A DNA stretch of 64,000 nucleotides, taken from NCBI RefSeq assembly GCF_000018605.1, contig NC_010003.1:1588501-1652500 (forward strand). The letters are read 5' to 3'. A program made the position numbers and the translations under genes. Numbering within the stretch: position 1 is the stretch's first letter; the number at the start of each line of letters is the position of its first letter. The notes beneath the pieces were generated by a model. That model was not told the origin of the DNA. It worked only from the letters and a program-made list of their open reading frames with translations, and searched no databases. The DNA comes from Petrotoga mobilis SJ95 (lineage in GTDB: Bacteria > Thermotogota > Thermotogae > Petrotogales > Petrotogaceae). Positions 1-64,000 of the stretch are shown here, in pieces.

Positions 1-1
1 A

Positions 2-253
2 ATAAAAAATTTGCAATCTCTAGAAAATAGTTCACGATTAAAAATAAATTATTTAGTTGTAAATTCAAACATTCAAAATGAAACAACTAAAGAAATCATA
101 GAAGAAGGAGAAAACATAATAGGAGAAGTATCCAACATAACAAATATTCCCATCAAATTTACAGTAGTAACTAGAGATTTAGAGGATAAGATAAACACTA
201 AGTTTGAAAAATTTGTGATTCAAAGATTTTTTGGGAACTATGGTTTTTGCTGA
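2..253 (+). CDS. C-terminal part of an unknown protein, cut by the window edge
   Basis: An open frame runs in from the left edge and stops at 253. About 60 residues look like an ordinary alpha/beta protein (a strand like NYLVVNSN, then FTVVTRDLEDKI), somewhat reminiscent of P-loop ATPases of the MinD/ParA group, but no catalytic motif is inside the window, so no function is given. The last residues (RFFGNYGFC) are encoded by sequence resembling the repeat family that begins here, so the natural C-terminus has probably been replaced or truncated by the repeat. Confidence 0.4.
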   Translation: MKNLQSLENSSRLKINYLVVNSNIQNETTKEIIEEGENIIGEVSNITNIPIKFTVVTRDLEDKINTKFEKFVIQRFFGNYGFC

Positions 254-316
254 TCTGTGCAAAATAGTTTGTTTGCAATGCTTTAGAAATGTCTCCCAAA
301 ATCTCGTTTGCTACGC

Positions 317-456
317 TTTTGCAGCTCTGTGCAAAAAGTTTTTTTGGGATAAATTTAAATTTGGGGGTTCTTAAGGGGGTATCCCCTTTTGCAGCTCTGT
401 GCAAAAAGTTTTTTTGGGATAAATTTAAATTTGGGGGTTCTTAAGGGGGTACCCCC
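317..456. repeat. Two tandem copies of a 70-bp repeat
   Basis: The unit begins TTTTGCAGCTCTGTGCAAAA and ends with GGGGTTCTTAAGGGGGTA; it occurs at 317-386 and again at 387-456, with only 1-2 differences. Each unit carries short self-complementary parts (TTTTGCAcagag-type TGCAAAA, and CTTAAGG followed by a run of G then C). A degenerate relative precedes it at about 247-300. An inverted relative lies at 14403-14545, and a fragment at about 28560-28625, so this is a dispersed family. Confidence 0.85.
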
Positions 457-488
457 CTTAATGCCAATAAATGATTGGAGGGAAAACG

Positions 489-722
489 ATGAAAGAGACA
501 AAGTTTGCAATTGATATCGATAAAGAAAGGTGCAAAGGGTGCGGTCTCTGTATTCAAGCTTGTCCCAAAGATGTCCTTGAATTTTCTAAAGGGTACAACA
601 ACAAAGGGTATCATCCAGCACAAGTTAAAAACATCGAAAATTGTATAGGATGCGGTTTTTGCTATCAAATGTGTCCCGATGTATGTATAACTGTAAAAGT
701 ACTAGAAAAGGCAAGGAGTTGA
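489..722 (+). CDS. vorD: 2-oxoacid:ferredoxin oxidoreductase, ferredoxin (delta) subunit
   Basis: A 77-residue two-cluster ferredoxin. Two [4Fe-4S] motifs are visible: CKGCGLCIQACP near residues 15-26 and CIGCGFCYQMCP near 52-63. It is the first of four genes in the order delta, alpha, beta, gamma, the arrangement of KorDABC/VorDABC enzymes, which oxidise 2-oxoacids to acyl-CoA and CO2 and pass electrons to ferredoxin. The ATG at 489 is chosen because GGAGGG lies just upstream; an earlier in-frame ATG at 471 has no such site. The substrate (branched-chain 2-oxoacid versus 2-oxoglutarate) cannot be settled by eye. Confidence 0.9.
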   Translation: MKETKFAIDIDKERCKGCGLCIQACPKDVLEFSKGYNNKGYHPAQVKNIENCIGCGFCYQMCPDVCITVKVLEKARS

Positions 723-727
723 TTTTT

Positions 728-1792
728 ATGGAAAAAACCGAAAAAGTTATGGTTAAGGGTACAGAAGCAATAGGTGAAGCTGCAATAAGAGCAGGATGTA
801 GATTATATTTTGGTTACCCAATTACTCCTCAAAGTGAATTAACAGAATACATGGCAAGAAGATTACCTGAAGTAAATGGGACTTTTTTACAAGCTGAAAG
901 TGAAGTTGCCGTGGCAAATATGATATATGGAGCAGCTAGCACCGGAAAAAGGGTTATGACCTCCACTTCTTCTCCTGGATTCTCTTTAATGCAAGAAGGG
1001 GTTTCTTACATAGCAGGGGCTGAACTCCCATGCGTTTTTGTAAACGTGATGAGAGGAGGACCTGGCTTAGGAGATATTCAACCAGCGCAATCAGACTATT
1101 TTCAAGCCACAAAAGGGGGCGGACATGGCGATTATAAATTGATCGTATATGGTCCTGAATCCCTTCAAGAAGCTGTTGAATTGACCATTCGTGCTTTCGA
1201 TGTAGCCGATAAGTACAGAATCCCAGTGTTAGTGTTAACAGATGGATTACTTGGTCAAATGATGGAGCCAGTTTCATTTCCTAGCTTTAAAAATCTAAAC
1301 ACTTTACCCGATCATTCGGATTGGGCATTGACTGGAACAAAAATGCAGCGAGAAGTACACAGAGTTACATCTTTTGATTTGGACCCTGTGAAATTAGAAA
1401 AAATGAATATTCAAAGACATGAAAAATACAAAACAATAGTAAAAGAAGAAAAACTATTTGAAGAATACAAATTAAACGATGCGGAAATTGTGTTGGTTGC
1501 CTATGGGACGATGGGAAGAATAGTAAAATCAGTTGCAGATAGTGCCAGAGAAAAAGGCGTAAAAGCGGGGGTATTTCGCCCAATAAGTTTATGGCCCTTT
1601 CCATATGAAGAATTAGGAAGATACGCTGAAAACGCTAAATTGTTCTTCACAGTAGAAATGAGTTTTGGTCAGATGGTGGAAGATGTAAGACTGGCAGTCA
1701 ACGGAAAAAAGCCTGTAGAATTTTATGGAAGAACAGGCGGTATAATTCCAACCCCGGGAGAAGTATTGGCAAAATTAATGGAAATAATTTAA
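728..1792 (+). CDS. vorB: 2-oxoacid:ferredoxin oxidoreductase, alpha subunit
   Basis: 354 residues. The N-terminal pyrimidine-type domain carries the family signature GCRLYFGYPITPQSELTEY and the stretch QAESEVAVANMIYGAASTGKR, followed by MTSTSSPGFSLMQEG, all typical of the alpha subunit of 2-oxoacid ferredoxin oxidoreductases. The C-terminal half is the swivelling transketolase-C-like domain (VLVAYGTMGRIVKSVADSAR). The start at 728 follows AAGGAGTTG, 5 nt after the ferredoxin stop. The protein is most like the VorB/KorA annotation group. It would act in the cytoplasm as a complex with its three neighbours, in amino-acid fermentation or 2-oxoacid metabolism. Confidence 0.92.
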   Translation: MEKTEKVMVKGTEAIGEAAIRAGCRLYFGYPITPQSELTEYMARRLPEVNGTFLQAESEVAVANMIYGAASTGKRVMTSTSSPGFSLMQEGVSYIAGAELPCVFVNVMRGGPGLGDIQPAQSDYFQATKGGGHGDYKLIVYGPESLQEAVELTIRAFDVADKYRIPVLVLTDGLLGQMMEPVSFPSFKNLNTLPDHSDWALTGTKMQREVHRVTSFDLDPVKLEKMNIQRHEKYKTIVKEEKLFEEYKLNDAEIVLVAYGTMGRIVKSVADSAREKGVKAGVFRPISLWPFPYEELGRYAENAKLFFTVEMSFGQMVEDVRLAVNGKKPVEFYGRTGGIIPTPGEVLAKLMEII

Positions 1793-1807
1793 AAGAAGGT
1801 GAAGTTA

Positions 1808-2563
1808 ATGGCCTATGCAGAAAGGTTTAAAGCACCAACATCATTAAGTGGAAAAGAGTTTACATATTGCCCAGGATGTTCTCACGGAATTGTTCATAGA
1901 TTGATCGCTGAAGTAATAGACGAACTTGACATACAAGGGAAAACTATAATGGTTGCACCTGTTGGATGTTCCGTATTTGCTTACGAATTTTTTGATGTAG
2001 ATGGCACTGTAGCAGCTCACGGAAGGGCACCTGCCGTAGCTACTGGTATTAAAAGAGCCAGCCCAGATAATGTTGTTTTTACATACCAAGGAGACGGTGA
2101 TTTAGCAGCTATTGGAACCGCAGAAATAATACATGCAGCAAACAGAGGAGAACGTATTACAACCATTTTTATAAACAATGCTATATACGGTATGACAGGA
2201 GGGCAAATGGCACCAACTACCCTTTTAGGAATGAAAACTACAACTACCCCATATGGAAGAAGAGAAAATATTGAAGGGTATCCCATTCATGTTTCAGAAG
2301 TTCTAAAAGAATTGTCAGGAGTGGCGTTTCTAGCTCGTACAAAAGTTACAACTCCACAAGACGTAATAAAAACAAAAAAGTATTTAAAAAAGGCTTTTTA
2401 TGCTCAACTCAATAATATAGGTTTTGGTTTAGTTGAAGTTTTATCAACATGTCCCACTAATTGGGGATTAACACCCATAGAATCTATGAAGTGGTTGGAA
2501 GATAATATGGTAAAAGAGTTCCCTTTAGGTGTATATGTTGATAAAGTTGGAGAAGTTCGCTAA
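1808..2563 (+). CDS. vorA: 2-oxoacid:ferredoxin oxidoreductase, beta (TPP-binding) subunit
   Basis: About 251 residues. The thiamine-diphosphate motif is intact: GDGDLAAIGTAEIIHAA, then NNAIYGMTGGQ about 25 residues on. Near the N-terminus FTYCPGCSHGI is the typical cysteine segment of beta subunits. A GTG at 1799 is in frame, but AAGGTGA sits at the right distance in front of the ATG at 1808, which I prefer. It is 15 nt downstream of the alpha gene. Together with the ferredoxin, alpha and gamma subunits it forms the full enzyme. Confidence 0.92.
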   Translation: MAYAERFKAPTSLSGKEFTYCPGCSHGIVHRLIAEVIDELDIQGKTIMVAPVGCSVFAYEFFDVDGTVAAHGRAPAVATGIKRASPDNVVFTYQGDGDLAAIGTAEIIHAANRGERITTIFINNAIYGMTGGQMAPTTLLGMKTTTTPYGRRENIEGYPIHVSEVLKELSGVAFLARTKVTTPQDVIKTKKYLKKAFYAQLNNIGFGLVEVLSTCPTNWGLTPIESMKWLEDNMVKEFPLGVYVDKVGEVR

Positions 2564-2624
2564 TCATCTTATATTCCCTTGTTCTTACAAATATCAAAGG
2601 GAATAAATAAATGGAGGTGTTTTT

Positions 2625-3167
2625 ATGTCATACCATGGATTAATAGCCGCCGGCTTTGGTGGACAAGGTGTCATGCTTTTCGGTCAGATAATTTCTTTAG
2701 CGGCTATGATTGATGGAAAATATACCACATGGCTTCCATCCTACGGACCTGAAATGCGAGGTGGAACAGCTAACTGTACGGTAATAATCTCTGATGAATA
2801 CATTGCCTCGCCAGTTTTAGACGAACCAAATGAAGTTGCTGCCTTCAATATTCCGTCTATGATAAAGTTTGAAAAAACATTGAAAGAGAATGGGCTATTG
2901 TTGATCAACTCTTCTGTGATCGATAGGAAACCAGAAAGAAAAGACATACAGTTAGTAAAAGTACCAGCCAATGAAATAGCAGACGAGCTTGGGAATTTAA
3001 AAGTTTTAAATATGGTTATGCTTGGAGCTTACTTAAAAGCAACTCAAGCGGTAAGCTTTGAAGCCGTAGAAGAAGCGTTGAAAGAAAAGTTGACAGGGAA
3101 AAAGGGAAAATTGCTAGAAATAAATTTAAAAGCAATAAAAGCAGGAATGAAAGAAACTGTAAAATAA
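2625..3167 (+). CDS. vorC: 2-oxoacid:ferredoxin oxidoreductase, gamma subunit
   Basis: 180 residues with the gamma-subunit signature AGFGGQGVMLFGQII at the N-terminus and SYGPEMRGGTANC in the middle, known to contribute to CoA binding in this family. GGAGGTG lies 8 nt before the ATG. It closes the four-gene operon and is followed directly by a strong terminator. A 60-nt gap separates it from the beta gene and contains a short AAGGGAATA/TATTCCCTT inverted repeat (about 2569-2603) that may adjust the level of this subunit. Confidence 0.92.
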   Translation: MSYHGLIAAGFGGQGVMLFGQIISLAAMIDGKYTTWLPSYGPEMRGGTANCTVIISDEYIASPVLDEPNEVAAFNIPSMIKFEKTLKENGLLLINSSVIDRKPERKDIQLVKVPANEIADELGNLKVLNMVMLGAYLKATQAVSFEAVEEALKEKLTGKKGKLLEINLKAIKAGMKETVK

Positions 3168-3176
3168 GAAAATAAT

Positions 3177-3215
3177 ATAATAAATGCTGGGAATTTTCCA
3201 GCATTTATTATTTTT
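3177..3215 (+). terminator. Terminator of the 2-oxoacid oxidoreductase operon
   Basis: A 14-bp perfect stem (3177-3190 with 3198-3211, core AATGCTGG/CCAGCATT) with a 7-nt loop, followed by a T-run. It sits 9 nt after the gamma subunit stop. Being A/T-flanked on both sides it may also end leftward transcription of the adjoining tRNA gene. Confidence 0.85.
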
Positions 3216-3217
3216 AA

Positions 3218-3308
3218 TGGCGGAGAGAGTGGGATTTGAACCCACGGACAGCTTTTAACCGTCACACGCTCTCCAGGCGTGCGCCTTCGACCACTCGGCC
3301 ATCTCTCC
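3218..3308 (-). tRNA. tRNA-Ser (anticodon GGA)
   Basis: Minus-strand 91-nt tRNA including an encoded CCA. The acceptor arm GGAGAGA pairs with TCTCTCC; the T arm has GGTTCAAATCC. The anticodon arm is ACGC-CTGGAGA-GCGT, giving anticodon GGA, which reads UCC/UCU serine codons. A long variable arm (GACGGTTAAAAGCTGTC) confirms a class II serine tRNA. Confidence 0.96.
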
Positions 3309-3387
3309 ATAATAGTTATTAACTTTTCCGAAAGTTATTATATCATAATAATCCCTTACCGTCAACCATCCACAAAACTAAATGTCG

Positions 3388-4401
3388 TTATATTTTAGAT
3401 AATCCCAAATTAGGAACAACATCCAACTCTAACGTATCAAACATGTTTCTTACATATTTTTCGTATCCAGCCCGGCATATCATTGCTGCATTATCAGTAC
3501 ATAACGATTGTCTTGGATAATAGATATTCAATTTGTCTTTAAAAGCATTCAATTTTTCTCTCAACAGGGAGTTTGCAGCAACTCCCCCTGCTATTACAAT
3601 ATCTTTTATATTTTCTTTAATCGCAAATTTAGTAACTTTATGAACAAGGGTGTCTATTATCGCTTCTTGAAATGAAGCGGCTATATCTTCTTTTTTTGCC
3701 TGCGGATAATCTCTTACAAAATACAAAACAGATGTTTTTAAGCCAGAAAAAGAAAAGTCGTATTCTTTATCGTACAAGGGTCTAGGAAAATCGTACAATT
3801 TTTGAGCCTTTTTTGAAATTTCATCTATAACTGGTCCTCCTGGATAACCCAAATCCAAAATCCTGGCGACTTTATCAAAGGCTTCTCCTGCCGCATCATC
3901 ACGTGTTTCCCCTATTATTTCAAAGTCTAAATAATCTTTAACCAGCAAAATTGCTGTATGTCCACCGGAAACTAATAATGTGACAAAAGGAGGTTTCAGA
4001 TTTGGGAAATCGAGAAAGTTAGCGTATATATGCCCCATTAAATGATTTACACCAATTAACGGTTTCCCCAAGGACAAAGACATCCCCTTAGCAAAACTCA
4101 CCCCGATAAGTAAAGCCCCGATTAATCCAGGGCCGAAAGATACACTAACTGCATCTATGTCGTTTGGGGTAATTTGTGCCTCTTCGAAGGCTTTCAAACT
4201 TAGTTTGTACAAAACTTCGACATGTTTTCGAGCGGCAACTTCTGGTACAACTCCTCCAAATACCTTATGAACATCGATCTGTGAATTAACTAAATTAGAA
4301 AGCAGTTGATCTTTACCTTTTAATATCGCCACAGCCGTTTCATCACAAGATGTTTCTATTCCAAAAATGATTGGATCTTTTTCACTTTCTAATATGTTCA
4401 A
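3388..4401 (-). CDS. tsaD: tRNA N6-threonylcarbamoyladenosine transferase TsaD
   Basis: 337 residues, the usual bacterial length. Family motifs: [12 protein letters not shown] at the N-terminus; the metal-ligand segments [10 protein letters not shown] and [10 protein letters not shown]; the phosphate/ASKHA motif [10 protein letters not shown]; and a C-terminal [11 protein letters not shown] plus CTDNAAMI. TsaD, with TsaB and TsaE, transfers the threonylcarbamoyl group to A37 of ANN-decoding tRNAs. TsaE is encoded in the same window at 59742. The start overlaps the clpX stop by 4 nt, so the two are probably cotranscribed. Confidence 0.96.
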
Positions 4402-5627
4402 GCGCTTTCTTTCCTTTTCACGGCTGGTTTTTTCTTAGTTACTACCTCTTCATCTATAACAATTTTATTAATTTTATTTTTTATCTCCGGAGCTTCATAC
4501 ATTACATCGAGCATTATCTCTTCAAATATTGTTTTTAAAGCCCTTGCACCCGTGCCTCGTTTCAAGGCTTGCGAACATATCTCTTTCATAGCTTCAGCAG
4601 TAATTTCTAGCTTTATACCTTCTATTTCCAACATCTTTTGATATTGTTTGAATAAAGCATTCTTTGGCTCCATGGCGATCTTAATGAGGTCTTCTTCATC
4701 CAAATCGTTGAGGGTTGCAACGACAGGGAACCTACCAACAAATTCTGGAATTAACCCATACTTAATAAGATCATCTTGGACAATATTTTTTAAGACCTCA
4801 CCATCTCTCTGTTTGTTGTTACTTTTTATGTCGGCTCCAAATCCTAAAGAAGAATCCTTTACCCTGTGTTTTATTATGTCTGTCAAACCGTCAAACGCCC
4901 CTCCTGCAATAAAAAGAATCTTTGAGGTATCTATTTGGATAAATTCTTGGTAAGGATGTTTTCTTCCTCCTTGAGGGGGAACGTTTGCTAAAGTCCCTTC
5001 AACAATTTTAAGTAGTGCCTGTTGCACTCCTTCACCAGAAACGTCCCTGGTGATTGATGGGTTTGGCGATTTCCTTGATATTTTATCAATTTCATCGATA
5101 TAAATTATCCCTTTTTCAGCTTTTTTTACATCATAATCACAAGCTTGCAAAAGCCTCAGTATAACGTTTTCAACATCTTCTCCAACGTATCCAGCTTCAG
5201 TCAAAGTGGTAGCATCTGCAATGGCAAAGGGAACATCTAATATCCGAGCCAAAGTTTGAGCGATCAAAGTCTTTCCAGTACCTGTGGGACCGATCAATAA
5301 AACGTTAGATTTATCTAACTCAACATCATTGATATTCTTTGAAGAATATATTCTCTTATAATGATTGTAAACAGCAACAGAAATTATTTTCTTAGCTGTT
5401 TCTTGACCAATTACATATTTATCAAGTTCTGATTTTATCTGTCGTGGAGTTGGAAGGGGTTTAACTTTTGTTTCAGTCTTTTCCCCGTTTTTTGTTTTAT
5501 TCTCTTCAACTAACTCTTGAAAAAGATTAATACACTCGTCACAAATATAAATACCGTTAGGACCGGCAATTAAAGCCCCTGCTTGGCTTGCTGGTTTCCC
5601 ACAAAAAGAGCAATACTTTTCTGACAT
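4398..5627 (-). CDS. clpX: ATP-dependent Clp protease ATPase subunit ClpX
   Basis: 409 residues. The N-terminal zinc-binding domain has CSFCGKP and CDECI. AAA+ motifs follow: Walker A GPTGTGKT, Walker [11 protein letters not shown], the pore loop [10 protein letters not shown], and sensor 2 in RGTGARALK. It unfolds substrates for ClpP. The ATG at 5627 is preceded by GGAGGAATTATTG; the TTG one codon earlier is less likely. clpP is not in the window. The C-terminal tail is short and lysine-rich. Confidence 0.97.
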
Positions 5628-5706
5628 CAATAATTCCTCCTGTTCTGTGTTTCTTTACTCTGTTTAAGATCGAGACTAATTATACCATGTATATGTTAAC
5701 ATAAAT

Positions 5707-6612
5707 TCACAATAAACTCATATATTTATCCCCACTATCGGGGGCAATGGTAACAATTCTTCTGCCTTTTTCCATTCTATCGGCTAATTTGATGGCTGCC
5801 AGTATATTTGCGCCTGAAGATATCCCTACAAACAATCCTTCGTCTTTTGCAAGTTGTTTAGTCATTTCAATAGCTTCTTCGTCATTTATCTGGATTACTT
5901 CATCGATTAGATTCTGATCCAAATTATCTGGAATGAATCCTGCTCCTATACCTTGAATCTTATGTTTACCAGGGTTACCTCCAGATATAACAGGTGAACT
6001 GGTTGGTTCTACTGCCACTATTCTAACACATTCTGAAAATGCTTTTTTTAACGCCCTCGCTACCCCAGTTATTGTACCACCGGTTCCTACTCCTGCAACA
6101 AAAGCTTCCAAAGAATAGTCCATCTGTTTGATAATTTCAGGTCCGGTAGTTACTTCATGTGAATATGGATTGGCAGGATTTGAGAACTGATTGGGCATAT
6201 ACCCTTTTGTTTCGTTCACAATCTCTAAAGCTTTGTTAATTGCTCCTTTCATTCCTTGATCGGCGGGAGTAAGTATCAACTCGGCACCAAAAAACTTTAA
6301 AATTTTCTTTCTTTCTTCACTCATACTTTCAGGCATAGTTAATATGACTCGATAACCTCTGCTTCTACCAATTGCTGCCAAAGCTATGCCGGTGTTTCCA
6401 CTCGTTGGTTCTACAATTATATTTTGGCTTTCATTAAGTTTGTTCTTAATTTCACCATCTCTTATCATAAAAAATGCAGGCCTATCTTTTACACTACCTG
6501 CGGGATTATTTTTTTCTAATTTAACAAAAACCCTTCCAGGTTGAATAATCTTTGATAATGTAATAATTGGAGTGTTCCCTATCGACGTGTAAATCAAAAG
6601 ATCACCTTCCAT
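5707..6612 (-). CDS. cysK: Cysteine synthase (O-acetylserine sulfhydrylase)
   Basis: 301 residues of a fold-type II PLP enzyme. The PLP lysine is in NNPAGSVKDRPAFFMI; the substrate loop is EPTSGNTGIALA; the phosphate cup is GTGGTITGVA; and the C-terminal GISSGANILAA is typical of CysK/CysM. It makes cysteine from O-acetylserine and sulfide. The O-acetylserine maker cysE lies 71 nt upstream on the same strand, so this is a two-gene cysteine operon. Confidence 0.95.
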   Translation of the reverse strand: MEGDLLIYTSIGNTPIITLSKIIQPGRVFVKLEKNNPAGSVKDRPAFFMIRDGEIKNKLNESQNIIVEPTSGNTGIALAAIGRSRGYRVILTMPESMSEERKKILKFFGAELILTPADQGMKGAINKALEIVNETKGYMPNQFSNPANPYSHEVTTGPEIIKQMDYSLEAFVAGVGTGGTITGVARALKKAFSECVRIVAVEPTSSPVISGGNPGKHKIQGIGAGFIPDNLDQNLIDEVIQINDEEAIEMTKQLAKDEGLFVGISSGANILAAIKLADRMEKGRRIVTIAPDSGDKYMSLL

Positions 6613-6683
6613 ATGTTTAATTTTATTTCAGATTAGATTCAACAAAAAATCTTTCACTGTTAAAAGTTTTTAAATAGAATCAT

Positions 6684-7295
6684 TTAAATTACAAAATCCG
6701 AGTTTATCGTATTGTTTAAGTCATAGTAATTAGAAGAGGGACAATTGATTTTTTTAATTTTTGCCGGTACCCCAACTGCCAATGATTTAGGCGGCACATC
6801 CATTAAAACGACAGAGTTAGCGCCAATGACCGATTCATCTCCTATGTATATATGTCCAAGAACTTTAGCTCCAGCACCGATCATAACATTTTTACCAACT
6901 ATTGGGTGTCTTTTTCCGGTGGTAACAGTTTTAGCTCCCAGAGTTACCCCATGGTAGATCAATGTCCCGCTACCAACGCTCGCAGTTTCTCCAATAACAA
7001 CGCCAAAACCGTGGTCAATGACTACTCCAGGTTCAATATAGGCTGCGGGATGTATATCCATAGAATGTACTATCTTACTCAACACATATATAATGTAAGA
7101 AACAGGATATATCTTGTACCTATAAAAGAAATTAGCAAAACGGTAAGCCATCAACCCGTGAAAAGGGATGGAAGTGAAAAATACCTTCCACTTGTTTTTT
7201 GCAACCGGATCTTTCTCGACGTACATATCTAAATCTTTTGATAAAGACTTGAAAATTCTTCCAAAATCCCGAAAGAAACTTAAAATACTTCTCAT
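6684..7295 (-). CDS. cysE: Serine O-acetyltransferase
   Basis: 203 residues with a short N-terminal helical domain, then the left-handed beta-helix of hexapeptide acyltransferases. The family segments DIHPAAYIEPGVVIDHG, VGETASVG, YHGVTLGAK, KRHPIVGKNVMIGAGAKVLG and AVGVPAKI are present in order. It acetylates serine with acetyl-CoA. The length matches the short EpsC-like forms in Gram-positive bacteria. It is the first gene of the cysE-cysK pair; about 130 nt of AT-rich DNA upstream must hold the promoter, but I do not see a T-box or SAM riboswitch there. Confidence 0.95.
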   Translation of the reverse strand: MRSILSFFRDFGRIFKSLSKDLDMYVEKDPVAKNKWKVFFTSIPFHGLMAYRFANFFYRYKIYPVSYIIYVLSKIVHSMDIHPAAYIEPGVVIDHGFGVVIGETASVGSGTLIYHGVTLGAKTVTTGKRHPIVGKNVMIGAGAKVLGHIYIGDESVIGANSVVLMDVPPKSLAVGVPAKIKKINCPSSNYYDLNNTINSDFVI

Positions 7296-7429
7296 ACATT
7301 TCCTCCCCGACTAAATTAAATATAACTAAAATTGTCGCTATTACAACAAAATTATATCCTAATTTCTTTTCAAGAGAACGATGTTTTTCTAAATTACTGT
7401 TAACGCTTTATCTCGGGGAGATAATTTAG

Positions 7430-8500
7430 TTAAGTTAACTTTCTGAACTCTTGAACTAAGAAACTGGCCCTTTTTTCGTTTTTCTTTTCTACCAAAACTA
7501 ATTCTTTGGGGGATAAGTAAAATATTATATTTTCTGACATTCTCGATAAAATTGAGCGAATTTTTCTAATATGTATCGTTATTAAATATTGATTTTCAAA
7601 AGAATAGGGCAATTTAAAAGATATTTTTGAATTGTTGTTTTCTTTGTAAATGTAGCTGTTTCCTTTATTTAAGAGTAAATAGGCAATATTACTTTCAGAA
7701 AATGTTACATATAGTTTTGACAAAACCTTTTTTAATTCCCTTGTGTTGATCTCTTTTTCTTCGACAAAGCTCTTTTGGGTTACCAACAAATTTTTATTGT
7801 AAGAAGGCATGGACGAACATATTTTAATGAATATTCCTGGCATTCTTAATACAATATCTTTTTTGTCTATACCAAAATCGAGGATAGAACTTTTTTTCAA
7901 AAGGTTTAAAGATTTAACTATATGCCGGGCGGAAATAAACGGAATTTCTCTATGAAACTCTTCCCGGACATTTCCGTAGATGCTGTTCAATTTATAATAA
8001 TTACTCATATAACCAAAAATTAAGTTATCATTGAACGTAAAAAAGTCAATGACATCTCCTTCGTTGGCAGAAGCAGAAACAAAATCAAGTTTATTAAGAA
8101 AAGATCCTATTTCTTTCTTGCTTAATAAAGTAAATTCTCTACTAACCTCGATTTGTTGGGTATCCATCTTTTCGATTTTACTATTCAATGTGATCCCTTG
8201 AATTTCAAAGGATATGAGCTTATCTTCTACAGTTAATTTAACCAAAGAATCATCTTTTAACTTCGTATCCCTTATAATTCCCTTTAAGTATTGAATTGGA
8301 ACGGAGGCAACCCCATCAAACGGAAGGAATTCTTTGGTAATATTCAGATATATCTTCGCACATCCATCTGTCGCATAAATTTTGAGAGCCCTGTCATAAT
8401 AAAAGTAAGCATTTCTGAAGGAAGGTTCAACGGAACCACAGAATGCGTCAAGAAGTTTTGTAATATTTTTTAATTCACCATAAGTCAACCAACCTTCCAT
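7430..8500 (-). CDS. Possible divergent DNA sliding-clamp-like protein
   Basis: 356 residues with no motif that fixes a family. The layout recalls the three-domain DnaN clamp: ALKIYATDGCAKIYLN then VASVPIQYLKGIIRD then VKLTVEDKLISFEIQG, and near the end KIRSILSRMSENIIFYLSPKELVLV, which follows the pattern of clamp domain endings. The gene begins 5 nt after the polC stop, so it is almost surely cotranslated with the replicative polymerase. The clamp reading is inference from this weak pattern and the context; an unrelated PolC-associated protein is equally possible. Confidence 0.5.
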   Translation of the reverse strand: MEGWLTYGELKNITKLLDAFCGSVEPSFRNAYFYYDRALKIYATDGCAKIYLNITKEFLPFDGVASVPIQYLKGIIRDTKLKDDSLVKLTVEDKLISFEIQGITLNSKIEKMDTQQIEVSREFTLLSKKEIGSFLNKLDFVSASANEGDVIDFFTFNDNLIFGYMSNYYKLNSIYGNVREEFHREIPFISARHIVKSLNLLKKSSILDFGIDKKDIVLRMPGIFIKICSSMPSYNKNLLVTQKSFVEEKEINTRELKKVLSKLYVTFSESNIAYLLLNKGNSYIYKENNNSKISFKLPYSFENQYLITIHIRKIRSILSRMSENIIFYLSPKELVLVEKKNEKRASFLVQEFRKLT

Positions 8501-8505
8501 TTATT

Positions 8506-11500
8506 TCATCCTTTAAATAGTGACATTTGATTTGTTTCTGGCAAGTCTTTCAATACTCCTAATTCCCTTAAAGTCTCAACGTTCGTTCTGTTACACCCAC
8601 TCTTTGCAGCAAAATCTTCTATGGATTTAAACCCGCTCTCTCTTGATTTAATAATATTTTCTGCAGCTTTTTCGCCTAGATTAGGTACCTTGATAAAAGG
8701 CACAACAAGAGAATTTCCATCTATCAAAAACTTTTTTGAATCAGACTTGTTCAAATCAACCATTTTAAAATTATAACCTCTGAGCATCATTTCCAATGCC
8801 AACTCTAATACGACCATCTCATTTTTTTTGCGAACATCCAAATCCATATTACGCAGTTCAAATATCCTTTTTTTGATGGCATCTCTACCGGAGAAAATGA
8901 CTTTTAAGTTGAATTCATCACCTTTGACGGTAAAATACGTAGAATAAAAAGCTAAAGGATAATGAACTTTAAACCATGCGATTCTAAAGGCCATACTAAC
9001 GTAAGCAGCCGCATGAGCTTTTGGAAAGAGATATTTAATTTTTTGACAAGAGATGATGAACCATTCAGGCACTTTTAATTCTTTCATTAGTTCAATGTCT
9101 TCTTCGTCGATACCTTTGCCTTTTCTCACCTTTTCCATTATCGAAAAAGCACTTTTGGGTGGAGCGCCTTTGGATAGTAAATAATTCATTATATCATCTC
9201 TACAAGAAATTACCTCGTCTAAAGTTGCAATCTTCCTGTCTATCCAGTTTTTAGCTATTCCAGCCCATACATCGGTGCCATGTGATAAGCCAGATATTCT
9301 TACCAATTCAGAAAAACTCTTTGGCCTTGTGTCTTCCAACATCATTCTGACAAAAGTAGTACCAAACTCCGGGACCCCTAACGTTCCAACGGTTGTACCC
9401 AATTCATTTTTTAAGTCTATTTTCAATGCTTTTGTAGAAGAGAACAAACTCAAGGTTTTCTTATCGTCCATGGGAATAGTCATGGGGTCTACCCCAGTTA
9501 AATCAGACATCATTTTAATGAATGTAGGGTCATCGTGCCCGAGTGCATCTAACTTTACAAGATCGTTATGTATTACGTGGTAATCAAAATGAGTAGTTTG
9601 AACATTTGATTTATTATCATTGGCGGGGAACTGAATCGGTGTGTAATCGTAAACTTCCTCTTCTTTTGGAACTATCATTAATCCACCCGGATGTTGTCCT
9701 GTCGTTCGTTTTACCCCTGTTATCGCCTTGACTATTCTCATTATTTCACTATTTTTTACTATCCCCTGCTCTTCGCAATATTTTTTAGCGAAGCCAAAGG
9801 CAGTTCTATCTGCAATTGTTGATATAGTACCCGCTCGAAAAACATGATCTTCTCCGAACATTTTTTCTATGTATTTATGTGCCATGTTTTGGTAATCTCC
9901 AGAAAAATTCAAATCTATATCGGGTATTTTGTCACCTTCAAATCCCATGAATGTTTCAAATGGGATATCTTGGCCATCTTTTTTCATTTTTGCTCCACAT
10001 TTTTCACATTTTTTATCGACAAGATCATACCCAGAACCTATTTCCTCTTTATCAAAAAACTCCACATTTTTACAACTTGGACATATATAATGAGGAGGTA
10101 GAGGATTTATCTCAGTTATTCCCAACATAGTAGCCACCAAAGAAGAACCAACGGAACCCCTGGAACCAACCAAGTACCCATCTTCTAAAGATTTTTGTAC
10201 GATTTTTTGGGCAATTAGATAAAGTACCGCATAACCATGTTTTACGATGGATTCTAGTTCTCTATTCAATCGGCTTTCAACAATTTCTGGTAAAGGATTC
10301 CCATATATTTCATACGCTTTTTTCTTCGCAAGTTCTTCTATCTCTACTTCTGCATTCTCTATTTTTGGAGGATGAAGTTTGTTACTAAGAGGCTTTATTA
10401 TTTCTATTTGATCTGCAATCTCATTAGTATTGGTTATGACAATTTTCTCGGCAATTTCTTTATCCCCAAAAATTCTTTGAGCTTCTTCTATCATCTCATC
10501 AGTTGTACGCAAATATCTGTGTGCAGAAGAAGTCTTTCTCTTTTCCCCAACTTTTAATGCGTTGTAAAAGATTTGGTCTTCTTTATCTAAGTAATGAGCG
10601 TTTGAGACCATTACAACTGGCATGTTCAATTCGTTACCAAGGTTATATATATCTTGATAGATCTTTTTTAATTGTTCTTCTGAAATAGTTTTATCTGATA
10701 AAGCATCCAATGGAGTTAATTCCAGATAATCGTAAAATTTGGCGATTTCGATAATTTCATCATGAGATCCACCTCTGAGATAGGTCTGAAAGATTTCTCC
10801 ATCTTCGGTTCCACTACTACCTATAAGCAAACCTTCTCTCATTCGGGATAGTTCACTTTTTAAAATCCTAGGTACTCTGTAAAAATATTTTACATGGGCA
10901 TTTGAAACAAGTTTATAAAGGTTTTTAAGACCGGTTTTGTTTTTGACCAAAATAGTCGTATCGTTCGGTTGGATTCTCTTAAAATCTATGAATTTTTTTA
11001 ATTTTTCAAGATCAGACAACATTTCCACATTCTGGGATTTTGCCATTTCTATAAGTTTTAAAAACACCAAAGCGGTTATATTAGCGTCTTCATGAGCCCT
11101 ATGGTGTTCAAAACTACCGAGTTTTAGCTCCTCAACTACCTTAGCCAAGCCATAGCTTTTCAAAGTTAACAAGGATTTTGAAAGGGCTACGGTATCTATA
11201 TAAGTTTGCTCAAAGTGTTCATTATAAACTCTTCTAACCCATTCCCGTATAAAACGGTAATCAAAAATTGCGTTATGTGCAACTAAAACCGCACCTTCTA
11301 TGAAACTCAAAAATTGAGGTAGGACTTCCTCTATCGGTTTTTCAACTTCCAGCATCTGATTCGTTATACCTGTGAAATTACTTGTAAAGTTTGAGACAGG
11401 TTTTCTTGGCTTCACCAAACGATGAAACTTAGACACGATTTTCATATTCTTTATTTTCACGGCACCAATCTCAATAATTTCGTTCATGGCAGGTTCTAAT

Positions 11501-12672
11501 CCAGTGGTTTCCAAGTCAAAAACAACAAACTCAGTTTCACTTATTTTTTTATCTTTTGTCAGCAAACTTATAATATTTACAAATTCATCAACGACATATG
11601 CTTGAATCCCAAAAATTGGTTTAATACCTACTGCGACCGCTTTTTCATAAAATTCTGGAATACTTTGAACAACACCAGAATCAGTTATAGCTACCGCCTT
11701 ATGGCCCCAATTTTTTATGGTCTTCACTATTTCGCCCACATCGAGTAAACCTTCCATAGCACTTAGTTTTGAATGCAAATGAAGCTCCACCCTTTTTGTG
11801 GGGTAGTTATCTTTCCTTTCGAGAGTTTCTTCTTTTAACTTAACTATATTTGTAGGTCTAATTGCAAATTCATGACTAAAAGAATCATAAAAAATGCTTC
11901 CTTCAATTAATACGTTATCTCCCTCATCTAATTCATTGTTTAAATTATTAGCCGTTTCAGAAAATGTTTTTACAACCGCGGAACTTTTTTTATCAGTGAT
12001 ATAAAGAGTAGATATAGGACCTTTTTCATTGTACTCTTTGTAAAATATTTTCCCGTTAACTACCACGTTACTTCCTTCATTTGAAGGAAGTAACGATAAC
12101 GGTTGTGGTACCTTTTTAAAATCCCTTCCCATAATTACGACTCTTTCTGTATCATCTAATTTTTTGGAAATATCTGAATTAGACATCAAGTTACTATCCT
12201 CGGTATCAGACCTGTGATAACTATCATCGATAAAAGTGGGTTTTAAACTTTCATCTATCATGATTTGATAAGGGATTCTGTCACCGAGATATTTAAATAA
12301 AATATTATCCAATTCCTCTTTTTCTTTTGTTAGCCTGTTTATTACTATCGGTGAGTACGTTTTAAATACTATTTTGTTTTTTTGGTTATATTCTGGCTTT
12401 AAAAGTCTTAGATAATCTTTTAAACGATGATTCATTATCAACTGTTGCCAATTTCTTACGATAAATTCAGGTCCTTCATCATTTGTAAAAGAGATTTTGA
12501 CTTCTCTCTTGAGAAGTCTACTAAAGAAAAGCTTCAATGAAGCTTCATCGATATCTTTACCTATATCCTGTAAATTGATTTCTGCCTCTTCGTCTTTTAC
12601 AATGATTTCTCCACTTAGTTCAAAAGGAACAAAACCTACATTTTCCATCAAGAAATTTCTAATATCCTGCAT
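8506..12672 (-). CDS. polC: DNA polymerase III alpha subunit, PolC type
   Basis: About 1,388 residues. In order: an N-terminal domain and OB-fold (VVVNGKIFYKEYN, VLIEGSIFYD); a PHP domain (RVELHLHSKLSAMEGLLD) interrupted by the 3'-5' exonuclease (FVVFDLETTGLEP, VAHNAIFDYRFI, HRAHEDANITA); a zinc-binding pair CPSCKNVEFF and CEKCGAKM; the catalytic palm with PDIDLNFSGDYQ; and C-terminal helix-hairpin-helix repeats. This is the replicative polymerase class with built-in proofreading. The ATG at 12672 is chosen since AGGAGGAG precedes it; it overlaps the ruvC end by 14 nt. Confidence 0.97.
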   Translation of the reverse strand: MQDIRNFLMENVGFVPFELSGEIIVKDEEAEINLQDIGKDIDEASLKLFFSRLLKREVKISFTNDEGPEFIVRNWQQLIMNHRLKDYLRLLKPEYNQKNKIVFKTYSPIVINRLTKEKEELDNILFKYLGDRIPYQIMIDESLKPTFIDDSYHRSDTEDSNLMSNSDISKKLDDTERVVIMGRDFKKVPQPLSLLPSNEGSNVVVNGKIFYKEYNEKGPISTLYITDKKSSAVVKTFSETANNLNNELDEGDNVLIEGSIFYDSFSHEFAIRPTNIVKLKEETLERKDNYPTKRVELHLHSKLSAMEGLLDVGEIVKTIKNWGHKAVAITDSGVVQSIPEFYEKAVAVGIKPIFGIQAYVVDEFVNIISLLTKDKKISETEFVVFDLETTGLEPAMNEIIEIGAVKIKNMKIVSKFHRLVKPRKPVSNFTSNFTGITNQMLEVEKPIEEVLPQFLSFIEGAVLVAHNAIFDYRFIREWVRRVYNEHFEQTYIDTVALSKSLLTLKSYGLAKVVEELKLGSFEHHRAHEDANITALVFLKLIEMAKSQNVEMLSDLEKLKKFIDFKRIQPNDTTILVKNKTGLKNLYKLVSNAHVKYFYRVPRILKSELSRMREGLLIGSSGTEDGEIFQTYLRGGSHDEIIEIAKFYDYLELTPLDALSDKTISEEQLKKIYQDIYNLGNELNMPVVMVSNAHYLDKEDQIFYNALKVGEKRKTSSAHRYLRTTDEMIEEAQRIFGDKEIAEKIVITNTNEIADQIEIIKPLSNKLHPPKIENAEVEIEELAKKKAYEIYGNPLPEIVESRLNRELESIVKHGYAVLYLIAQKIVQKSLEDGYLVGSRGSVGSSLVATMLGITEINPLPPHYICPSCKNVEFFDKEEIGSGYDLVDKKCEKCGAKMKKDGQDIPFETFMGFEGDKIPDIDLNFSGDYQNMAHKYIEKMFGEDHVFRAGTISTIADRTAFGFAKKYCEEQGIVKNSEIMRIVKAITGVKRTTGQHPGGLMIVPKEEEVYDYTPIQFPANDNKSNVQTTHFDYHVIHNDLVKLDALGHDDPTFIKMMSDLTGVDPMTIPMDDKKTLSLFSSTKALKIDLKNELGTTVGTLGVPEFGTTFVRMMLEDTRPKSFSELVRISGLSHGTDVWAGIAKNWIDRKIATLDEVISCRDDIMNYLLSKGAPPKSAFSIMEKVRKGKGIDEEDIELMKELKVPEWFIISCQKIKYLFPKAHAAAYVSMAFRIAWFKVHYPLAFYSTYFTVKGDEFNLKVIFSGRDAIKKRIFELRNMDLDVRKKNEMVVLELALEMMLRGYNFKMVDLNKSDSKKFLIDGNSLVVPFIKVPNLGEKAAENIIKSRESGFKSIEDFAAKSGCNRTNVETLRELGVLKDLPETNQMSLFKG

Positions 12673-13150
12673 TTTTGAAACTCCTCCTAAAATTTCCATG
12701 ACAAAAAGCCGTGGCTAATGCGTCTGCTGCATCATCAGGAGTTGGTGTTTTTTCCAACTTCAATAATAATTTTAAAGTCCTTTGAATCTGTCCTTTTTCA
12801 GCCCTTCCATATCCTGTAACAGCCTGTTTTATCTGAAAAGGTGTGTATTCATAAATTGGTATATTTTCTTTTTCTAAACAAAGTAGAATAACACCTCTAG
12901 CCTCTCCTACCTGTATGGCGGTTGCAACGTTTTTAAAGAAGTACAATTTTTCTACAGCAGATTCATCAGGCTTATAGGTTTCTATTAAGTTTCTAAGCTG
13001 TTCGTCTATGTTCAGTAACCTTTTGGGAAGTTCGTCTTCTTTGCTGGTGTATATTACACCATAATCAATTAAGTTGAACATGTTACCTTTTTTTTCAAGG
13101 ACGCCGTATCCTATCCTCCCGTAGCCGGGATCTATTCCCAAAATTACCAT
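12659..13150 (-). CDS. ruvC: Holliday junction resolvase RuvC
   Basis: 163 residues. The RNase H-like fold shows the acidic residues expected of RuvC: D in VILGIDPGYGRIG, E in ESAVEKLYFFKN, and the pair in TPDDAADALATA. It cleaves Holliday junctions with RuvAB. The ATG at 13150 overlaps the stop of the upstream peptidase gene (TAATG), and the 3' end overlaps polC, giving a tight repair/replication operon. An upstream in-frame start at 13171 would lengthen the protein into the neighbour and is not used. Confidence 0.95.
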   Translation of the reverse strand: MVILGIDPGYGRIGYGVLEKKGNMFNLIDYGVIYTSKEDELPKRLLNIDEQLRNLIETYKPDESAVEKLYFFKNVATAIQVGEARGVILLCLEKENIPIYEYTPFQIKQAVTGYGRAEKGQIQRTLKLLLKLEKTPTPDDAADALATAFCHGNFRRSFKNAGY

Positions 13151-14391
13151 TAAAGTACACTCCAAATACATTCAATTTCTTCTATTTCTTTGGGGATTTC
13201 TCTGGACAAGTTTTCGCATCCATTCTCAGTTATTAGAAGATCATCTTCTATGCGAACGCCGATACCCTCTTCTTCTATATAAAGGCCTGGTTCATTGGTA
13301 ATAACCATTCCTGGTTTTAAAGGAATATTCTTACCTCCTACGTCATGGGTATCCAAACCTAAAAAGTGACTCACAGAATGAAAATAATATTTTGAAAGTT
13401 CTTCATCGGTTTTAATCAATCCTATTTTTTTACAACTTTCTGCTAACGATGTCTTAGCAATTTCATTCAATTCAAAAAGGGTCAAACCTGGTTTTACTTG
13501 TGACTGAACTTCTTTCTGGGTATTTAAAACAATTTGGTAAATTTCTGCTTGTCTTGGGGAAAACTGTCTAGTTATGGGGAAAGTTCTTGATATATCCCCA
13601 CTATAGTAATTATATTGTGCCCCCAAGTCCAACAATACTAAATCGCCCTCTTGTGTTTTTCGTTCGTTGGCAGAGTAATGTAAAATCGTAGAGTTTGGTC
13701 CTGAAGCTACTATTGGTTTAAAAGCAAAATCTTTTACCCCACTTTTTCTTAAAGAAAAATCGAAATATGCTTCGAGCTCGTACTCGTACATTCCAGGTTT
13801 TGAATTTTTTATTATGTTCAAAATCCCTTCTCTTGTAATTTCAATAGCTTTCTTAATATTATTAATTTCTTCTTCATCTTTAATAGTTCTCAATTCTGCG
13901 ATTTTTGCTGAAACATCTTTTACACTGACATATGGAAATAATCTTTGTATTTCTTGAGCAATTAGCTTTTCTTTTGTCAAATTTTCCCAATGAGGAGATT
14001 TTAAATACAAATATAGACTCTTAATGTTAAACCTTGATAAGGTGTCTCCAATATATCCATTTAATTCATCCAAAAAAGATATATCTTCTTCTTGAATTTT
14101 ACTAAACTTAGAACAATGTTCTTTGCTTGGTTTTTCACCAACCCACCTAGCTAACTTTGGATCGTTTCTTTCTATGAATAGTTTTTCAACTGTTTTTGAT
14201 TCGGTTTTGTGAATTACTAAATAAGCGTTTTCTATATCTAAATCAGTAAAATAATAGAAGTTTCGATCCGGAGTAAAGCTATAGGTTTCGTCTGCGCTTT
14301 TTACTGGACTCTTTCCTGAGTAAAGAATCAACATCGAACCTTCTTCCAAACTGCTGCTTATTTTCTCTCTTCTACTTTTCACATCAGCCAT
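13150..14391 (-). CDS. pepP: Xaa-Pro aminopeptidase (M24B)
   Basis: 413 residues with the N-terminal AMP_N-type domain (SPVKSADETYSFTPDRNFYY) and a C-terminal pita-bread metallopeptidase domain. Metal ligands are visible in LLDLGAQYNYYSGDISRTF (two Asp), HSVSHFLGLDTHD (His), ITNEPGLYIEEEG (Glu) and GVRIEDDLLIT (Glu). It removes N-terminal residues before proline. It is the first gene of the pepP-ruvC-polC string; an inverted relative of the dispersed repeat lies right upstream. Confidence 0.93.
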   Translation of the reverse strand: MADVKSRREKISSSLEEGSMLILYSGKSPVKSADETYSFTPDRNFYYFTDLDIENAYLVIHKTESKTVEKLFIERNDPKLARWVGEKPSKEHCSKFSKIQEEDISFLDELNGYIGDTLSRFNIKSLYLYLKSPHWENLTKEKLIAQEIQRLFPYVSVKDVSAKIAELRTIKDEEEINNIKKAIEITREGILNIIKNSKPGMYEYELEAYFDFSLRKSGVKDFAFKPIVASGPNSTILHYSANERKTQEGDLVLLDLGAQYNYYSGDISRTFPITRQFSPRQAEIYQIVLNTQKEVQSQVKPGLTLFELNEIAKTSLAESCKKIGLIKTDEELSKYYFHSVSHFLGLDTHDVGGKNIPLKPGMVITNEPGLYIEEEGIGVRIEDDLLITENGCENLSREIPKEIEEIECIWSVL

Positions 14392-14402
14392 ATTGACCCC
14401 TC

Positions 14403-14545
14403 CTAATCCGGGGGCGTTAAGGGGATTCCCCCTTAAGAACCCCTAATTTCGCAGAACATCGTTTGCGTAGCAAACGAGAATTTGGAAATTGTTTCTAAAT
14501 CATTATAAAGAACCATTTTGCACAAAGCTGCAAAAGTTTTAAATC
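14403..14545 (-). repeat. Inverted, diverged copy of the dispersed repeat seen at 317-456
   Basis: Read on the minus strand it contains TTTTGCAGCTTTGTGCAAAA, CTCGTTTGCTACGCAAACG and GGGGTTCTTAAGGGGGAATC, in the same order as the 290-456 repeat. The CTCGTTTGCTACGC piece matches 304-317 exactly. It fills most of the gap between pepP and the flagellar pair. Confidence 0.75.
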
Positions 14546-14648
14546 CACTCTTTTTATTATATCATTAAAATATCATACTTTTATTTAAAGAAATAACTTT
14601 TTTAGACGATTATATACTAGAAGTTAATCTAAAAAAGGAGTGAGTACA

Positions 14649-15263
14649 ATGTTTGATGATGAGAATATAAAGTTAAAAATAAGTGGTGTAAAAACTGATA
14701 ATTTAGATATTCCAGTAGATAAGTACAGTACTTTTGAAGAAATGGTACAAGACTATATTAACAAAACGAAAGGCGTTTTAACTAAAATAACCATCAATGA
14801 AAAAGAAATTCCTTTGAATTATTACGATGAAATAAAGGATTCTTTCTTTGAAGGTGGAGAAGAGGTAGAGTTGGAATTCACATCAAAAAAAGAAGTTTTG
14901 TTCGATCTTATCTCCCAATCACTTGAATATATTAGTAAGGTTAGGGAAAATTTAGAAAGGGTTTCAAAAGAAGTTTTGCTTAATACGAACGAAGGGCATA
15001 AAATGCTTAACAGTATTGCAGAAGGTTTGCAAGCACTATTAGACGTCATAGAACAAACACGAGCTTTCAGCGAGGAAGATTTTTACAACCCAGGGGACTT
15101 AGACGACGTACAAAATGTTGTCCAAGATATAATTAGATCTCAAGGTGAACAAGATTATTTGGAGCTTTCAGACATCATTGAATTTGATTTCAGTGAAGTT
15201 TTGTCTACCTTTGAAACAATTTTAAAAAATGCTCAAAAAACTCTTGAGAAAAAAGGGGTGTAA
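14649..15263 (+). CDS. Unknown protein cotranscribed with fliS
   Basis: About 204 acidic residues. The first 80 look like a small beta-grasp or mixed fold (IKLKISGVKTDNLDIPVDKY, then ITINEKEIPLNYYDE, then EEVELEFTSKKEV); the rest is helical and probably coiled-coil (LISQSLEYISKVRENLERVSKEV onward). No enzyme motif is seen. AAAAGGAG stands 8 nt before the ATG at 14649. It ends 5 nt before fliS, so a role in flagellar assembly or as a partner of FliS/FliD is an inference from context only. Confidence 0.7.
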   Translation: MFDDENIKLKISGVKTDNLDIPVDKYSTFEEMVQDYINKTKGVLTKITINEKEIPLNYYDEIKDSFFEGGEEVELEFTSKKEVLFDLISQSLEYISKVRENLERVSKEVLLNTNEGHKMLNSIAEGLQALLDVIEQTRAFSEEDFYNPGDLDDVQNVVQDIIRSQGEQDYLELSDIIEFDFSEVLSTFETILKNAQKTLEKKGV

Positions 15264-15268
15264 TTTGA

Positions 15269-15706
15269 ATGTACAATAATAATCAAAACGCTAACTATTA
15301 TTTTGAAAACAGTATAAAAACAGCTAGTCCTGCAAAGTTAGTCGAACTTTTGTATCAAAATTCGATCGAAAGAATAAATAAGGCAATAAAAGCTATTGAA
15401 AACAAAAATTTTTCCGAGGCCAATAAACAGATCATAAGAGTTGAAGACATAGTCACAGAACTCAACGTTTCTTTGAATCTTGAAAAAGGTGGAGAGATTG
15501 CTAAAAATCTCAGAGCACTATACAATTACATGTATCAAAGATTGTTAGAATCAAATACCAAAAAAGATACTGAAATTTTAAAAGAAGTAAGATCTTTTCT
15601 ACAAGAGCTCTTAGATACTTGGAAAGAGATTTTGAAAAAAGAAGTCAAAACTTCTCGAGAGTTAAATGCCAAATCCGTCGACCCTAAATTTGATCTTCAA
15701 TATTAA
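15269..15706 (+). CDS. fliS: Flagellar export chaperone FliS
   Basis: 145 residues, an all-helical protein with the FliS pattern: N-terminal YYFENSIKTASPAKLVELLYQ, then RINKAIKAIENKNFSEANKQI, then VTELNVSLNLEKGGEIAKNLRALYNYMYQRLLESN. FliS binds the C-terminus of flagellin to prevent early polymerisation. It follows the unknown gene by 5 nt and is closed by a strong terminator. Flagellin is not in this window; flaG is at 62397. Confidence 0.92.
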   Translation: MYNNNQNANYYFENSIKTASPAKLVELLYQNSIERINKAIKAIENKNFSEANKQIIRVEDIVTELNVSLNLEKGGEIAKNLRALYNYMYQRLLESNTKKDTEILKEVRSFLQELLDTWKEILKKEVKTSRELNAKSVDPKFDLQY

Positions 15707-15712
15707 AAATTC

Positions 15713-15755
15713 AAAAACCCTCCAAAATCATAAGCGAGTTTGGAGGGTTTTTGTT
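15713..15755. terminator. Bidirectional terminator between fliS and the convergent hydrolase gene
   Basis: A 14-bp stem (15713-15726 with 15739-15752, core AACCCTCCA/TGGAGGGTT) with T-runs on both strands. It lies between two convergent genes and can serve both. Confidence 0.85.
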
Positions 15756-16586
15756 TAATCAATTCTGAAATCTATCCCATCGTAGATCTTCAACATCTTT
15801 ATTTCGTGAAGTGATGGCTCCAAAAGCCTTTCTTCAAGAATTTTATCGGTATCTATACTTACTTTTGCAATGACGTCTTCTTCGTCTCCCAATTTAATTA
15901 GGGTATCCCCGTGCGGATCTACAGCTATGGAATTTCCACAGAAAGGGATCGAATCTTCAGAGGGCTTACCAACGGCGTTTACACCGATTGCAAACAATTG
16001 ATTATCTTGTGCTCGAGCGGATGTTCTTACTTCTACTAATTTTTCAAAACCTTTTGGAACAGCAGATGTAATTATTAGTATTTGTGCCCCTCTAAGTGCC
16101 ATTATCCTATATAATTCAGGAAAGGCATGATCATAACAAATTGATAAACCTATTTTTATACCCTTCCAATCTATTATCTCAATAGACGTTCCTTCGGAAA
16201 GTCTAAACTTTTCTTTTGGAAAAACAAAGATTTTTCTATACTTACCAAGTAATTTACCTGATTCATCTATTAAAATCGAGGTATCGTAATACTTGCCAAT
16301 TATTAAAGGGTCTTTTTCTAAAATGTTTGCAACAATAGAGATGTTGTATTTTTTTGCTATTCTTACAACTTCTTGAGTTGTTTCTCCGTCAGGTATAATT
16401 TCGGCAAGATTTTCAGCGTAATTGTTAATACTTTCAAGATCGTATCCTATGTTAAAAAACTCTGGTAGAATGTATAAATCCGCCTTTTTTACTTCTTTTG
16501 AAATCAATGAATCTAACTTTTTAAGGTTTGTTCCTTTGTCGTTCAATTTTGAATTTAATTGTACTAAACCAAATATTTTTTTCATA
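15755..16586 (-). CDS. Carbon-nitrogen hydrolase (nitrilase superfamily)
   Basis: 277 residues. The Glu-Lys-Cys triad is visible: LYILPEFFNIGYD, GKYRKIFVFP and GLSICYDHAFPE. These enzymes hydrolyse amides or nitriles (for example omega-amidase or carbamoylputrescine-type activities); the substrate is not evident. The ATG at 16586 has GGGGGA 9 nt before it; an upstream in-frame start is less likely. It stands alone between convergent fliS and the mannosidase operon. Confidence 0.88.
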
Positions 16587-16624
16587 ATGATGTCCCCCAC
16601 TGTATAATGTGTATGGATGTGAAA

Positions 16625-19318
16625 CTATTTGAGAGTGGCTAGTAAAAACTCTATTCCCCTTCTTTTTATTCTTACATCGTTCAACTTTACAATTATATGT
16701 TCTATTTTTGAAGAATCCACACGTTCAATTTTAGATCTGTTATATAACGAGGATAACTCTAATTCTAACGCTTTTCTCATTAATTTATACTTTTCAAAAT
16801 GCAATTCGTATCTACTAATACCTTGAGTTTCCTTTATTTTCTTATCTACATCCTTTATTTGTTCTTTAAGATCTCTGACTTCTCTTTCCATTTTATTTAT
16901 TATACTTATATCCGGTTTTGAAAGATCTTCAGAGATATCCCACGTAAATTTAGGATATACGATGTTAACTTTTGAGCCTTGATCATCAGAAAAAGTATTT
17001 AAAGATAGCTTAGGTATTTTTAACGTTAATATCTCTTTTGGCTTGATCGTCCCATCAAATTCTTCTAATTCGTTCTCTAACAAATCGGTTTTTATTGCTT
17101 TTTGAGGTAATCTTATCTCTTTTTTCTTGTGAGTAGGATTAAAAAACCGTAGAGTCATCCCTTCTTTGTCTATTGAGGGTTTCATATTCACAAATTCTAT
17201 ATTTTCGTCCACTGAAGAATAGAATTTATGAACCACCCTGGCCTGGTTTTCTAAGCTTGAATTATTAATATGTTTATAAAACAATAAAGGTGGATTGATA
17301 AAGGAATTTTTGTATTTCAAAAAATCATTTTTTGGTGATATACAAAAGGCGGTCTCGATTTTCATTTTTCTTTTTACTTCTGCTCCAGGAGTATACATTA
17401 CGGGACCGGCATCTCCAATTCTTCCTTTTACGTTTTCGAGAGAAAGCCAACTTACGGATCTTAATAAAATTAAAGAAACAGCTTTTTTTGAAGAAAACGC
17501 CCCAGACGGGGTCAAGGATGTCGTAGAATGTGTGGTATAACTATAAATCCCTTTTGCCATAAAGGCTGCAAAATAGTCATCCTTTTCTAAACCAACGTAG
17601 TCCTTCATAGGAAAAACGTTATTAAAAGCGATTTCTCTTGCAGCAACTAAAAACTTTTTCATTTCTTCTTCAGGTTCCTCATATTTTATTTCGTATGGTC
17701 TTTTTACAGAATCAAAAGGAGCACCGGCATTTATATCTCCACCTCCGATTAAGGATAAAAGTAATCCATAATCTGATCCTTTTCCCAAAGATTCAATTTC
17801 GATGTTGATATAGGGCAATTCTGAAAATGTCAAAGAAAGGGTGAAATCAACTTCTTTACTGGTAAAATCAAGAGCTATTTTGGAGTAGTTATCTGATCGT
17901 GCTTTCAATCTCATTCCTGAGAAAGTTAAGTTCAGTTCTTTATCAAAGGCAGAAGAGTATTCATCACCCTTGTCTTCTACCAAAACTGGTTTGATTAAAT
18001 AATCCTTATTTTCCTTTTTAATATGAAGTTTCCCATTTTCGACGATGGCTTTGAAATGTTTGTTCTCCCAATGAAAACTATTTATGGGTTTTTCCCAATA
18101 TCTTACTTTATACTTTTTTAAATCAACTTTTGATAAAATACCTGATGGTGCAGAAAATCTATAAAGGGTTTCTTTATTTTCAAATAATACAGGCAATTCC
18201 TGAGGATTCAAATTTAGGCAAGTGTAACCTAAAGGTAAAACCTGATCTACCTTATCCAAAACTTTATTTAAAGTTGATTCAAAAATCTCTTTAATTTTAT
18301 TGTATCTTTCTTCCATGTCTTCATGAATCTGATCTACTCCTACTCCGCCTATGCTGTCGTGGACTAAGTTCATCACTAAATATTCCCAAGCCTTTTGTAT
18401 CTCTTTATCGTATTCAGAATTATCTACGATAGCAATTAACGGCTCTAATACTTTAGAGAGGATATATTCAGAATGCCAATTCATAATTTTTAAATACTGT
18501 CTTGTTGATAAACTACCAGGAAATACCGAAACAATACTTCCATCCATGAGTTCACCAACGTATTCTCCAATTAAAGATGGGTCTTCTTGGTTAAAATACT
18601 CTTTTATAAACTCATCTGGAAAAACTGTTTTTAATTCTCCATCAGTGGGATCTTCTGGCACAGGGTCCAGGTCGTATCCATTTAGTAAAGGAAGGTAATT
18701 AGTTTTTGAATATTTTTTTAGCTTGTTAATTTCCAACTCCAATCTTTTTTCCATAACTTCTGGATAATCTTTCAACCTCATGATATTCCTATAACTATCT
18801 AGTAAATATATTCCATGAATTTTGCTACCATCAGGACTGCTCCAAGTAAACCCAATTTTTGGAAATTTCATTTTTAAACCTCTCCAGAGGAAACAACTTT
18901 CTATTTCACATTGAGAATTAATTTGTGCAACTTGAGACAAAAAGCCAAAATTATCCAATAACCAACCTATCTTCATAATATTTCCAAACTTTTTAGCTTC
19001 CTGATTACCCAATATAATATTTCTAATTGAGCTTTCTTCAGAGACTCTCCAATCAATTTGTCCGTAGTATGGCCCAAAAGCTATGTTTTTAGAGTATTTT
19101 TTCAATTCGTCTTCTGCTTTTTTTCGTTCTTCTCCTTGAAAATTGCTTAGATAATCTTTCACCAGCAACATTTGCCCATCTAACACGAATTTGTATTCAG
19201 GATTATTATCAATTAACTGGAAGAGTTTTTGAAATAAACTTGGTAACATTTTTTTTGTTGCGTCAGTGGGAGCGAACCATTCTCTATCCCAATGAGTGTG
19301 TGAAATGATGTAGTACAT
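16625..19318 (-). CDS. Glycoside hydrolase family 38 alpha-mannosidase
   Basis: 897 residues, the usual size for bacterial GH38. The N-terminus begins with the zinc-site motif HTHWDREW (residues 7-14). A second active-site segment is WLLDNFGFLSQ, whose Asp (about 122) is the expected nucleophile, and the lower-active-site MNLVHDSIGGVGVD carries the usual HDS. The C-terminal third is beta-rich and helical. It cleaves alpha-mannosides in the cytoplasm, as no signal peptide is seen. It is the distal gene of an operon with a binding-protein sugar transporter, so the substrate is probably an imported manno-oligosaccharide or mannosyl compound such as mannosylglycerate (inference). Confidence 0.93.
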   Translation of the reverse strand: MYYIISHTHWDREWFAPTDATKKMLPSLFQKLFQLIDNNPEYKFVLDGQMLLVKDYLSNFQGEERKKAEDELKKYSKNIAFGPYYGQIDWRVSEESSIRNIILGNQEAKKFGNIMKIGWLLDNFGFLSQVAQINSQCEIESCFLWRGLKMKFPKIGFTWSSPDGSKIHGIYLLDSYRNIMRLKDYPEVMEKRLELEINKLKKYSKTNYLPLLNGYDLDPVPEDPTDGELKTVFPDEFIKEYFNQEDPSLIGEYVGELMDGSIVSVFPGSLSTRQYLKIMNWHSEYILSKVLEPLIAIVDNSEYDKEIQKAWEYLVMNLVHDSIGGVGVDQIHEDMEERYNKIKEIFESTLNKVLDKVDQVLPLGYTCLNLNPQELPVLFENKETLYRFSAPSGILSKVDLKKYKVRYWEKPINSFHWENKHFKAIVENGKLHIKKENKDYLIKPVLVEDKGDEYSSAFDKELNLTFSGMRLKARSDNYSKIALDFTSKEVDFTLSLTFSELPYINIEIESLGKGSDYGLLLSLIGGGDINAGAPFDSVKRPYEIKYEEPEEEMKKFLVAAREIAFNNVFPMKDYVGLEKDDYFAAFMAKGIYSYTTHSTTSLTPSGAFSSKKAVSLILLRSVSWLSLENVKGRIGDAGPVMYTPGAEVKRKMKIETAFCISPKNDFLKYKNSFINPPLLFYKHINNSSLENQARVVHKFYSSVDENIEFVNMKPSIDKEGMTLRFFNPTHKKKEIRLPQKAIKTDLLENELEEFDGTIKPKEILTLKIPKLSLNTFSDDQGSKVNIVYPKFTWDISEDLSKPDISIINKMEREVRDLKEQIKDVDKKIKETQGISRYELHFEKYKLMRKALELELSSLYNRSKIERVDSSKIEHIIVKLNDVRIKRRGIEFLLATLK

Positions 19319-19332
19319 CTCTTCGCCTCCAA

Positions 19333-20166
19333 TTATCCTTTAATTGAACCAGCCTGTATTCCTTGTAAGAGTTGTCTCTGAAAGAATATTATTATTATCA
19401 AAATTGGTATCATACCAATTACTATAGCTGCACTAAGTAAACCCCAATCTATACTGTAAAGTCCCAAAAATCTGTACATTGCAACTTGGAAAACAGTCTT
19501 ACTAGGAGAACTTATTAAGATCATAGGTAAAACAAATTCATTCCATGCAAATCTGAAAGTGAATATGAAAGATATACTTAAACCAGGCCAAGATAAAGGC
19601 ATTATTACTTTAGTAAATCTTTGCATGGTTGAGGCACCGTCAAGCGCTGCTGCCTCTTCTAAAGAAATAGGGATGGTATCAAAATGATTTTTGAGAATAA
19701 AAATATTCAACGGTATTATTAAAACCTGATAAGCAAGAATTACTCCCGCATATGTGTCTAATAAACCCATCCTCTGAAATATCAAATAGAGCGGGATTGT
19801 GTTCATAGTTATAGGAATCATAAAAACTCCCATTACTGCAGCTAAAAGTTGCTTTTTTCCTTTGAAGTGGTACCTTGAAAAGGAAAATGCTGCTAATGCT
19901 GAAATTATAACACATAGTAAGGTTGCTGGAACCGCTACTATAATACTATTCAGAAAACTTCTCATCATTTGGTCATCTTGAAAAAGAATTTGATAATTTT
20001 GAAAGGTCACTTCTTTAGGAATTAAGCTAGGAGGAAATTCTCTTGCTTCCTCCGGTGTTTTCAGTGAAGTAACAAACACCCAAAATATAGGCATTATCGT
20101 ATAAACAGCAAATATAACAAGAATGATAAATAATATGGCTCTAATTGTTTTATTCTTTTTGGTCAT
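19333..20166 (-). CDS. Sugar ABC transporter permease (MalG type)
   Basis: 277 residues with about six membrane segments. The EAA loop, which contacts the ATPase, reads EEAAALDGASTMQRFTKVIMP near residues 175-195. The N-terminal IMPIFWVFVTSLKTPEEAREFPP is typical of the MalG/UgpE group. It overlaps the upstream permease by 4 nt. No ATPase gene is present in this operon, so a shared MsmX-like ATPase encoded elsewhere is likely (inference). Confidence 0.93.
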   Translation of the reverse strand: MTKKNKTIRAILFIILVIFAVYTIMPIFWVFVTSLKTPEEAREFPPSLIPKEVTFQNYQILFQDDQMMRSFLNSIIVAVPATLLCVIISALAAFSFSRYHFKGKKQLLAAVMGVFMIPITMNTIPLYLIFQRMGLLDTYAGVILAYQVLIIPLNIFILKNHFDTIPISLEEAAALDGASTMQRFTKVIMPLSWPGLSISFIFTFRFAWNEFVLPMILISSPSKTVFQVAMYRFLGLYSIDWGLLSAAIVIGMIPILIIIIFFQRQLLQGIQAGSIKG

Positions 20167-21032
20167 GCCTCCTCACCTCTCAATGCTCGTAGATAAAGGA
20201 AAGAAACTGTCAAATTTATAATGAGTAGAACTATTCCTATGGCCGCACCAATAGACAGATTACCTTGCTCAAAACCTTGTTTATACATATACAAAGATGC
20301 CGTTGTAGTAGACATTAAAGGCCCTCCTCCTGTCAATACCAACTGAAGATCAAAAAGATTTACACTCCACATAGAAGTAAGGATCAAATTTATCCCTAAA
20401 AAAGGTGCCAACAAAGGCAGCGTTATATTGAAAAAACTTTGAAGTGGACCAGCACCATCAATTTTAGCTGCCTCATACAAATTTCTATCGATTGTCAACA
20501 ACGAGGATTCTTGAAAAAGTATAGAAAACGGCGTACCGAACCATATATTAGCTATCAATAAGGATATCAAGGCCATATTTGGATCTGATATCCAATTTAC
20601 AGGCTGCATTCCTACTCTTATAAGCAAACCATTTATCAATCCAAAATAATCGTTGTACATCCATTGCCAAGAAAATCCAACAATAGTGGCTGACAAAAGC
20701 CATGGAAGTATAAAAAGAACTCTAAAAAATTTAGTTCCCCAAACTCTTTCAATTAAAATTCTGGCTATTAAAAAGCCTATAAAAATTTGAAAAAATACCG
20801 ATCCTAATACAAAAAAGAGTGTAACTTTTAAAGATTGTAAAAAATATTCATCTTGAAAAATTTTTACCCAGTTTTGGAAACCAACAAAGGGCCAAACGTT
20901 GTTTATATTAGTAGTCTTGACATTATGCAATGAAATGCTGAAATTCCAAAATACAGGAAAAATCATCAAAAAAAACATTATGGACAAAGCAGGGAGTAAC
21001 AATAAAAAAGGCATCCACTTTTTCCTTTGCAT
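20163..21032 (-). CDS. Sugar ABC transporter permease (MalF type)
   Basis: 289 residues with about six membrane helices and an EAA loop YEAAKIDGAGPLQSFFNITLP near residues 195-215. It pairs with the downstream MalG-type permease. The gap between it and the binding-protein gene holds a hairpin that can lower its expression relative to the binding protein. Confidence 0.93.
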   Translation of the reverse strand: MQRKKWMPFLLLLPALSIMFFLMIFPVFWNFSISLHNVKTTNINNVWPFVGFQNWVKIFQDEYFLQSLKVTLFFVLGSVFFQIFIGFLIARILIERVWGTKFFRVLFILPWLLSATIVGFSWQWMYNDYFGLINGLLIRVGMQPVNWISDPNMALISLLIANIWFGTPFSILFQESSLLTIDRNLYEAAKIDGAGPLQSFFNITLPLLAPFLGINLILTSMWSVNLFDLQLVLTGGGPLMSTTTASLYMYKQGFEQGNLSIGAAIGIVLLIINLTVSFLYLRALRGEEA

Positions 21033-21065
21033 TGATTCACCACCTCCGTCTATTCTTCACTAAAA

Positions 21066-21093
21066 GCAGCCTCCTTTAAAGAAGGAGGACTGC
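21066..21093 (-). terminator. Attenuator hairpin between binding-protein and permease genes
   Basis: On the minus strand GCAGTCCTCCTT pairs with AAAGGAGGCTGC over a short loop and is followed by TTTT. A hairpin at this point is common in binding-protein operons, letting the binding protein be made in excess over the membrane proteins. Confidence 0.65.
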
Positions 21094-21124
21094 TGTGTTA
21101 AAATTTTTACTTTTCAGGAATCCC

Positions 21125-22390
21125 TTAGAAGATCAAAATTTCTTCAACCTTTTTTGAAGCATTTTTCAGGGCATCCTCTGGAGTTTTTACGCCATAATAG
21201 ACTTCTTCTATTGCTATTCGCAGTGACTCAGCTATTTGAGGATATTCGGGAATATTTGGTCTTCCTTTCCCAATTGCCACCGCTTTCATAAGATCCTCGA
21301 AGAAAGGTATCTCATTTTCAAGAGTCGATTTATAGGGATCTTCTTCGGCTATGGTTTTTTGTGTGGGCAAGTAAACGTATTTAGCCAAAACTGGAGTTAA
21401 AACTTCTGGATCAAGCATTATAGTCATCAATTCCCATGCTAACTCGGGATGCTGGGATGTTGAAGGAATAGCTAACAGCCAACCACCCATCATCGTTGAA
21501 CTTTTCATACCCTCTTCTGGAACTGGAAATCCTGGTATCATACCAATTTGATTGAAATCAAATCCTTCAGGAAATTTCCCTAACAACCAACTTCCTTCGA
21601 TCATTACGGCAAATCTCTTATCAGCAAATTCTTGGCCCCATTGATGTTGAACTTGTGGCCTTATACCTATCTCTACTTGATCTCTCAAGAAAGTTAGTGC
21701 CTTTACCCCTGCCTCGCCATAAAAAGCCGGGTAATACTCTCCATCTTTCTGTTCGAGAATTTCTCCACCATTCATCCATAGATATGGAAACCACATATCA
21801 GGTGAATGACTAGCAGCAACCAAATGCATCGGTAATATGCCCTTTTTCATAGTAACAGGAGCTAATTTCTTATAAGCCTCAATGTATCCATCCCAAGTTT
21901 TCAGCATTTCGGGATCTACGCCTGCTTCTTCTAACAAATCTTTCCAATACCAAGTTACTCGTGCGTCTGTCCAAGTCCAGATGCTGTAAAACTTGCCATC
22001 AAACTTTGAACCGTCTACATTTGCAGGATAAAATTCATCAATCCTTCCCCAAGAGTTAACTTCCTTTGTAATATCTTTTAGAAAACCTGATTGTGCAAAC
22101 TCTCCCAACCATATTTGATCGACTGAAACTAAATCTCTTGGAGTTTTTCCAGCAGTCAAAGTGATAAGTTTAGACCTCGTATCATCGTATGGAAGTACTT
22201 CGTACTCCATAGTGATCTCCATATCTGGATGTCTTTTGTTCAACTCTTCTAAAGCTACTGAAATCAACATGTGCCACCTATCCGCAGGAGCAGCAAATGT
22301 TCCAGTTAAAACGACTTTTTCCACTGCTAAAGCCATACTCGAAAAAATAATAACAAATAACACAAAACTCACTAAAAACTTCCTACTCAT
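21125..22390 (-). CDS. Extracellular sugar-binding protein (family 1)
   Basis: 421 residues. A signal peptide is clear: MSRKFLVSFVLFVIIFSSMA with cleavage probably after ALA-V near residue 22; there is no lipobox cysteine. Binding-protein features include ITLTAGKTPRDLVSVDQIW, FDGKFYSIWTWTDARVTWYW and the C-terminal YPQIAESLRIAIEEVYYG. It delivers the sugar to the permease pair. It is the first transporter gene after the broken LacI gene and probably the most abundant product of the operon. Confidence 0.93.
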   Translation of the reverse strand: MSRKFLVSFVLFVIIFSSMALAVEKVVLTGTFAAPADRWHMLISVALEELNKRHPDMEITMEYEVLPYDDTRSKLITLTAGKTPRDLVSVDQIWLGEFAQSGFLKDITKEVNSWGRIDEFYPANVDGSKFDGKFYSIWTWTDARVTWYWKDLLEEAGVDPEMLKTWDGYIEAYKKLAPVTMKKGILPMHLVAASHSPDMWFPYLWMNGGEILEQKDGEYYPAFYGEAGVKALTFLRDQVEIGIRPQVQHQWGQEFADKRFAVMIEGSWLLGKFPEGFDFNQIGMIPGFPVPEEGMKSSTMMGGWLLAIPSTSQHPELAWELMTIMLDPEVLTPVLAKYVYLPTQKTIAEEDPYKSTLENEIPFFEDLMKAVAIGKGRPNIPEYPQIAESLRIAIEEVYYGVKTPEDALKNASKKVEEILIF

Positions 22391-22402
22391 CTTGATTCCT
22401 CC

Positions 22403-23200
22403 TCACTTGATTTTTTGCCCTGTTGAATCACGCCATACAACTTCAACGGGCAAAGTAATTTTGAAATCCTCGCTATTATTTTCACCCTGAATAATTGAAA
22501 CTAAATATTTTGCTGCTACCTCACCTATATTTCGTAAAGGTTGCCTTACTGTGGTAAGATTTGGAAAGATACTTTGGGCTATTGGTCTATCATCAAATCC
22601 ATATAATTTCATTTTTTCTGGTACTGAAAGACCTCTTACTTGCAACGCCGTCAAAGTACTTACCGCTACGATATCGTTACAACAAAAAATAGTATCTACA
22701 TGGTTCTTCAAACATTTGTCTATAGCTCTGTCCATCTCATTTTTCCCCACTATTTCACTATAAACGGGAATATTATGCTCTTTACAAGCGTCAAACATTC
22801 CGTTATATCTTTCTTTCACGGAACTAATAGAAAAATCTTCTTCAGTGAAAAACATTATAGATTTAACCGTTGAATTGTGAATAAGTTCTTTTGTTAAGTT
22901 ATAAGCACCTAAGTAATTATCAGACTGAACGAGTGGTTTTCTAATATCGTTAACCGTTTTATCTACAAAAACCATAGGAAACTCTTTTTTTAATAACCTT
23001 TTGAAGATTTCATCTTCTACCAATTCTTTTGTAGGAAGGATTATATATCCTTTTGGGTTAGAAGAGAGAATATATTTCATTTTTAATTTCGTTATAGAGG
23101 AATTAGAATCTATAAACTGAACGAAAGGTTCGTACTCTGTGATGTGATAAGCCTACTCAATCCCCGCCAATATCTCAGAGGTAACTATTTGTAATAAGAT
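22403..23200 (-). pseudogene. Broken LacI-family regulator
   Basis: The reading frame from 23080 to 22403 encodes the sugar-binding half of a LacI regulator (GYIILPTKELVED, CCNDIVAVSTLTALQVRGL, KLYGFDDRPIAQSIFPNLTTVRQP). Family similarity continues upstream of the first ATG in the same frame (AYHITEYEPFVQFIDSNSS), then a TAG at 23153-23155 interrupts it, and still further upstream the frame reads EILAGIE, another LacI-type stretch. No helix-turn-helix coding sequence is found. The protein would lack its DNA-binding domain, so the mannoside operon has probably lost this control. A sequencing error cannot explain the missing DNA-binding half. Confidence 0.75.
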
Positions 23201-23322
23201 GGATTTTCCTCCATTTTTTAAAGAATTAGAAAAAATTAGAAAAATAATAGTATAATTAAAAAACCTGATATCCCTACAACTGCAACCGCAAAAAAATAAC
23301 AAAAGATCGAGGAGGAAATATT

Positions 23323-24369
23323 TTGACTAATTTCAAAGAACAAGCTCATAAAATCTTAGAAGAAAGTCTTGTAATCGATGCACACTTTGATTTACTAATG
23401 GATGTGGCAAATCAAAGGAAATATGGGATTCACAAAGTTATAGAAAACGATCATCTTGACAATTTTCGTAAAGGTGGATTAAATGCCGTAGTTTCCTCTT
23501 TGTTTATCGAAAGTTTTTTAACCCCCGAAATCTCATTAAGAGAGGCTTTAGACCAAATCAGTTCATTTTACAAGGAATTAGAAGAATCAAGCGATTATTT
23601 AATGTTATGTAAATCCTACGAAGATATAATTAAAGCAAAAGAAAGTAATAAAATCGGAATATTTTTATCTTTTGAAGGAGTTGAACCTCTATACAACGAT
23701 TTAGATTTACTCGATATCTTTTACCGTTTAGGTGTGAGATTTGTCGGGCTGACTTGGAGTAGAAGGAACTACGCTGGTGATGGAAGCAAATTTCTACCGC
23801 CAGACCCCAAGAAAAACTCGAACGGTTTATCTGATTTTGGAATTGATTTAGTTAAAAAAGCTCAAAGCTTAGGTATGGTAATAGATGTTAGCCATTTAAA
23901 CGACAAAGGATTTTGGCAAGTTATCGAGCTTAGTAAAGGACCTATAATAGCTTCCCATTCTGATTGTAGAAAGATAGTAAACTTAGAAAGAAACCTCTCT
24001 GATTCACAGATAAAGGCGATAGCAGATACCGATGGAGTAATAGGAATAAACGCCTATAACAAAATCGTATCGAATGATCCGGAAAAAGCCAATGTTGATG
24101 ATTTAGTTAAACATATAGATCATATTGTAAATTTAGTAGGTATTGAGTATGTTGGTTTAGGATTTGATTTCTGTGAGCACCTAAAAAAATTCAACCCCCA
24201 GTTTGTGAACGAACTTAATCCATCCCCATCTTTTCAAGTTTTAGATAACCATTCAAATATTGTATTACTCGTTGAGAAATTACTACAAAGGGGATATGGT
24301 GAACAAGATATAAAGAAGATATTAGGAGAAAATTTTTCAAGGGTGTATAAAAAGGTACTAATTCATTAG
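23323..24369 (+). CDS. Membrane dipeptidase family protein (M19)
   Basis: 348 residues of a TIM-barrel metallopeptidase. Zinc ligands appear in order: VIDAHFDLLMD (HxD, about residues 21-23), LSFEGVEPL (Glu), VIDVSHLNDKGF (His) and PIIASHSDCRKI (His). The family hydrolyses dipeptides, in some cases D-containing ones. There is no signal peptide. The TTG start has GAGGAGG 8 nt upstream; ATG codons further in lie inside the fold. A TATAAT at 23251-23256 may be its -10 box. Confidence 0.88.
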   Translation: MTNFKEQAHKILEESLVIDAHFDLLMDVANQRKYGIHKVIENDHLDNFRKGGLNAVVSSLFIESFLTPEISLREALDQISSFYKELEESSDYLMLCKSYEDIIKAKESNKIGIFLSFEGVEPLYNDLDLLDIFYRLGVRFVGLTWSRRNYAGDGSKFLPPDPKKNSNGLSDFGIDLVKKAQSLGMVIDVSHLNDKGFWQVIELSKGPIIASHSDCRKIVNLERNLSDSQIKAIADTDGVIGINAYNKIVSNDPEKANVDDLVKHIDHIVNLVGIEYVGLGFDFCEHLKKFNPQFVNELNPSPSFQVLDNHSNIVLLVEKLLQRGYGEQDIKKILGENFSRVYKKVLIH

Positions 24370-24534
24370 AAATTTTAAATTAGTAAATTTGAAAAAATTT
24401 GGTAAAATAAGAAAGGGGGAAAGCTTTCAAACTCTGTAGATATTGATGTTATTTTTTGTGACTCTGATACAACCCTAGCAGTTGCTGAAAAACTTGATTG
24501 AAAGATTTATCAGAGATAAAAGAGGTTTTGGAAT

Positions 24535-25098
24535 ATGCCAGATAGAGATGTAAAAACAATACAAGATCTCATATATTATCAATATGCCAAAATTATAGCA
24601 AGAAGCGCTTTTTCCATCCCTAATGGAAATATTGCGAAGAAAGAGCATTATGGATTTATAAAAAAGACATTTTTAGAATTAAAAAACGGTGTTAAATCTT
24701 GGTCAGAAATTACTCGTGAAGATTGGCAATTTGTGGAATCTTCCAAGGAATGTATATATTGCGGAGCGAAAAGCGATATTCAAAAAGAACATATTGTTCC
24801 GAGGTCTTTGCAAATTACCTCCAAGTGTAAAACATGTGACAAAATCCAAGGCATTCACAACCAAGTATGGGCGTGTAAACAATGTAATTATTCAAAAGGC
24901 ACGAAAGGTCTTTATGAATTCTACAAGGCAAAATTTCCAAATGAAAAGAAATTCTACGACTTAATTCCACCACTATTAGAGAAGAAATACTTAAAGACAA
25001 TTTATAATTGTCATAAATGTGCTGGAACTCTAAACTTGGGTGATCTAGATGGCGACGGAAAAATAACTGTACTGGATATTGACTTCATACTTCATTGA
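24535..25098 (+). CDS. HNH endonuclease with a calcium-loop-like tail
   Basis: 187 residues. The HNH core with zinc knuckles is clear: CIYCGAKSDIQKEHIVPRSL (about residues 80-99), then CKTCDKIQGIHNQVWACKQCNYSKGTKG. After a further CHKC the protein ends in GDLDGDGKITVLDIDFILH, which has the shape of an EF-hand/dockerin loop (DxDGDGxITxxD). The gene precedes a decayed DNA methylase and OLD and PD-(D/E)XK nuclease genes, so a restriction or defence role is likely by context. It has no good ribosome site (AGAGGTTTTGGAAT), so the start is less sure than the family. Confidence 0.8.
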   Translation: MPDRDVKTIQDLIYYQYAKIIARSAFSIPNGNIAKKEHYGFIKKTFLELKNGVKSWSEITREDWQFVESSKECIYCGAKSDIQKEHIVPRSLQITSKCKTCDKIQGIHNQVWACKQCNYSKGTKGLYEFYKAKFPNEKKFYDLIPPLLEKKYLKTIYNCHKCAGTLNLGDLDGDGKITVLDIDFILH

Positions 25099-25117
25099 AC
25101 TTCTCTAAAAACGGTAT

Positions 25118-25612
25118 TTGTGCCTTTTACGAGCTAATAAAAATATAAACATTGCTTTTATGCCTAAACTTTATCAGGCACAACCTTTAACTGGTTTTAA
25201 ATATTTACATGGCAGAAAAGGAGACAAAGCGTTTCATATTGGACCTTTGAATGCTCCTGTTACGATGGAAGAAGTGGAAAAGGTGGTTATTGAGTGTAGA
25301 GCTAATGATTTCAACAAAGCAGATGTTCTTGGCTGGGAGTGGAGTTATGAAGTTAACGAACTCGCTAAAGCACGAGCAAAGGAAAATGAAGTTGTACTCA
25401 AAATCACTGATTTTCAAATCCCACCCACAGGAGAACTTGCACAGATTTCCAGTAAAGTAAAAGACCCAAGAGATCTCATGGATTAATGGGCAATTGATTG
25501 GGATTGTGAAGCTAAACATAAAGATGATGAAGCAGGTGAATACCAGATAATGGTTAAGGTGGTGGATGTTTTCGCGAATGGCACGAATAAGGTGTCGGAG
25601 GTGAAAAATGAA
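25118..25612 (+). pseudogene. Remnant of a DNA methyltransferase C-terminus
   Basis: One frame reads KLYQAQPLTGFKYLHGRKG, FHIGPLNAPVTMEEVEKVV and KADVLGWEWSYEVNELAKA, then a stop at RDLMD*, and goes on in the same frame with WAIDWD and GEYQIMVKVVDVFANGTNKV. From memory of the family, these blocks are the C-terminal region of large adenine-specific DNA methylases (HVGPxxAPVT, DxLGWEWE, YWAIDWD, GKYxVMVKVVDIFGNDT). The catalytic part is missing, the segment between the blocks is shortened, and TAA stands where Tyr is expected. It ends where the OLD-type gene starts. Confidence 0.7.
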
Positions 25613-27334
25613 ATGAAGATCAAATCAATAACAATCCATAATTTTCGTTCATTAAAAGACGCTATGTTTGATTTATATGATTACAATGTGCTAGTTGGAG
25701 CTAACAATGTAGGAAAATCTAATGTCCTAACAGCATTAAGGATTTTCTATGAAAATGAAAAATACAATGAAAAATTCGACTTTCCAAAATTTCAAACGGA
25801 TGACAATGAAAGCTGGATTGAAATAGAATATTCGCTGGAAGATGATGAATTTCCCAATTTGAAAAACGAATATAAAAGTTTGAATAACATTCTGAAAGTA
25901 AGAAAATATCTTAAATCGGAAGATAAAAATAAAGTAAAAAACAACCAAAGTAACATATATGGTTACGAAAATGGTCACCTTTCAGAAAATTTATTTTATG
26001 GAGCAAAGAACATTTCAGAGGCAAAATTAGGATCAGTTATCTATATTCCAGAATTATCCACAACTGATGAAACTCTAAAGTTAACTGGACCTTCCCCTTT
26101 AAGAGACGTAATAACCTTTGTTATGAAGAAAGTTGTTAAAACTAGTGAATCTTTTGATAAATTAAATACAGCCTTTGAAGAATTCAATAGTAAATTTAAA
26201 GAAGAATCTTCAAAAGATGGTTTTTCATTAGGCAAAATGATGGAAGAAATAAATGATAGTTTAAAAGAGTGGGAAGTAGAATTTAATTTCAATATAAATC
26301 CTATAAGGCATGAAGACATAATAAAAAACTTAGTTTCACACTATGTAGTAGATAAGAATTTAGAGGAAAGAATAGATGTTAAATGTCTTGGTCAAGGACT
26401 TCAACGACATTTGATTTACACTCTTCTAAAACTTTCTTCACAATATACTGAAAAGAAAACTTACGAAAAAAAAGAATTCTTACCAGAACTTAATCTAATA
26501 CTGTTTGATGAACCTGAGGCGTTTTTACATCCGGCTCAACAAGAATTTCTTAACACTAGTTTAAAGTCTTTATCCTCTGAAGAGGGCCAACAGGTTATTA
26601 TAGCGACTCATTCACCAATTTTCATAAGTAAAAACATCGAGGATATTCCAGCATTAATAAAATTAAAAAGGGATAAAGGCATCACGCAGATTTTTCAGGT
26701 ATCAAAGGATAAACAAAGAAAAATTATTGAGCAAAATAATGAACTGGTACAAATGCTAAAAAATAAATTAGTTGAGAAATCAATTGATCAAGCAATGGAA
26801 AATAGCATTAAAAATATTATGGGTAGTACAGAGGATGACGAGAGAATGGAACAGGAAGCAATTCGTTACCTTTTATGGCTTGATTCGGAAAGATGTTCAG
26901 CATTTTTCGCGGATATTGTGCTGATATGTGAAGGAGCTACAGAAAAGACATTTATTGACTATCTCATAAAAAACAAATGGAATGATATAAGGAAAAAGAG
27001 AATTTATGTTTTGGACGCAATGGGAAAGTTTAACATTCACCGATATATGAATTTATTTAGGGAATTAGGAATATATCATTCCGTTTTAGCAGACAAGGAT
27101 GAGAACAAAAATGCTCACGAATTTATTAATCAATTTATTGAGAAACAGAAAAACGAGTTTACCAAATCTATAGATTTCTTTGATAAAGATATAGAATCTT
27201 TCCTCGGAATTCCACAAAGCACTCGAAGAGACAGAAAACCACTAAATGTGATGTGGCATTATATTAATAACGAAATTGATGAGAAGAAAGTTGATGAATT
27301 AAAGGAAAAAATAACAAAATTGATAGGTGAATAA
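25613..27334 (+). CDS. OLD-family ATPase/TOPRIM nuclease
   Basis: 573 residues. N-terminal ABC-type ATPase with Walker A GANNVGKSNVL (residues 29-36), signature-like LGQGLQRHLIYTLLKL, and Walker B LILFDEPEAFLHPAQQEF followed by the switch IIATHSPIFISK. The C-terminal part is a TOPRIM nuclease: VLICEGATEKTFIDYLI (the Glu) and YHSVLADKDENKN (DxD). This is the OLD architecture, found in single-gene OLD proteins and as GajA of Gabija, but no UvrD-like helicase (GajB) follows. GGAGGTG is 9 nt before the ATG at 25613; the longer frame from 25550 only reads through the methylase remnant. Confidence 0.88.
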   Translation: MKIKSITIHNFRSLKDAMFDLYDYNVLVGANNVGKSNVLTALRIFYENEKYNEKFDFPKFQTDDNESWIEIEYSLEDDEFPNLKNEYKSLNNILKVRKYLKSEDKNKVKNNQSNIYGYENGHLSENLFYGAKNISEAKLGSVIYIPELSTTDETLKLTGPSPLRDVITFVMKKVVKTSESFDKLNTAFEEFNSKFKEESSKDGFSLGKMMEEINDSLKEWEVEFNFNINPIRHEDIIKNLVSHYVVDKNLEERIDVKCLGQGLQRHLIYTLLKLSSQYTEKKTYEKKEFLPELNLILFDEPEAFLHPAQQEFLNTSLKSLSSEEGQQVIIATHSPIFISKNIEDIPALIKLKRDKGITQIFQVSKDKQRKIIEQNNELVQMLKNKLVEKSIDQAMENSIKNIMGSTEDDERMEQEAIRYLLWLDSERCSAFFADIVLICEGATEKTFIDYLIKNKWNDIRKKRIYVLDAMGKFNIHRYMNLFRELGIYHSVLADKDENKNAHEFINQFIEKQKNEFTKSIDFFDKDIESFLGIPQSTRRDRKPLNVMWHYINNEIDEKKVDELKEKITKLIGE

Positions 27335-27554
27335 AAATCAAACCGAATGATATTTTACATCCAGAGCTTAGATGCTCTCGCAAGGCATATTTAGCCAACG
27401 AATTACGCAAAGTAGTGATTAATACCCACTTTATACCTTCAAAATGCCACATAATATGCGGGTTTAAGAATGTGCCCAAATGCTTGGCTTAGCCTCGCAC
27501 TTTGCAGGTGCGCAAAAAGATATCTGAAATTACCCTTAAGATAGGAGGTTGAAA
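27335..27554 (+). other. Gap between the OLD-type and PD-(D/E)XK genes
   Basis: About 210 nt that look more coding-like and less AT-rich than normal spacers here. A frame continuing from just after the OLD stop stays open for roughly 50 codons but I recognise no family in it. The end holds AGGAGG, the ribosome site of the next gene. It may be debris of a lost gene from the same island. Confidence 0.4.
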
Positions 27555-28517
27555 ATGTTCGGAATAAAAGAATTGAAAGCGAACATCGAAGTAACCGAAA
27601 CAACGGTTGAATGTCCGGTTAAAGGTTGCAGTGAAAAAGTAGAAAGACAGGAAAAATTCTTCAAAAGGGAAGAGAGATTCAAATGTCCAAAGCACAATAT
27701 CTATATCTCACCATCAACTTTTGAATATCAAAGTGAGTTGGACAATCTACTCTGGAAAGACGAGGCTGATTTGGATTTGTTTGAGAGAATAAAGAAAGTG
27801 AAACGTGAAAGCCGAATCGCACGTGACAATAGCGAAGATGCAGTTACTTGGAATGTTTTCAGATTTTTGGAGAGAAATAATTTGGTTGAAAGTACTCTAA
27901 GTTCTATCATCGGTACCACTTTAAGATCATCTGAAGTAATATATTGGTCATATAGTCAACAAGAGGATTCCAGTTGGTCTGAATTAAACAAAGCCAGAGA
28001 AGAATTTGGTGAAGAAATAAAAAGAAGTTCAGAACCAGATGTTATAATCAAAACTGACTCTACACTGTTCTTTATTGAGGCAAAATTGACTGCTGGAAAT
28101 GAAAAGACTCCAGGAAATATTAATGATTCTAAGAAATATAAAACCGGTGGCAATGACTGGTTTTCAAAGGTCTTTAAGTCGGATTTCGAAAAAGTTGCGA
28201 TAGTTCAGAAGAAATATGAGTTATTACGTTTCTGGCTACTTGGAACTTGGATAGCAAAACAAGAAGGTTTAAATTTCTATCTTGTCAATCTTGTATTGTT
28301 TGAACGAGAGAAAGACATTGAAGAGATTTTTAAAAGGCATCTCTATGAAACCCCAAGTAGTAAATTCATTCGTATTACTTGGGAAGATATTTGTCAACAA
28401 ATCCTAAATAGCGGTTTCACAGGAACAGATAAAGATACAATGATAAAATATTTTGAGAATAAAACCATTGGATATGATTGGAATAGAAAATTACAAAGAG
28501 CATTTTCAATACCATGA
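27555..28517 (+). CDS. PD-(D/E)XK nuclease with N-terminal zinc ribbon
   Basis: 320 residues. The N-terminus has CPVKGCSEKV and, 20 residues on, FKCPKHNIYISPSTF, a likely zinc ribbon. In the middle, EPDVIIKTDSTLFFIEAKLT is a PD-(D/E)XK core (D then ExK) as in restriction-type nucleases; ARDNSEDAVTWNVFRFLERN upstream is a typical helix with an acidic residue. I do not recognise a named family. AGGAGG lies 6 nt before the ATG. It follows the OLD-type gene in the same direction, and the two may form one defence unit (inference). Confidence 0.75.
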   Translation: MFGIKELKANIEVTETTVECPVKGCSEKVERQEKFFKREERFKCPKHNIYISPSTFEYQSELDNLLWKDEADLDLFERIKKVKRESRIARDNSEDAVTWNVFRFLERNNLVESTLSSIIGTTLRSSEVIYWSYSQQEDSSWSELNKAREEFGEEIKRSSEPDVIIKTDSTLFFIEAKLTAGNEKTPGNINDSKKYKTGGNDWFSKVFKSDFEKVAIVQKKYELLRFWLLGTWIAKQEGLNFYLVNLVLFEREKDIEEIFKRHLYETPSSKFIRITWEDICQQILNSGFTGTDKDTMIKYFENKTIGYDWNRKLQRAFSIP

Positions 28518-28554
28518 TGACATCAGATAACTCAGCATAAAAGGCTCGTATCCC

Positions 28555-28625
28555 CAAAAACTCATCCATATTTTTGCTTTGCAAAGACTCCTTTTATTCT
28601 GTAAACGTTCTGCGAAATTGTTTTG
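28555..28625. repeat. Fragment of the dispersed repeat
   Basis: GTTCTGCGAAATTGTTTTGGG here matches the minus-strand reading of the 14403-14545 copy (GTTCTGCGAAATTAGGGG). It marks the right edge of the nuclease island. The rest of the 28518-28731 gap is AT-rich and shows nothing else apart from a possible TATGATAAAAT promoter core near 28687. Confidence 0.5.
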
Positions 28626-28731
28626 GGCTAGCTTAAATTTATTTATATTATTCACAGATAAAAGAATTATCAAACCATTCCAAAAATATGATAAAATAAA
28701 AAAGTACAAAACCATATTAGGGAGTTAAGGG

Positions 28732-29427
28732 ATGCCAGGATATTTAACACACATTATCTTCGGTCATAAGATTTTTCCAAACAGTTTGAAAAATGTGAAG
28801 ATGTTTAACCTTGGACTGATGGGCCCAGATATTTTTTATTACAATATTTCTGATCCCAAATATCACATTATTGGTGAAACGTTGCATAATGTTGATTTGA
28901 CAAGGTTAATAAGAGAGATTCAAAAGGAAAGTCCAGAGTATGCCTTAGGTTTATACCTACATTCTTATCTTGATATGAAAATACATCCACGGATACATAT
29001 CATAGAAAGAAACACTGGCAAATCACATACTAAAATAGAAACCTTGATCGATGCAGCTTTATTAAAAAAAGAGTGGAACACCACTGTTTTCAGGTTAGAC
29101 AAGCATTTTTTCCCCAACAAATTACCAGCCAGGTTTATGAGGATCTTTGATGAAGTTTTGTATGAACATTACGAGATAGAAGATGTGAATATTAAAAACT
29201 TGTATGATGTTTTTTTGAAAAACTTTTTCTTCTTATACAAATGGTATCCTATCAAGGCGGTTGCTTCGTATGTGCTCTACGTTGTTTCCGTGGGAAGATT
29301 CAATTACAAGGACTATTTTATATTTAGAACCCCTTCCTTGGATATTCTGAATGATTTTGGAATTGAAACATTGTGGAAAGAGTCTTTGGATGAGATTGAT
29401 CAACTACTATCCGAAAAATTTAATTAA
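28732..29427 (+). CDS. Zinc-dependent phospholipase C-like protein
   Basis: 231 residues with the features of the Zn_dep_PLPC family: an N-terminal GYLTHIIFGHKIF, NLGLMGPDIFYY, GETLHNVDLTRL, ALGLYLHSYLDMKIHP and GKSHTKIETLIDA. The His and Asp residues in these blocks match the expected metal ligands. There is no signal peptide, unlike secreted phospholipases. The substrate is unknown. It is a single gene with its own spacing before tdk. Confidence 0.82.
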   Translation: MPGYLTHIIFGHKIFPNSLKNVKMFNLGLMGPDIFYYNISDPKYHIIGETLHNVDLTRLIREIQKESPEYALGLYLHSYLDMKIHPRIHIIERNTGKSHTKIETLIDAALLKKEWNTTVFRLDKHFFPNKLPARFMRIFDEVLYEHYEIEDVNIKNLYDVFLKNFFFLYKWYPIKAVASYVLYVVSVGRFNYKDYFIFRTPSLDILNDFGIETLWKESLDEIDQLLSEKFN

Positions 29428-29458
29428 AACTAATGAAAAAGGGATGTGAAACTTTAAT

Positions 29459-30049
29459 ATGGCAACAGGTAATTTAGTAGTAATTGTTGGACCTATGTAT
29501 TCTGGCAAAACTTCCGAATTAATCTCTTTCATTGAAATTTACACACTTGGTAAAAAGAAAATAAAAGTCTTCAAACCTTTGTTAGATAACCGATACAATG
29601 AAACTTACATTGTATCCCACTCTAATACATCTGTTAAAGCCATTCCCATCAATAACTCCGCTGAAATTTTGCCTAAACTTGATGGAGACGAAAAAGCGGT
29701 TTTTATAGATGAAATTCAGTTTCTAGACGAGCCTCTTAGAGAAGTTGTTGTCGAGATGATCAACTCTGGTAAGGATGTTTATTGTGCTGGCTTGGATTTG
29801 AGTTATAAAAATAATCCATTCAAAGTTACTTCACTTCTAATGGCTCATGCAGACACGGTAATTAAAAAGAAAGCCGTTTGCCATGAATGTGGGGAGTATA
29901 GAGGTACAATATCTTACAAGATTGTTGAAAATGGTGGAGAAATAGATGTTGGGGGATTTGAAAAATATATCGCCGTCTGTAGAGATTGCTACTTGAAGTT
30001 GAATGAAAAAAAACAAAATCAAGATAAAAAACTGAAACAAGGGGGTTGA
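29459..30049 (+). CDS. tdk: Thymidine kinase
   Basis: 196 residues, a type II thymidine kinase. P-loop GPMYSGKTSELI, Walker B AVFIDEIQFL, the AGLDLSYKNNPF lid region, and a zinc-binding set CHECG and CRDC. It phosphorylates thymidine for salvage. It ends 3 nt before the next gene. Confidence 0.96.
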   Translation: MATGNLVVIVGPMYSGKTSELISFIEIYTLGKKKIKVFKPLLDNRYNETYIVSHSNTSVKAIPINNSAEILPKLDGDEKAVFIDEIQFLDEPLREVVVEMINSGKDVYCAGLDLSYKNNPFKVTSLLMAHADTVIKKKAVCHECGEYRGTISYKIVENGGEIDVGGFEKYIAVCRDCYLKLNEKKQNQDKKLKQGG

Positions 30050-30052
30050 TCT

Positions 30053-30877
30053 ATGAGAATTACAAGCATCTATGATAACACAGAATTAGCCAATAAAGTG
30101 AAAATCCCTTGGTTGGGCTATGGGACGTACAAAGCCCATGGAGATGAGTTGATAGAGGGTGTAAAGTACGCTTTAAATATAGGATACAGATTGATAGATA
30201 CTGCAGAAATGTACGAAAACGAAGAAGAGATAGGTAAAGCAATCAGGCAAAGTAAAATACCGAGAGATGAAATTTTTATAACCTCCAAAGTATGGAATAC
30301 GAACCAAGGTTTTGAAAGTACTTTAAACTCTTTTGAAAATTCATTAAAAAGATTGGGAACAGATTATTTAGACTTATACTTAATTCATTGGCCTGTAAGT
30401 GGAAGATATATAGAAACCTGGAAAGCTCTTGAAAAGCTGTATAAGGAAGGTAGAGTAAGGGCTATTGGTGTGAGTAACTTTTTAATTCATCATCTCCAAG
30501 ATATAATAAACAACTGTGAAATTACCCCTATGGTGAATCAAGTAGAATTTCATCCATACTTACTGCAAAGAGATCTTTTGGATTTCTGTCAAAGAAATAA
30601 GATACAGCTAGAGGCTTGGAGTCCATTAATGAGAGGAAGAGTTCAAAACATACCTCAGATAGTTGATATAGCAAATAAGTATAAAAAAACTCCCGCACAA
30701 ATAGTATTGAGATGGGACTTGCAACATGGGGTGGTAACCATTCCAAAATCTGTGCACAAGGAAAGGATAAAAGAAAATGCTGATATTTTCGACTTTGAAC
30801 TAACAGAGGAAGAAATGAAGATAATAGACAATTTAGATCAAAGTAAAAGATTTGGGGCAAATCCCGATGATTTTTAA
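30053..30877 (+). CDS. Aldo/keto reductase
   Basis: 274 residues, an AKR5-type (beta/alpha)8 NADPH oxidoreductase. Catalytic Asp and Tyr are in GYRLIDTAEMYENEEEIG, Lys in EIFITSKVWN and His in YLDLYLIHWPVSGR. The C-terminal GVVTIPKSVHKERIKEN is the cofactor-phosphate loop. It reduces small aldehydes or ketones; the substrate is not deducible. It is probably cotranscribed with tdk. Confidence 0.93.
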   Translation: MRITSIYDNTELANKVKIPWLGYGTYKAHGDELIEGVKYALNIGYRLIDTAEMYENEEEIGKAIRQSKIPRDEIFITSKVWNTNQGFESTLNSFENSLKRLGTDYLDLYLIHWPVSGRYIETWKALEKLYKEGRVRAIGVSNFLIHHLQDIINNCEITPMVNQVEFHPYLLQRDLLDFCQRNKIQLEAWSPLMRGRVQNIPQIVDIANKYKKTPAQIVLRWDLQHGVVTIPKSVHKERIKENADIFDFELTEEEMKIIDNLDQSKRFGANPDDF

Positions 30878-30904
30878 GGTTAACATAGCTTTTAACAAGA
30901 TTAA

Positions 30905-30933
30905 TTGATTTTTCAACAATGAAATGATATAAT
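30905..30933 (+). promoter_or_regulatory. Promoter of the SRP RNA gene
   Basis: TTGATT at 30905-30910 and TATAAT at 30928-30933 with a 17-nt spacer. It stands just upstream of the SRP RNA and after the aldo/keto reductase stop. Confidence 0.7.
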
Positions 30934-30950
30934 ATGAAAGCGTCATTACA

Positions 30951-31053
30951 GGAGGCTGGGTCCTGCGCAATAGGAACCCGCGAAACTGGTCAGGCCTGGA
31001 AGGGAGCAGCCATAAGCGGAGATTTCTATGTGCAGCAGGGTTACCCAGCCATC
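30951..31053 (+). ncRNA. ffs: Signal recognition particle RNA (bacterial small type)
   Basis: The conserved SRP domain IV core is readable: CTGGTCAGGCCTGGAAGGGAGCAGCC, with the GGAA-type tetraloop in CCTGGAAGGGAGCAG. The ends GGCTGGGT and ACCCAGCC pair to close the hairpin. The RNA is about 100 nt. It binds Ffh to direct membrane proteins to the translocon. The frame open through it (from 30934) is an artefact of its lack of stops. Confidence 0.93.
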
Positions 31054-31080
31054 TTTAATAATTTTGGAGGTACGAATAAA

Positions 31081-31830
31081 TTGACTCAAAAAAAGAAAAA
31101 TAATAACGAATATGAAGATGTTCAAATATACGGTCCTGAAGATATTGCTTTCATGAAAGTTGACGAAGTAATAAAAAAAGTTAATAACGATCTGAACCCT
31201 GTAAAAGAAAAAGAAATCAAAAGAACACCCTCTTTTGAGCATTACTACACCGAAAACCCAACTTCAGAACTAACGGTAAAAGAATTAGTTTTAATATTAA
31301 AAAATGGGCATAAGTATCTTTTTAAAGCCCCTTCTGGAGTGTATGGAAAGAAAAGGATAGACAGGGCAAGCATTTTATTAATCGAAAAAGTAGAATTAAC
31401 AAATGAAAAAGTTTTGGACATGGGATGCGGATATGGTGTAATAGGTATATCCTTAAAAAGAGAGTTTCCGGACATAGATCTGTATATGAGTGACGTAAAC
31501 AACAGAGCAGTTGATTTTTCTAAGATAAATGCCAAAAATAACAACGTGAACGCTGTGATCAAACAAGGAAATCTATTCAAACCATGGGAAGATGACTACT
31601 TCGATGTTATTGTTAGCAACCCTCCAATAGTTGCAGGTAAAGAAGTATTACATGAACTAATCGAAGAATCTTATCACCATTTGAATGAAAATGGCAAGAT
31701 ATATTTAGTTGCTTACCACAATAAGGGTGGGAAAGCGTTAGAAAGTTACATGGAACAAATTTTTGGCAACGTAAAAGAGTTGGAAAAATCCGGAGGTTTT
31801 AGAGTTTATCTTTCGATAAAGAGGGGCTAA
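31081..31830 (+). CDS. SAM-dependent methyltransferase, RsmC/RlmG-like
   Basis: About 249 residues from a TTG start that has GGAGG 10 nt upstream. The first 60 residues are a charged extension; then the class I methyltransferase fold: KVLDMGCGYGVIGISL (motif I), LYMSDVNNRAVDFSK, and the catalytic NPPIVAG (motif IV, NPPI), typical of enzymes that methylate exocyclic amines of guanine in rRNA. The stop overlaps the next start region by a few nt, so it is cotranscribed with the ECF ATPase genes. A longer frame from 30934 would translate the SRP RNA and is rejected. Confidence 0.85.
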   Translation: MTQKKKNNNEYEDVQIYGPEDIAFMKVDEVIKKVNNDLNPVKEKEIKRTPSFEHYYTENPTSELTVKELVLILKNGHKYLFKAPSGVYGKKRIDRASILLIEKVELTNEKVLDMGCGYGVIGISLKREFPDIDLYMSDVNNRAVDFSKINAKNNNVNAVIKQGNLFKPWEDDYFDVIVSNPPIVAGKEVLHELIEESYHHLNENGKIYLVAYHNKGGKALESYMEQIFGNVKELEKSGGFRVYLSIKRG

Positions 31831-31831
31831 G

Positions 31832-32584
31832 ATGTTTTTTGGATGCAAAAATCTTTCTTTCAGTTATTATGAAAAAAAAGTACTAACGAATATCAATTTA
31901 GACGTCAAAAAAGGCGAGTTTGTTGGTTTAGTTGGGAGTAATGGAAGTGGAAAATCTACGCTTCTAAAGCTTCTATGTGGTATTTTATTTCCTCAAGAGG
32001 GAGAAGTAATTATCAAAGACCAAAAATTAGATGAACACAATAGAATAAAGGTAGGTTATATTTTTCAAAACCCTGAAAATCAAATTATAGGGGTAACGGT
32101 TGAAGAGGATGTGGCTTTTGGGTTAGAAAACATAGGGGTCCCAAGAGAAAAAATGCTAGAAAGAATCGAATGGGCACTTTCAACGGTAGGGTTAGAAGGG
32201 TTGAACCACGCAGACCCAAATGCATTATCTGGAGGGCAAAAACAAAGGCTTGCAATAGCCTCTATTCTGGCAATGGAACCTGAGATTATACTCATGGATG
32301 AACCTACTTCAATGTTAGATCCAAAAGGTCGAAATGAAATCTATAAAGTTATACGCAATCTCAGAGAAATAGGAGAAACGATCATAATTGCCTCTCATCA
32401 TTATTCTGACCTGGAGCATGTAGACAAAATAATCGCTCTCAACGATGGAGAGATTGTTTATGAAGGGGAGAAAGATCAATTTTACAAAAGTAACGTTATT
32501 CAATCTGAACTACCTTTCAACGAAAAAATAAAAAGACAATTTAATGCTGATTTAAAAGAGTTGGTTGATGAAATATGTCGATAA
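31832..32584 (+). CDS. ecfA1: ECF transporter ATPase (A1)
   Basis: 250 residues. Walker [13 protein letters not shown]-loop YIFQNPENQIIGVTVEEDVAF (typical of energy-coupling-factor ATPases), signature LSGGQKQRLAIASIL and Walker B IILMDEPTSMLD. With the next gene it forms the heterodimeric ATPase that powers vitamin uptake by several substrate-binding S proteins. It overlaps ecfA2 by 10 nt. The membrane T protein is not found here. Confidence 0.93.
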   Translation: MFFGCKNLSFSYYEKKVLTNINLDVKKGEFVGLVGSNGSGKSTLLKLLCGILFPQEGEVIIKDQKLDEHNRIKVGYIFQNPENQIIGVTVEEDVAFGLENIGVPREKMLERIEWALSTVGLEGLNHADPNALSGGQKQRLAIASILAMEPEIILMDEPTSMLDPKGRNEIYKVIRNLREIGETIIIASHHYSDLEHVDKIIALNDGEIVYEGEKDQFYKSNVIQSELPFNEKIKRQFNADLKELVDEICR

Positions 32585-33381
32585 TGTTTGAAGATGTAAG
32601 TTTTACTTACGCATTGAATACACCTTTTCAAAAGACAGCCCTAAAAAATATTAATCTGGAAATTAAAAAAGGGGACTTATGGTTATTCGTTGGACATACA
32701 GGATCTGGGAAAACTACATTGATAAGTTTAATGAATGGATTACTTCTACCCCGACAAGGAAAAGTCTTAGTTGAGGGATTATCCACAAAAGACAAAAAGG
32801 TCAACATAAAAGATATCAGAAAGAAGATAGGCATAGTTTTTCAATACCCTGAATCCCAATTTTTTCTTCCCACTGTAAAGGAAGAAATAATGTTTGCACC
32901 AAAAAATTTTGGGGTTCAACTAAGTGATGATTTACTAAAGTATTATTTAGAGTTGGTAAAGTTACCGGAATCATACCTCGAAAAAAATCCATTCGAACTC
33001 TCAGGTGGAGAAATGAGGAAGGTAGCTATTATCTCTGTTCTCTCATATAACCCTGATTATATAATCTTTGACGAACCCACTGTTGGATTAGATTACGTAA
33101 CAAAAACTTCTATATTCAACCTTATAAAAGAACTTCACAACTTGGGAAAGACCATAATAATATCAACCCATTGGATAGACGAATTCGCCAGTTTGAAACC
33201 TAACGTACTGCTGTTAAAAAATGGAGAAGAAGCTTTTAAAGGCAATTTTGACGAATTTGTTTTACTGGATGAAAAAACTCTCTTGGAAGCTGGTATAATA
33301 TTCAATGAAAAGATGCAATTGTATAAATGTGCTATAAAAACCGGGAAAAAGGAATTGGCTGAAAAGATTTCATCTATTTAA
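32575..33381 (+). CDS. ecfA2: ECF transporter ATPase (A2)
   Basis: 268 residues. Walker A GHTGSGKTTLI, Q-loop IVFQYPESQFFLPTVKEEIMF, signature LSGGEMRKVAIISVL and Walker B YIIFDEPTVGLDY. It pairs with the preceding ATPase. The T component EcfT does not follow, which usually is next in Firmicutes, so it must be encoded elsewhere. Confidence 0.93.
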   Translation: MSIMFEDVSFTYALNTPFQKTALKNINLEIKKGDLWLFVGHTGSGKTTLISLMNGLLLPRQGKVLVEGLSTKDKKVNIKDIRKKIGIVFQYPESQFFLPTVKEEIMFAPKNFGVQLSDDLLKYYLELVKLPESYLEKNPFELSGGEMRKVAIISVLSYNPDYIIFDEPTVGLDYVTKTSIFNLIKELHNLGKTIIISTHWIDEFASLKPNVLLLKNGEEAFKGNFDEFVLLDEKTLLEAGIIFNEKMQLYKCAIKTGKKELAEKISSI

Positions 33382-33405
33382 ATAAAATTGAGGGGATGAT
33401 GAAAA

Positions 33406-34629
33406 TTGAAAAGGATTCTGATGTTATCTATTTTTGTTTCAATCTTTTTATTGCAGTTATTTTCTCAGTCTAGTGAAGTTATCGATCTAAGAAGAAGTTT
33501 TTTGATTTACACAGAAGGTGATTCCAGTATTGGTTCTTTGTTAGAACAATATTTAAAAAATGATCTCGAAGAACAAGGCAAATATAAGGTATTATCAAAA
33601 GATGATCTGTTATTAGAAAATCTTAGAGAAATGCTCGAAAATGAAGATTACATGAAGAAAAATCTAGATGCGGATTTTTTAGTCCATATTCAAATACTTG
33701 AAAGCTTCCCTAACTTAGAGAAAACCGAAGAATTAATATGGTGGGAGTACCGTATACTAGCGAAGGTCAACGTCGTCAAAATTTCCACAGGAGAAAACAT
33801 CTATTCCAAACTTCTCACTTCAAGTGGCACCTCATACATAAATGCTAGTACAAGTGATTTTGAAGCGATATACTATTCAAGAAGATCCGCTACCAATAAT
33901 CTTGCCTCTTCTATTTCTACGGAGTTGAACAAACTTTTTAAAATAAAAGCCAATATTATATCTATAGAAAATAAATATGTTCATATAGATGCTGGCAGAA
34001 ACGTTGGAATAAGAGAAGGTATGATGTTTGAATTTGTAATCACTAAAGAATTGAATGGAGAGTTCTATGACCTTCACGGTGGGAAATTGATAGCCGAAGA
34101 AGTCTGGGATAACAACAGTTTGTTAAAGATACTCGAAGCCCCAAAAAATTTCAACTACCGAGATGAAAATGTTTACGTATTAGAAAATCCAACTCTCTCT
34201 CCAATAAGAACCATCACAGGAATATATTACGTGAACGAAGGATTTGAAAAAAACGGTGTCGGGTTCGAAGCTGGATTCGATAACTATGAACACTTATATA
34301 CTGGATTCTCTTTTGTATTTTTGTTCGATGAAAGCACATTTGATGGAGATTTTGATTTCAAATTAGGTTATCTTAACTATCTATCAGAAACGGACGCAAC
34401 CCTTTTATTGGGGATCTTAGTTGGGGTGAAAAGTGTTACAGCTTCGGATGATGCATCCGCTGTTTACTTTAAACTATCACCAGTTATAGATTATAGTTAT
34501 TATATAAACGAAACCTCTGGACTATACATAGAAGCGGGATATAATTTCCTATTCCCCATAGAAGAAGTAGGAAATATCGAAACGACAAATGATTTTAAAA
34601 TCAGTGCAGGATTCACTTTTAGATTCTAA
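33406..34629 (+). CDS. Exported protein with CsgG/FlgT-like part and C-terminal beta-barrel
   Basis: 407 residues. A signal peptide (KRILMLSIFVSIFLLQLFSQ) starts from a TTG that has GAGGGGATG upstream. Residues 25-170 recall CsgG/TolB-like envelope proteins (ADFLVHIQILES, RSATNNLASSISTELNKLF); residues 180-250 form a small beta domain (VHIDAGRNVGIREGMMFEF) like the C-terminal part of FlgT. The last 150 residues alternate hydrophobic and polar positions and end in Phe (ISAGFTFRF), the signature of an outer-membrane beta-barrel, suiting the toga of Thermotogota. Function unknown. Confidence 0.7.
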   Translation: MKRILMLSIFVSIFLLQLFSQSSEVIDLRRSFLIYTEGDSSIGSLLEQYLKNDLEEQGKYKVLSKDDLLLENLREMLENEDYMKKNLDADFLVHIQILESFPNLEKTEELIWWEYRILAKVNVVKISTGENIYSKLLTSSGTSYINASTSDFEAIYYSRRSATNNLASSISTELNKLFKIKANIISIENKYVHIDAGRNVGIREGMMFEFVITKELNGEFYDLHGGKLIAEEVWDNNSLLKILEAPKNFNYRDENVYVLENPTLSPIRTITGIYYVNEGFEKNGVGFEAGFDNYEHLYTGFSFVFLFDESTFDGDFDFKLGYLNYLSETDATLLLGILVGVKSVTASDDASAVYFKLSPVIDYSYYINETSGLYIEAGYNFLFPIEEVGNIETTNDFKISAGFTFRF

Positions 34630-34673
34630 TATATTAGAATTTAAAGCAGAGGTTTGATGGAGGTGTGTTTATC

Positions 34674-36650
34674 ATGTTTAAGCTTCGTTCCGAATACGAA
34701 CCTCAAGGCGATCAACCAAAAGCAATAGAAGAACTCTCTTCTGGGATCAATAAAAATTATAGGTTCCAAACTTTACTGGGCGTTACTGGATCTGGTAAAA
34801 CATATACAATGGCTAATATTATTGCAAACGTGAATCGACCAACTTTAGTTCTCTCTCCGAATAAAATCTTAGCCGTTCAACTATACAACGAATTCAAAGA
34901 GTTCTTCCCGGAAAATAGAGTCGAATTTTTTATAAGTTATTACGATTACTATCAACCAGAAGCCTACATCCCCTCTCGAGACATATACATAGAAAAAAAT
35001 GCAGACATAAACGATATTTTAGTTAAAATGAGGCTCTCAACGTTAAAATCAGTTTTAACAAGGAGAGACGTAATTGTAGTTTCAAGCGTCTCAGCTATCT
35101 ATGCCTCGGGCAATCCCGATGACTTTTCAAACATAAACCTTTATCTGAGAGTGAATGAAGAGTATTCTAGAAGAGAAATCTTAATTAAACTTGGTAAAAT
35201 GCAATACACAAGGCAAGAAAAAGATTATCTCGGTGGAACGTTCAGATGGAAGGGTGATGTTTTAGAGATATTCCCTCCTTACGAAGATTTTGGAATAAGG
35301 GTAACTTTTTTCGATAACGAAGTCGAAAAGATCGAAGCACTTGACGTATTCAACAGAACCATAATAGAAGAATTTGATAAAATTACTATTTATCCAGCGA
35401 AAGAATTTGTAACCAGTCAGGAAAAGATTTTTTCAGCTATTGAAAGAATAAATGCCGATCTGCAAACCCAAATAGAATATTTCAAAAGGGAAGGTAAACT
35501 TTTAGAAGCTCAACGAATAGAGCAAAGGGTAAAACAAGATTTAGAATTCCTTCAAACATTGGGATACTGTAAAGGGATAGAAAATTATTCAAGGTATTTC
35601 GATGGTAGGAATCCTGGAGACTCTCCATGGACACTTTTGGATTACTTCGATGAAGATTTTGTTACTTTTATTGACGAATCTCACATAGCGGTACCACAGT
35701 TAAGGGCAATGTTCAGAGGGGATTACGCGAGGAAGAAAAATTTAGTTGATTACGGGTTTAGATTACCATCAGCCTTAGATAACAGACCTTTAAGATTCGA
35801 AGAATTTTTAGAAAAAACCAATCAAATTATCTTTGTATCAGCTACCCCAGGGCCATTTGAAATGGAAGTATCAGACCAAATAGTTGAACAGATTATTAGA
35901 CCTACAGGACTTGTGGACCCAAAGGTTGAAGTAAAATCTACGGAAGGTCAAGTGGACGATTTCATATCCGAAGTAAAAGAGGTTGTAGAAAGAGGAGAAA
36001 GAGCTCTAGCGGTGGTTTTAACAAAGAAAGATGCCGAAATCCTCTCAGATCATTTAAACCTAATGGGCATTAAATCATTGTATCTACACTCTGAACTCGA
36101 TACAATTGAAAGGTCAGAGGTAATAAAAAAAATAAGAAACGGCGAAATTGAAGTAGTTGTTGGTGTAAACTTACTTAGAGAAGGGTTAGATTTACCGGAA
36201 GTTTCTCTTGTTGCCATAATGGATGCAGATAGAGAAGGATTTTTAAGGTCTGAAACAACGTTGATTCAAACGATTGGTAGAGCTGCAAGAAACGTTCAAG
36301 GTAAGGTATTACTGTACGCCGACCGAATAACGGAGGCGATGAAAACTGCCATCGATGAAACAAACAGAAGAAGAGAAATACAGATTCAATACAATATAGA
36401 TAACAACATCACTCCAAAAAGTATCATTAAAAAATTACCAGAAGACATGTTTGCACCATTCAAAGATAACGAGGTAAAAGAAGAAGATTATATATTCGCT
36501 GTAGAGGAGAACCTCTCTCCGGATGATTACTTGGCTATGCTTGAAGAAAAAATGTACGAAGCAGCCTCCGAATTAAAATACGAAGAAGCAGCAAGATACC
36601 GAGACGAGATCAAAAGGATAAAAAGAAAATACAACATCAAACAAAATTGA
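34674..36650 (+). CDS. uvrB: Excinuclease ABC subunit B
   Basis: 658 residues. Helicase motifs: Walker [14 protein letters not shown], the beta-hairpin region [24 protein letters not shown]-type [11 protein letters not shown], motif [18 protein letters not shown] and motif [11 protein letters not shown]. The C-terminal UVR motif ([17 protein letters not shown]) for binding UvrC is complete. The ATG at 34674 has GGAGGTG 8 nt before it. It acts in nucleotide excision repair with UvrA and UvrC. Confidence 0.97.
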
Positions 36651-36654
36651 CTAT

Positions 36655-36712
36655 AAAAAACAAAATATGGGAAGGAGATAGATAACTTAATTATCTTTCT
36701 CCTTCCCATAGT
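36655..36712 (-). terminator. Terminator of the chemoreceptor gene
   Basis: A 13-bp stem (36666-36678 with 36698-36710, core GGGAAGGAGA/TCTCCTTCCC), and on the minus strand it is followed by TTTTGTTTTTTATAG. It lies between convergent uvrB and the chemoreceptor gene. Confidence 0.8.
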
Positions 36713-36758
36713 ATAATATGCGCTGCTCGGTATTTCACATACAGCTACCTTTTTATTT

Positions 36759-39047
36759 TTATTGCAGTTTATTTATCATATTTTTTAGACCCTTTTTCAA
36801 TTCACTTGAAATCTTTTTTACTTCAGAAAGCAAAGCTTGTTTATCTTCTCTTGTTCCAAGTTCTTCAGTTTTTTTGTGCAATTGTGCATGTAATCTTAAG
36901 ACCTGTGCCCAATCATCAGCTAGCTCTTTTTCGATCTGAATTGTTTTTGAAAAAATACCGAAACTACATCTATCTGGATTAATTTCTAAATCAATATTAG
37001 GATCCTTTAACTTCTTTTCAAATAAATCAACCCAATTTTGATGAGCTTTTATAGCTTTTTCAAACTCTTTTATTTTCTCCTCGTTATTGTATAAACTAAA
37101 AGTTGATACAGTTTCTATAAGTGCATTAAGTCCAGTAAAAACATGCTCTGAAACATTAACTAAATTTTCACTATCTTTGGATAGAATATCCGTATCTTTA
37201 GTAATACCTTCAACACTATTTCTTATTTGATCGACCATTTTTGAAACAGAATTCATGTTTGAACTTATTTCTTCCGCTGTAGCAGTTGTTTCTTCAGTAT
37301 TGGCAGAGAAATTTTCAATTATTTCGTTCATTTCGGATATTCTTGAATTCATCTCTTCAAACTGTCCCAATACATTTTGAGATTCATCCTCAGTTTTTTC
37401 TATGAGATTTGATGTTTCTTTATTCGAAAGATTTGTTTTTTGAGATATTACTATTAGATCAGTTATTATTTTTGCTATGTTTTCAGTGGCTTTTTTACTT
37501 TCTTCTGCGAGTTTTCGTATTTCATCCGCTACTACAGCAAAGCCTCTCCCAGCTTCGCCAGCTCTAGCTGCTTCTATGGCAGCATTCAAAGCTAATAAAT
37601 TAGTTTGTTCAGTTATACTATCTATTGTGTTTATTATTTCTTTTATTTCTTCAGAATTTTTGGAAAGAATTTCTGAGTTTTTCATTGATTCTTCAGCTTT
37701 TTTAACAGCTTCAAACAGCATTTCGTTCATTCTTTCAATATTTTTTACACCCTCATCTGAACTTTGGTGTATTCCATTTGATATTTCGTTCAGATTTTGT
37801 GCCGATTTTGCCTGATTATCGTTTGCAGCGGTTAAATCTTCGATACTTTGACGTATTTCATGAATTCTCTCATCTGTATCTTGTGCATTGTAATTGATGT
37901 CCTTTGTTTTTTGATTGGTGTTTTCTAAATGTTCTTTAGAAATTTGTGATGACCTCGCAAGATTGGCACTTAAAATTCCAAAGTCTTGAGAGATTTGAGT
38001 TATTCTCATCATTGAATTTTTGAGTTTGTTCACAGCTTCTTTGATTGAGTTAGATATTGTCTCAAATTCACTATCTAAATTCATACCAGAAAAATCTAAA
38101 ACCAAATTTCCATTTGAAAAATCGTTGACTTTATTTTTCAAATAATTAACTTCTTTAACTAGTTTTCTAGATATGAATAGAGTAACCAAAATGATTATTA
38201 ACAAAATAGCAGAACTGATAATTATAGAATAAAATATCCCGTTTCTGTTGTTAGAGATAATTTCACTGTAATCTATTTTTGTTCCTACATATCCTATTAC
38301 TTTATTACTAAAATCTACTAGAGGGAACATAGCCATTAAATAATTATCTTTTATTTCGTAGAAAAAATTATCTCCGGATTTTATTGAATCTACATTAGTG
38401 GTGAATATGGTAAGATCATATTTATTTGATTCAAAAATTTCTACTTCACCACTTAAATCGTTATCAAAAATTTTAAGAACAGAGTCTCCTTCGATTTTCT
38501 CTAAGAATTCTTTATTTATTGATAAACCCAATTCTGCTGTACCTTGAAATTCATTATTATAATACACTGGAGCTACATATCTAAAACCTAATCCAGCTCT
38601 TCCAATTTCAGGGCCTGAAGTAGGTTCTTTTGTTTTGTTTACCTGATTTATTGTTTCCCTGAAAGAACTCAAATCATCACCGTATTGTCCTGTGTCATGT
38701 AATCTCAAAAAAGTAACAGAGTTTTTGTGAAATTGAAATTGCTCAATATTATTTTCCCTTAGCGTGTTCCAAATCGGAAGGGTCAGTTCTTGAAGCTTTT
38801 GACGATCATTCTCTGCAAAAGCTTTTGCAATCTCTTCATTTGCCAAAATAGAATCTAAAGTTCTTTTTAAAGAGTTTTCAAGGTTTTTTAATTCGCTTAA
38901 GTAACTATAATTTACCTGTTCTACAAAGTTTTCATTTTGAAAATCATAAACCTTCTGTTGATAAAAAATAGATACAAGAATTATACTTATAACCCCGACT
39001 ATTACTATTACTGGAACGAAAAAGTTTAACTTTGTTCTAATTTTCAT
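36759..39047 (-). CDS. Methyl-accepting chemotaxis protein with C-terminal CZB domain
   Basis: 762 residues. One N-terminal membrane helix, a periplasmic sensor of about 230 residues of the dCache/CHASE-like kind, a second helix ([17 protein letters not shown]), a HAMP region, then a coiled-coil signalling domain with the hairpin tip [38 protein letters not shown]. The C-terminus is a chemoreceptor zinc-binding domain: [13 protein letters not shown] (HxW), DRCSFGIF (Cys), and two later His in RLHAQLHKK. The zinc domain links signalling to zinc or oxidants such as hypochlorite in other bacteria; here this is inference. Confidence 0.93.
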
Positions 39048-39119
39048 ATGTGTTCCCCCCTATATAATTTGTGGGACGGGAAACTTAAAAAATGATACTA
39101 TAAATCTGACCTTATGATT

Positions 39120-39476
39120 TTACCCTTCTCGATTGTGATTTGCGTGTAAACTTCGCACCTTCTTTCTCAAAAATCTATCCGTATCAAAGAAGAACCTGAA
39201 AAGAGCCCAAATGAATATAAAAAAGATACATAATGTAACCCACAACATTTCAACTTCTCCCATGGCTCCAAAAATACCTGTACCTCTTATACCAGTGATG
39301 ATAAACGCCAAAAGCCACTCTTTACTCAAAAGAGCTACAATGGTTATAGCAAAAAGAATCCACGGTTGGTTAATAACCAAAGAAAACACAAATAAAGAAG
39401 CCAAACCGGCAATCCATAGGATTATTCTGTAGATATTTCGACCTTTACTTTTACTCTCTTTTAAATCTCCTGCCAA
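39120..39476 (-). CDS. Small membrane protein, unknown
   Basis: About 118 residues with three hydrophobic segments (IILWIAGLASLFVFSLVI, PWILFAITIVALL, MLWVTLCIFFIFIWALF) and a basic C-terminus (DRFLRKKVRSLHANHNREG). The TTG at 39476 is chosen because GGAGG stands 8 nt upstream; a TTG at 39491 would overlap that ribosome site. It starts right after lepA and is cotranscribed with it. I recognise no family. Confidence 0.65.
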   Translation of the reverse strand: MAGDLKESKSKGRNIYRIILWIAGLASLFVFSLVINQPWILFAITIVALLSKEWLLAFIITGIRGTGIFGAMGEVEMLWVTLCIFFIFIWALFRFFFDTDRFLRKKVRSLHANHNREG

Positions 39477-39493
39477 CTCTGACACCTCCAAAT

Positions 39494-41314
39494 TTATTCT
39501 TCATCTTCGTTAACCTTCAACAAAGCCAGGAAGGCCTCTTGAGGAATATTGACTTTACCAATCTCCCTCATCCTTTTTTTACCTTCTTTTTGCTTTTCTA
39601 GCAATTTCATCTTTCTGGTCACATCTCCACCATAACACTTCTGAAGGACATCTTTTCTTAAGGCTTTAATAGTGGATCTTGCGATTATCTTACCCTTGCA
39701 ATATGCTTGGATAGGTATCTCAAATTGATGTCTAGGAATTAAATCTCTTAATTTATCCACTAATTTTCTTGCAAGTGTATAGCTTTGACTGTCATGAACA
39801 ACGTAAGATAAGGCGTCAACTTTCTCTCTATTTATTAAAATTTCTAACTTCACTAAATTAGACTCTTTGTACCCTGTTATCTCGTAATCCATAGAGGCGT
39901 AACCTTTACTGATAGCCTTCATCTTATCGAAGAAATCGAAGATCAAATCAGCCAAAGGAATTTCAAAATGTAAAACCACCCTATTCTTACCTGCGTTTGA
40001 AACATGAGAAAAATTACCTCTTTTTTCAACTTGAGCCAAATTTATTAAATCCCCCATATAATCAGGTGGAGTAATAATATCCAACTTACAAAAAGGTTCA
40101 TAAACTTTTTCTATCAAATCTTCATCGGGAAACTCTGAAGGATTTGTAATTTCTATTTCTTCTCCATTTCTTAGCTTTGCTTTGTAAATTACGCTAGGAA
40201 CAGTAAGAATAACAGCAAGTTCAAATTCCCTTTGCAAACGTTCTTTAACCACATCCATGTGAAGCAAACCCAAAAAACCTACCCTAAAACCGTATCCCAT
40301 AGCCGGGGAACTTTCAGGAGTGAATACAAGAGAAGCATCGTTCAATTTCAACTTTTCAAGAGCCTTTCTTAACTCCTCATAATACTCTGGCAAACCTGGA
40401 TAAAGTCCCGCATAAACCATCGGTTTTACTTCTTTGTACCCTGGAAGAGGTTTTTCTATGGGATTCAGTGCATCAGTAATCGTATCTCCTACTCTTGCCT
40501 GCTCTATATCTTTTATTCCAGCCACAATATAACCTATTTCGCCAGCAGACAGATCCTCTGTCTCTATCATCTCTGGGTGAAAGATCCCAACCTCGATAAC
40601 TTCATAGGTTGCATTAGAAGCCATTAATTTAATCTTGTCACCTTTTTTAACCTTTCCTCCAAATATTCTACAATAAACGATGATACCTTTGTACTTATCA
40701 TACTTAGCATCGAATATCAAACCTTTCAACTTGTCTGAAGTATTGCCTTTACTAAGGGGAGAAGGGACCTTTTGAATAATCAATTCCAGTAAATCTGTAA
40801 CTCCCTCTCCAGTTTTTGCACTAATAGGGATTATTGAGTCAGCTTCAATACCAACCAAATCATTTATCTCCAACATCGTTTCATCGATATTTGCAGTGGG
40901 AAGATCTATTTTGTTTATTGCACCAATGATCTCCAAATTGTTTTCCATGGCTAAATACGTGTTAGTAACGGTTTGAGCCTGAACACCTTGTGTGGCATCG
41001 ACCAGTAAAATAGCACCTTCACATGCTGCCAAACTTCTCGAAACTTCATAGGTAAAATCAATATGCCCAGGAGTGTCCAAAATATTCAGCTCATATTCAT
41101 TTCCATCCTTTCCAGTATAAAAAACCTTGACCGGATGTGATTTTATAGTAATTCCTTTCTCTCTTTCTAAGTCCATTGAATCTAAATACTGTTCTCTCAT
41201 ATTTCTTTCGTCTATCGAATGTGTCAATTCCAGTATTCTATCCATCAAGGTTGTTTTTCCATGATCAATATGTGCAATTATTGCTATATTTCTAATAAAA
41301 TTGGGATCAAACAA
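39494..41314 (-). CDS. lepA: Elongation factor 4 (back-translocase)
   Basis: 606 residues. GTPase motifs: G1 AHIDHGKTTL, G3 DTPGHIDF, G4 NKIDLP. The EF4-specific C-terminal domain is present (YCKGKIIARSTIKALRKDVL and CYGGDVTRKMKLLEKQKEGKKRM). A TTG at 41314 is the likely start since GGAGGTG lies 8 nt before it; this gives MFDPNFIRNIAIIAHIDHG. LepA acts on stalled or mistranslocated ribosomes. Confidence 0.96.
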   Translation of the reverse strand: MFDPNFIRNIAIIAHIDHGKTTLMDRILELTHSIDERNMREQYLDSMDLEREKGITIKSHPVKVFYTGKDGNEYELNILDTPGHIDFTYEVSRSLAACEGAILLVDATQGVQAQTVTNTYLAMENNLEIIGAINKIDLPTANIDETMLEINDLVGIEADSIIPISAKTGEGVTDLLELIIQKVPSPLSKGNTSDKLKGLIFDAKYDKYKGIIVYCRIFGGKVKKGDKIKLMASNATYEVIEVGIFHPEMIETEDLSAGEIGYIVAGIKDIEQARVGDTITDALNPIEKPLPGYKEVKPMVYAGLYPGLPEYYEELRKALEKLKLNDASLVFTPESSPAMGYGFRVGFLGLLHMDVVKERLQREFELAVILTVPSVIYKAKLRNGEEIEITNPSEFPDEDLIEKVYEPFCKLDIITPPDYMGDLINLAQVEKRGNFSHVSNAGKNRVVLHFEIPLADLIFDFFDKMKAISKGYASMDYEITGYKESNLVKLEILINREKVDALSYVVHDSQSYTLARKLVDKLRDLIPRHQFEIPIQAYCKGKIIARSTIKALRKDVLQKCYGGDVTRKMKLLEKQKEGKKRMREIGKVNIPQEAFLALLKVNEDEE

Positions 41315-41374
41315 AAAAGAAAGCACCTCCACAAACCTAAAAATATAGAAATATTATATCATAAAAAAGATAAT

Positions 41375-42946
41375 CTAAAAAGATTTACTATTAAGAGACG
41401 ACTCTATATCTTCCAATTGCCTTGAGTATCCATCAATTCTTTCTTTTAGATCTTTGAAATGTTCTAGCTTATTTATCTCCTTTTTAAATGCCTCGTAGTT
41501 TTCAAACATACTTGTTTGCATTTTTACCTTTAAGCTATTTATAAAATTTTCAACATTAGATTTAAGTGTATTTTCTAAAGCCTTCATTTGATTAGAAATT
41601 TCATTATCCAATCTTTTTTGAACACTTCTTGAGATGTATAACCTGTTCAACAGATTTTTGTTTTTAAACGTTACTGTTTTAAAGGTTCTATCTAAAATTT
41701 TGTTGATTTCTTTTTCTAAATCATTGGAAAAAATAATAAACTCTTTATCAACATCCAACTTTAACTTTTCCCTTAAGAAAGGATCGATTCCTAATCTATC
41801 TACAACTTCCTTCTTATCAAAAAATCTATTTATTCTGCTCTTTTCTTCATCCGTAATGTTTAAAATCTCTCTGGTTATTCTATCGTTCAGGGTTTTTGAT
41901 ACTTCTTTTTTGAATTGAGAAATCTCATACTCGATATTTTCTTTCACTTTTTTCTGCGTCTTATAAAAGTTTAAGATTGAATCTTTCAAATCAGTTAACT
42001 TATTCAAGTAATAATTTTTTATAGCATCATTAATTGAATCAAACCTAATATTAAAAAAAGAATGATTCTCTCCCAAAAACGCATTAAGGGTTTCATAATA
42101 TCTCTCAAGAACTTCCAATTCATCGATTTTTTCGTTCAAAATGTTGCTATTTTGGTCAACGGAAAATCTAATCTTACCTATAATTGTTTTCAATTTCATT
42201 CTTTTCTTGTCATGACTACCTATTTCGTTAAAAATATAATCTCTAACCTGTTGGAACCCACTATCAGGTTTAGATTCAATTTCTAGCTTAGCTGAAGTTA
42301 AAAAGATTTTGGGATCTTTCAAATCTATTTTGTTGCATCTATTTATAAGCTCTTTTTTAGCCATTTCTATCTCTTCTTGTGAAGCTCTATCCTTCTGGGA
42401 GAGAATAAAGATGACATCTTTTTTCAAATCCTTGATGATCTTTTCGATCAACTCCCAATCGCTTTTTGTATATATATTTTTCGAGTCGAAAACAAACATT
42501 ATCAGATTGCTATTTTCTAAAAAATCTCTGGTAATCTTTTCATGTTTCTCCATTATTGTGTCCGTTCCTGGGGTGTCTATTATCTCTATTCCTTCCAAAG
42601 AATCCAAATCTTTGTAGATTGTAACCATATCACCTTTTGTTTCAACGTTCCCTTGACCCTTTCGAACGATTGTTATTTTGGAAGTCTGAGGTCCTGGTCC
42701 AACCTCGAAGATACTCTCTTCTCCTTCTTTAATTCCAAGTAAAGCGTTTAAAAAACTACTTTTACCAGCTTTAACTTTACCTACAACTACAAAATTGAAA
42801 AGTGTTTCAAATTCGCTCTTCACTTCGTCAATTTTATCTTTAATCAAAAAAGAATTCCCATTGATAAGCTCTAAATAATCTTTCAACAAGGCTTTTAACT
42901 TAGATTCTTCTTTCTTGAATTTATCGCTAACTAAGGGTATTCCCAT
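41375..42946 (-). CDS. Dynamin-like GTPase
   Basis: 523 residues. GTPase motifs: G1 GKVKAGKSSFLNALLG, the switch region with a QTSKIT Thr, G3 IEIIDTPGTDTIM and G4 SQKD. The rest is long alpha-helical, strongly charged and coiled-coil, with no membrane helix. Bacterial dynamin-like proteins remodel membranes and some protect against phage lysis; the role here is unknown. The P-loop is in the KAGKSS form of the dynamin/BDLP group, not the TrmE/Era type. It stands 60 nt upstream of lepA on the same strand. Confidence 0.8.
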   Translation of the reverse strand: MGIPLVSDKFKKEESKLKALLKDYLELINGNSFLIKDKIDEVKSEFETLFNFVVVGKVKAGKSSFLNALLGIKEGEESIFEVGPGPQTSKITIVRKGQGNVETKGDMVTIYKDLDSLEGIEIIDTPGTDTIMEKHEKITRDFLENSNLIMFVFDSKNIYTKSDWELIEKIIKDLKKDVIFILSQKDRASQEEIEMAKKELINRCNKIDLKDPKIFLTSAKLEIESKPDSGFQQVRDYIFNEIGSHDKKRMKLKTIIGKIRFSVDQNSNILNEKIDELEVLERYYETLNAFLGENHSFFNIRFDSINDAIKNYYLNKLTDLKDSILNFYKTQKKVKENIEYEISQFKKEVSKTLNDRITREILNITDEEKSRINRFFDKKEVVDRLGIDPFLREKLKLDVDKEFIIFSNDLEKEINKILDRTFKTVTFKNKNLLNRLYISRSVQKRLDNEISNQMKALENTLKSNVENFINSLKVKMQTSMFENYEAFKKEINKLEHFKDLKERIDGYSRQLEDIESSLNSKSF

Positions 42947-43240
42947 AGAACACCACCTCTCATTTTTGAATCCGGTTTTATCAATTATATAATATTTGTT
43001 ATCGATTTTTTACTACATTATAAAAAGAGTATATCAGATTTTCGAAAAAAGGGCAAAAAAGATATCACTCTTTCAGAAATTAAAATAAAGAAAAGAGTGA
43101 TATCAAAATTTAGCAAAATTATAGGCAGAAAACAAATACTTGACATTAATATTAAATTAGTCTTCTGCACAGCTACTTCAATAATTCTTTTATCTCTTCT
43201 ATCGTTATTTCTAACAAGTTATCCCCTCGTATAAACACTT
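42947..43240. other. Gap between the dynamin-like gene and the YjdF-type gene
   Basis: About 290 nt. It contains the terminator hairpin at 43061-43104 and a TTGACA-like site near 43141. On the minus strand one frame just left of 43260 reads DNLLEITIEEIKELLK before a stop; this looks protein-like but has no start of its own and overlaps the 3' end of the YjdF-type gene, so no gene is called. The rest is AT-rich. Confidence 0.5.
43061..43104 (-). terminator. Long-arm hairpin terminator after the YjdF-type gene
   Basis: A 13-bp perfect inverted repeat, GATATCACTCTTT at 43061-43073 and AAAGAGTGATATC at 43092-43104, with an 18-nt A/T loop; read leftward it runs into TTTTTTGCCCTTTTTT. It fits as terminator for the gene at 43241-44044. 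Confidence 0.7.
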
Positions 43241-44044
43241 TTAAGAAGCATTCACATAGTCTTTTAAAGCTGATCCGATTCTTTCTAATAAAGAATCCAT
43301 ATCACGAGTTTTGTTCAATCTTTTTAGGGTGTTCCAAAAAATATATATTCCAGTAAGACTCCCTATAAAGTCTACAATAAAATCTACCATTGTATCGAAA
43401 AGGCTGTCCTCTTGCGCCAGTCTGTATCCAGGATAACCTCTAAAGATTAGATCAGAAATAAACTCTCCTATTTCCCAAAACACTCCTATTGTCATAACAA
43501 TAGAAATGGTAATAACAAATATTTTTAGAAAGAAAAAAGACATTTTCGTCTTGGTCCAAACTAGTTCAGACCCCATTACCAAAGGATATATAAGAAATGA
43601 AAGCCAAATACCTCCCGTAAAATGAATAATAAAATCGTAAATTTCAAAAGTATCATAAAAGTGGTACCACAACCCAAATACACTATGTAATGAAATTTGA
43701 ATTATTGTTACTGTACGTATTTCTTCAAGAACCGTAGACTTTGTTACCCATTCAAAAATCCAAGTTAAATAAACTCCAAAGGCACTTAAGAGGTATCCTA
43801 AAAAATGAGGTAAGTTAAAATTCCAAATGCTTCCTATAATAGGGATAAATACAACAAAAGAAAAAAATAAGTTAACGGTTCTTAAAATAGAATAAACGGT
43901 TGAACTTGAAGTAAACATGGTTTCTTTCACTACAGGATCTCTTACCAAAAAGTGATGGATTTTGTCAAATTCTATTTTTGCTTTTTTCAATGTTTTTGAA
44001 AATCTTGGTGTAATCAGCATCACCTCATTTTGAGTCTTTTTCAT
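43241..44044 (-). CDS. YjdF/DUF2238-type integral membrane protein
   Basis: 267 residues with six or seven membrane segments. The family blocks are FEIYDFIIHFTGGIWLSFLI, TIGVFWEIGEFISDLIF and the end SLFDTMVDFIVDFIGSLTGIYIFW, with charged residues (E, D, H) inside the membrane regions. The biochemical function of this family is not known. It stands alone, with a terminator on the left and intron remnants on the right. Confidence 0.75.
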   Translation of the reverse strand: MKKTQNEVMLITPRFSKTLKKAKIEFDKIHHFLVRDPVVKETMFTSSSTVYSILRTVNLFFSFVVFIPIIGSIWNFNLPHFLGYLLSAFGVYLTWIFEWVTKSTVLEEIRTVTIIQISLHSVFGLWYHFYDTFEIYDFIIHFTGGIWLSFLIYPLVMGSELVWTKTKMSFFFLKIFVITISIVMTIGVFWEIGEFISDLIFRGYPGYRLAQEDSLFDTMVDFIVDFIGSLTGIYIFWNTLKRLNKTRDMDSLLERIGSALKDYVNAS

Positions 44045-44084
44045 ATTCTATAATTCATCTTAATTATATAATTTAGATACAAAA

Positions 44085-44234
44085 ACAAATCGCGTTGGAG
44101 GCAGATAATTAATTTATTTATCGTCCTCCCACACCACCATACGTACCGTTCGATGGACACCTTACCTCTTTCGACTAGTCCGCTACCTGGCCCACAGCGG
44201 ACTTTCACCGCTTAGCTATTGCCCATGCTGGGCG
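44085..44234 (-). mobile_element. Deleted remnant of a second group II intron
   Basis: Read leftward from 44234 it begins CGCCCAGCATGGGCAATAGC and GCGGTGAAAGTCCGCTGTGG, the same domain I start as the intron at its right but without the first GTG. After about 85 nt it jumps to the 3' strand of domain V and domain VI (GAACGGTACGTATGGTGGTG, then GGGAGGACG). The 5' strand of domain V and all domains between are gone, so it cannot splice. It abuts the 3' end of the next intron. Confidence 0.8.
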
Positions 44235-44869
44235 ATCGGGTAGGAGGTAGATAATTAATTTATCTACCGTCCTCCCACACCACCGTACGTACCGTTCGGT
44301 ATACGGCGGTTCAACAGGATTGATGTCTGTATCCTTTCACATCGTTTCTTCCTCTTTCAGACGTAGAAGTTATATTAGGCGCTTCTACATTATTTTCAGG
44401 CTCTCCCTTATCTTCATGTAGGAAACCTTCTAATCGAAGTTGTATGCCTTTTCCATGTCCCTTCGCATCTTTCAAGATTCGAAACCTCCTGTTGTTCAGT
44501 CCTTCCTCATCTCTCAATGAGTACTATGACCTCTGCTGACTTCTCAAGATTCAGCCATACATTGCTGTATGGGTTGCCTTATCAGCATATTCTTGAGATC
44601 TCCCCAGGTAAGTGCAATAACTTTCATCCCATCTATTCGCCAGATCTACTCCGTGAAGTTCTGGGTAGCTGTTGGACTTCGTTTTGAGTGGCAAACTCGT
44701 CCACTTCACTTAGCCTTGTATCTGGTTCTTGTTCATCGAACCGGGACTTTGCCTTTGGCTTCCTTCAGATTCCACCTCACGGTGGACACCCTTGCCTTTG
44801 GCTAGTGGTTCCCGCTACCTGGCCCACAACGGACTTTCACCGCTTAGCTATCGCGCATGCTGGGCGCAC
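44235..44869 (-). mobile_element. Group IIC intron without reverse transcriptase gene
   Basis: The 5' end is GTGCGCCCAGCATGCGCGAT at 44869. The body has landmark segments remembered from the Oceanobacillus iheyensis IIC ribozyme: AAGGGTGTCC, GGAATCTGAAGGAAGC, GATGAGTTTGC-like GACGAGTTTGC, ACCTGGGGAG, GTCAGCAGAGGTCATAGTAC. Domain V is intact: GAACCGCCGTATACCGAACG then GTACGTACGGTGGTG, followed by domain VI and a CCTACCCGAT end. Domain IV is only about 200 nt; the reverse transcriptase/maturase frame is absent. It sits 5 nt past the terminator hairpin of peptide copy A, the known IIC target preference. Confidence 0.88.
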
Positions 44870-44873
44870 CACC

Positions 44874-44903
44874 AAAGAGAGGAAGTATAACTTTCCTCTC
44901 TTT
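44874..44903 (-). terminator. Terminator hairpin of peptide copy A; intron homing site
   Basis: An 11-bp stem, AAAGAGAGGAA at 44874-44884 with TTCCTCTCTTT at 44893-44903. It begins 8 nt after the peptide stop. The T-tract is cut short by the group IIC intron. Confidence 0.8.
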
Positions 44904-44911
44904 TTCGGTTC

Positions 44912-45076
44912 TTACCAAAGAATAGTTGTTTTAGGAGTTTCACGCCATCCACAACCATCAATGTATTGAGAAACCTCTGGAAAGTACTCCTCGCAATCAT
45001 CCCTGCAACCAAGAGGATTCACATTATTATATCCATTAACATCAACCTTCAATTCTTCTTCTGGTCTTACTTTCAT
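44912..45076 (-). CDS. RiPP-type precursor peptide, copy A
   Basis: 54 residues, with AAGGAGGTGAAACAA in front of the ATG. The N-terminal part MKVRPEEELK and a GY-NVNPLG stretch look like a leader; three Cys at 24, 28 and 42 lie in GCRDDC and DGCGWRET. It is 41 of 54 identical to copy B at 55308-55472, with all Cys and the Trp kept, and only the last seven residues really differ. Copy B lies directly upstream of two radical SAM/SPASM enzymes, so I infer both are substrates of those enzymes. Copy A is the last gene of the leftward operon, before a terminator hairpin. Confidence 0.85.
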   Translation of the reverse strand: MKVRPEEELKVDVNGYNNVNPLGCRDDCEEYFPEVSQYIDGCGWRETPKTTILW

Positions 45077-45176
45077 TTGTTTCACCTCCTTCCACTTTTA
45101 TTTTTACTATTTTCTCTGCAGGATTGCTACTTGCCGGCAAATAGTTATAATCTTTCGCTATGTTTTTACAAGCCAT
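45042..45176 (-). CDS. Possible 44-residue ORF overlapping the start of peptide copy A
   Basis: An ATG frame (MACKNIAKDY, then NYLPASSNPAEK) with a weak ribosome site that overlaps the first 35 nt of peptide copy A in another frame. The block NYLPA-SNPA-K recurs before copy B at 55478-55573, there as NYLPACSNPAGK, while the DNA around it differs more. That suggests selection on the amino acids and perhaps a second small peptide or the tail of one. In copy A the Cys of the block is Ser. The start is uncertain: a TTG at the permease stop is also possible. Confidence 0.4.
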   Translation of the reverse strand: MACKNIAKDYNYLPASSNPAEKIVKIKVEGGETNESKTRRRIEG

Positions 45177-45193
45177 TAAACCATTTCTTCTTG

Positions 45194-46006
45194 TCAATAC
45201 TCTATCAAACTACCTGTTTCTCTTGCTTTATTGAAACCAAATCTGAATAACAACAATCCCAAGGGAATCGTCAGTAAACTCATGATGATCAAAACTATTA
45301 TTTCATTCTTCACATCAACAAAGGTAGCCCCTGTTAGCAAGGACTTTCTCAATGCACTTAAGGCATACGTAGGGGGAAGAAAGTAAGAGATACTTCTTAA
45401 CCAAACAGGTAGTATGGAGATTGGGTACAACACACCGCTTAAAAGTCCAGAGAGTGTACTGAATACCCAACTTATGGGGTCTCCCATCTTTGTTATCATT
45501 ATTACTCCCGCACTCATCAGTCCTATCCCACTTATACATATTATTGATAGGATCAATATGAATAAAGATAGGGTTATATTTACAGTCATCTGTATATTAA
45601 AAATTAGAACTAAGAACAAAAAAATAACCCCAACGTTCATAGTTGTCCATATGAAACTATTTATCCCATTGAAGATCAATAATTGCCATAATGGGGTGTT
45701 ACTCATAAGAAGATATTCAAGAGTCCCCATCGTTTGTTCCGACCTTATAGAATTTTTGAAAGAATCCAAAGCAACGGAGACATAACTCATATACATCGTT
45801 CCTGTTATCAAAAAAGCCATCAAGTCTCCACCGTATGGTGCGAGCATGGGGAAGGTGTTCCCTTCTTCCAAAAAGGTAGCCATGAAACCAAACCTCAAAA
45901 CCCCTATCAGCATACTTGCTATTCCAAGTATCGCGTAAGTCTTGTAACTGAAGTTTATAACGAATCCCCTTTTTATGAATATCCATAATTTCCTTAAAAA
46001 GTTCAT
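45194..46006 (-). CDS. ABC-2 type exporter permease
   Basis: 270 residues with six membrane segments and the ABC-2 pattern (FLITGTMYMSYVSVALDSF, SNTPLWQLLIFNGINSFIWT, SGLLSGVLYPISILPVWLRSISYFLPPTYALSALR). It overlaps the ATPase gene by 4 nt, so the two formed one exporter. Since that ATPase is now broken by an insertion element, this permease probably has no proper partner unless the element is excised. It may export the mature peptide or give self-protection (inference). Confidence 0.88.
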   Translation of the reverse strand: MNFLRKLWIFIKRGFVINFSYKTYAILGIASMLIGVLRFGFMATFLEEGNTFPMLAPYGGDLMAFLITGTMYMSYVSVALDSFKNSIRSEQTMGTLEYLLMSNTPLWQLLIFNGINSFIWTTMNVGVIFLFLVLIFNIQMTVNITLSLFILILSIICISGIGLMSAGVIMITKMGDPISWVFSTLSGLLSGVLYPISILPVWLRSISYFLPPTYALSALRKSLLTGATFVDVKNEIIVLIIMSLLTIPLGLLLFRFGFNKARETGSLIEY

Positions 46007-46603
46007 CTCTTATCATTCCTCACAAAATTCATGAATACCTCTTCTATCGAAGGTTGTTCAACATTTATTGTAAGTATCTTTCTATTTTCTTTTTTCAATT
46101 TTTCTATCAGTGGATCGAGTACCTCTGATGAGTTCTCAACTTCTATTTCAAACTCATCTTCTTTCAAGCTTCTAAAATGGTTTATCTTTCCTTTGATTCC
46201 ATCTTTAGAGATCATCTCTTCAGATACAAACTTATCTGTTTTTACTTTTATTATCTCTTTTTTCAACAACTTCTTGAGGTTCCCTTTTTCATCAACTGCA
46301 AGCATTACTCCTTTATTCAGTATCCCTATCCTATCACCGAGGAGTTCCGCTTCGTGCATGTCGTGTGTGGAAAGTACGATACTTTTGTTCTTGTTTTTGA
46401 GTGAAGAGATTATTTGCCTTATCTCATTAGCACTTATTGGGTCTATTGAAGAGGTTGGCTCGTCGAATATGTATACATCTGGTTCGTGTAACAAGGCCCT
46501 TGCCAGAGAGAGTTTCTTCTTCATCCCAGTTGAATACTTCATGTATTTTAAATCTTTTGCGTCTTCTAAGTTGAACAGCGAGAGTAGATATTTTATTCTT
46601 TCT
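46003..46603 (-). pseudogene. 3' part of the interrupted ABC-2 exporter ATPase gene
   Basis: Encodes the C-terminal two thirds of the ATPase: ERIKYLLSLFNLED, signature YSTGMKKKLSLARALL, Walker B VYIFDEPTSSIDP and the H-loop VLSTHDMHEAE. The coding frame continues rightward into the insertion element, where an ATG at 46764 gives a spurious N-terminus. Joined directly to 48203 onward, the frame reads KYLKERIKYLLSLF, a normal ABC sequence. Confidence 0.85.
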
Positions 46604-46619
46604 TCTATGATATTTGATG

Positions 46620-46625
46620 ATACAA
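46620..46625 (+). promoter_or_regulatory. -10 box in the IS left end, completed on circularisation
   Basis: TACAAT near the left end. The right end of the element finishes in TTGA-CT. If the ends join through CT, the result is TTGACT, 17 nt, TACAAT, a near-consensus promoter reading into the bridge RNA and recombinase. In the integrated form no -35 box of this quality stands at that place. Confidence 0.7.
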
Positions 46626-46639
46626 TATAAGCATAAACA

Positions 46640-46815
46640 ACTATTTTCTTTAAAAAATGAGTGGGTAGTAGAACGCTTATTCTTTCTGAACTTTTAAGTT
46701 CGTTTAAAAGTTTGTTCGCTACCCACTTTCCGCCCATAAATCCGATACTTGATTGACCTTTCAAGGCCGTATTAGAAGGATGATTGCAAAAGGCGGATCC
46801 TCAAACAATACTAAA
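46640..46815 (+). ncRNA. Bridge RNA of the IS110 element
   Basis: The ends are approximate. Target-binding loop: outer stem AGTGGGTAG (46660-46668) with CTACCCACT (46719-46727), inner stem GAAC/GTTC, left guide TTATTCTTTCT (46677-46687) identical to the left target including CT (46593-46603), small hairpin GAACT-TTTA-AGTTC, and right guide TTTAAAAG (46703-46710), the complement of the right target CTTTTAAA (48201-48208). Donor-binding loop: stem ATCCG/CGGAT (46740-46744 with 46794-46798), left donor guide ATACTTGA (46745-46752) identical to the IS right end (48193-48200), and right donor guide TAGAAG (46773-46778) complementary to CTTCTA at the IS left end (46602-46607). Confidence 0.85.
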
Positions 46816-46830
46816 GCGAGGTGAAAAAAT

Positions 46831-48093
46831 ATGTATTTTGTAGGTATTGATATTTCTAAAAACTCTTTTCATTACTACATCTCCGATTCAGGTAGGACCA
46901 AAATCGATAGTGGTAAATTCAAACAGAATATGAGTGGTTTCACCACTTTCGACAAAATTCTTAAAAAGTTCAACAAAAGAGAGATTATAATTGGTATGGA
47001 ATCCACTTCTATTTACCATCAACATTTGTTTTCTTATTTACTTAAACACGATTATGATGTCCATATCATTAATCCCCTTTTGTTGAAAGAATTCAGAAAA
47101 AGTGAAACTCTTCGCCATTCTAAAAACGACAACATTGATTCCAAGCTGATCTCCATTTGGCTGAAAGAAAAGTATCCAGACAACATCCCTTCTTCTAAGG
47201 AGATAGATAATTTCACTCAATACTCTCGCGAGATCATTAACCTTTCTGAGGAGATTTCAAGGGTTAAGAATGAAATCAAACGTTATGTCTACCTTTTGTT
47301 CCCTGAATTGGAATCTTTTCAATCTAATATCTTTATCAAGAGTTTAATGAATTTATTGTATAACTTCCCTTCTGCAAGGAAGATCGCTACAACCAACAAA
47401 AAACAGCTTATTGATGCGATGAAGATAGATAATCAATTGTATTTCGATGAAAATAAGTTGGACCAAATCATTGAACTTTCTAAAAATTCAATAGCAAGTG
47501 GCAACGATGCGCATGAGTTAGCTCTTCAAAAAAGAATAGAATTGTTGTTCAAACTTGAATCAGATCAAAAGCTCTTCAAAGAAAAATTGAAAGAAACTTT
47601 GAACAATTCATCAAACGATGTAATTAAAAACCAGGTAGAATTAATACAATCTCTTGATGGTTTCAATGAAACAGCTTTAAATATTGTAGCAGAAACAGGA
47701 GATATTAACCGATTCTATTCTGCTTCTGCCCTGGTGGCTTTCGTTGGCATCGATCCTCGTACAGAGGAATCAGGTCAAATGAAAAAAGGCTGGTTCATCA
47801 ATAGAAAAGGTAACAGATACCTAAGAAAAGCTGTTTACATCGCTGCCATCGTTGCTATTCAAAACAATGAATACTTCAAGAATTATTACATGAAACTACG
47901 TACTCGAGGTAAATCACATACTGTTGCTGTGTTAGCCGTAGCGGGAAAATTGTTGAGAATAATATATTCACTGGTAAAGAGTGGGAAAAAATATGATTCT
48001 GACTATCATTACAAATTACAAAATCAAGAACTGAGAGCTCATGGCAATTATACAGCAAAAAAATTAAAAAGGAAAAGAGAAATAGTAACCTGA
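46831..48093 (+). CDS. IS110-family recombinase (DEDD transposase)
   Basis: 420 residues. The N-terminal RuvC-like DEDD domain shows VGIDISKNSFH (Asp), IIGMESTSIYHQHL (Glu) and HSKNDNIDSKLISIWL (Asp pair). The C-terminal Tnp20-type domain has IQSLDGFNETALNIVAETG, AFVGIDPRTEESGQMKKG (catalytic Ser area) and NRYLRKAVYIAA. This two-domain form defines IS110/IS1111 recombinases. The gene seems intact, with AAAGCGAGGTG in front of the ATG. It uses the bridge RNA encoded upstream to choose target and donor. Confidence 0.95.
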   Translation: MYFVGIDISKNSFHYYISDSGRTKIDSGKFKQNMSGFTTFDKILKKFNKREIIIGMESTSIYHQHLFSYLLKHDYDVHIINPLLLKEFRKSETLRHSKNDNIDSKLISIWLKEKYPDNIPSSKEIDNFTQYSREIINLSEEISRVKNEIKRYVYLLFPELESFQSNIFIKSLMNLLYNFPSARKIATTNKKQLIDAMKIDNQLYFDENKLDQIIELSKNSIASGNDAHELALQKRIELLFKLESDQKLFKEKLKETLNNSSNDVIKNQVELIQSLDGFNETALNIVAETGDINRFYSASALVAFVGIDPRTEESGQMKKGWFINRKGNRYLRKAVYIAAIVAIQNNEYFKNYYMKLRTRGKSHTVAVLAVAGKLLRIIYSLVKSGKKYDSDYHYKLQNQELRAHGNYTAKKLKRKREIVT

Positions 48094-48171
48094 ATAAACA
48101 ACAACTGCTACTTTCAACCTAGAAGTATGACTGAATGAGGATTTTTTAAATAGAAAATATTTAAAATTTTT

Positions 48172-48552
48172 TTAATTAAATAGGGGACTATCATACTTGA
48201 CTTTTAAATATTTACCTTTCAACCCATACAATGTACCAAAGAACTCGAGGTTTTGATACCCGTTAAGCCTGTAGTAAAAAGACCTTTCAAATCCTGTCGA
48301 TAATCCTATCGATCTTCTGACCTTATACTCATCTTTTTTGATGTTGTATCCATTAACCCAACCATCACCGTACGTTGGTAGAATGAGAGTGGAAATAGTC
48401 TTGAGAAATGTGGTTTTACCGGCACCGTTAGGACCGAGTAAAACAAATATCTCCCCACTTTGAATGGATAGATTTATGTTTTGTATGGCTTTTATTTCTT
48501 TCCTTTTTACTTTGAATATCTTTGTTAGATTCTGTGTTTTTATTGTTTCCAA
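48172..48552 (-). pseudogene. 5' part of the interrupted ABC-2 exporter ATPase gene
   Basis: Encodes the N-terminal third: Walker A GPNGAGKTTFLKT, Q-loop-like RRSIGLSTGFERSFYYRLNG, and ends GLKGKYLK. The last nine codons to the stop at 48172 (VKYDSPLFN) are read from the insertion element. Without the signature and Walker B motif it cannot be a functional ATPase. It lies 21 nt after the LolD-type ATPase gene. Confidence 0.88.
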
Positions 48553-48573
48553 TGTTGAAACCCCGCTTTTTAT

Positions 48574-49266
48574 TTATTTTACAACATTAGCATTGTGCTC
48601 TTCTTTTTCTATTTTCCCATCAACTAAGGTTATTGTTCTATCTGCTTGTTTCGCTAATTTCAAATCATGGGTTACCATCAGTATCGTCTGATCGTACTCT
48701 TTGTTTAGATCTCTAAGTAATTCCATAACCTCTGATCCTGTTTTTGTGTCTAAGTTTCCTGTTGGTTCATCTGCCAGAATTATCGCCGGTTTGTTTACCA
48801 CCGCCCTGGCAATGGCTACCCTTTGTTGTTCCCCTCCCGATAGTTGGCTTGGAAGTTTATTTTTCTTGTCTTTTATATTCAAAAATTTTAATACATCATC
48901 TATGTATCCCCTATCAGGTTCTTTTTCATCCAACAGTATAGGCAAAAGGATATTTTCTTCTACCGTTAAAACAGGTATTAGATTGTAAAATTGAAAGATA
49001 AATCCCACCTTTTGTCTTCTGAACTTAGATAATTCTTCTTCGGATAATTCAGAGATATCTTTTTCTTCAATGTATATTTTTCCAGAACTTATACTATCAA
49101 GCCCACCTATAAGATGTAATAATGTGCTTTTCCCAGAACCACTTGGTCCCACTATTGATATAAATTCTCCCTTTTCTGACGAGATCGTTATCCCTTTCAA
49201 CGCCCAGACTTCATTTTCTCCTTCGCCATATTTCTTTTTTAAATCTTCCGTTCTCAATATTTCCAT
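48574..49266 (-). CDS. ABC exporter ATPase (LolD/MacB type)
   Basis: 230 residues. Walker [17 protein letters not shown], the family-specific [22 protein letters not shown], signature [15 protein letters not shown] and Walker [17 protein letters not shown]. It pairs with the large FtsX-like permease upstream. Such pairs export peptides or act in peptide resistance, and their place in this operon fits export of, or immunity to, the modified peptide. Confidence 0.93.
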
Positions 49267-49309
49267 CGTTTCTCCTCCTTAGTCTGTGAATAATTTATTC
49301 ATTTACATG

Positions 49310-51799
49310 TTATTGCTCTATATCTCTTATAGATTCAATTATTGAAGTTTTCTTCAATCTGTTAAAAGGTATCAACGTTATCAACATTCCACATAGTATC
49401 GTTACAACAAATATCAACAGTATTTGTAGCCAAGGAATCATAAATTTAATGTACGCTCCATTTGCTGCCATAATGGCAAACCAAAATATCCCTACAATAC
49501 TTCCAACTATTATTCCCCAGATCCCTCCTTTTGCTGAAAATAAGAATCCTTCTATCATCATCATTTTTCTTAGATTCTTTTCATTTAGACCTACCGCTCT
49601 CAGTATGCCATATTGCGTTGTCCTTGTCAGAATGTTGGTTGAAATTGAATTGGCTATACTCGAGATAGATATAAAAAAGATTACCGTCCCAAATATGTAT
49701 AGAATATAGACGGTGGTGTTTACAAATTTTTCTACATCTTCCATTACGTTTCTAAAGGATACTACTTCCCAACTTCCTTTTGAAGTTGCTATCTCGTTTA
49801 ACTGATTTTCTACATATGTTCTATCTGCATCTTCATCGAGGTTTATGTATATCTGGCTGTAATTTTTTTTATTGCTTAACTTATTAAAGGTTTCTTCTGA
49901 TACTATCATCATGGGAGATGGGGGATTACTATCGTGTAAGTAATACGGTACCTCTTCTATCAAAGCAACGATTTCGAGTTTTGGATAATTTGATAGTTCC
50001 TCCACATTTCCCTCTATGGTTAAAGGTATCAGTTCTATCTCATCTCCAACCTTTAACGGATAATTATCCAAAGAGATATCTTCACTAAAAAGTTTATCAT
50101 TGTACTCAACAATAACATAATTCCCATTTTTAAGTTTTTCTATATCTATTTTTCCTTCCAATAGGTACTCATTGCATTCTTCCAACATTTCATCTGAATA
50201 GGAAAAAATATAGATAGAAGTTAGGTATTCTCCGGTTCTATTTAACCATTCTTTTTGAAACTCGTCCATATAATCTTGGTTCAAATAAAGTTCATCAATA
50301 ACTCCTGAATCGAAAGATAAAGGATACTTTGACTCAACTTTAAGACCTTTTACTTCTTTTACTCCTTCTATGTTTTTCACTTCTTCCAACGTCTCATCAG
50401 AGAAACCACCATCAGCAAAAAACCTTTCATCTACCAATAGATAATCTGATTTTATTTTTTTTGTTGCCGCTTGAAGAGGGTCAAAACTTGAAGTTATATA
50501 GGCGATTGAAACAAACAAAGTCACCAAAAGTGTGATAGATACCAAGGTCTTTCTTGTTTGTCCTATGTTACTTTCCATATCTTGACTTGCGATTTTTCCT
50601 GTTATACCAAAAGCTTTTTCTGTCCATTTATGTTCTTTTCTTCTTTTATTTTTTTTATTTGTTTTCAACTTTTCTGTTATCCTAATTGCTTCCATAGGAC
50701 TTATATTTTGAGTTTTTCTTGCAGGTAAGAAAGAAGAAATGTATATCGAAATTATCCCTACAAAAGCAGATCCAATGATTATACCGGTGGTTATTTGTAT
50801 GTTTTTTGCTAAATCAGTTAACCCAAATATCGGTAGGAATAGGTAAGGTAAGACGATTCCCAATATTATTCCAATGGGGATAGAAATCAATGCATACATT
50901 GAGGCTTCTCTAAATATAATACGTCGAACTTGTGTTGGTGTTGCCCCTATCGCTCTTATCCTCCCAAACTCTCTTATCCTTTCCAAAACTGATATGTTCA
51001 AAATATTGTATATAGCTGTAATAGCTACTGATACAATGAGAATCGTCAATAGTATTGTGGGTAGACTGTTCCCTCCATATAGTTCGATTGTGCTCTGCAG
51101 AGTTTTGTTTAAATAATAATCATCTTCGCCTATCCTCAAACTCCTTGCGATATCTTTTGTTATTTCCTCCATCTTTTTGGGGTCTTTGTAAGTTACCAGA
51201 ACTACAGTTGAACTTTGGACGGCCTCCTTAGAGATTTCTTCTACCAAGCTTTCACTTATTAGGGCAAGATCAACACTTGCATATGTCTCTTTTATTATCC
51301 CTGATATGGTTAAAGTGTAGATATTACTTCTGTTTGATAAATTGATCACCCTTATTTCTTTCCCGAGAGGTTCGTTGAGCCCTAGCCTTTCAGCGACGTC
51401 TTTCTCAATTACTATTTCGTCGTAGTTTTTAGGTAGATCTCCTTCTAAAAGCTCAATGTTCACAATTTTTAAAGCTTCTTCATCCATATATTGTAAATTT
51501 AAGTTCACGTTTGTACCTTCAATGATTGATGCAGTACCTGACCTATTTTCTCCAAGGGCTATTATCCTTGGATCTTCTTTTAATATTTTTATTTGGTTTT
51601 CACCGAGATTTTCGAAGACTGCGTGGTAGTTACCTGTAATTTGGGTTATTTGATTTATCTGTTCGTTAAAAGATGCAGTTCTATATACCCAAAAAAATGT
51701 AACTAAAGCAATTGCTAAGATATTAGTTACAATAATCGCTGTTGTTCTACCCTTTTTCATCTTTACATACTTATTGCCCAGTTGTTTATAATTTTTCAT
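49310..51799 (-). CDS. FtsX-like ABC permease (MacB/SalY type)
   Basis: 829 residues, with an N-terminal helix, a MacB-type extracytoplasmic domain, three helices (about 255-375; PTILLTILIVSVAITAIYNI and ISIPIGIILGIVLPYLF), then a second helix (TLVSITLLVTLFVSIAYI), a second large external domain and three final helices (YILYIFGTVIFFISISSI, GIIVGSIVGIFWFAIM, LLIFVVTILCGMLITLI). The first inter-helix loop has the mechanotransmission pattern IREFGRIRAIGATPTQVRRI, echoed by QYGILRAVGLNEKNLRKM in the second half. It uses the ATPase encoded next. Role in peptide export or self-immunity is inferred from the locus. Confidence 0.9.
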   Translation of the reverse strand: MKNYKQLGNKYVKMKKGRTTAIIVTNILAIALVTFFWVYRTASFNEQINQITQITGNYHAVFENLGENQIKILKEDPRIIALGENRSGTASIIEGTNVNLNLQYMDEEALKIVNIELLEGDLPKNYDEIVIEKDVAERLGLNEPLGKEIRVINLSNRSNIYTLTISGIIKETYASVDLALISESLVEEISKEAVQSSTVVLVTYKDPKKMEEITKDIARSLRIGEDDYYLNKTLQSTIELYGGNSLPTILLTILIVSVAITAIYNILNISVLERIREFGRIRAIGATPTQVRRIIFREASMYALISIPIGIILGIVLPYLFLPIFGLTDLAKNIQITTGIIIGSAFVGIISIYISSFLPARKTQNISPMEAIRITEKLKTNKKNKRRKEHKWTEKAFGITGKIASQDMESNIGQTRKTLVSITLLVTLFVSIAYITSSFDPLQAATKKIKSDYLLVDERFFADGGFSDETLEEVKNIEGVKEVKGLKVESKYPLSFDSGVIDELYLNQDYMDEFQKEWLNRTGEYLTSIYIFSYSDEMLEECNEYLLEGKIDIEKLKNGNYVIVEYNDKLFSEDISLDNYPLKVGDEIELIPLTIEGNVEELSNYPKLEIVALIEEVPYYLHDSNPPSPMMIVSEETFNKLSNKKNYSQIYINLDEDADRTYVENQLNEIATSKGSWEVVSFRNVMEDVEKFVNTTVYILYIFGTVIFFISISSIANSISTNILTRTTQYGILRAVGLNEKNLRKMMMIEGFLFSAKGGIWGIIVGSIVGIFWFAIMAANGAYIKFMIPWLQILLIFVVTILCGMLITLIPFNRLKKTSIIESIRDIEQ

Positions 51800-51842
51800 T
51801 TGCCCACCTCTTTCACAATATTTTTAGAAACGGTAAAAATAT

Positions 51843-52829
51843 CTACCTTAGAAGTCTTTGTGATTCTTGATCGATCTTTTCAACCAAATTATTTATTGTA
51901 AAAAAATGGAAAAAATTGTAATCTTGATAATCTATTTTTATTTTCAAATGATCTTCTAAAGTTTTCAATAAGTAATAGGCTTTTGTTTTGATGCCTTGAA
52001 ACCATAAAGGAATACTTTCATCAAATTTTTCCCCCAAAACTTCCTTAACACAATAAAGTACCTCATTATAAATTTCCAACTGATTCGTTGTTAAATATTT
52101 TTTCCCGTCATACTTCCAAATATCCTTTCTTGCAATGTTCCTGTTTTTAACTTGCCAACATTCTTTTTTTAAATTCCTATTTACTTCTTCAAAAGTTTTT
52201 TCTTTTCTTTCTTTAGATAAAATGCTAGCTATCTTAGCGGTCAGATGTGCTGCAGCGATGCTACTTCCGCCCATCAACCTATATAAATTTTTTTTGTAAA
52301 TAACCATTTGAGGCACTCCTTGTGCATAAAATTCATCTTTATACCAATAAATATTCTGTCTATTTTTAATAAATCCGAAAAAAACCTTAAAAACATTTTT
52401 TATATCTGCAGGAACACACTGTTTAACCTCTAAAGGCCTGGCTGCCACCATTAAAATCTTTTTTTCATGAGCCTGCTTAACCAATTTCTCTAATTCCTCT
52501 TTGTACTCCATACTTTCTGTACCTAGACTCATATGAATTATATCCACACCTAAATCTAATGCGTCTCTAATCGCTTGAATCATTAATTTCCCATTGGATG
52601 CGTTATTTTCATTCAAGATGCGTATTATATAAAATTTTGAACTATTTGTTTCATAATTAATTATGCCGCCTATTGCTGTCCCATGTCCATTGGTATCAGA
52701 AAAATCAAATGTGTGACGAATTCTTCCATCTTTTAATGAATATCCATGTCCACCAATGATCGAGTTTTTAGGTATAGAAATATGATCATCCAACCCACTA
52801 TCTATTATAGCAATTTTAACTTCTGTCAT
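51843..52829 (-). CDS. Cytoplasmic subtilisin-like serine protease (S8)
   Basis: 328 residues without signal peptide or prodomain. The triad is present: D10 in IAIIDSGLDD, H49 in DTNGHGTAIGG and S190 in MGGSSIAAAHLTAKIA. The usual oxyanion segment AAGN is replaced by VAARPLEV, so activity may be unusual. The last 100 residues are a helical extension not found in subtilisin. Position between a radical SAM gene and the exporters suggests that it removes the leader from the modified precursor peptides (inference). Confidence 0.85.
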   Translation of the reverse strand: MTEVKIAIIDSGLDDHISIPKNSIIGGHGYSLKDGRIRHTFDFSDTNGHGTAIGGIINYETNSSKFYIIRILNENNASNGKLMIQAIRDALDLGVDIIHMSLGTESMEYKEELEKLVKQAHEKKILMVAARPLEVKQCVPADIKNVFKVFFGFIKNRQNIYWYKDEFYAQGVPQMVIYKKNLYRLMGGSSIAAAHLTAKIASILSKERKEKTFEEVNRNLKKECWQVKNRNIARKDIWKYDGKKYLTTNQLEIYNEVLYCVKEVLGEKFDESIPLWFQGIKTKAYYLLKTLEDHLKIKIDYQDYNFFHFFTINNLVEKIDQESQRLLR

Positions 52830-52856
52830 TAGAGAAATTCTCCTTCTGCATACATT

Positions 52857-54125
52857 TCAAACTTCCCAAGCTAATTTCTGGTAATATTCTCTCATTTGTT
52901 CGCATCTTTCTTTTCTGAATTCTTCATTTGTAAAAAGGTGATAATCAAGTCCCGGGCATCCTTTTGTACAAAAATACCTAACATTACAATCTTTGCATTT
53001 ATCAACGTTGTCGACAACACATGTTTCCAATTTTTTCATAACGTCTTTGTAATTTTTAATTTTTCTAAAATCATCTTCCATTTCTAAAACATTACCTATC
53101 TTAAAAGCAGGGTAAATCAATACTGAACATGGATAAATATCACCTATTTCATCCACATAAAAACCATTTTTCCCTGCTTTACAATAATTTTTTGCGTTTA
53201 TTTGTTTTTTTAAGTTTCTCAGTTCTTTTTCGTTTTCCCTTGACAAAGTAAAATCCAAATCTCTTTCGATATTAAAGATATCATAATTTTTCTCTCCTCT
53301 GCCAACCCTATCAAACCCTCTAAAGACTGGTTTAACCCCTAAATCTTGACATAATTCTTTGAATTCCTTATTATGATGAACGTTTTGCCTTGTGTTTACC
53401 ATCGAAACTCTAATTTCTTCCACACCAAAACTTTTTAAATACTTAATACCATCGATTACTTTTTGATATGTACCTTCACCCCTAATAAAAGCGACACTTT
53501 TTTCATCGTATCCATCTAAACTGATATCAAAAGCATCTACATTTTCACTTAAGAATTTAGCCATCTTTTTACTTATTAATGTACCATTAGTCATGATTAC
53601 TATTTTCCCTTTGAAATTCTTCCGCAAATAAGAAATAATTTCAGGAAAATCTTTACGTATAAGCGGTTCTCCTCCGGTTATAACAACAATTTTAAGATTC
53701 ATTGCTATAAAATAATCGAAGATCTTATATATATCTCGAAGATTCAATGTTCCTCTAAACACTTCATTAGCACTTGCTGTGCAATGTTTGCAATTTAAAT
53801 TACAACTATTGGTAATGGCAAAAGTCACCTCTTCCAATTCATAGTTTTCTTCATTTGAAGAAGTTAGTATATTGATTTCCCAAAGCTTCTTTATCAATTC
53901 TTTTATATATAACTTTTCATTTTGAGCAACGTTTATACTTTCTATTTCACCTTTTATTTTATCCAATTCCTTAATTTCTATTAGTTCATTTAATAGTTCA
54001 TAAAATCTTTCTTCAATCCTTACCCATAACCCTGTTTGGGTTTGAGCCAAAATAATCTTATTGTTGTTTTTTAAAATTTTAGTGTATTTGTTCCATTCTA
54101 CCTTATTATTTGAAAGTGTACTCAT
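52857..54125 (-). CDS. Radical SAM/SPASM peptide-modifying enzyme with PqqD-like domain
   Basis: 422 residues. Residues 1-90 have the shape of a PqqD-like RiPP recognition element (KIILAQTQTGLWVRIEERFYELL). The radical SAM cluster motif is CNLNCKHC (C108, C112, C115), with VVITGGEPLI as the SAM-binding GGE motif. The C-terminal SPASM domain supplies Cys for more clusters (YCKAGK, DIYPCSVL, CKDCNVRYFCTKGCPG, RCEQ). Such enzymes form thioether or carbon-carbon links in peptides. AAAGGAGGG stands in front of the ATG at 54125, inside the end of the upstream gene (20-nt overlap). Confidence 0.9.
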   Translation of the reverse strand: MSTLSNNKVEWNKYTKILKNNNKIILAQTQTGLWVRIEERFYELLNELIEIKELDKIKGEIESINVAQNEKLYIKELIKKLWEINILTSSNEENYELEEVTFAITNSCNLNCKHCTASANEVFRGTLNLRDIYKIFDYFIAMNLKIVVITGGEPLIRKDFPEIISYLRKNFKGKIVIMTNGTLISKKMAKFLSENVDAFDISLDGYDEKSVAFIRGEGTYQKVIDGIKYLKSFGVEEIRVSMVNTRQNVHHNKEFKELCQDLGVKPVFRGFDRVGRGEKNYDIFNIERDLDFTLSRENEKELRNLKKQINAKNYCKAGKNGFYVDEIGDIYPCSVLIYPAFKIGNVLEMEDDFRKIKNYKDVMKKLETCVVDNVDKCKDCNVRYFCTKGCPGLDYHLFTNEEFRKERCEQMREYYQKLAWEV

Positions 54126-55170
54126 CACTTTCCCTCCTTTTAAGTACGTTGGCAATCTTAAAAATAAGCTTTTCATAAGCACAAAAAAAGCCGTTTGGCT
54201 TATCCATTTTACCCGTCATCGCATAATTTAAGTAAGTGCATCGCTTGCTTTCACAAAAATTAAAATACACACAACCTTGACATAATTCTCGCACTGGTTC
54301 AGCGTTTAAATATAATGGCGTTTTTAAATTCATCGGTTCTGAAACGTTACCCAAACAAAACTTTTTCCTTTTTGCCACATAATTGCATGGATAAATATCC
54401 CCATTGGGAAGTATGTAAAATTGGTTAACTCCACCATCACAAATCCCATAATTTTTGATCTCATATTTATGCTTTAAAAAGGTTATTTCAATACCTTTAT
54501 TGTTATACTTATTTAAATAATCTTCTAAAATTTGAAAGGACTGCTCTTCTAATATTTTAAAATTTTCTTCTGTCCATTGAGGATCAAAAAAGTCTGGTAT
54601 TGGTTTTATATTCTTAAATCCTAAATCAACCAAAAACCTCACACTTTTTCTTAAATAAGGAACAGTTTGAGAAGTAAAAGTTAATCGTGCATATGAATCA
54701 GGTAATTCCTTTAGTAAGGTTCCCACCCTCTTTTCTATTGTTGCCCACGACCCTTTGCCATTCTTAAATTTTCTATAATAATCGTGAACTTCTGGGATCC
54801 CATCAACACTTAAAGTAACTGGGAGTTGATTTTCTTTGAAATAATTTATTATCTCTTTTGTTAGAAGAGTACCGTTAGTTGTCATATGAAAAAAGATTGG
54901 GATTCCCTTTATTTTCTTTTTGATTTCCTTAGTAAAAAATGTTATTAAATCAAAACGTAAAAGAGGCTCGCCACCAAAATATACAATATTTATATGTTTT
55001 CTTTCACTTTTCTTTCTTTTTTCAATCTCCGATTTTAAAGATATAAAGTCGACTATCTTTTCTTTTGTTTCATCTTTCATTTCTTCACCGTTTTTTTCTC
55101 CAATATAGCAATAAGAACATTTTAAATTGCAATTGTTTGTCAACCATATACTAAAAAGCATACCTTCCAC
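54106..55170 (-). CDS. Radical SAM/SPASM peptide-modifying enzyme
   Basis: 354 residues. Cluster motif CNLKCSYC (C14, C18, C21), GGEPLLRFDLI as SAM-binding loop, and a SPASM domain with YGICDGG, DIYPCNYV, KKFCLGN, CQGCVYFNFCESKRC and FFCAYEK. There is no recognition domain of its own, so it may depend on the partner at 52857-54125. The gene lies 137 nt downstream of precursor copy B. Its exact chemistry (sactipeptide, ranthipeptide or other) cannot be told from motifs. Confidence 0.9.
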   Translation of the reverse strand: MEGMLFSIWLTNNCNLKCSYCYIGEKNGEEMKDETKEKIVDFISLKSEIEKRKKSERKHINIVYFGGEPLLRFDLITFFTKEIKKKIKGIPIFFHMTTNGTLLTKEIINYFKENQLPVTLSVDGIPEVHDYYRKFKNGKGSWATIEKRVGTLLKELPDSYARLTFTSQTVPYLRKSVRFLVDLGFKNIKPIPDFFDPQWTEENFKILEEQSFQILEDYLNKYNNKGIEITFLKHKYEIKNYGICDGGVNQFYILPNGDIYPCNYVAKRKKFCLGNVSEPMNLKTPLYLNAEPVRELCQGCVYFNFCESKRCTYLNYAMTGKMDKPNGFFCAYEKLIFKIANVLKRRESDEYTFK

Positions 55171-55272
55171 CTCTTTCTAACAAGCAATTCATCCATTTTT
55201 TGAAATCTCAAACCCCTATTTCTTATACTCATATTCTTTTCTGAATATTATATTGGTTTGATTAACTGAAGA

Positions 55273-55294
55273 TAGGGGAAGTATTATTCCCCTA
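55273..55294 (-). terminator. Attenuator hairpin between precursor copy B and the radical SAM genes
   Basis: TAGGGGAA (55273-55280) pairs perfectly with TTCCCCTA (55287-55294) over a 6-nt loop. It lies between the peptide stop at 55308 and the start of the first radical SAM gene. There is no long T-run after it on the minus strand, so partial termination or RNA stabilisation is more likely than full termination, keeping precursor transcripts in excess. Confidence 0.55.
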
Positions 55295-55307
55295 CCTTTT
55301 TTAACCC

Positions 55308-55472
55308 TCAGAAAATAGGACTAGTGTTATCTGTTTCACGCCATCCACAACCATCAATAAATTGCGAAACCTTTTCAAAATATTCGTCGCAATCATCGTC
55401 ACAACCAAGAGGATTCACATTACTATATCCATTAACATCAATCTTCAATTCTTCTTCTGGTCTTACTTTCAT
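55308..55472 (-). CDS. RiPP-type precursor peptide, copy B
   Basis: 54 residues, with AAAGGAGGTGAAACAA in front of the ATG, one of the strongest ribosome sites in the window. Leader-like MKVRPEEELKIDVNGY, then NVNPLGCDDDC and IDGCGWRET; Cys at 24, 28 and 42, Trp at 44, ending in SPIF. It differs from copy A at 13 of 54 positions, most of them conservative or in the tail. It stands directly before two radical SAM/SPASM genes in the same direction. The C-x3-C-x13-C pattern does not match a precursor family that I know by name. Confidence 0.88.
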   Translation of the reverse strand: MKVRPEEELKIDVNGYSNVNPLGCDDDCDEYFEKVSQFIDGCGWRETDNTSPIF

Positions 55473-55477
55473 TTGTT

Positions 55478-55573
55478 TCACCTCCTTTCACTTTTATTTT
55501 TTTCTACTTTTCCTGCAGGATTGCTACATGCCGGCAAATAATTCCTATCCTCACAATCTTTTACTTCAAAAAC
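55478..55573 (-). other. Conserved NYLPACSNPA coding-like block before precursor copy B
   Basis: A frame open from 55573 reads KDCEDRNYLPACSNPAGK and stops at a TGA embedded in the AGGAGGTGA ribosome site of precursor copy B. The only standard start in frame is the TTG of NYL. The same block precedes copy A. It could be a short leader ORF coupled by translation to the precursor, or the remaining end of another small peptide. Confidence 0.4.
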
Positions 55574-55654
55574 TTATATACTTACTTTTTTAAATCTTGT
55601 AAGTTTTTTTTCAACTGTTGCTTCTTGGACAAAGTAAATACATCAACTAAGCCT

Positions 55655-55798
55655 TTACTCTACTTTTTCTACAACACTTACAATCTCTGTTGGTTTTAAA
55701 CCAGATGTGCCATCTTCTCCCCCATCATCCCCTCCAAAAACAAATATACCCCCTAACACCAGAACAGTGATCAACAAAGCAACAATAAATTTCTTCAT
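55655..55798 (-). CDS. Small secreted peptide with signal sequence
   Basis: 47 residues with AAGGGGGTGAAAGAGG before the ATG. The N-terminus KKFIVALLITVLVLGGIFVF is a signal peptide or membrane anchor; the remainder is acidic and glycine-rich (GGDDGGEDGTSG) and ends EIVSVVEKVE. There are no cysteines. It is the first gene of the leftward peptide locus. It might be a signalling peptide, a bacteriocin-like product or an immunity peptide; nothing in the sequence decides. Confidence 0.7.
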   Translation of the reverse strand: MKKFIVALLITVLVLGGIFVFGGDDGGEDGTSGLKPTEIVSVVEKVE

Positions 55799-56162
55799 CC
55801 TCTTTCACCCCCTTGAATTATTCTTTTGATTTAAAACTAATATCTCAAATAATCCAATCCCTCATTTTAATCATACGCTTTTCCATATGATTTTCAACTG
55901 TTTTTTTATTGGCTTCAAATATGTATTTATAAAGTATTGCAGAGATCGGCCAAAAAACTAACGTTAAAATTATTTACGATGGTTTTTATCTGATATAATG
56001 CATTTGTTTTTCTTTTGGTTATTATAAGAGAGTTATGATATAATTAATTTTAGAATAAAAATAGAAGCTTCAAGAATCGTTAACATTCCAAAGGAAGGGT
56101 TTTTGAAGTAAATTTTATTTTATATTTTTGTTGCTATTGGGTAAAGGAAAGAGGGTTGAGAA
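55799..56162. promoter_or_regulatory. Divergent promoter region of the peptide locus and the TPR-like gene
   Basis: About 360 nt, strongly AT-rich. TATAAT-like boxes occur near 55994-55999 (GATATAATG) and 56038-56043 (GATATAATT), both readable for rightward transcription to 56163. Candidates for the leftward promoter are less clear (complement around 55865-55900). No obvious operator palindrome is seen. Confidence 0.45.
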
Positions 56163-57881
56163 ATGAACATTAAACTACTGGATAAAATTGTGAGTAAAGG
56201 ACAGTTCATAAGACCTATTTTGAATTATGTTGTCCATTATTTAGAAAGTGATAGATCAGATAAAAATAAAAACATCATCAATTACATAAACGTTTTAAAA
56301 TTAAAATGGGATGTTAAATACGATGAAGCCCTTGAGATAATAGATGAAGAGTTACAAAAGTTAAAAAAAGGTGCTTTGTATTATCTTTTTTTGGATCAAA
56401 AAATTCAAATATTGAATAGAATTAAACAGAAAGAGGATGTTAAAAAAGTATTCGACGAACTAAGAGATAATTTTGATAATATACCTGTTTATGTCAGAGG
56501 CCTTGTTGTAGAAACTTTAAGAAATATACATGAATTGTATTATGCATCCGATGAGAATATGGAAAAGATAAGATATTGGAGTGAGAATTACGAACAAAAC
56601 CCTGTTGATAAAGGTTTCATATTACTATCAAAAGCAAGAGGAAAAAAGAACGAAGAAAGATACGAAGAAGTAGTTTCTTTAAACATCGAAGCTTTTAAGA
56701 TTTTAAAAACTATTCCACATCCTTCTGGCATGGTACAAGCTTTAAACAATGTATCTTGGTGGTTGAAAAATATAGACAAAGAAAAGGCTTTATCTTTTAC
56801 TTTTCCATTGGGATTCTATCTTGGTTACTATTTTGATGATAATAACTTTAAAGTTTTCAATTCCCTCGATACTATGTTTCAAGTGCAGAAGAATAACAAC
56901 GATCCTTTGGTTTATGAATCCGCCTTTATCTTTTCAAAGTGTTTATCTCAACTAAACAAAGCGGAAAGTGAATCGATAAAAAATACTTTTAAAGATATCA
57001 TTAACCAATTAAAATACTTTGTATTCAATTTGGATAACAACCAACATAGAAGTACACCAAAACTAAGAGATTTCATAAGGAAAGAGATAGGAAAAGAAAA
57101 GATACCCATAGATTCAATAAACATTTCTGAAAAAACGTTGAAAGAGTTTTTATTTGAAGAGACACAGTACATTCAACCAAGTACCTTGAGAAACATAATA
57201 GATGCTCTTGAGTTTGAAATCACCACATCCACACCTATATGTATAATCAAAGAGTTAAAAAAGAAGGATATAGATAAAAAGTTTGAGATAAACCTTGAAA
57301 AGTTTAAAAACCTTCCAAAAGGAAGACAAATATCAGAACTCTTTACCTCTTACCTCGTTCATTACTACAAAGAAGAGATTGATCTAAAAAAGATAATTAA
57401 AGAGATAGAAGATGACAGTTTAATTGAAGAAAGATGTGATTACTACACGAAAGAGTTAATAAACTATATCTTTGAAAGAAATCCAAAGATAAATTTTAAT
57501 TCTTTACTAACAAACGTTCAAGAACCAAAAATCTACACAAACAAAAATATAACCTTCAACGAACATCCTTTTTATTTGGGAAGGAAAGAAGTTATAAAAA
57601 GGTTTATGAAAGACTTAAATAAAAAGAATTTAAAAGAGTTCATTGAAAATTACATTGGTCTTGATACAAGACAAAAAAAGACAGTAGAAAAGTTCATAAT
57701 GAATTACGGTAGGTACTATGATTTAAAGGATATACCAAAAGAATTCACACCGAAAGTACCAAAAGAGATTGATCCATTTGTGAGAAAATATACGTTGAAA
57801 AGAAAACCTTCTGCAATTTCTTTTTATGTTTTTGAAGGAGAAGAAAGAGAAGAGTTTGTTAAAATTATCGGCAATTTTTAA
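56163..57881 (+). CDS. Large helical TPR-like protein, divergent to the peptide locus
   Basis: 572 residues, nearly all alpha-helical and lysine/glutamate rich. Segments such as NVLKLKWDVKYDEALEIIDE and GFILLSKARGKKNEERYEEV have the spacing of TPR-like repeats as in peptide-binding RNPP sensors, but there is no N-terminal helix-turn-helix. The C-terminal 150 residues (FNEHPFYLGRKEVIKRF, KTVEKFIMNYGRYYDLKDIP) look like a separate domain. I recognise no named family. Its place beside a peptide locus makes a peptide-sensing role possible, which is speculation. Confidence 0.7.
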   Translation: MNIKLLDKIVSKGQFIRPILNYVVHYLESDRSDKNKNIINYINVLKLKWDVKYDEALEIIDEELQKLKKGALYYLFLDQKIQILNRIKQKEDVKKVFDELRDNFDNIPVYVRGLVVETLRNIHELYYASDENMEKIRYWSENYEQNPVDKGFILLSKARGKKNEERYEEVVSLNIEAFKILKTIPHPSGMVQALNNVSWWLKNIDKEKALSFTFPLGFYLGYYFDDNNFKVFNSLDTMFQVQKNNNDPLVYESAFIFSKCLSQLNKAESESIKNTFKDIINQLKYFVFNLDNNQHRSTPKLRDFIRKEIGKEKIPIDSINISEKTLKEFLFEETQYIQPSTLRNIIDALEFEITTSTPICIIKELKKKDIDKKFEINLEKFKNLPKGRQISELFTSYLVHYYKEEIDLKKIIKEIEDDSLIEERCDYYTKELINYIFERNPKINFNSLLTNVQEPKIYTNKNITFNEHPFYLGRKEVIKRFMKDLNKKNLKEFIENYIGLDTRQKKTVEKFIMNYGRYYDLKDIPKEFTPKVPKEIDPFVRKYTLKRKPSAISFYVFEGEEREEFVKIIGNF

Positions 57882-58139
57882 TTGAAAAACTCTCGCATTC
57901 GGTCAATTAGATATCTCTTTTTTTAAAAAATCTTTGTTTATACAATGCTGCAAGCAAATGATGCCATATCCTTAGCTTTCTATTATGATATAATTAAAGC
58001 GAATATTTGAGAATGTCACAAGAAGCAAAGCTTTCTTCGATTCATTTTTTTATAGGTGGGCAGCGGGGCGGAAGGGTGCTAAAAACTTTTATAGTCTAAG
58101 GGCATTAAAAATACCCAATCCCAATTAGGAGGTCCAAAA
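57882..58139 (+). promoter_or_regulatory. Leader region of the hydroxyacid dehydrogenase gene
   Basis: A TATGATATAATTAAAG box near 57984-58000 is a likely -10 region. It leaves a leader of about 130 nt that holds an unusually G-rich stretch (GGTGGGCAGCGGGGCGGAAG, 58055-58074) for this AT-rich genome. A 28-codon frame, ATG at 58014 (MSQEAKLSSIHFF, then IGGQRGGRVLK), runs through it. AGGAGGTCC precedes the real gene. It could be an uncharacterised regulatory RNA or leader peptide. Confidence 0.45.
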
Positions 58140-59102
58140 ATGAAAAAAGTTTCAATAACCTACAAAATCCCTGAAGCAGGTATAGATTTGCTAAAAGGTA
58201 AGTACGATATTTGGATCAATCCAAAGGATAAGCTACTCACCAAAGAAGAATTAAAAGAAATAGCGAAAGAATCTGATGCATTAATTACGATGTTGGCAGA
58301 TCCGATTGATAGTGAAGTGTTAGAAGCAGGAAAGGATAGGTTGAAAATCGTTGCAAACTACGCTGTTGGATACAACAACATCGATATCCAAAAGGCAAAA
58401 GAGTTAGGGATATATGTAACTAATACCCCTGATGTATTAACCGAAACAACCGCTGATTTAGCCTGGGCGTTGATGTTGGTTGTTGCCAGACGAATCGTCG
58501 AATCTGATGCCTTTACAAGAGAAGGTAAATTTGATGGCTGGAAGCCTGAATTGTTTCTGGGAACCGATGTGTACGGTAAAACCTTGGGTATCATAGGATT
58601 TGGAAGTATTGGTCAAGCAGTTGCCCGAAGGGCAATAGGGTTCAATATGAAGGTTTATTACTATCAGAGACATCGTCTCTCCAGTGAAAAAGAAAAGGCC
58701 TTGAATGCCACTTATTTAAACTTGGATGAGCTTTTGAAGGTTTCTGATTATGTAAGCTTACATGTGCCTTTGACTGACGAGACTTATCATATGTTGGATC
58801 GAGAAAAACTATCGCTATTGAAGAAATCTGCCTTTGTTATTAACACAGCAAGAGGTCCAGTGATAGATGAAGAAGCGTTATACGAAAAACTAAAAAGTAA
58901 AGAGATTTCAGGAGCTGCTTTAGATGTGTATGAGAATGAACCTCAATTAACACCAGATTTAAAAGATTTGGATAACGTAGTACTAACACCACATATTGGT
59001 TCTGCTTCACACGAAACAAGAAGCCGAATGGCTCAGATGGTAGCAAAAGATATAATACAAGCTTTGGATGGAGAAACACCTGAACATTTAATTTGGAGGT
59101 AG
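58140..59102 (+). CDS. D-2-hydroxyacid dehydrogenase (glyoxylate/hydroxypyruvate reductase type)
   Basis: 320 residues. NAD-binding motif GKTLGIIGFGSIGQAVARRA; substrate/catalytic residues in INTARGPVIDEEALYE (Arg), ALDVYENEP (Glu) and LTPHIGSASHETR (His). N-terminal NYAVGYNNIDIQKAKELGI is typical of GyaR-type enzymes. It reduces glyoxylate or hydroxypyruvate with NAD(P)H. A leader region with G-rich sequence precedes it. Confidence 0.93.
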   Translation: MKKVSITYKIPEAGIDLLKGKYDIWINPKDKLLTKEELKEIAKESDALITMLADPIDSEVLEAGKDRLKIVANYAVGYNNIDIQKAKELGIYVTNTPDVLTETTADLAWALMLVVARRIVESDAFTREGKFDGWKPELFLGTDVYGKTLGIIGFGSIGQAVARRAIGFNMKVYYYQRHRLSSEKEKALNATYLNLDELLKVSDYVSLHVPLTDETYHMLDREKLSLLKKSAFVINTARGPVIDEEALYEKLKSKEISGAALDVYENEPQLTPDLKDLDNVVLTPHIGSASHETRSRMAQMVAKDIIQALDGETPEHLIWR

Positions 59103-59112
59103 AAATTAAATA

Positions 59113-59763
59113 TTGAATAAAGTTTATGAAATATACAAGGATCTTTACGGGTTTTATGGTCCGCAGCATTGGTGGCCCGCAGATAATTGGTTTGAAGTAA
59201 CTGTGGGGGCTATTTTAACACAAAATACCGCTTGGAACAATGTTGAAAAATCTATAGAAAATTTGAAACAACGTGATCTATTAGAACCAGAAAAGTTATC
59301 TAAAATCAAAGAAGATGATTTGGCTCAATTGATAAGATCTTCGGGTTTTTACAATCTCAAAAGTAAACGTTTGAAAAACTTCTTAGAATGGTTAAAAAAA
59401 TATAATTATGATATAGATAAGATTAAAAATAAAAGTGTAACCTCTTTAAGGGAAGAACTGTTAAGTATAAAAGGCATAGGAAAAGAAACGGCTGATTCAA
59501 TACTTTTATACGCCTTTGAAATGCCAGTTTTTGTTATCGATGCTTATACAAAAAGAATGTTTTCACGATTGGGTTTAATATTGTCTAGAGAATACGACGA
59601 GTTTCAAGATTTTTTTGAGAAAAACCTGACAAAAGATGTTCAGCTTTACAACGAATACCATGCGTTAATAGTTAAGCACTCAAAGGTTTACTGTAAAAAA
59701 ACGCCTAAATGTTCTGATTGTTTTCTAAAAGAAAAATGTAATTGGGGAGTGAACAACCTATAA
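59113..59763 (+). CDS. HhH-GPD DNA glycosylase, endonuclease III-related, with 4Fe-4S cluster
   Basis: 216 residues. Helix-hairpin-helix LLSIKGIGKETADSILLYAF and catalytic Asp in FVIDAYTKR (D143). The lyase Lys of endonuclease III (GVGRKTA) is here Glu125 (GIGKETA), so it is predicted to be a monofunctional glycosylase, as in the Mig/MutY-like branch. The C-terminal C-x6-C-x2-C-x5-C cluster is present (YCKKTPKCSDCFLKEKC). The start is a TTG with GGAGG somewhat far upstream. It removes damaged or mismatched bases; the lesion is unknown. Confidence 0.88.
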   Translation: MNKVYEIYKDLYGFYGPQHWWPADNWFEVTVGAILTQNTAWNNVEKSIENLKQRDLLEPEKLSKIKEDDLAQLIRSSGFYNLKSKRLKNFLEWLKKYNYDIDKIKNKSVTSLREELLSIKGIGKETADSILLYAFEMPVFVIDAYTKRMFSRLGLILSREYDEFQDFFEKNLTKDVQLYNEYHALIVKHSKVYCKKTPKCSDCFLKEKCNWGVNNL

Positions 59764-60221
59764 TATCTTACAACAAATTCAACCTAAAACAAATCCAAAA
59801 ACTTGGAGCAACTATTTCTAAATATCTTTTCCCGGGAGCTAAGTTATTACTTTTTGGCAATTTAGGAACGGGGAAAACCACGTTGACATCTTATATAGTT
59901 AACAGTTTGAGCAAAACTCCCGTAAACGTAACAAGCCCAACTTTTTCCCTAATAAAGGTATACAACACAAATCCAACAATATATCATGTCGACTTGTATA
60001 GGTTAAACGATCCTCAAGAGATAGAGTACTTGGATGTTTTTTTGGATCCTGAAGGGGTATATATAATTGAATGGGCAGACTTTTTGGATTATTTAACCCC
60101 CGAAGAAAGATTGGAGATTCATATTTCGTACAATGAAGATATTAAGTATAGGGATGTAAAAATCGAAGGATTTGGTGAAAAGTACAAAGAGATGGAGGCT
60201 ATTATAGAAAAGGAGCAGTAG
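59742..60221 (+). CDS. tsaE: tRNA threonylcarbamoyladenosine biosynthesis ATPase TsaE
   Basis: About 159 residues. P-loop LLFGNLGTGKTTLTSYI, the SPTFSLIKVY strand and Walker-B-like IYHVDLYRL, then IIEWADFLD, all in the order of TsaE. It works with TsaD (here at 3388) and TsaB on tRNA A37. The start is uncertain: TTG at 59742 overlaps the preceding gene by 22 nt and has no good ribosome site, while GGGGAG at 59744-59749 points to a start a few codons on, where no ATG, GTG or TTG is in frame. Confidence 0.92.
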   Translation: MGSEQPIISYNKFNLKQIQKLGATISKYLFPGAKLLLFGNLGTGKTTLTSYIVNSLSKTPVNVTSPTFSLIKVYNTNPTIYHVDLYRLNDPQEIEYLDVFLDPEGVYIIEWADFLDYLTPEERLEIHISYNEDIKYRDVKIEGFGEKYKEMEAIIEKEQ

Positions 60222-60225
60222 TTTT

Positions 60226-61224
60226 GTGTCAATTCAGAGAATTTTTAACGTTATCTCAGAAAAAGATTACAAAGAACATAGCCAAAAAGCAAGAAAAATA
60301 GTTGAAAAGGCTAATAGTATTCTCAGAAAACCTCGAGAATTAAACGAAAGAAAAATGTTTTGGGTTTACAGAGTTTTAGGAAAAGACGCCGAACTAAAAA
60401 TACCAAAAAAACATATAAACGATTTCCAATTTTTGATAATGCATATTTTAAAAAAGCCAAAAGAGAATAGATTCGCCGATTTAAGAAGTTATTACAAGTT
60501 AAAAGAAGAAACGATTGAAAACTTGAAATTTTTACTTTTTCCAGATAAGTTTCCACCAGGTGGCTACAATGAGAAATTAAAAAAGTATGGGGTAGAGTTT
60601 TACAATCCTCAAGTTATATTAAAAAGGCTGGATTTTAAGGATTTTATAGACTTATACGCACTAATAACATACATACCTTTAGATGTGAAAACTCCCTTTG
60701 TACAAGACCTCATAGACGAGATCCTAAGCATTGATCCTATCGATACAAAGATCTCGTTGTACAAAAAAATAAAAGAAATATTTAAGAGTTTAGGCCCTTA
60801 CGAAAAACAGATGGTGGAACTTCAATTGAAAAATATCTCTTACTACCATTATAGGCTTATGAGCAAAGGATCGATTAAAGGTGTTATTATCGATGGTAGC
60901 AACGTTGTAAGGTACAATGATCAAGAAAGTATAGTTAGATTGGTTGATTTATTGGATAATCTCTACATAGAAAATATGACGTTTTTCCCTGCGATAATAG
61001 TATTCGATAAAAACATTGAATACGTTTTAAAAAGTGAAGATGACAAGGATATTTTAAAGAGAATGTCCGAAAAAAAGAGAATTTACTTTGAATCACCTGC
61101 AGATGAATTGATAGTTCATTTTAGTAATAAACTTGGTTATTACATGATTTCACAAGATAAATTTAGTGAATATCGGTTTGATAAAGACAAATTATTGGAA
61201 CTTCGGAGGTTTGTAGATGAGTGA
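60226..61224 (+). CDS. NYN/PIN-domain ribonuclease-like protein
   Basis: 332 residues from a GTG start. The N-terminal 215 residues are helical and unassigned. The C-terminal domain has the Zc3h12a-like NYN pattern: KGVIIDGSNVVRYND (Asp), PAIIVFDKNIEYVL (Asp) and SPADELIVHFSNKLGYYMISQDKFSEY (acidic pair and final D). Such domains are metal-dependent ribonucleases. It lies between tsaE and queA, overlapping queA by 8 nt, in a cluster of tRNA-modification genes, so a role in RNA processing or decay is plausible. Confidence 0.78.
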   Translation: MSIQRIFNVISEKDYKEHSQKARKIVEKANSILRKPRELNERKMFWVYRVLGKDAELKIPKKHINDFQFLIMHILKKPKENRFADLRSYYKLKEETIENLKFLLFPDKFPPGGYNEKLKKYGVEFYNPQVILKRLDFKDFIDLYALITYIPLDVKTPFVQDLIDEILSIDPIDTKISLYKKIKEIFKSLGPYEKQMVELQLKNISYYHYRLMSKGSIKGVIIDGSNVVRYNDQESIVRLVDLLDNLYIENMTFFPAIIVFDKNIEYVLKSEDDKDILKRMSEKKRIYFESPADELIVHFSNKLGYYMISQDKFSEYRFDKDKLLELRRFVDE

Positions 61225-62242
61225 ACAGAGCTTTGACTTAGAGCAGTATAACTACGAGTTACCTGAAGAGCTTATAGCCCAAGAACCTGTTGAACCAAGA
61301 GATAGCTGCAAGCTGATGGTGCTAAATAGAAGAGTAAAAAGTATCGAACACAAAGTTTTTAGGGATATAAAAAATTATTTACGACCCGGCGATTTGCTTG
61401 TTTTAAACAATACCAGGGTTATCCCTGCAAGATTGTACGGCAAAAAGGAAACAGGTGCTAAAGTTGAAGTTTTACTTTTAGAAAAAGATGGAAACGATAA
61501 AACATGGAAAGCTTTGGTAAAGCCAGGTGGAAAGATAAAAAAAGGCAACAAACTTATCTTTGAAGATGATTTAGTTTGCACAGTAGTAGAACATTTGGAA
61601 GACGGATCTAGAATTTTAGAATTTGACGATCCCAACTTTTTCTCAAAATTGCCAAAAATTGGCGAAGTCCCTTTACCGCCTTATATTAAAAAACAGATCG
61701 ATGATCCAGAAAAATATCAAACTACTTACGCAAAAGAAGATGGTGCCGTGGCTGCGCCAACCGCTGGTTTGCATTTCACACAAGAGTTAATAGACGAGCT
61801 CACCGATTACGGTGTTAGATTTGCTGAAGTTACTCTTCATGTAGGTTTAGGAACCTTTAGACCTGTTAGCGCGGCAGATATAAGGAACCACCAAATACAT
61901 GAGGAGTATTATACCGTATCAAAGAGTGTGCTTCGCGATATAGTTAGAGCTAAAGCCGAAGGTAAAAGGGTAATAGCCACAGGAACAACGGTTGTTAGAA
62001 CGCTCGAATCAATTGCCAGAAATCCAGACAAACTCGCTGGTAAAACAGATCTATATATTTATCCGCCTTTTGAATTTAAAATAATTGATGCTATGATCAC
62101 CAATTTTCATCTACCGAAATCTTCACTTCTTTTTCTTGTTTCGGCATTTGCTGGTCAAGATTTTATTATGAACTCCTATGAAATTGCTAAAGAAAAGAAA
62201 TATAGGTTTTTTTCGTTTGGAGATGCTATGTTCATAATTTAA
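61217..62242 (+). CDS. queA: S-adenosylmethionine:tRNA ribosyltransferase-isomerase
   Basis: 341 residues. Family blocks: NYELPEELIAQEPVEPRDSC, LVLNNTRVIPARLYG, GAVAAPTAGLHFT, EVTLHVGLGTFRPV, HQIHEEYY and TNFHLPKSSLLFLVSAFAG. It transfers the ribosyl part of SAM to preQ1 in tRNA to make epoxyqueuosine. Queuosine genes other than this are not in the window. Confidence 0.97.
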   Translation: MSEQSFDLEQYNYELPEELIAQEPVEPRDSCKLMVLNRRVKSIEHKVFRDIKNYLRPGDLLVLNNTRVIPARLYGKKETGAKVEVLLLEKDGNDKTWKALVKPGGKIKKGNKLIFEDDLVCTVVEHLEDGSRILEFDDPNFFSKLPKIGEVPLPPYIKKQIDDPEKYQTTYAKEDGAVAAPTAGLHFTQELIDELTDYGVRFAEVTLHVGLGTFRPVSAADIRNHQIHEEYYTVSKSVLRDIVRAKAEGKRVIATGTTVVRTLESIARNPDKLAGKTDLYIYPPFEFKIIDAMITNFHLPKSSLLFLVSAFAGQDFIMNSYEIAKEKKYRFFSFGDAMFII

Positions 62243-62396
62243 TTTCTATATTACACACTTTAGAAAAAATTTCAACATAATATTTAAATTTTAAAAGGGT
62301 CACAGGGTGGGTTAAAGAAAGTATTCTTTATATTAAAGTTTATTAAATCTTAGACGATAAAAAAAATGAATAAAACTTTGAAGGTTGGGTGATATT

Positions 62397-62771
62397 ATGG
62401 GAATATCAAATATTGGGGGAAAAGAAGACTTTTTGATTAACAATCCTATATCTAATAGGCAGCAAATGGAAATGGTGAATGCCAATTTGAAAAATCCTGA
62501 AAATTCAAACCAGCCAATCCAAAAAGAAGAGATTACTCCTGACGAACTCGACAAAGTCACTAAGATAATTGAAGATAGATTAAAAAAGCTATCCAATATT
62601 TTCAAAGGAGAAGCAAAGTTTGAAATAGAAAGGGATTTGGATATTATTGTTGTAAAAATTATAGATAAAGATAGCAAGCAAATTATAAGACAGATACCAC
62701 CTGAAGTCTCTGTGAAACTTGCCAAAGCCCTAAACGATGTTCAAGGCATATTACTTGATGAAATAGCCTGA
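62397..62771 (+). CDS. flaG: Flagellar protein FlaG
   Basis: 124 residues from the ATG at 62397. The first 60 residues are polar and probably disordered; the C-terminal domain is the FlaG fold: ERDLDIIVVKIIDKDSKQII, then RQIPPEVSVKLAKALNDVQG, LLDEIA. FlaG influences filament length; its mechanism is not settled. It is alone here, convergent with dusB, with only 3 nt between the stop codons. A TTG at 62385 is in frame but poorly placed relative to AAGG. Confidence 0.85.
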   Translation: MGISNIGGKEDFLINNPISNRQQMEMVNANLKNPENSNQPIQKEEITPDELDKVTKIIEDRLKKLSNIFKGEAKFEIERDLDIIVVKIIDKDSKQIIRQIPPEVSVKLAKALNDVQGILLDEIA

Positions 62772-62774
62772 TCA

Positions 62775-63680
62775 TTAACGTTTTAATGTTTTATAAACCA
62801 TTTCGGCGACATCATTATAAGATAAAAGTAGATCTAAATTTCTTCTTATCTCTTTTGCACCTTCAATCCCAGAAAAGTATTTCATTAATACTTTTCTGAA
62901 TTTTTTTACTGCATAGACCTCTGAACCATAAAATTCAATCATAAGTTTCAAGTGCTCTAAGCAAGTATCGATTCTTTCATCTATAGTCGGATTATAATTA
63001 TTCTTTGTGAATATCCAAGGGTTACCGATAGCACCCCTTGCTACTAAAACAAAATCTGCACCATAATTCAACAAATAATCATCTATATCTTTTTTACTAA
63101 ACACATCTCCGCTAGCCCCTAAAGGTATAGTGATCTTCGCTTTTAACTTTTTTAATATTTCTCTATTTGCGATCCCACTGTACATTTGTGACCTAGTTCT
63201 ACCATGAACAATAATATAATCAGCACCTGCTTTTTCCACTGTTTCAGCTACTTCTTCTATATTTATTTGATCGTATCCTAATCTTACCTTTACTCCAACT
63301 GGCAAATCAATACTCTTTTTTAAATTAAAAACTATATCCCCTAATAATTTTGGATTTTTCAATAAAGCTGCCCCTGAACCTTTTTTCACTACTTTATTGA
63401 CAGGACAAGCAGCGTTTATATCTATCCAACTAGCTAAATGCTGGATGGATTTGGCTGCCTCGATAAATTTTGTTGTCTCATTGCCAAAAAGTTGTACGCC
63501 TATATTATCTTCGCCCTTCTGAGGAAGCATTTTTTCAACTTTTTCGTTTTCTCTTATTATTGAATCTACGGAAATCATTTCAGTGAAAGTAAACTTGGCC
63601 CCAAACCTTCTGCAAATCTCTCTAAAAGGGTAATCTGTATAATCAGCCATCGGAGCTAAACCAATTTGATTTTCTAACAT
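62775..63680 (-). CDS. dusB: tRNA-dihydrouridine synthase
   Basis: 301 residues, an FMN TIM-barrel. GLAPMADYTDYPFREICRRF at the N-terminus, NAACPVNKVVKKGSGAAL with the catalytic Cys, GVKVRLGYD, VHGRTRSQMYSG, PLGASGDVFS and VLVARGAIGNPWIF for flavin and phosphate. It reduces uridine in tRNA D-loops. DusB is the usual type in Gram-positive-like genomes, but the subfamily is not proven by eye. Confidence 0.92.
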   Translation of the reverse strand: MLENQIGLAPMADYTDYPFREICRRFGAKFTFTEMISVDSIIRENEKVEKMLPQKGEDNIGVQLFGNETTKFIEAAKSIQHLASWIDINAACPVNKVVKKGSGAALLKNPKLLGDIVFNLKKSIDLPVGVKVRLGYDQINIEEVAETVEKAGADYIIVHGRTRSQMYSGIANREILKKLKAKITIPLGASGDVFSKKDIDDYLLNYGADFVLVARGAIGNPWIFTKNNYNPTIDERIDTCLEHLKLMIEFYGSEVYAVKKFRKVLMKYFSGIEGAKEIRRNLDLLLSYNDVAEMVYKTLKR

Positions 63681-63830
63681 CCACTTACTCCTCCTGAATC
63701 TTATTCGTAATTTATTTTAGCTCTTTTCATTAAACAGCTATATACACTAATTTTAAATCTACATACAATAACTAAATTCAAAAATTTTTAGTAAGAATAT
63801 AAAAATTATTGAATTATTTTATTTTTATAC

Positions 63831-63859
63831 TTGACATTCTTTATTTAATCTGTTATAAT
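63831..63859 (+). promoter_or_regulatory. Consensus sigma-A promoter
   Basis: TTGACA at 63831-63836 and TATAAT at 63854-63859 with a 17-nt spacer, a perfect match to the housekeeping consensus. It leads into the gene that starts at 63911. Confidence 0.9.
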
Positions 63860-63910
63860 TTTTCTGAAATATTTGAAATCAGTTTAAAATTATTAAAGGA
63901 GGTTATAAAA

Positions 63911-64000
63911 ATGTTGAGAAAACCACTGAAAAAAATTAAAAAGGTAGAATCTTATCACACTGCTTATGACATACTTTCGGATGAATTATGGCAGGTTTAT
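63911..64000 (+). CDS. Start of a gene cut by the window edge
   Basis: AAAGGAGG lies about 10 nt before the ATG at 63911, and a perfect promoter precedes it. The first 30 residues (MLRKPLKKIKKVESYH, then TAYDILSDELWQVY) are too short for identification. The frame is open to the edge. Confidence 0.75.
   Translation, partial: MLRKPLKKIKKVESYHTAYDILSDELWQVY

Follow-up and report, generated by a model that had tools for sequence, protein, structure and literature searches.

A 635-nt ORF-less group IIC intron in a Petrotoga genome and its probable mobilization in trans by intact parent copies

The minus strand at 44869-44235 was identified, by Rfam covariance models and alignment, as a 635-nt group II intron of class IIC, here termed intron A. 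The stretch of DNA analysed (the window, 64,000 nt) lies within a closed 2.17 Mb genome (G000:C1:1588501-1652500). Intron A is most likely a non-autonomous group IIC retroelement, which lost its ORF in an ancestor and was spliced and moved in trans by the maturase of its parent copies. ORF-less group II introns accompanied by intact helpers are already known, although uncommon, and intron A adds a new example in class IIC; it is not a new kind of element. The parts of intron A were placed as follows.

44235..44869, minus: ORF-less group IIC intron A, from Rfam and base-exact alignment (parent nt 1-543 and 1798-1889)
44613..44786, minus: domain I, greater part (RF02001)
44576-44552, minus: domain II (RF01998)
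44543-44499, minus: domain III (RF01998)
44312..44498, minus: domain IV remnant without RT, ~187 nt, with the ORF deletion junction at 44327/44326
44279..44310, minus: domain V, with CGC triad, 2-nt bulge and GAAC loop (Rfam, fold)
44235..44276, minus: domain VI and 3' end (fold, sequence)
44241, minus: bulged A, candidate branch point, 7 nt from the 3' end (fold, sequence)

Three full-length parents with the common ends GUGCGCC and CUACCCGAU set the ends of intron A to the base by alignment. The 5' GUGCG starts at 44869 and the 3' end, CUACCCGAU, has its last base at 44235, which are exactly the limits given in an earlier, sequence-only reading of this DNA. These ends (GUGCG...CCCGAU) match the group II end signature GUGYG...AY. 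The class IIC assignment of the same reading was borne out by three Rfam models, all matched above gathering, over the full model length and in the correct order along the intron: RF02001 (domain I; 158.7 bits, gathering 32, E 1.9e-33, 44786-44613), RF01998 (DII/DIII; 76.7 bits, E 5e-12, 44576-44499) and RF00029 (DV/DVI; 43.0 bits, E 4e-5, 44311-44240), the E values referring to the whole window. Intron A and its RT-bearing parents showed like scores with all three models. The minimum-energy fold of intron A was 8.8 sd below shuffles (z -8.8), and it contained a domain V with a 2-nt bulge and a DVI with a bulged A. The reverse transcriptase gene, described earlier as missing from a domain IV of about 200 nt, is indeed absent, with no RT ORF inside and a DIV of ~187 nt (intron nt 372-558). 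A plasmid search with the intron A region returned generic IIC matches only.

The upper stem of DV in intron A falls 4 nt short of the Rfam consensus. A defective domain V was ruled out, given that related class C introns normally have this short upper stem, capped by a GAAC loop. The identical DV sequence, CGCCGTATACCGAACGGTACGTACGGTG, is the usual form in relatives from Thermoanaerobacter to Brevibacillus, indicating that domain V is intact, as had been claimed. Intron A may still splice, by lariat or by hydrolysis. The IIC ribozyme of Oceanobacillus iheyensis, used for crystal structures, has the same IIC fold, compact domains and DV CGC triad, and the short GAAC form of the DV upper stem is a difference from it.

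A full-length, maturase-encoding parent elsewhere in the genome had been envisaged, and a search of the same genome recovered three intact copies of 1889 nt each (1343803-1345691, 1358317-1360205 and 460172-462060). Each carries an uninterrupted 486-aa reverse transcriptase/maturase ORF (RVT_1 147.8 bits, GIIM 70.8 bits, TIGR04416 439 bits). RVT_1 and GIIM were the only domains matched in this ORF, with no endonuclease domain, and its relatives together with the RNA class suggest the class C label for the encoded IEP. Intron A corresponds to parent nt 1-543 joined to 1798-1889. The piece that is gone, parent nt 544-1797, is the ORF, starting just 5' of the likely ATG and extending as far as the last codons. 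Because intron A is ~5% diverged from every parent, it may be an old insertion.

The insertion site and the pairing elements were then placed on the same strand.

44912..45085, minus: 57-aa ORF resembling a small precursor, 5' of the hairpin (5' exon side)
44874..44903, minus: terminator-type hairpin, 11 bp with an 8-nt loop, 4 nt (44870-44873) before intron A
44870..44873, minus: IBS1, GGTG, the final 4 nt of the 5' exon, with 4/4 pairs to EBS1
44687..44690, minus: EBS1, CACU, intron nt 180-183, pairing with exon GGUG

The 11-bp terminator hairpin named in the sequence-only reading stood, and only its 5-nt spacing had to be corrected to the 4-nt spacer above. That reading had also held that the insertion fits the IIC homing rule, and the wider set of sites agreed. 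Across 27 insertion sites, 25 of them in the genus, the hairpin score in the 45 nt 5' of the introns had a mean of 12.7, versus 5.3 (sd 1.5) for randomly chosen places in the window and 5.5 behind the introns. The score was at least 11 at 20 of the 25 genus sites, and over the insertion sites the intron began a median of 8 nt after the last G-C pair. At intron A the T-rich tail of the hairpin is interrupted by the intron; a strict terminator scan gave no match at this filled site, and the T-rich stretch is located on the far side of the insertions. The 57-aa ORF had no Pfam match. It is one of two paralogous small Cys-containing precursor-like ORFs on the minus strand (44912-45085 and ~55330-55480), the second of which has no intron and is followed by an unoccupied hairpin.

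The loop at nt 180-183 is hypervariable among intron copies that are otherwise ~95% alike. When this loop was compared with the 5' exon of its own copy, 41 of 60 pairs were formed, against 26.5 (sd 3.7) for exons dealt randomly (P 0.0004, a guide only, as the copies are related and not fully independent). The signal appeared at offset 0 only and was absent at five other offsets. EBS1 was placed at nt 180-183 because this hypervariable loop pairs with the own exon of each copy. For intron A, EBS1 CACU pairs with exon GGUG at 4/4 positions, one of them G-U. The covariance models placed DII and DIII, and covariation with the exons located the exon-binding site.

Besides the interrupted T-rich tail, two further points went beyond the sequence-only reading, a miniature abutting intron A at 44089-44234 and sister ORF-less copies elsewhere. 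The miniatures with listed positions are given below.

44089..44234, minus: 146-nt miniature remnant of the intron, parent nt 4-90 fused to 1826-1889
L054, 1001-1138 (G000:C1:1190801-1190938): miniature
L061 (mini61), 1012-1217: miniature
L168, ~408-601: miniature

The 146-nt miniature stands in direct tandem with intron A and touches its 3' end. It is without the first GTG of the intron 5' end, so that either intron A inserted three bases inside the miniature or three bases were lost. The latter is tentatively favoured because the spacing from the last G-C pair is 7 nt for intron A and 4 nt for a miniature starting with GTG. A match of RF02934 under the miniature was discarded as a chance match (24 bits versus a gathering threshold of 55.5). 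As a side observation, a full intron in another genome runs directly into nt 1-63 of a further copy (L182 4122-4184, G026:C1), indicating that tandem placement recurs in the order.

In total, six miniatures occur at six hairpin sites, the five further ones being ~126-206 nt long and at other sites (L054, L061, L168, L163 and L059). The 5' breakpoints of these five lie at parent nt 81, 82, ~89, 90 and 93. Several miniatures join inside DV, and recognisable outer ends are kept in most. EBS1, DII and DIII are gone, and from what is known of group II introns the miniatures would be unable to self-splice. Larger internal deletions were also found. The 371|1845 deletion is ancestral and occurs at what looks like one shared site in G000, G002, G003 and G005; others are 437|1753 and 250|629. 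The 250|629 deletion occurs at two different sites (L039 and L174; G004:C5 and G001:C34), flanked by a direct repeat, in copies that retain most of the RT and have lost the end of DI, DII and DIII. As proof of trans mobility these two sites were ruled out by the bounding direct repeat.

Given these deleted forms, it was considered whether the miniatures, and perhaps the ORF loss itself, arose from reverse transcriptase skipping structured RNA during retrohoming and not from DNA deletion, an origin we regard as possible but rather unlikely. The 5' breakpoints of the six miniatures, at nt 81-93, fall at or just before an intron hairpin at nt 84-99, which would fit RT jumping, and the joins within DV and the recognisable outer ends point the same way. 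However, the clustering of breakpoints was clearly significant only under a uniform null (P 0.0006), with P 0.05 under a log-uniform null and 0.12 for a reduced set, and DNA slippage would fit the short direct repeats at several deletion junctions equally well. The idea that clustered breakpoints mark the miniatures as a single mobile lineage was dropped, being weak against a fair null. It is likewise doubtful that the miniatures, which consist of the 5' ~80-90 nt plus DV/DVI, represent a recurrent product or a mobile non-autonomous class of their own, made by RT jumps or by maturase insertion without ribozyme activity. An origin of the deleted forms by RT skipping is compatible with intron A being a retroelement mobilised in trans.

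The ORF deletion of intron A is not confined to it. The same 543|1798 deletion, identical in spacing and on its 3' side, was found in copy B, the second ORF-less copy of this genome (1124604-1125239), in a copy of G002:C1, in mini61 (G002:C22) and in L168/L169, which represent one site in G005 and G001. All lie at different sites, giving five sites, and mini61 and L168/L169 are further shortened carriers of the deletion. Moreover, A, B, mini61 and L168 have GATGTGAA in common, where full-length copies have GATGATAA or GATGTTAA. No evident microhomology was seen at the 543|1798 junction in the parent, which makes repeated independent deletion at the same base unlikely. The same deletion and junction at several sites suggest that the ORF-less lineage probably spread in trans. 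The 6 nt directly before the junction are not the same in A, B and the G002 copy. The tree of copies was poorly resolved; A and B appeared as sisters at no more than 84/92, and grouping both with the G002 copy was neither supported nor rejected (p-AU 0.126). Copy B had a DV/DVI match of 34.2 bits, below gathering, and an EBS1 that does not pair with its own exon. With DV/VI damaged and EBS1 unmatched, B is probably dead, and of this genome's two ORF-less copies intron A has been preserved better.

A second case was found in another family of the order. G023 contains five ORF-less IIC introns of 767-768 nt (L185, L188, L191, L194 and L197), which carry one junction at five different sites, alongside five RT-bearing copies. 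The ORF-less copies are 97-98% alike, versus 91-93% to the RT-bearing copies, and this case supports the general reading of spread in trans. A further ORF-less IIC intron (L028 1484-2179, G007), from a sister genus that belongs to the family of the window's host, has a different, independent ORF deletion and also lies behind a hairpin.

If each ORF-less copy had instead been inserted at full length and lost its ORF later by a separate DNA deletion, intron A would be a decaying copy that was never mobile in its ORF-less form. These introns frequently carry internal deletions of varied size, whose 5' breakpoints range over nt 35-540; the 250|629 deletion, flanked by a direct repeat and present at two sites, indicates that recurrence happens, and an ORF-less clade did not emerge clearly from the tree. 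On the other hand, separate losses would have to produce identical 543|1798 spacing at five sites from a parent with no evident microhomology, together with common substitutions absent from every full-length copy. All catalytic domains of intron A are retained with parental scores, and the five same-junction copies of G023, 97-98% alike, also argue against independent loss, which we consider improbable. Retention of the intron A RNA for a host function, such as regulating readthrough past the precursor terminator, is very improbable: the intron does interrupt the T-rich tail between the precursor-like gene and its neighbour on the other side, and the tail would be restored by splicing, but no copy is conserved at the locus in relatives, the paralogous precursor near 55330 is intron-free, and plain retrohoming accounts for all features. 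No empty site at the intron A locus was found among relatives, and G001 is without the whole precursor-intron stretch.

Spread in trans by the parent maturase would proceed as follows. In an ancestor, a deletion in domain IV (parent nt 544-1797) would have removed the RT/maturase ORF, leaving a short closed DIV hairpin and all catalytic domains. The maturase of the intact parents may then bind the ORF-less RNA in trans, and splicing would occur as a lariat via the bulged A of DVI, or, if no protein is bound, by hydrolysis. The resulting RNA-protein particle would reverse-splice into DNA behind a terminator hairpin, where the final 4 nt are complementary to EBS1, and the inserted ORF-less RNA would be copied into the genome by the parent RT. 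Splicing of intron A would rejoin the hairpin to CTCTTTGGTG and, disregarding the miniature, to the T-rich TTTGTTTTTG. Binding, splicing and mobility in trans are predicted here by analogy with IIC introns and with T. elongatus. IIC introns without protein splice almost only by hydrolysis, the IEP bringing lariat formation and mobility, and their target is a terminator stem-loop plus IBS1 (PMC7161350). In T. elongatus, ORF-less introns are driven by the IEPs of related copies (PMC2882425).

The closest precedent is the set of ORF-less TeI3 introns of Thermosynechococcus elongatus (Mohr et al. 2010, PMC2882425). As in Petrotoga, these have a single domain IV ORF deletion with common breakpoints and have spread to new sites; the genome also contains related copies that encode IEPs, the EBS differs from copy to copy, and the host is thermophilic. 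There too, introns are nested in each other and one copy has a large internal deletion. The TeI3 introns differ in being IIB, with longer EBS/IBS pairing, endonuclease-type IEPs and 17 ORF-less copies (PMC2882425). Their trans mobility was shown experimentally (PMC2882425), whereas the Petrotoga introns are IIC, terminator-targeted, present in few copies and characterised from sequence. Ta.it.I1 of Thermoanaerobacter italicus resembles intron A in being IIC, in a thermophilic host and targeted to a terminator stem-loop with a short IBS1; its IEP, required for branched splicing, is encoded in domain IV, unlike in intron A (PMC7161350). The IEPs of the related Thermoanaerobacter wiegelii are 60-62% identical to the parent IEPs of intron A. 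Among the papers searched, nothing relevant was found on group II introns in Petrotoga, and an earlier database entry for intron A is possible.

Two genera of one order have ORF-less IIC introns beside RT-bearing parents, and copies with a common junction occupy several hairpin sites. This offers a compact system in which to test the action of a maturase on RNAs that lack its gene. Intron A is a naturally ORF-free 635-nt IIC RNA for structural work, and it could plausibly serve as a compact thermophilic ribozyme. Elsewhere in the window, a 420-aa ORF on the plus strand (46831-48093), near ABC transporter genes, resembles an IS110-type transposase by its sequence.
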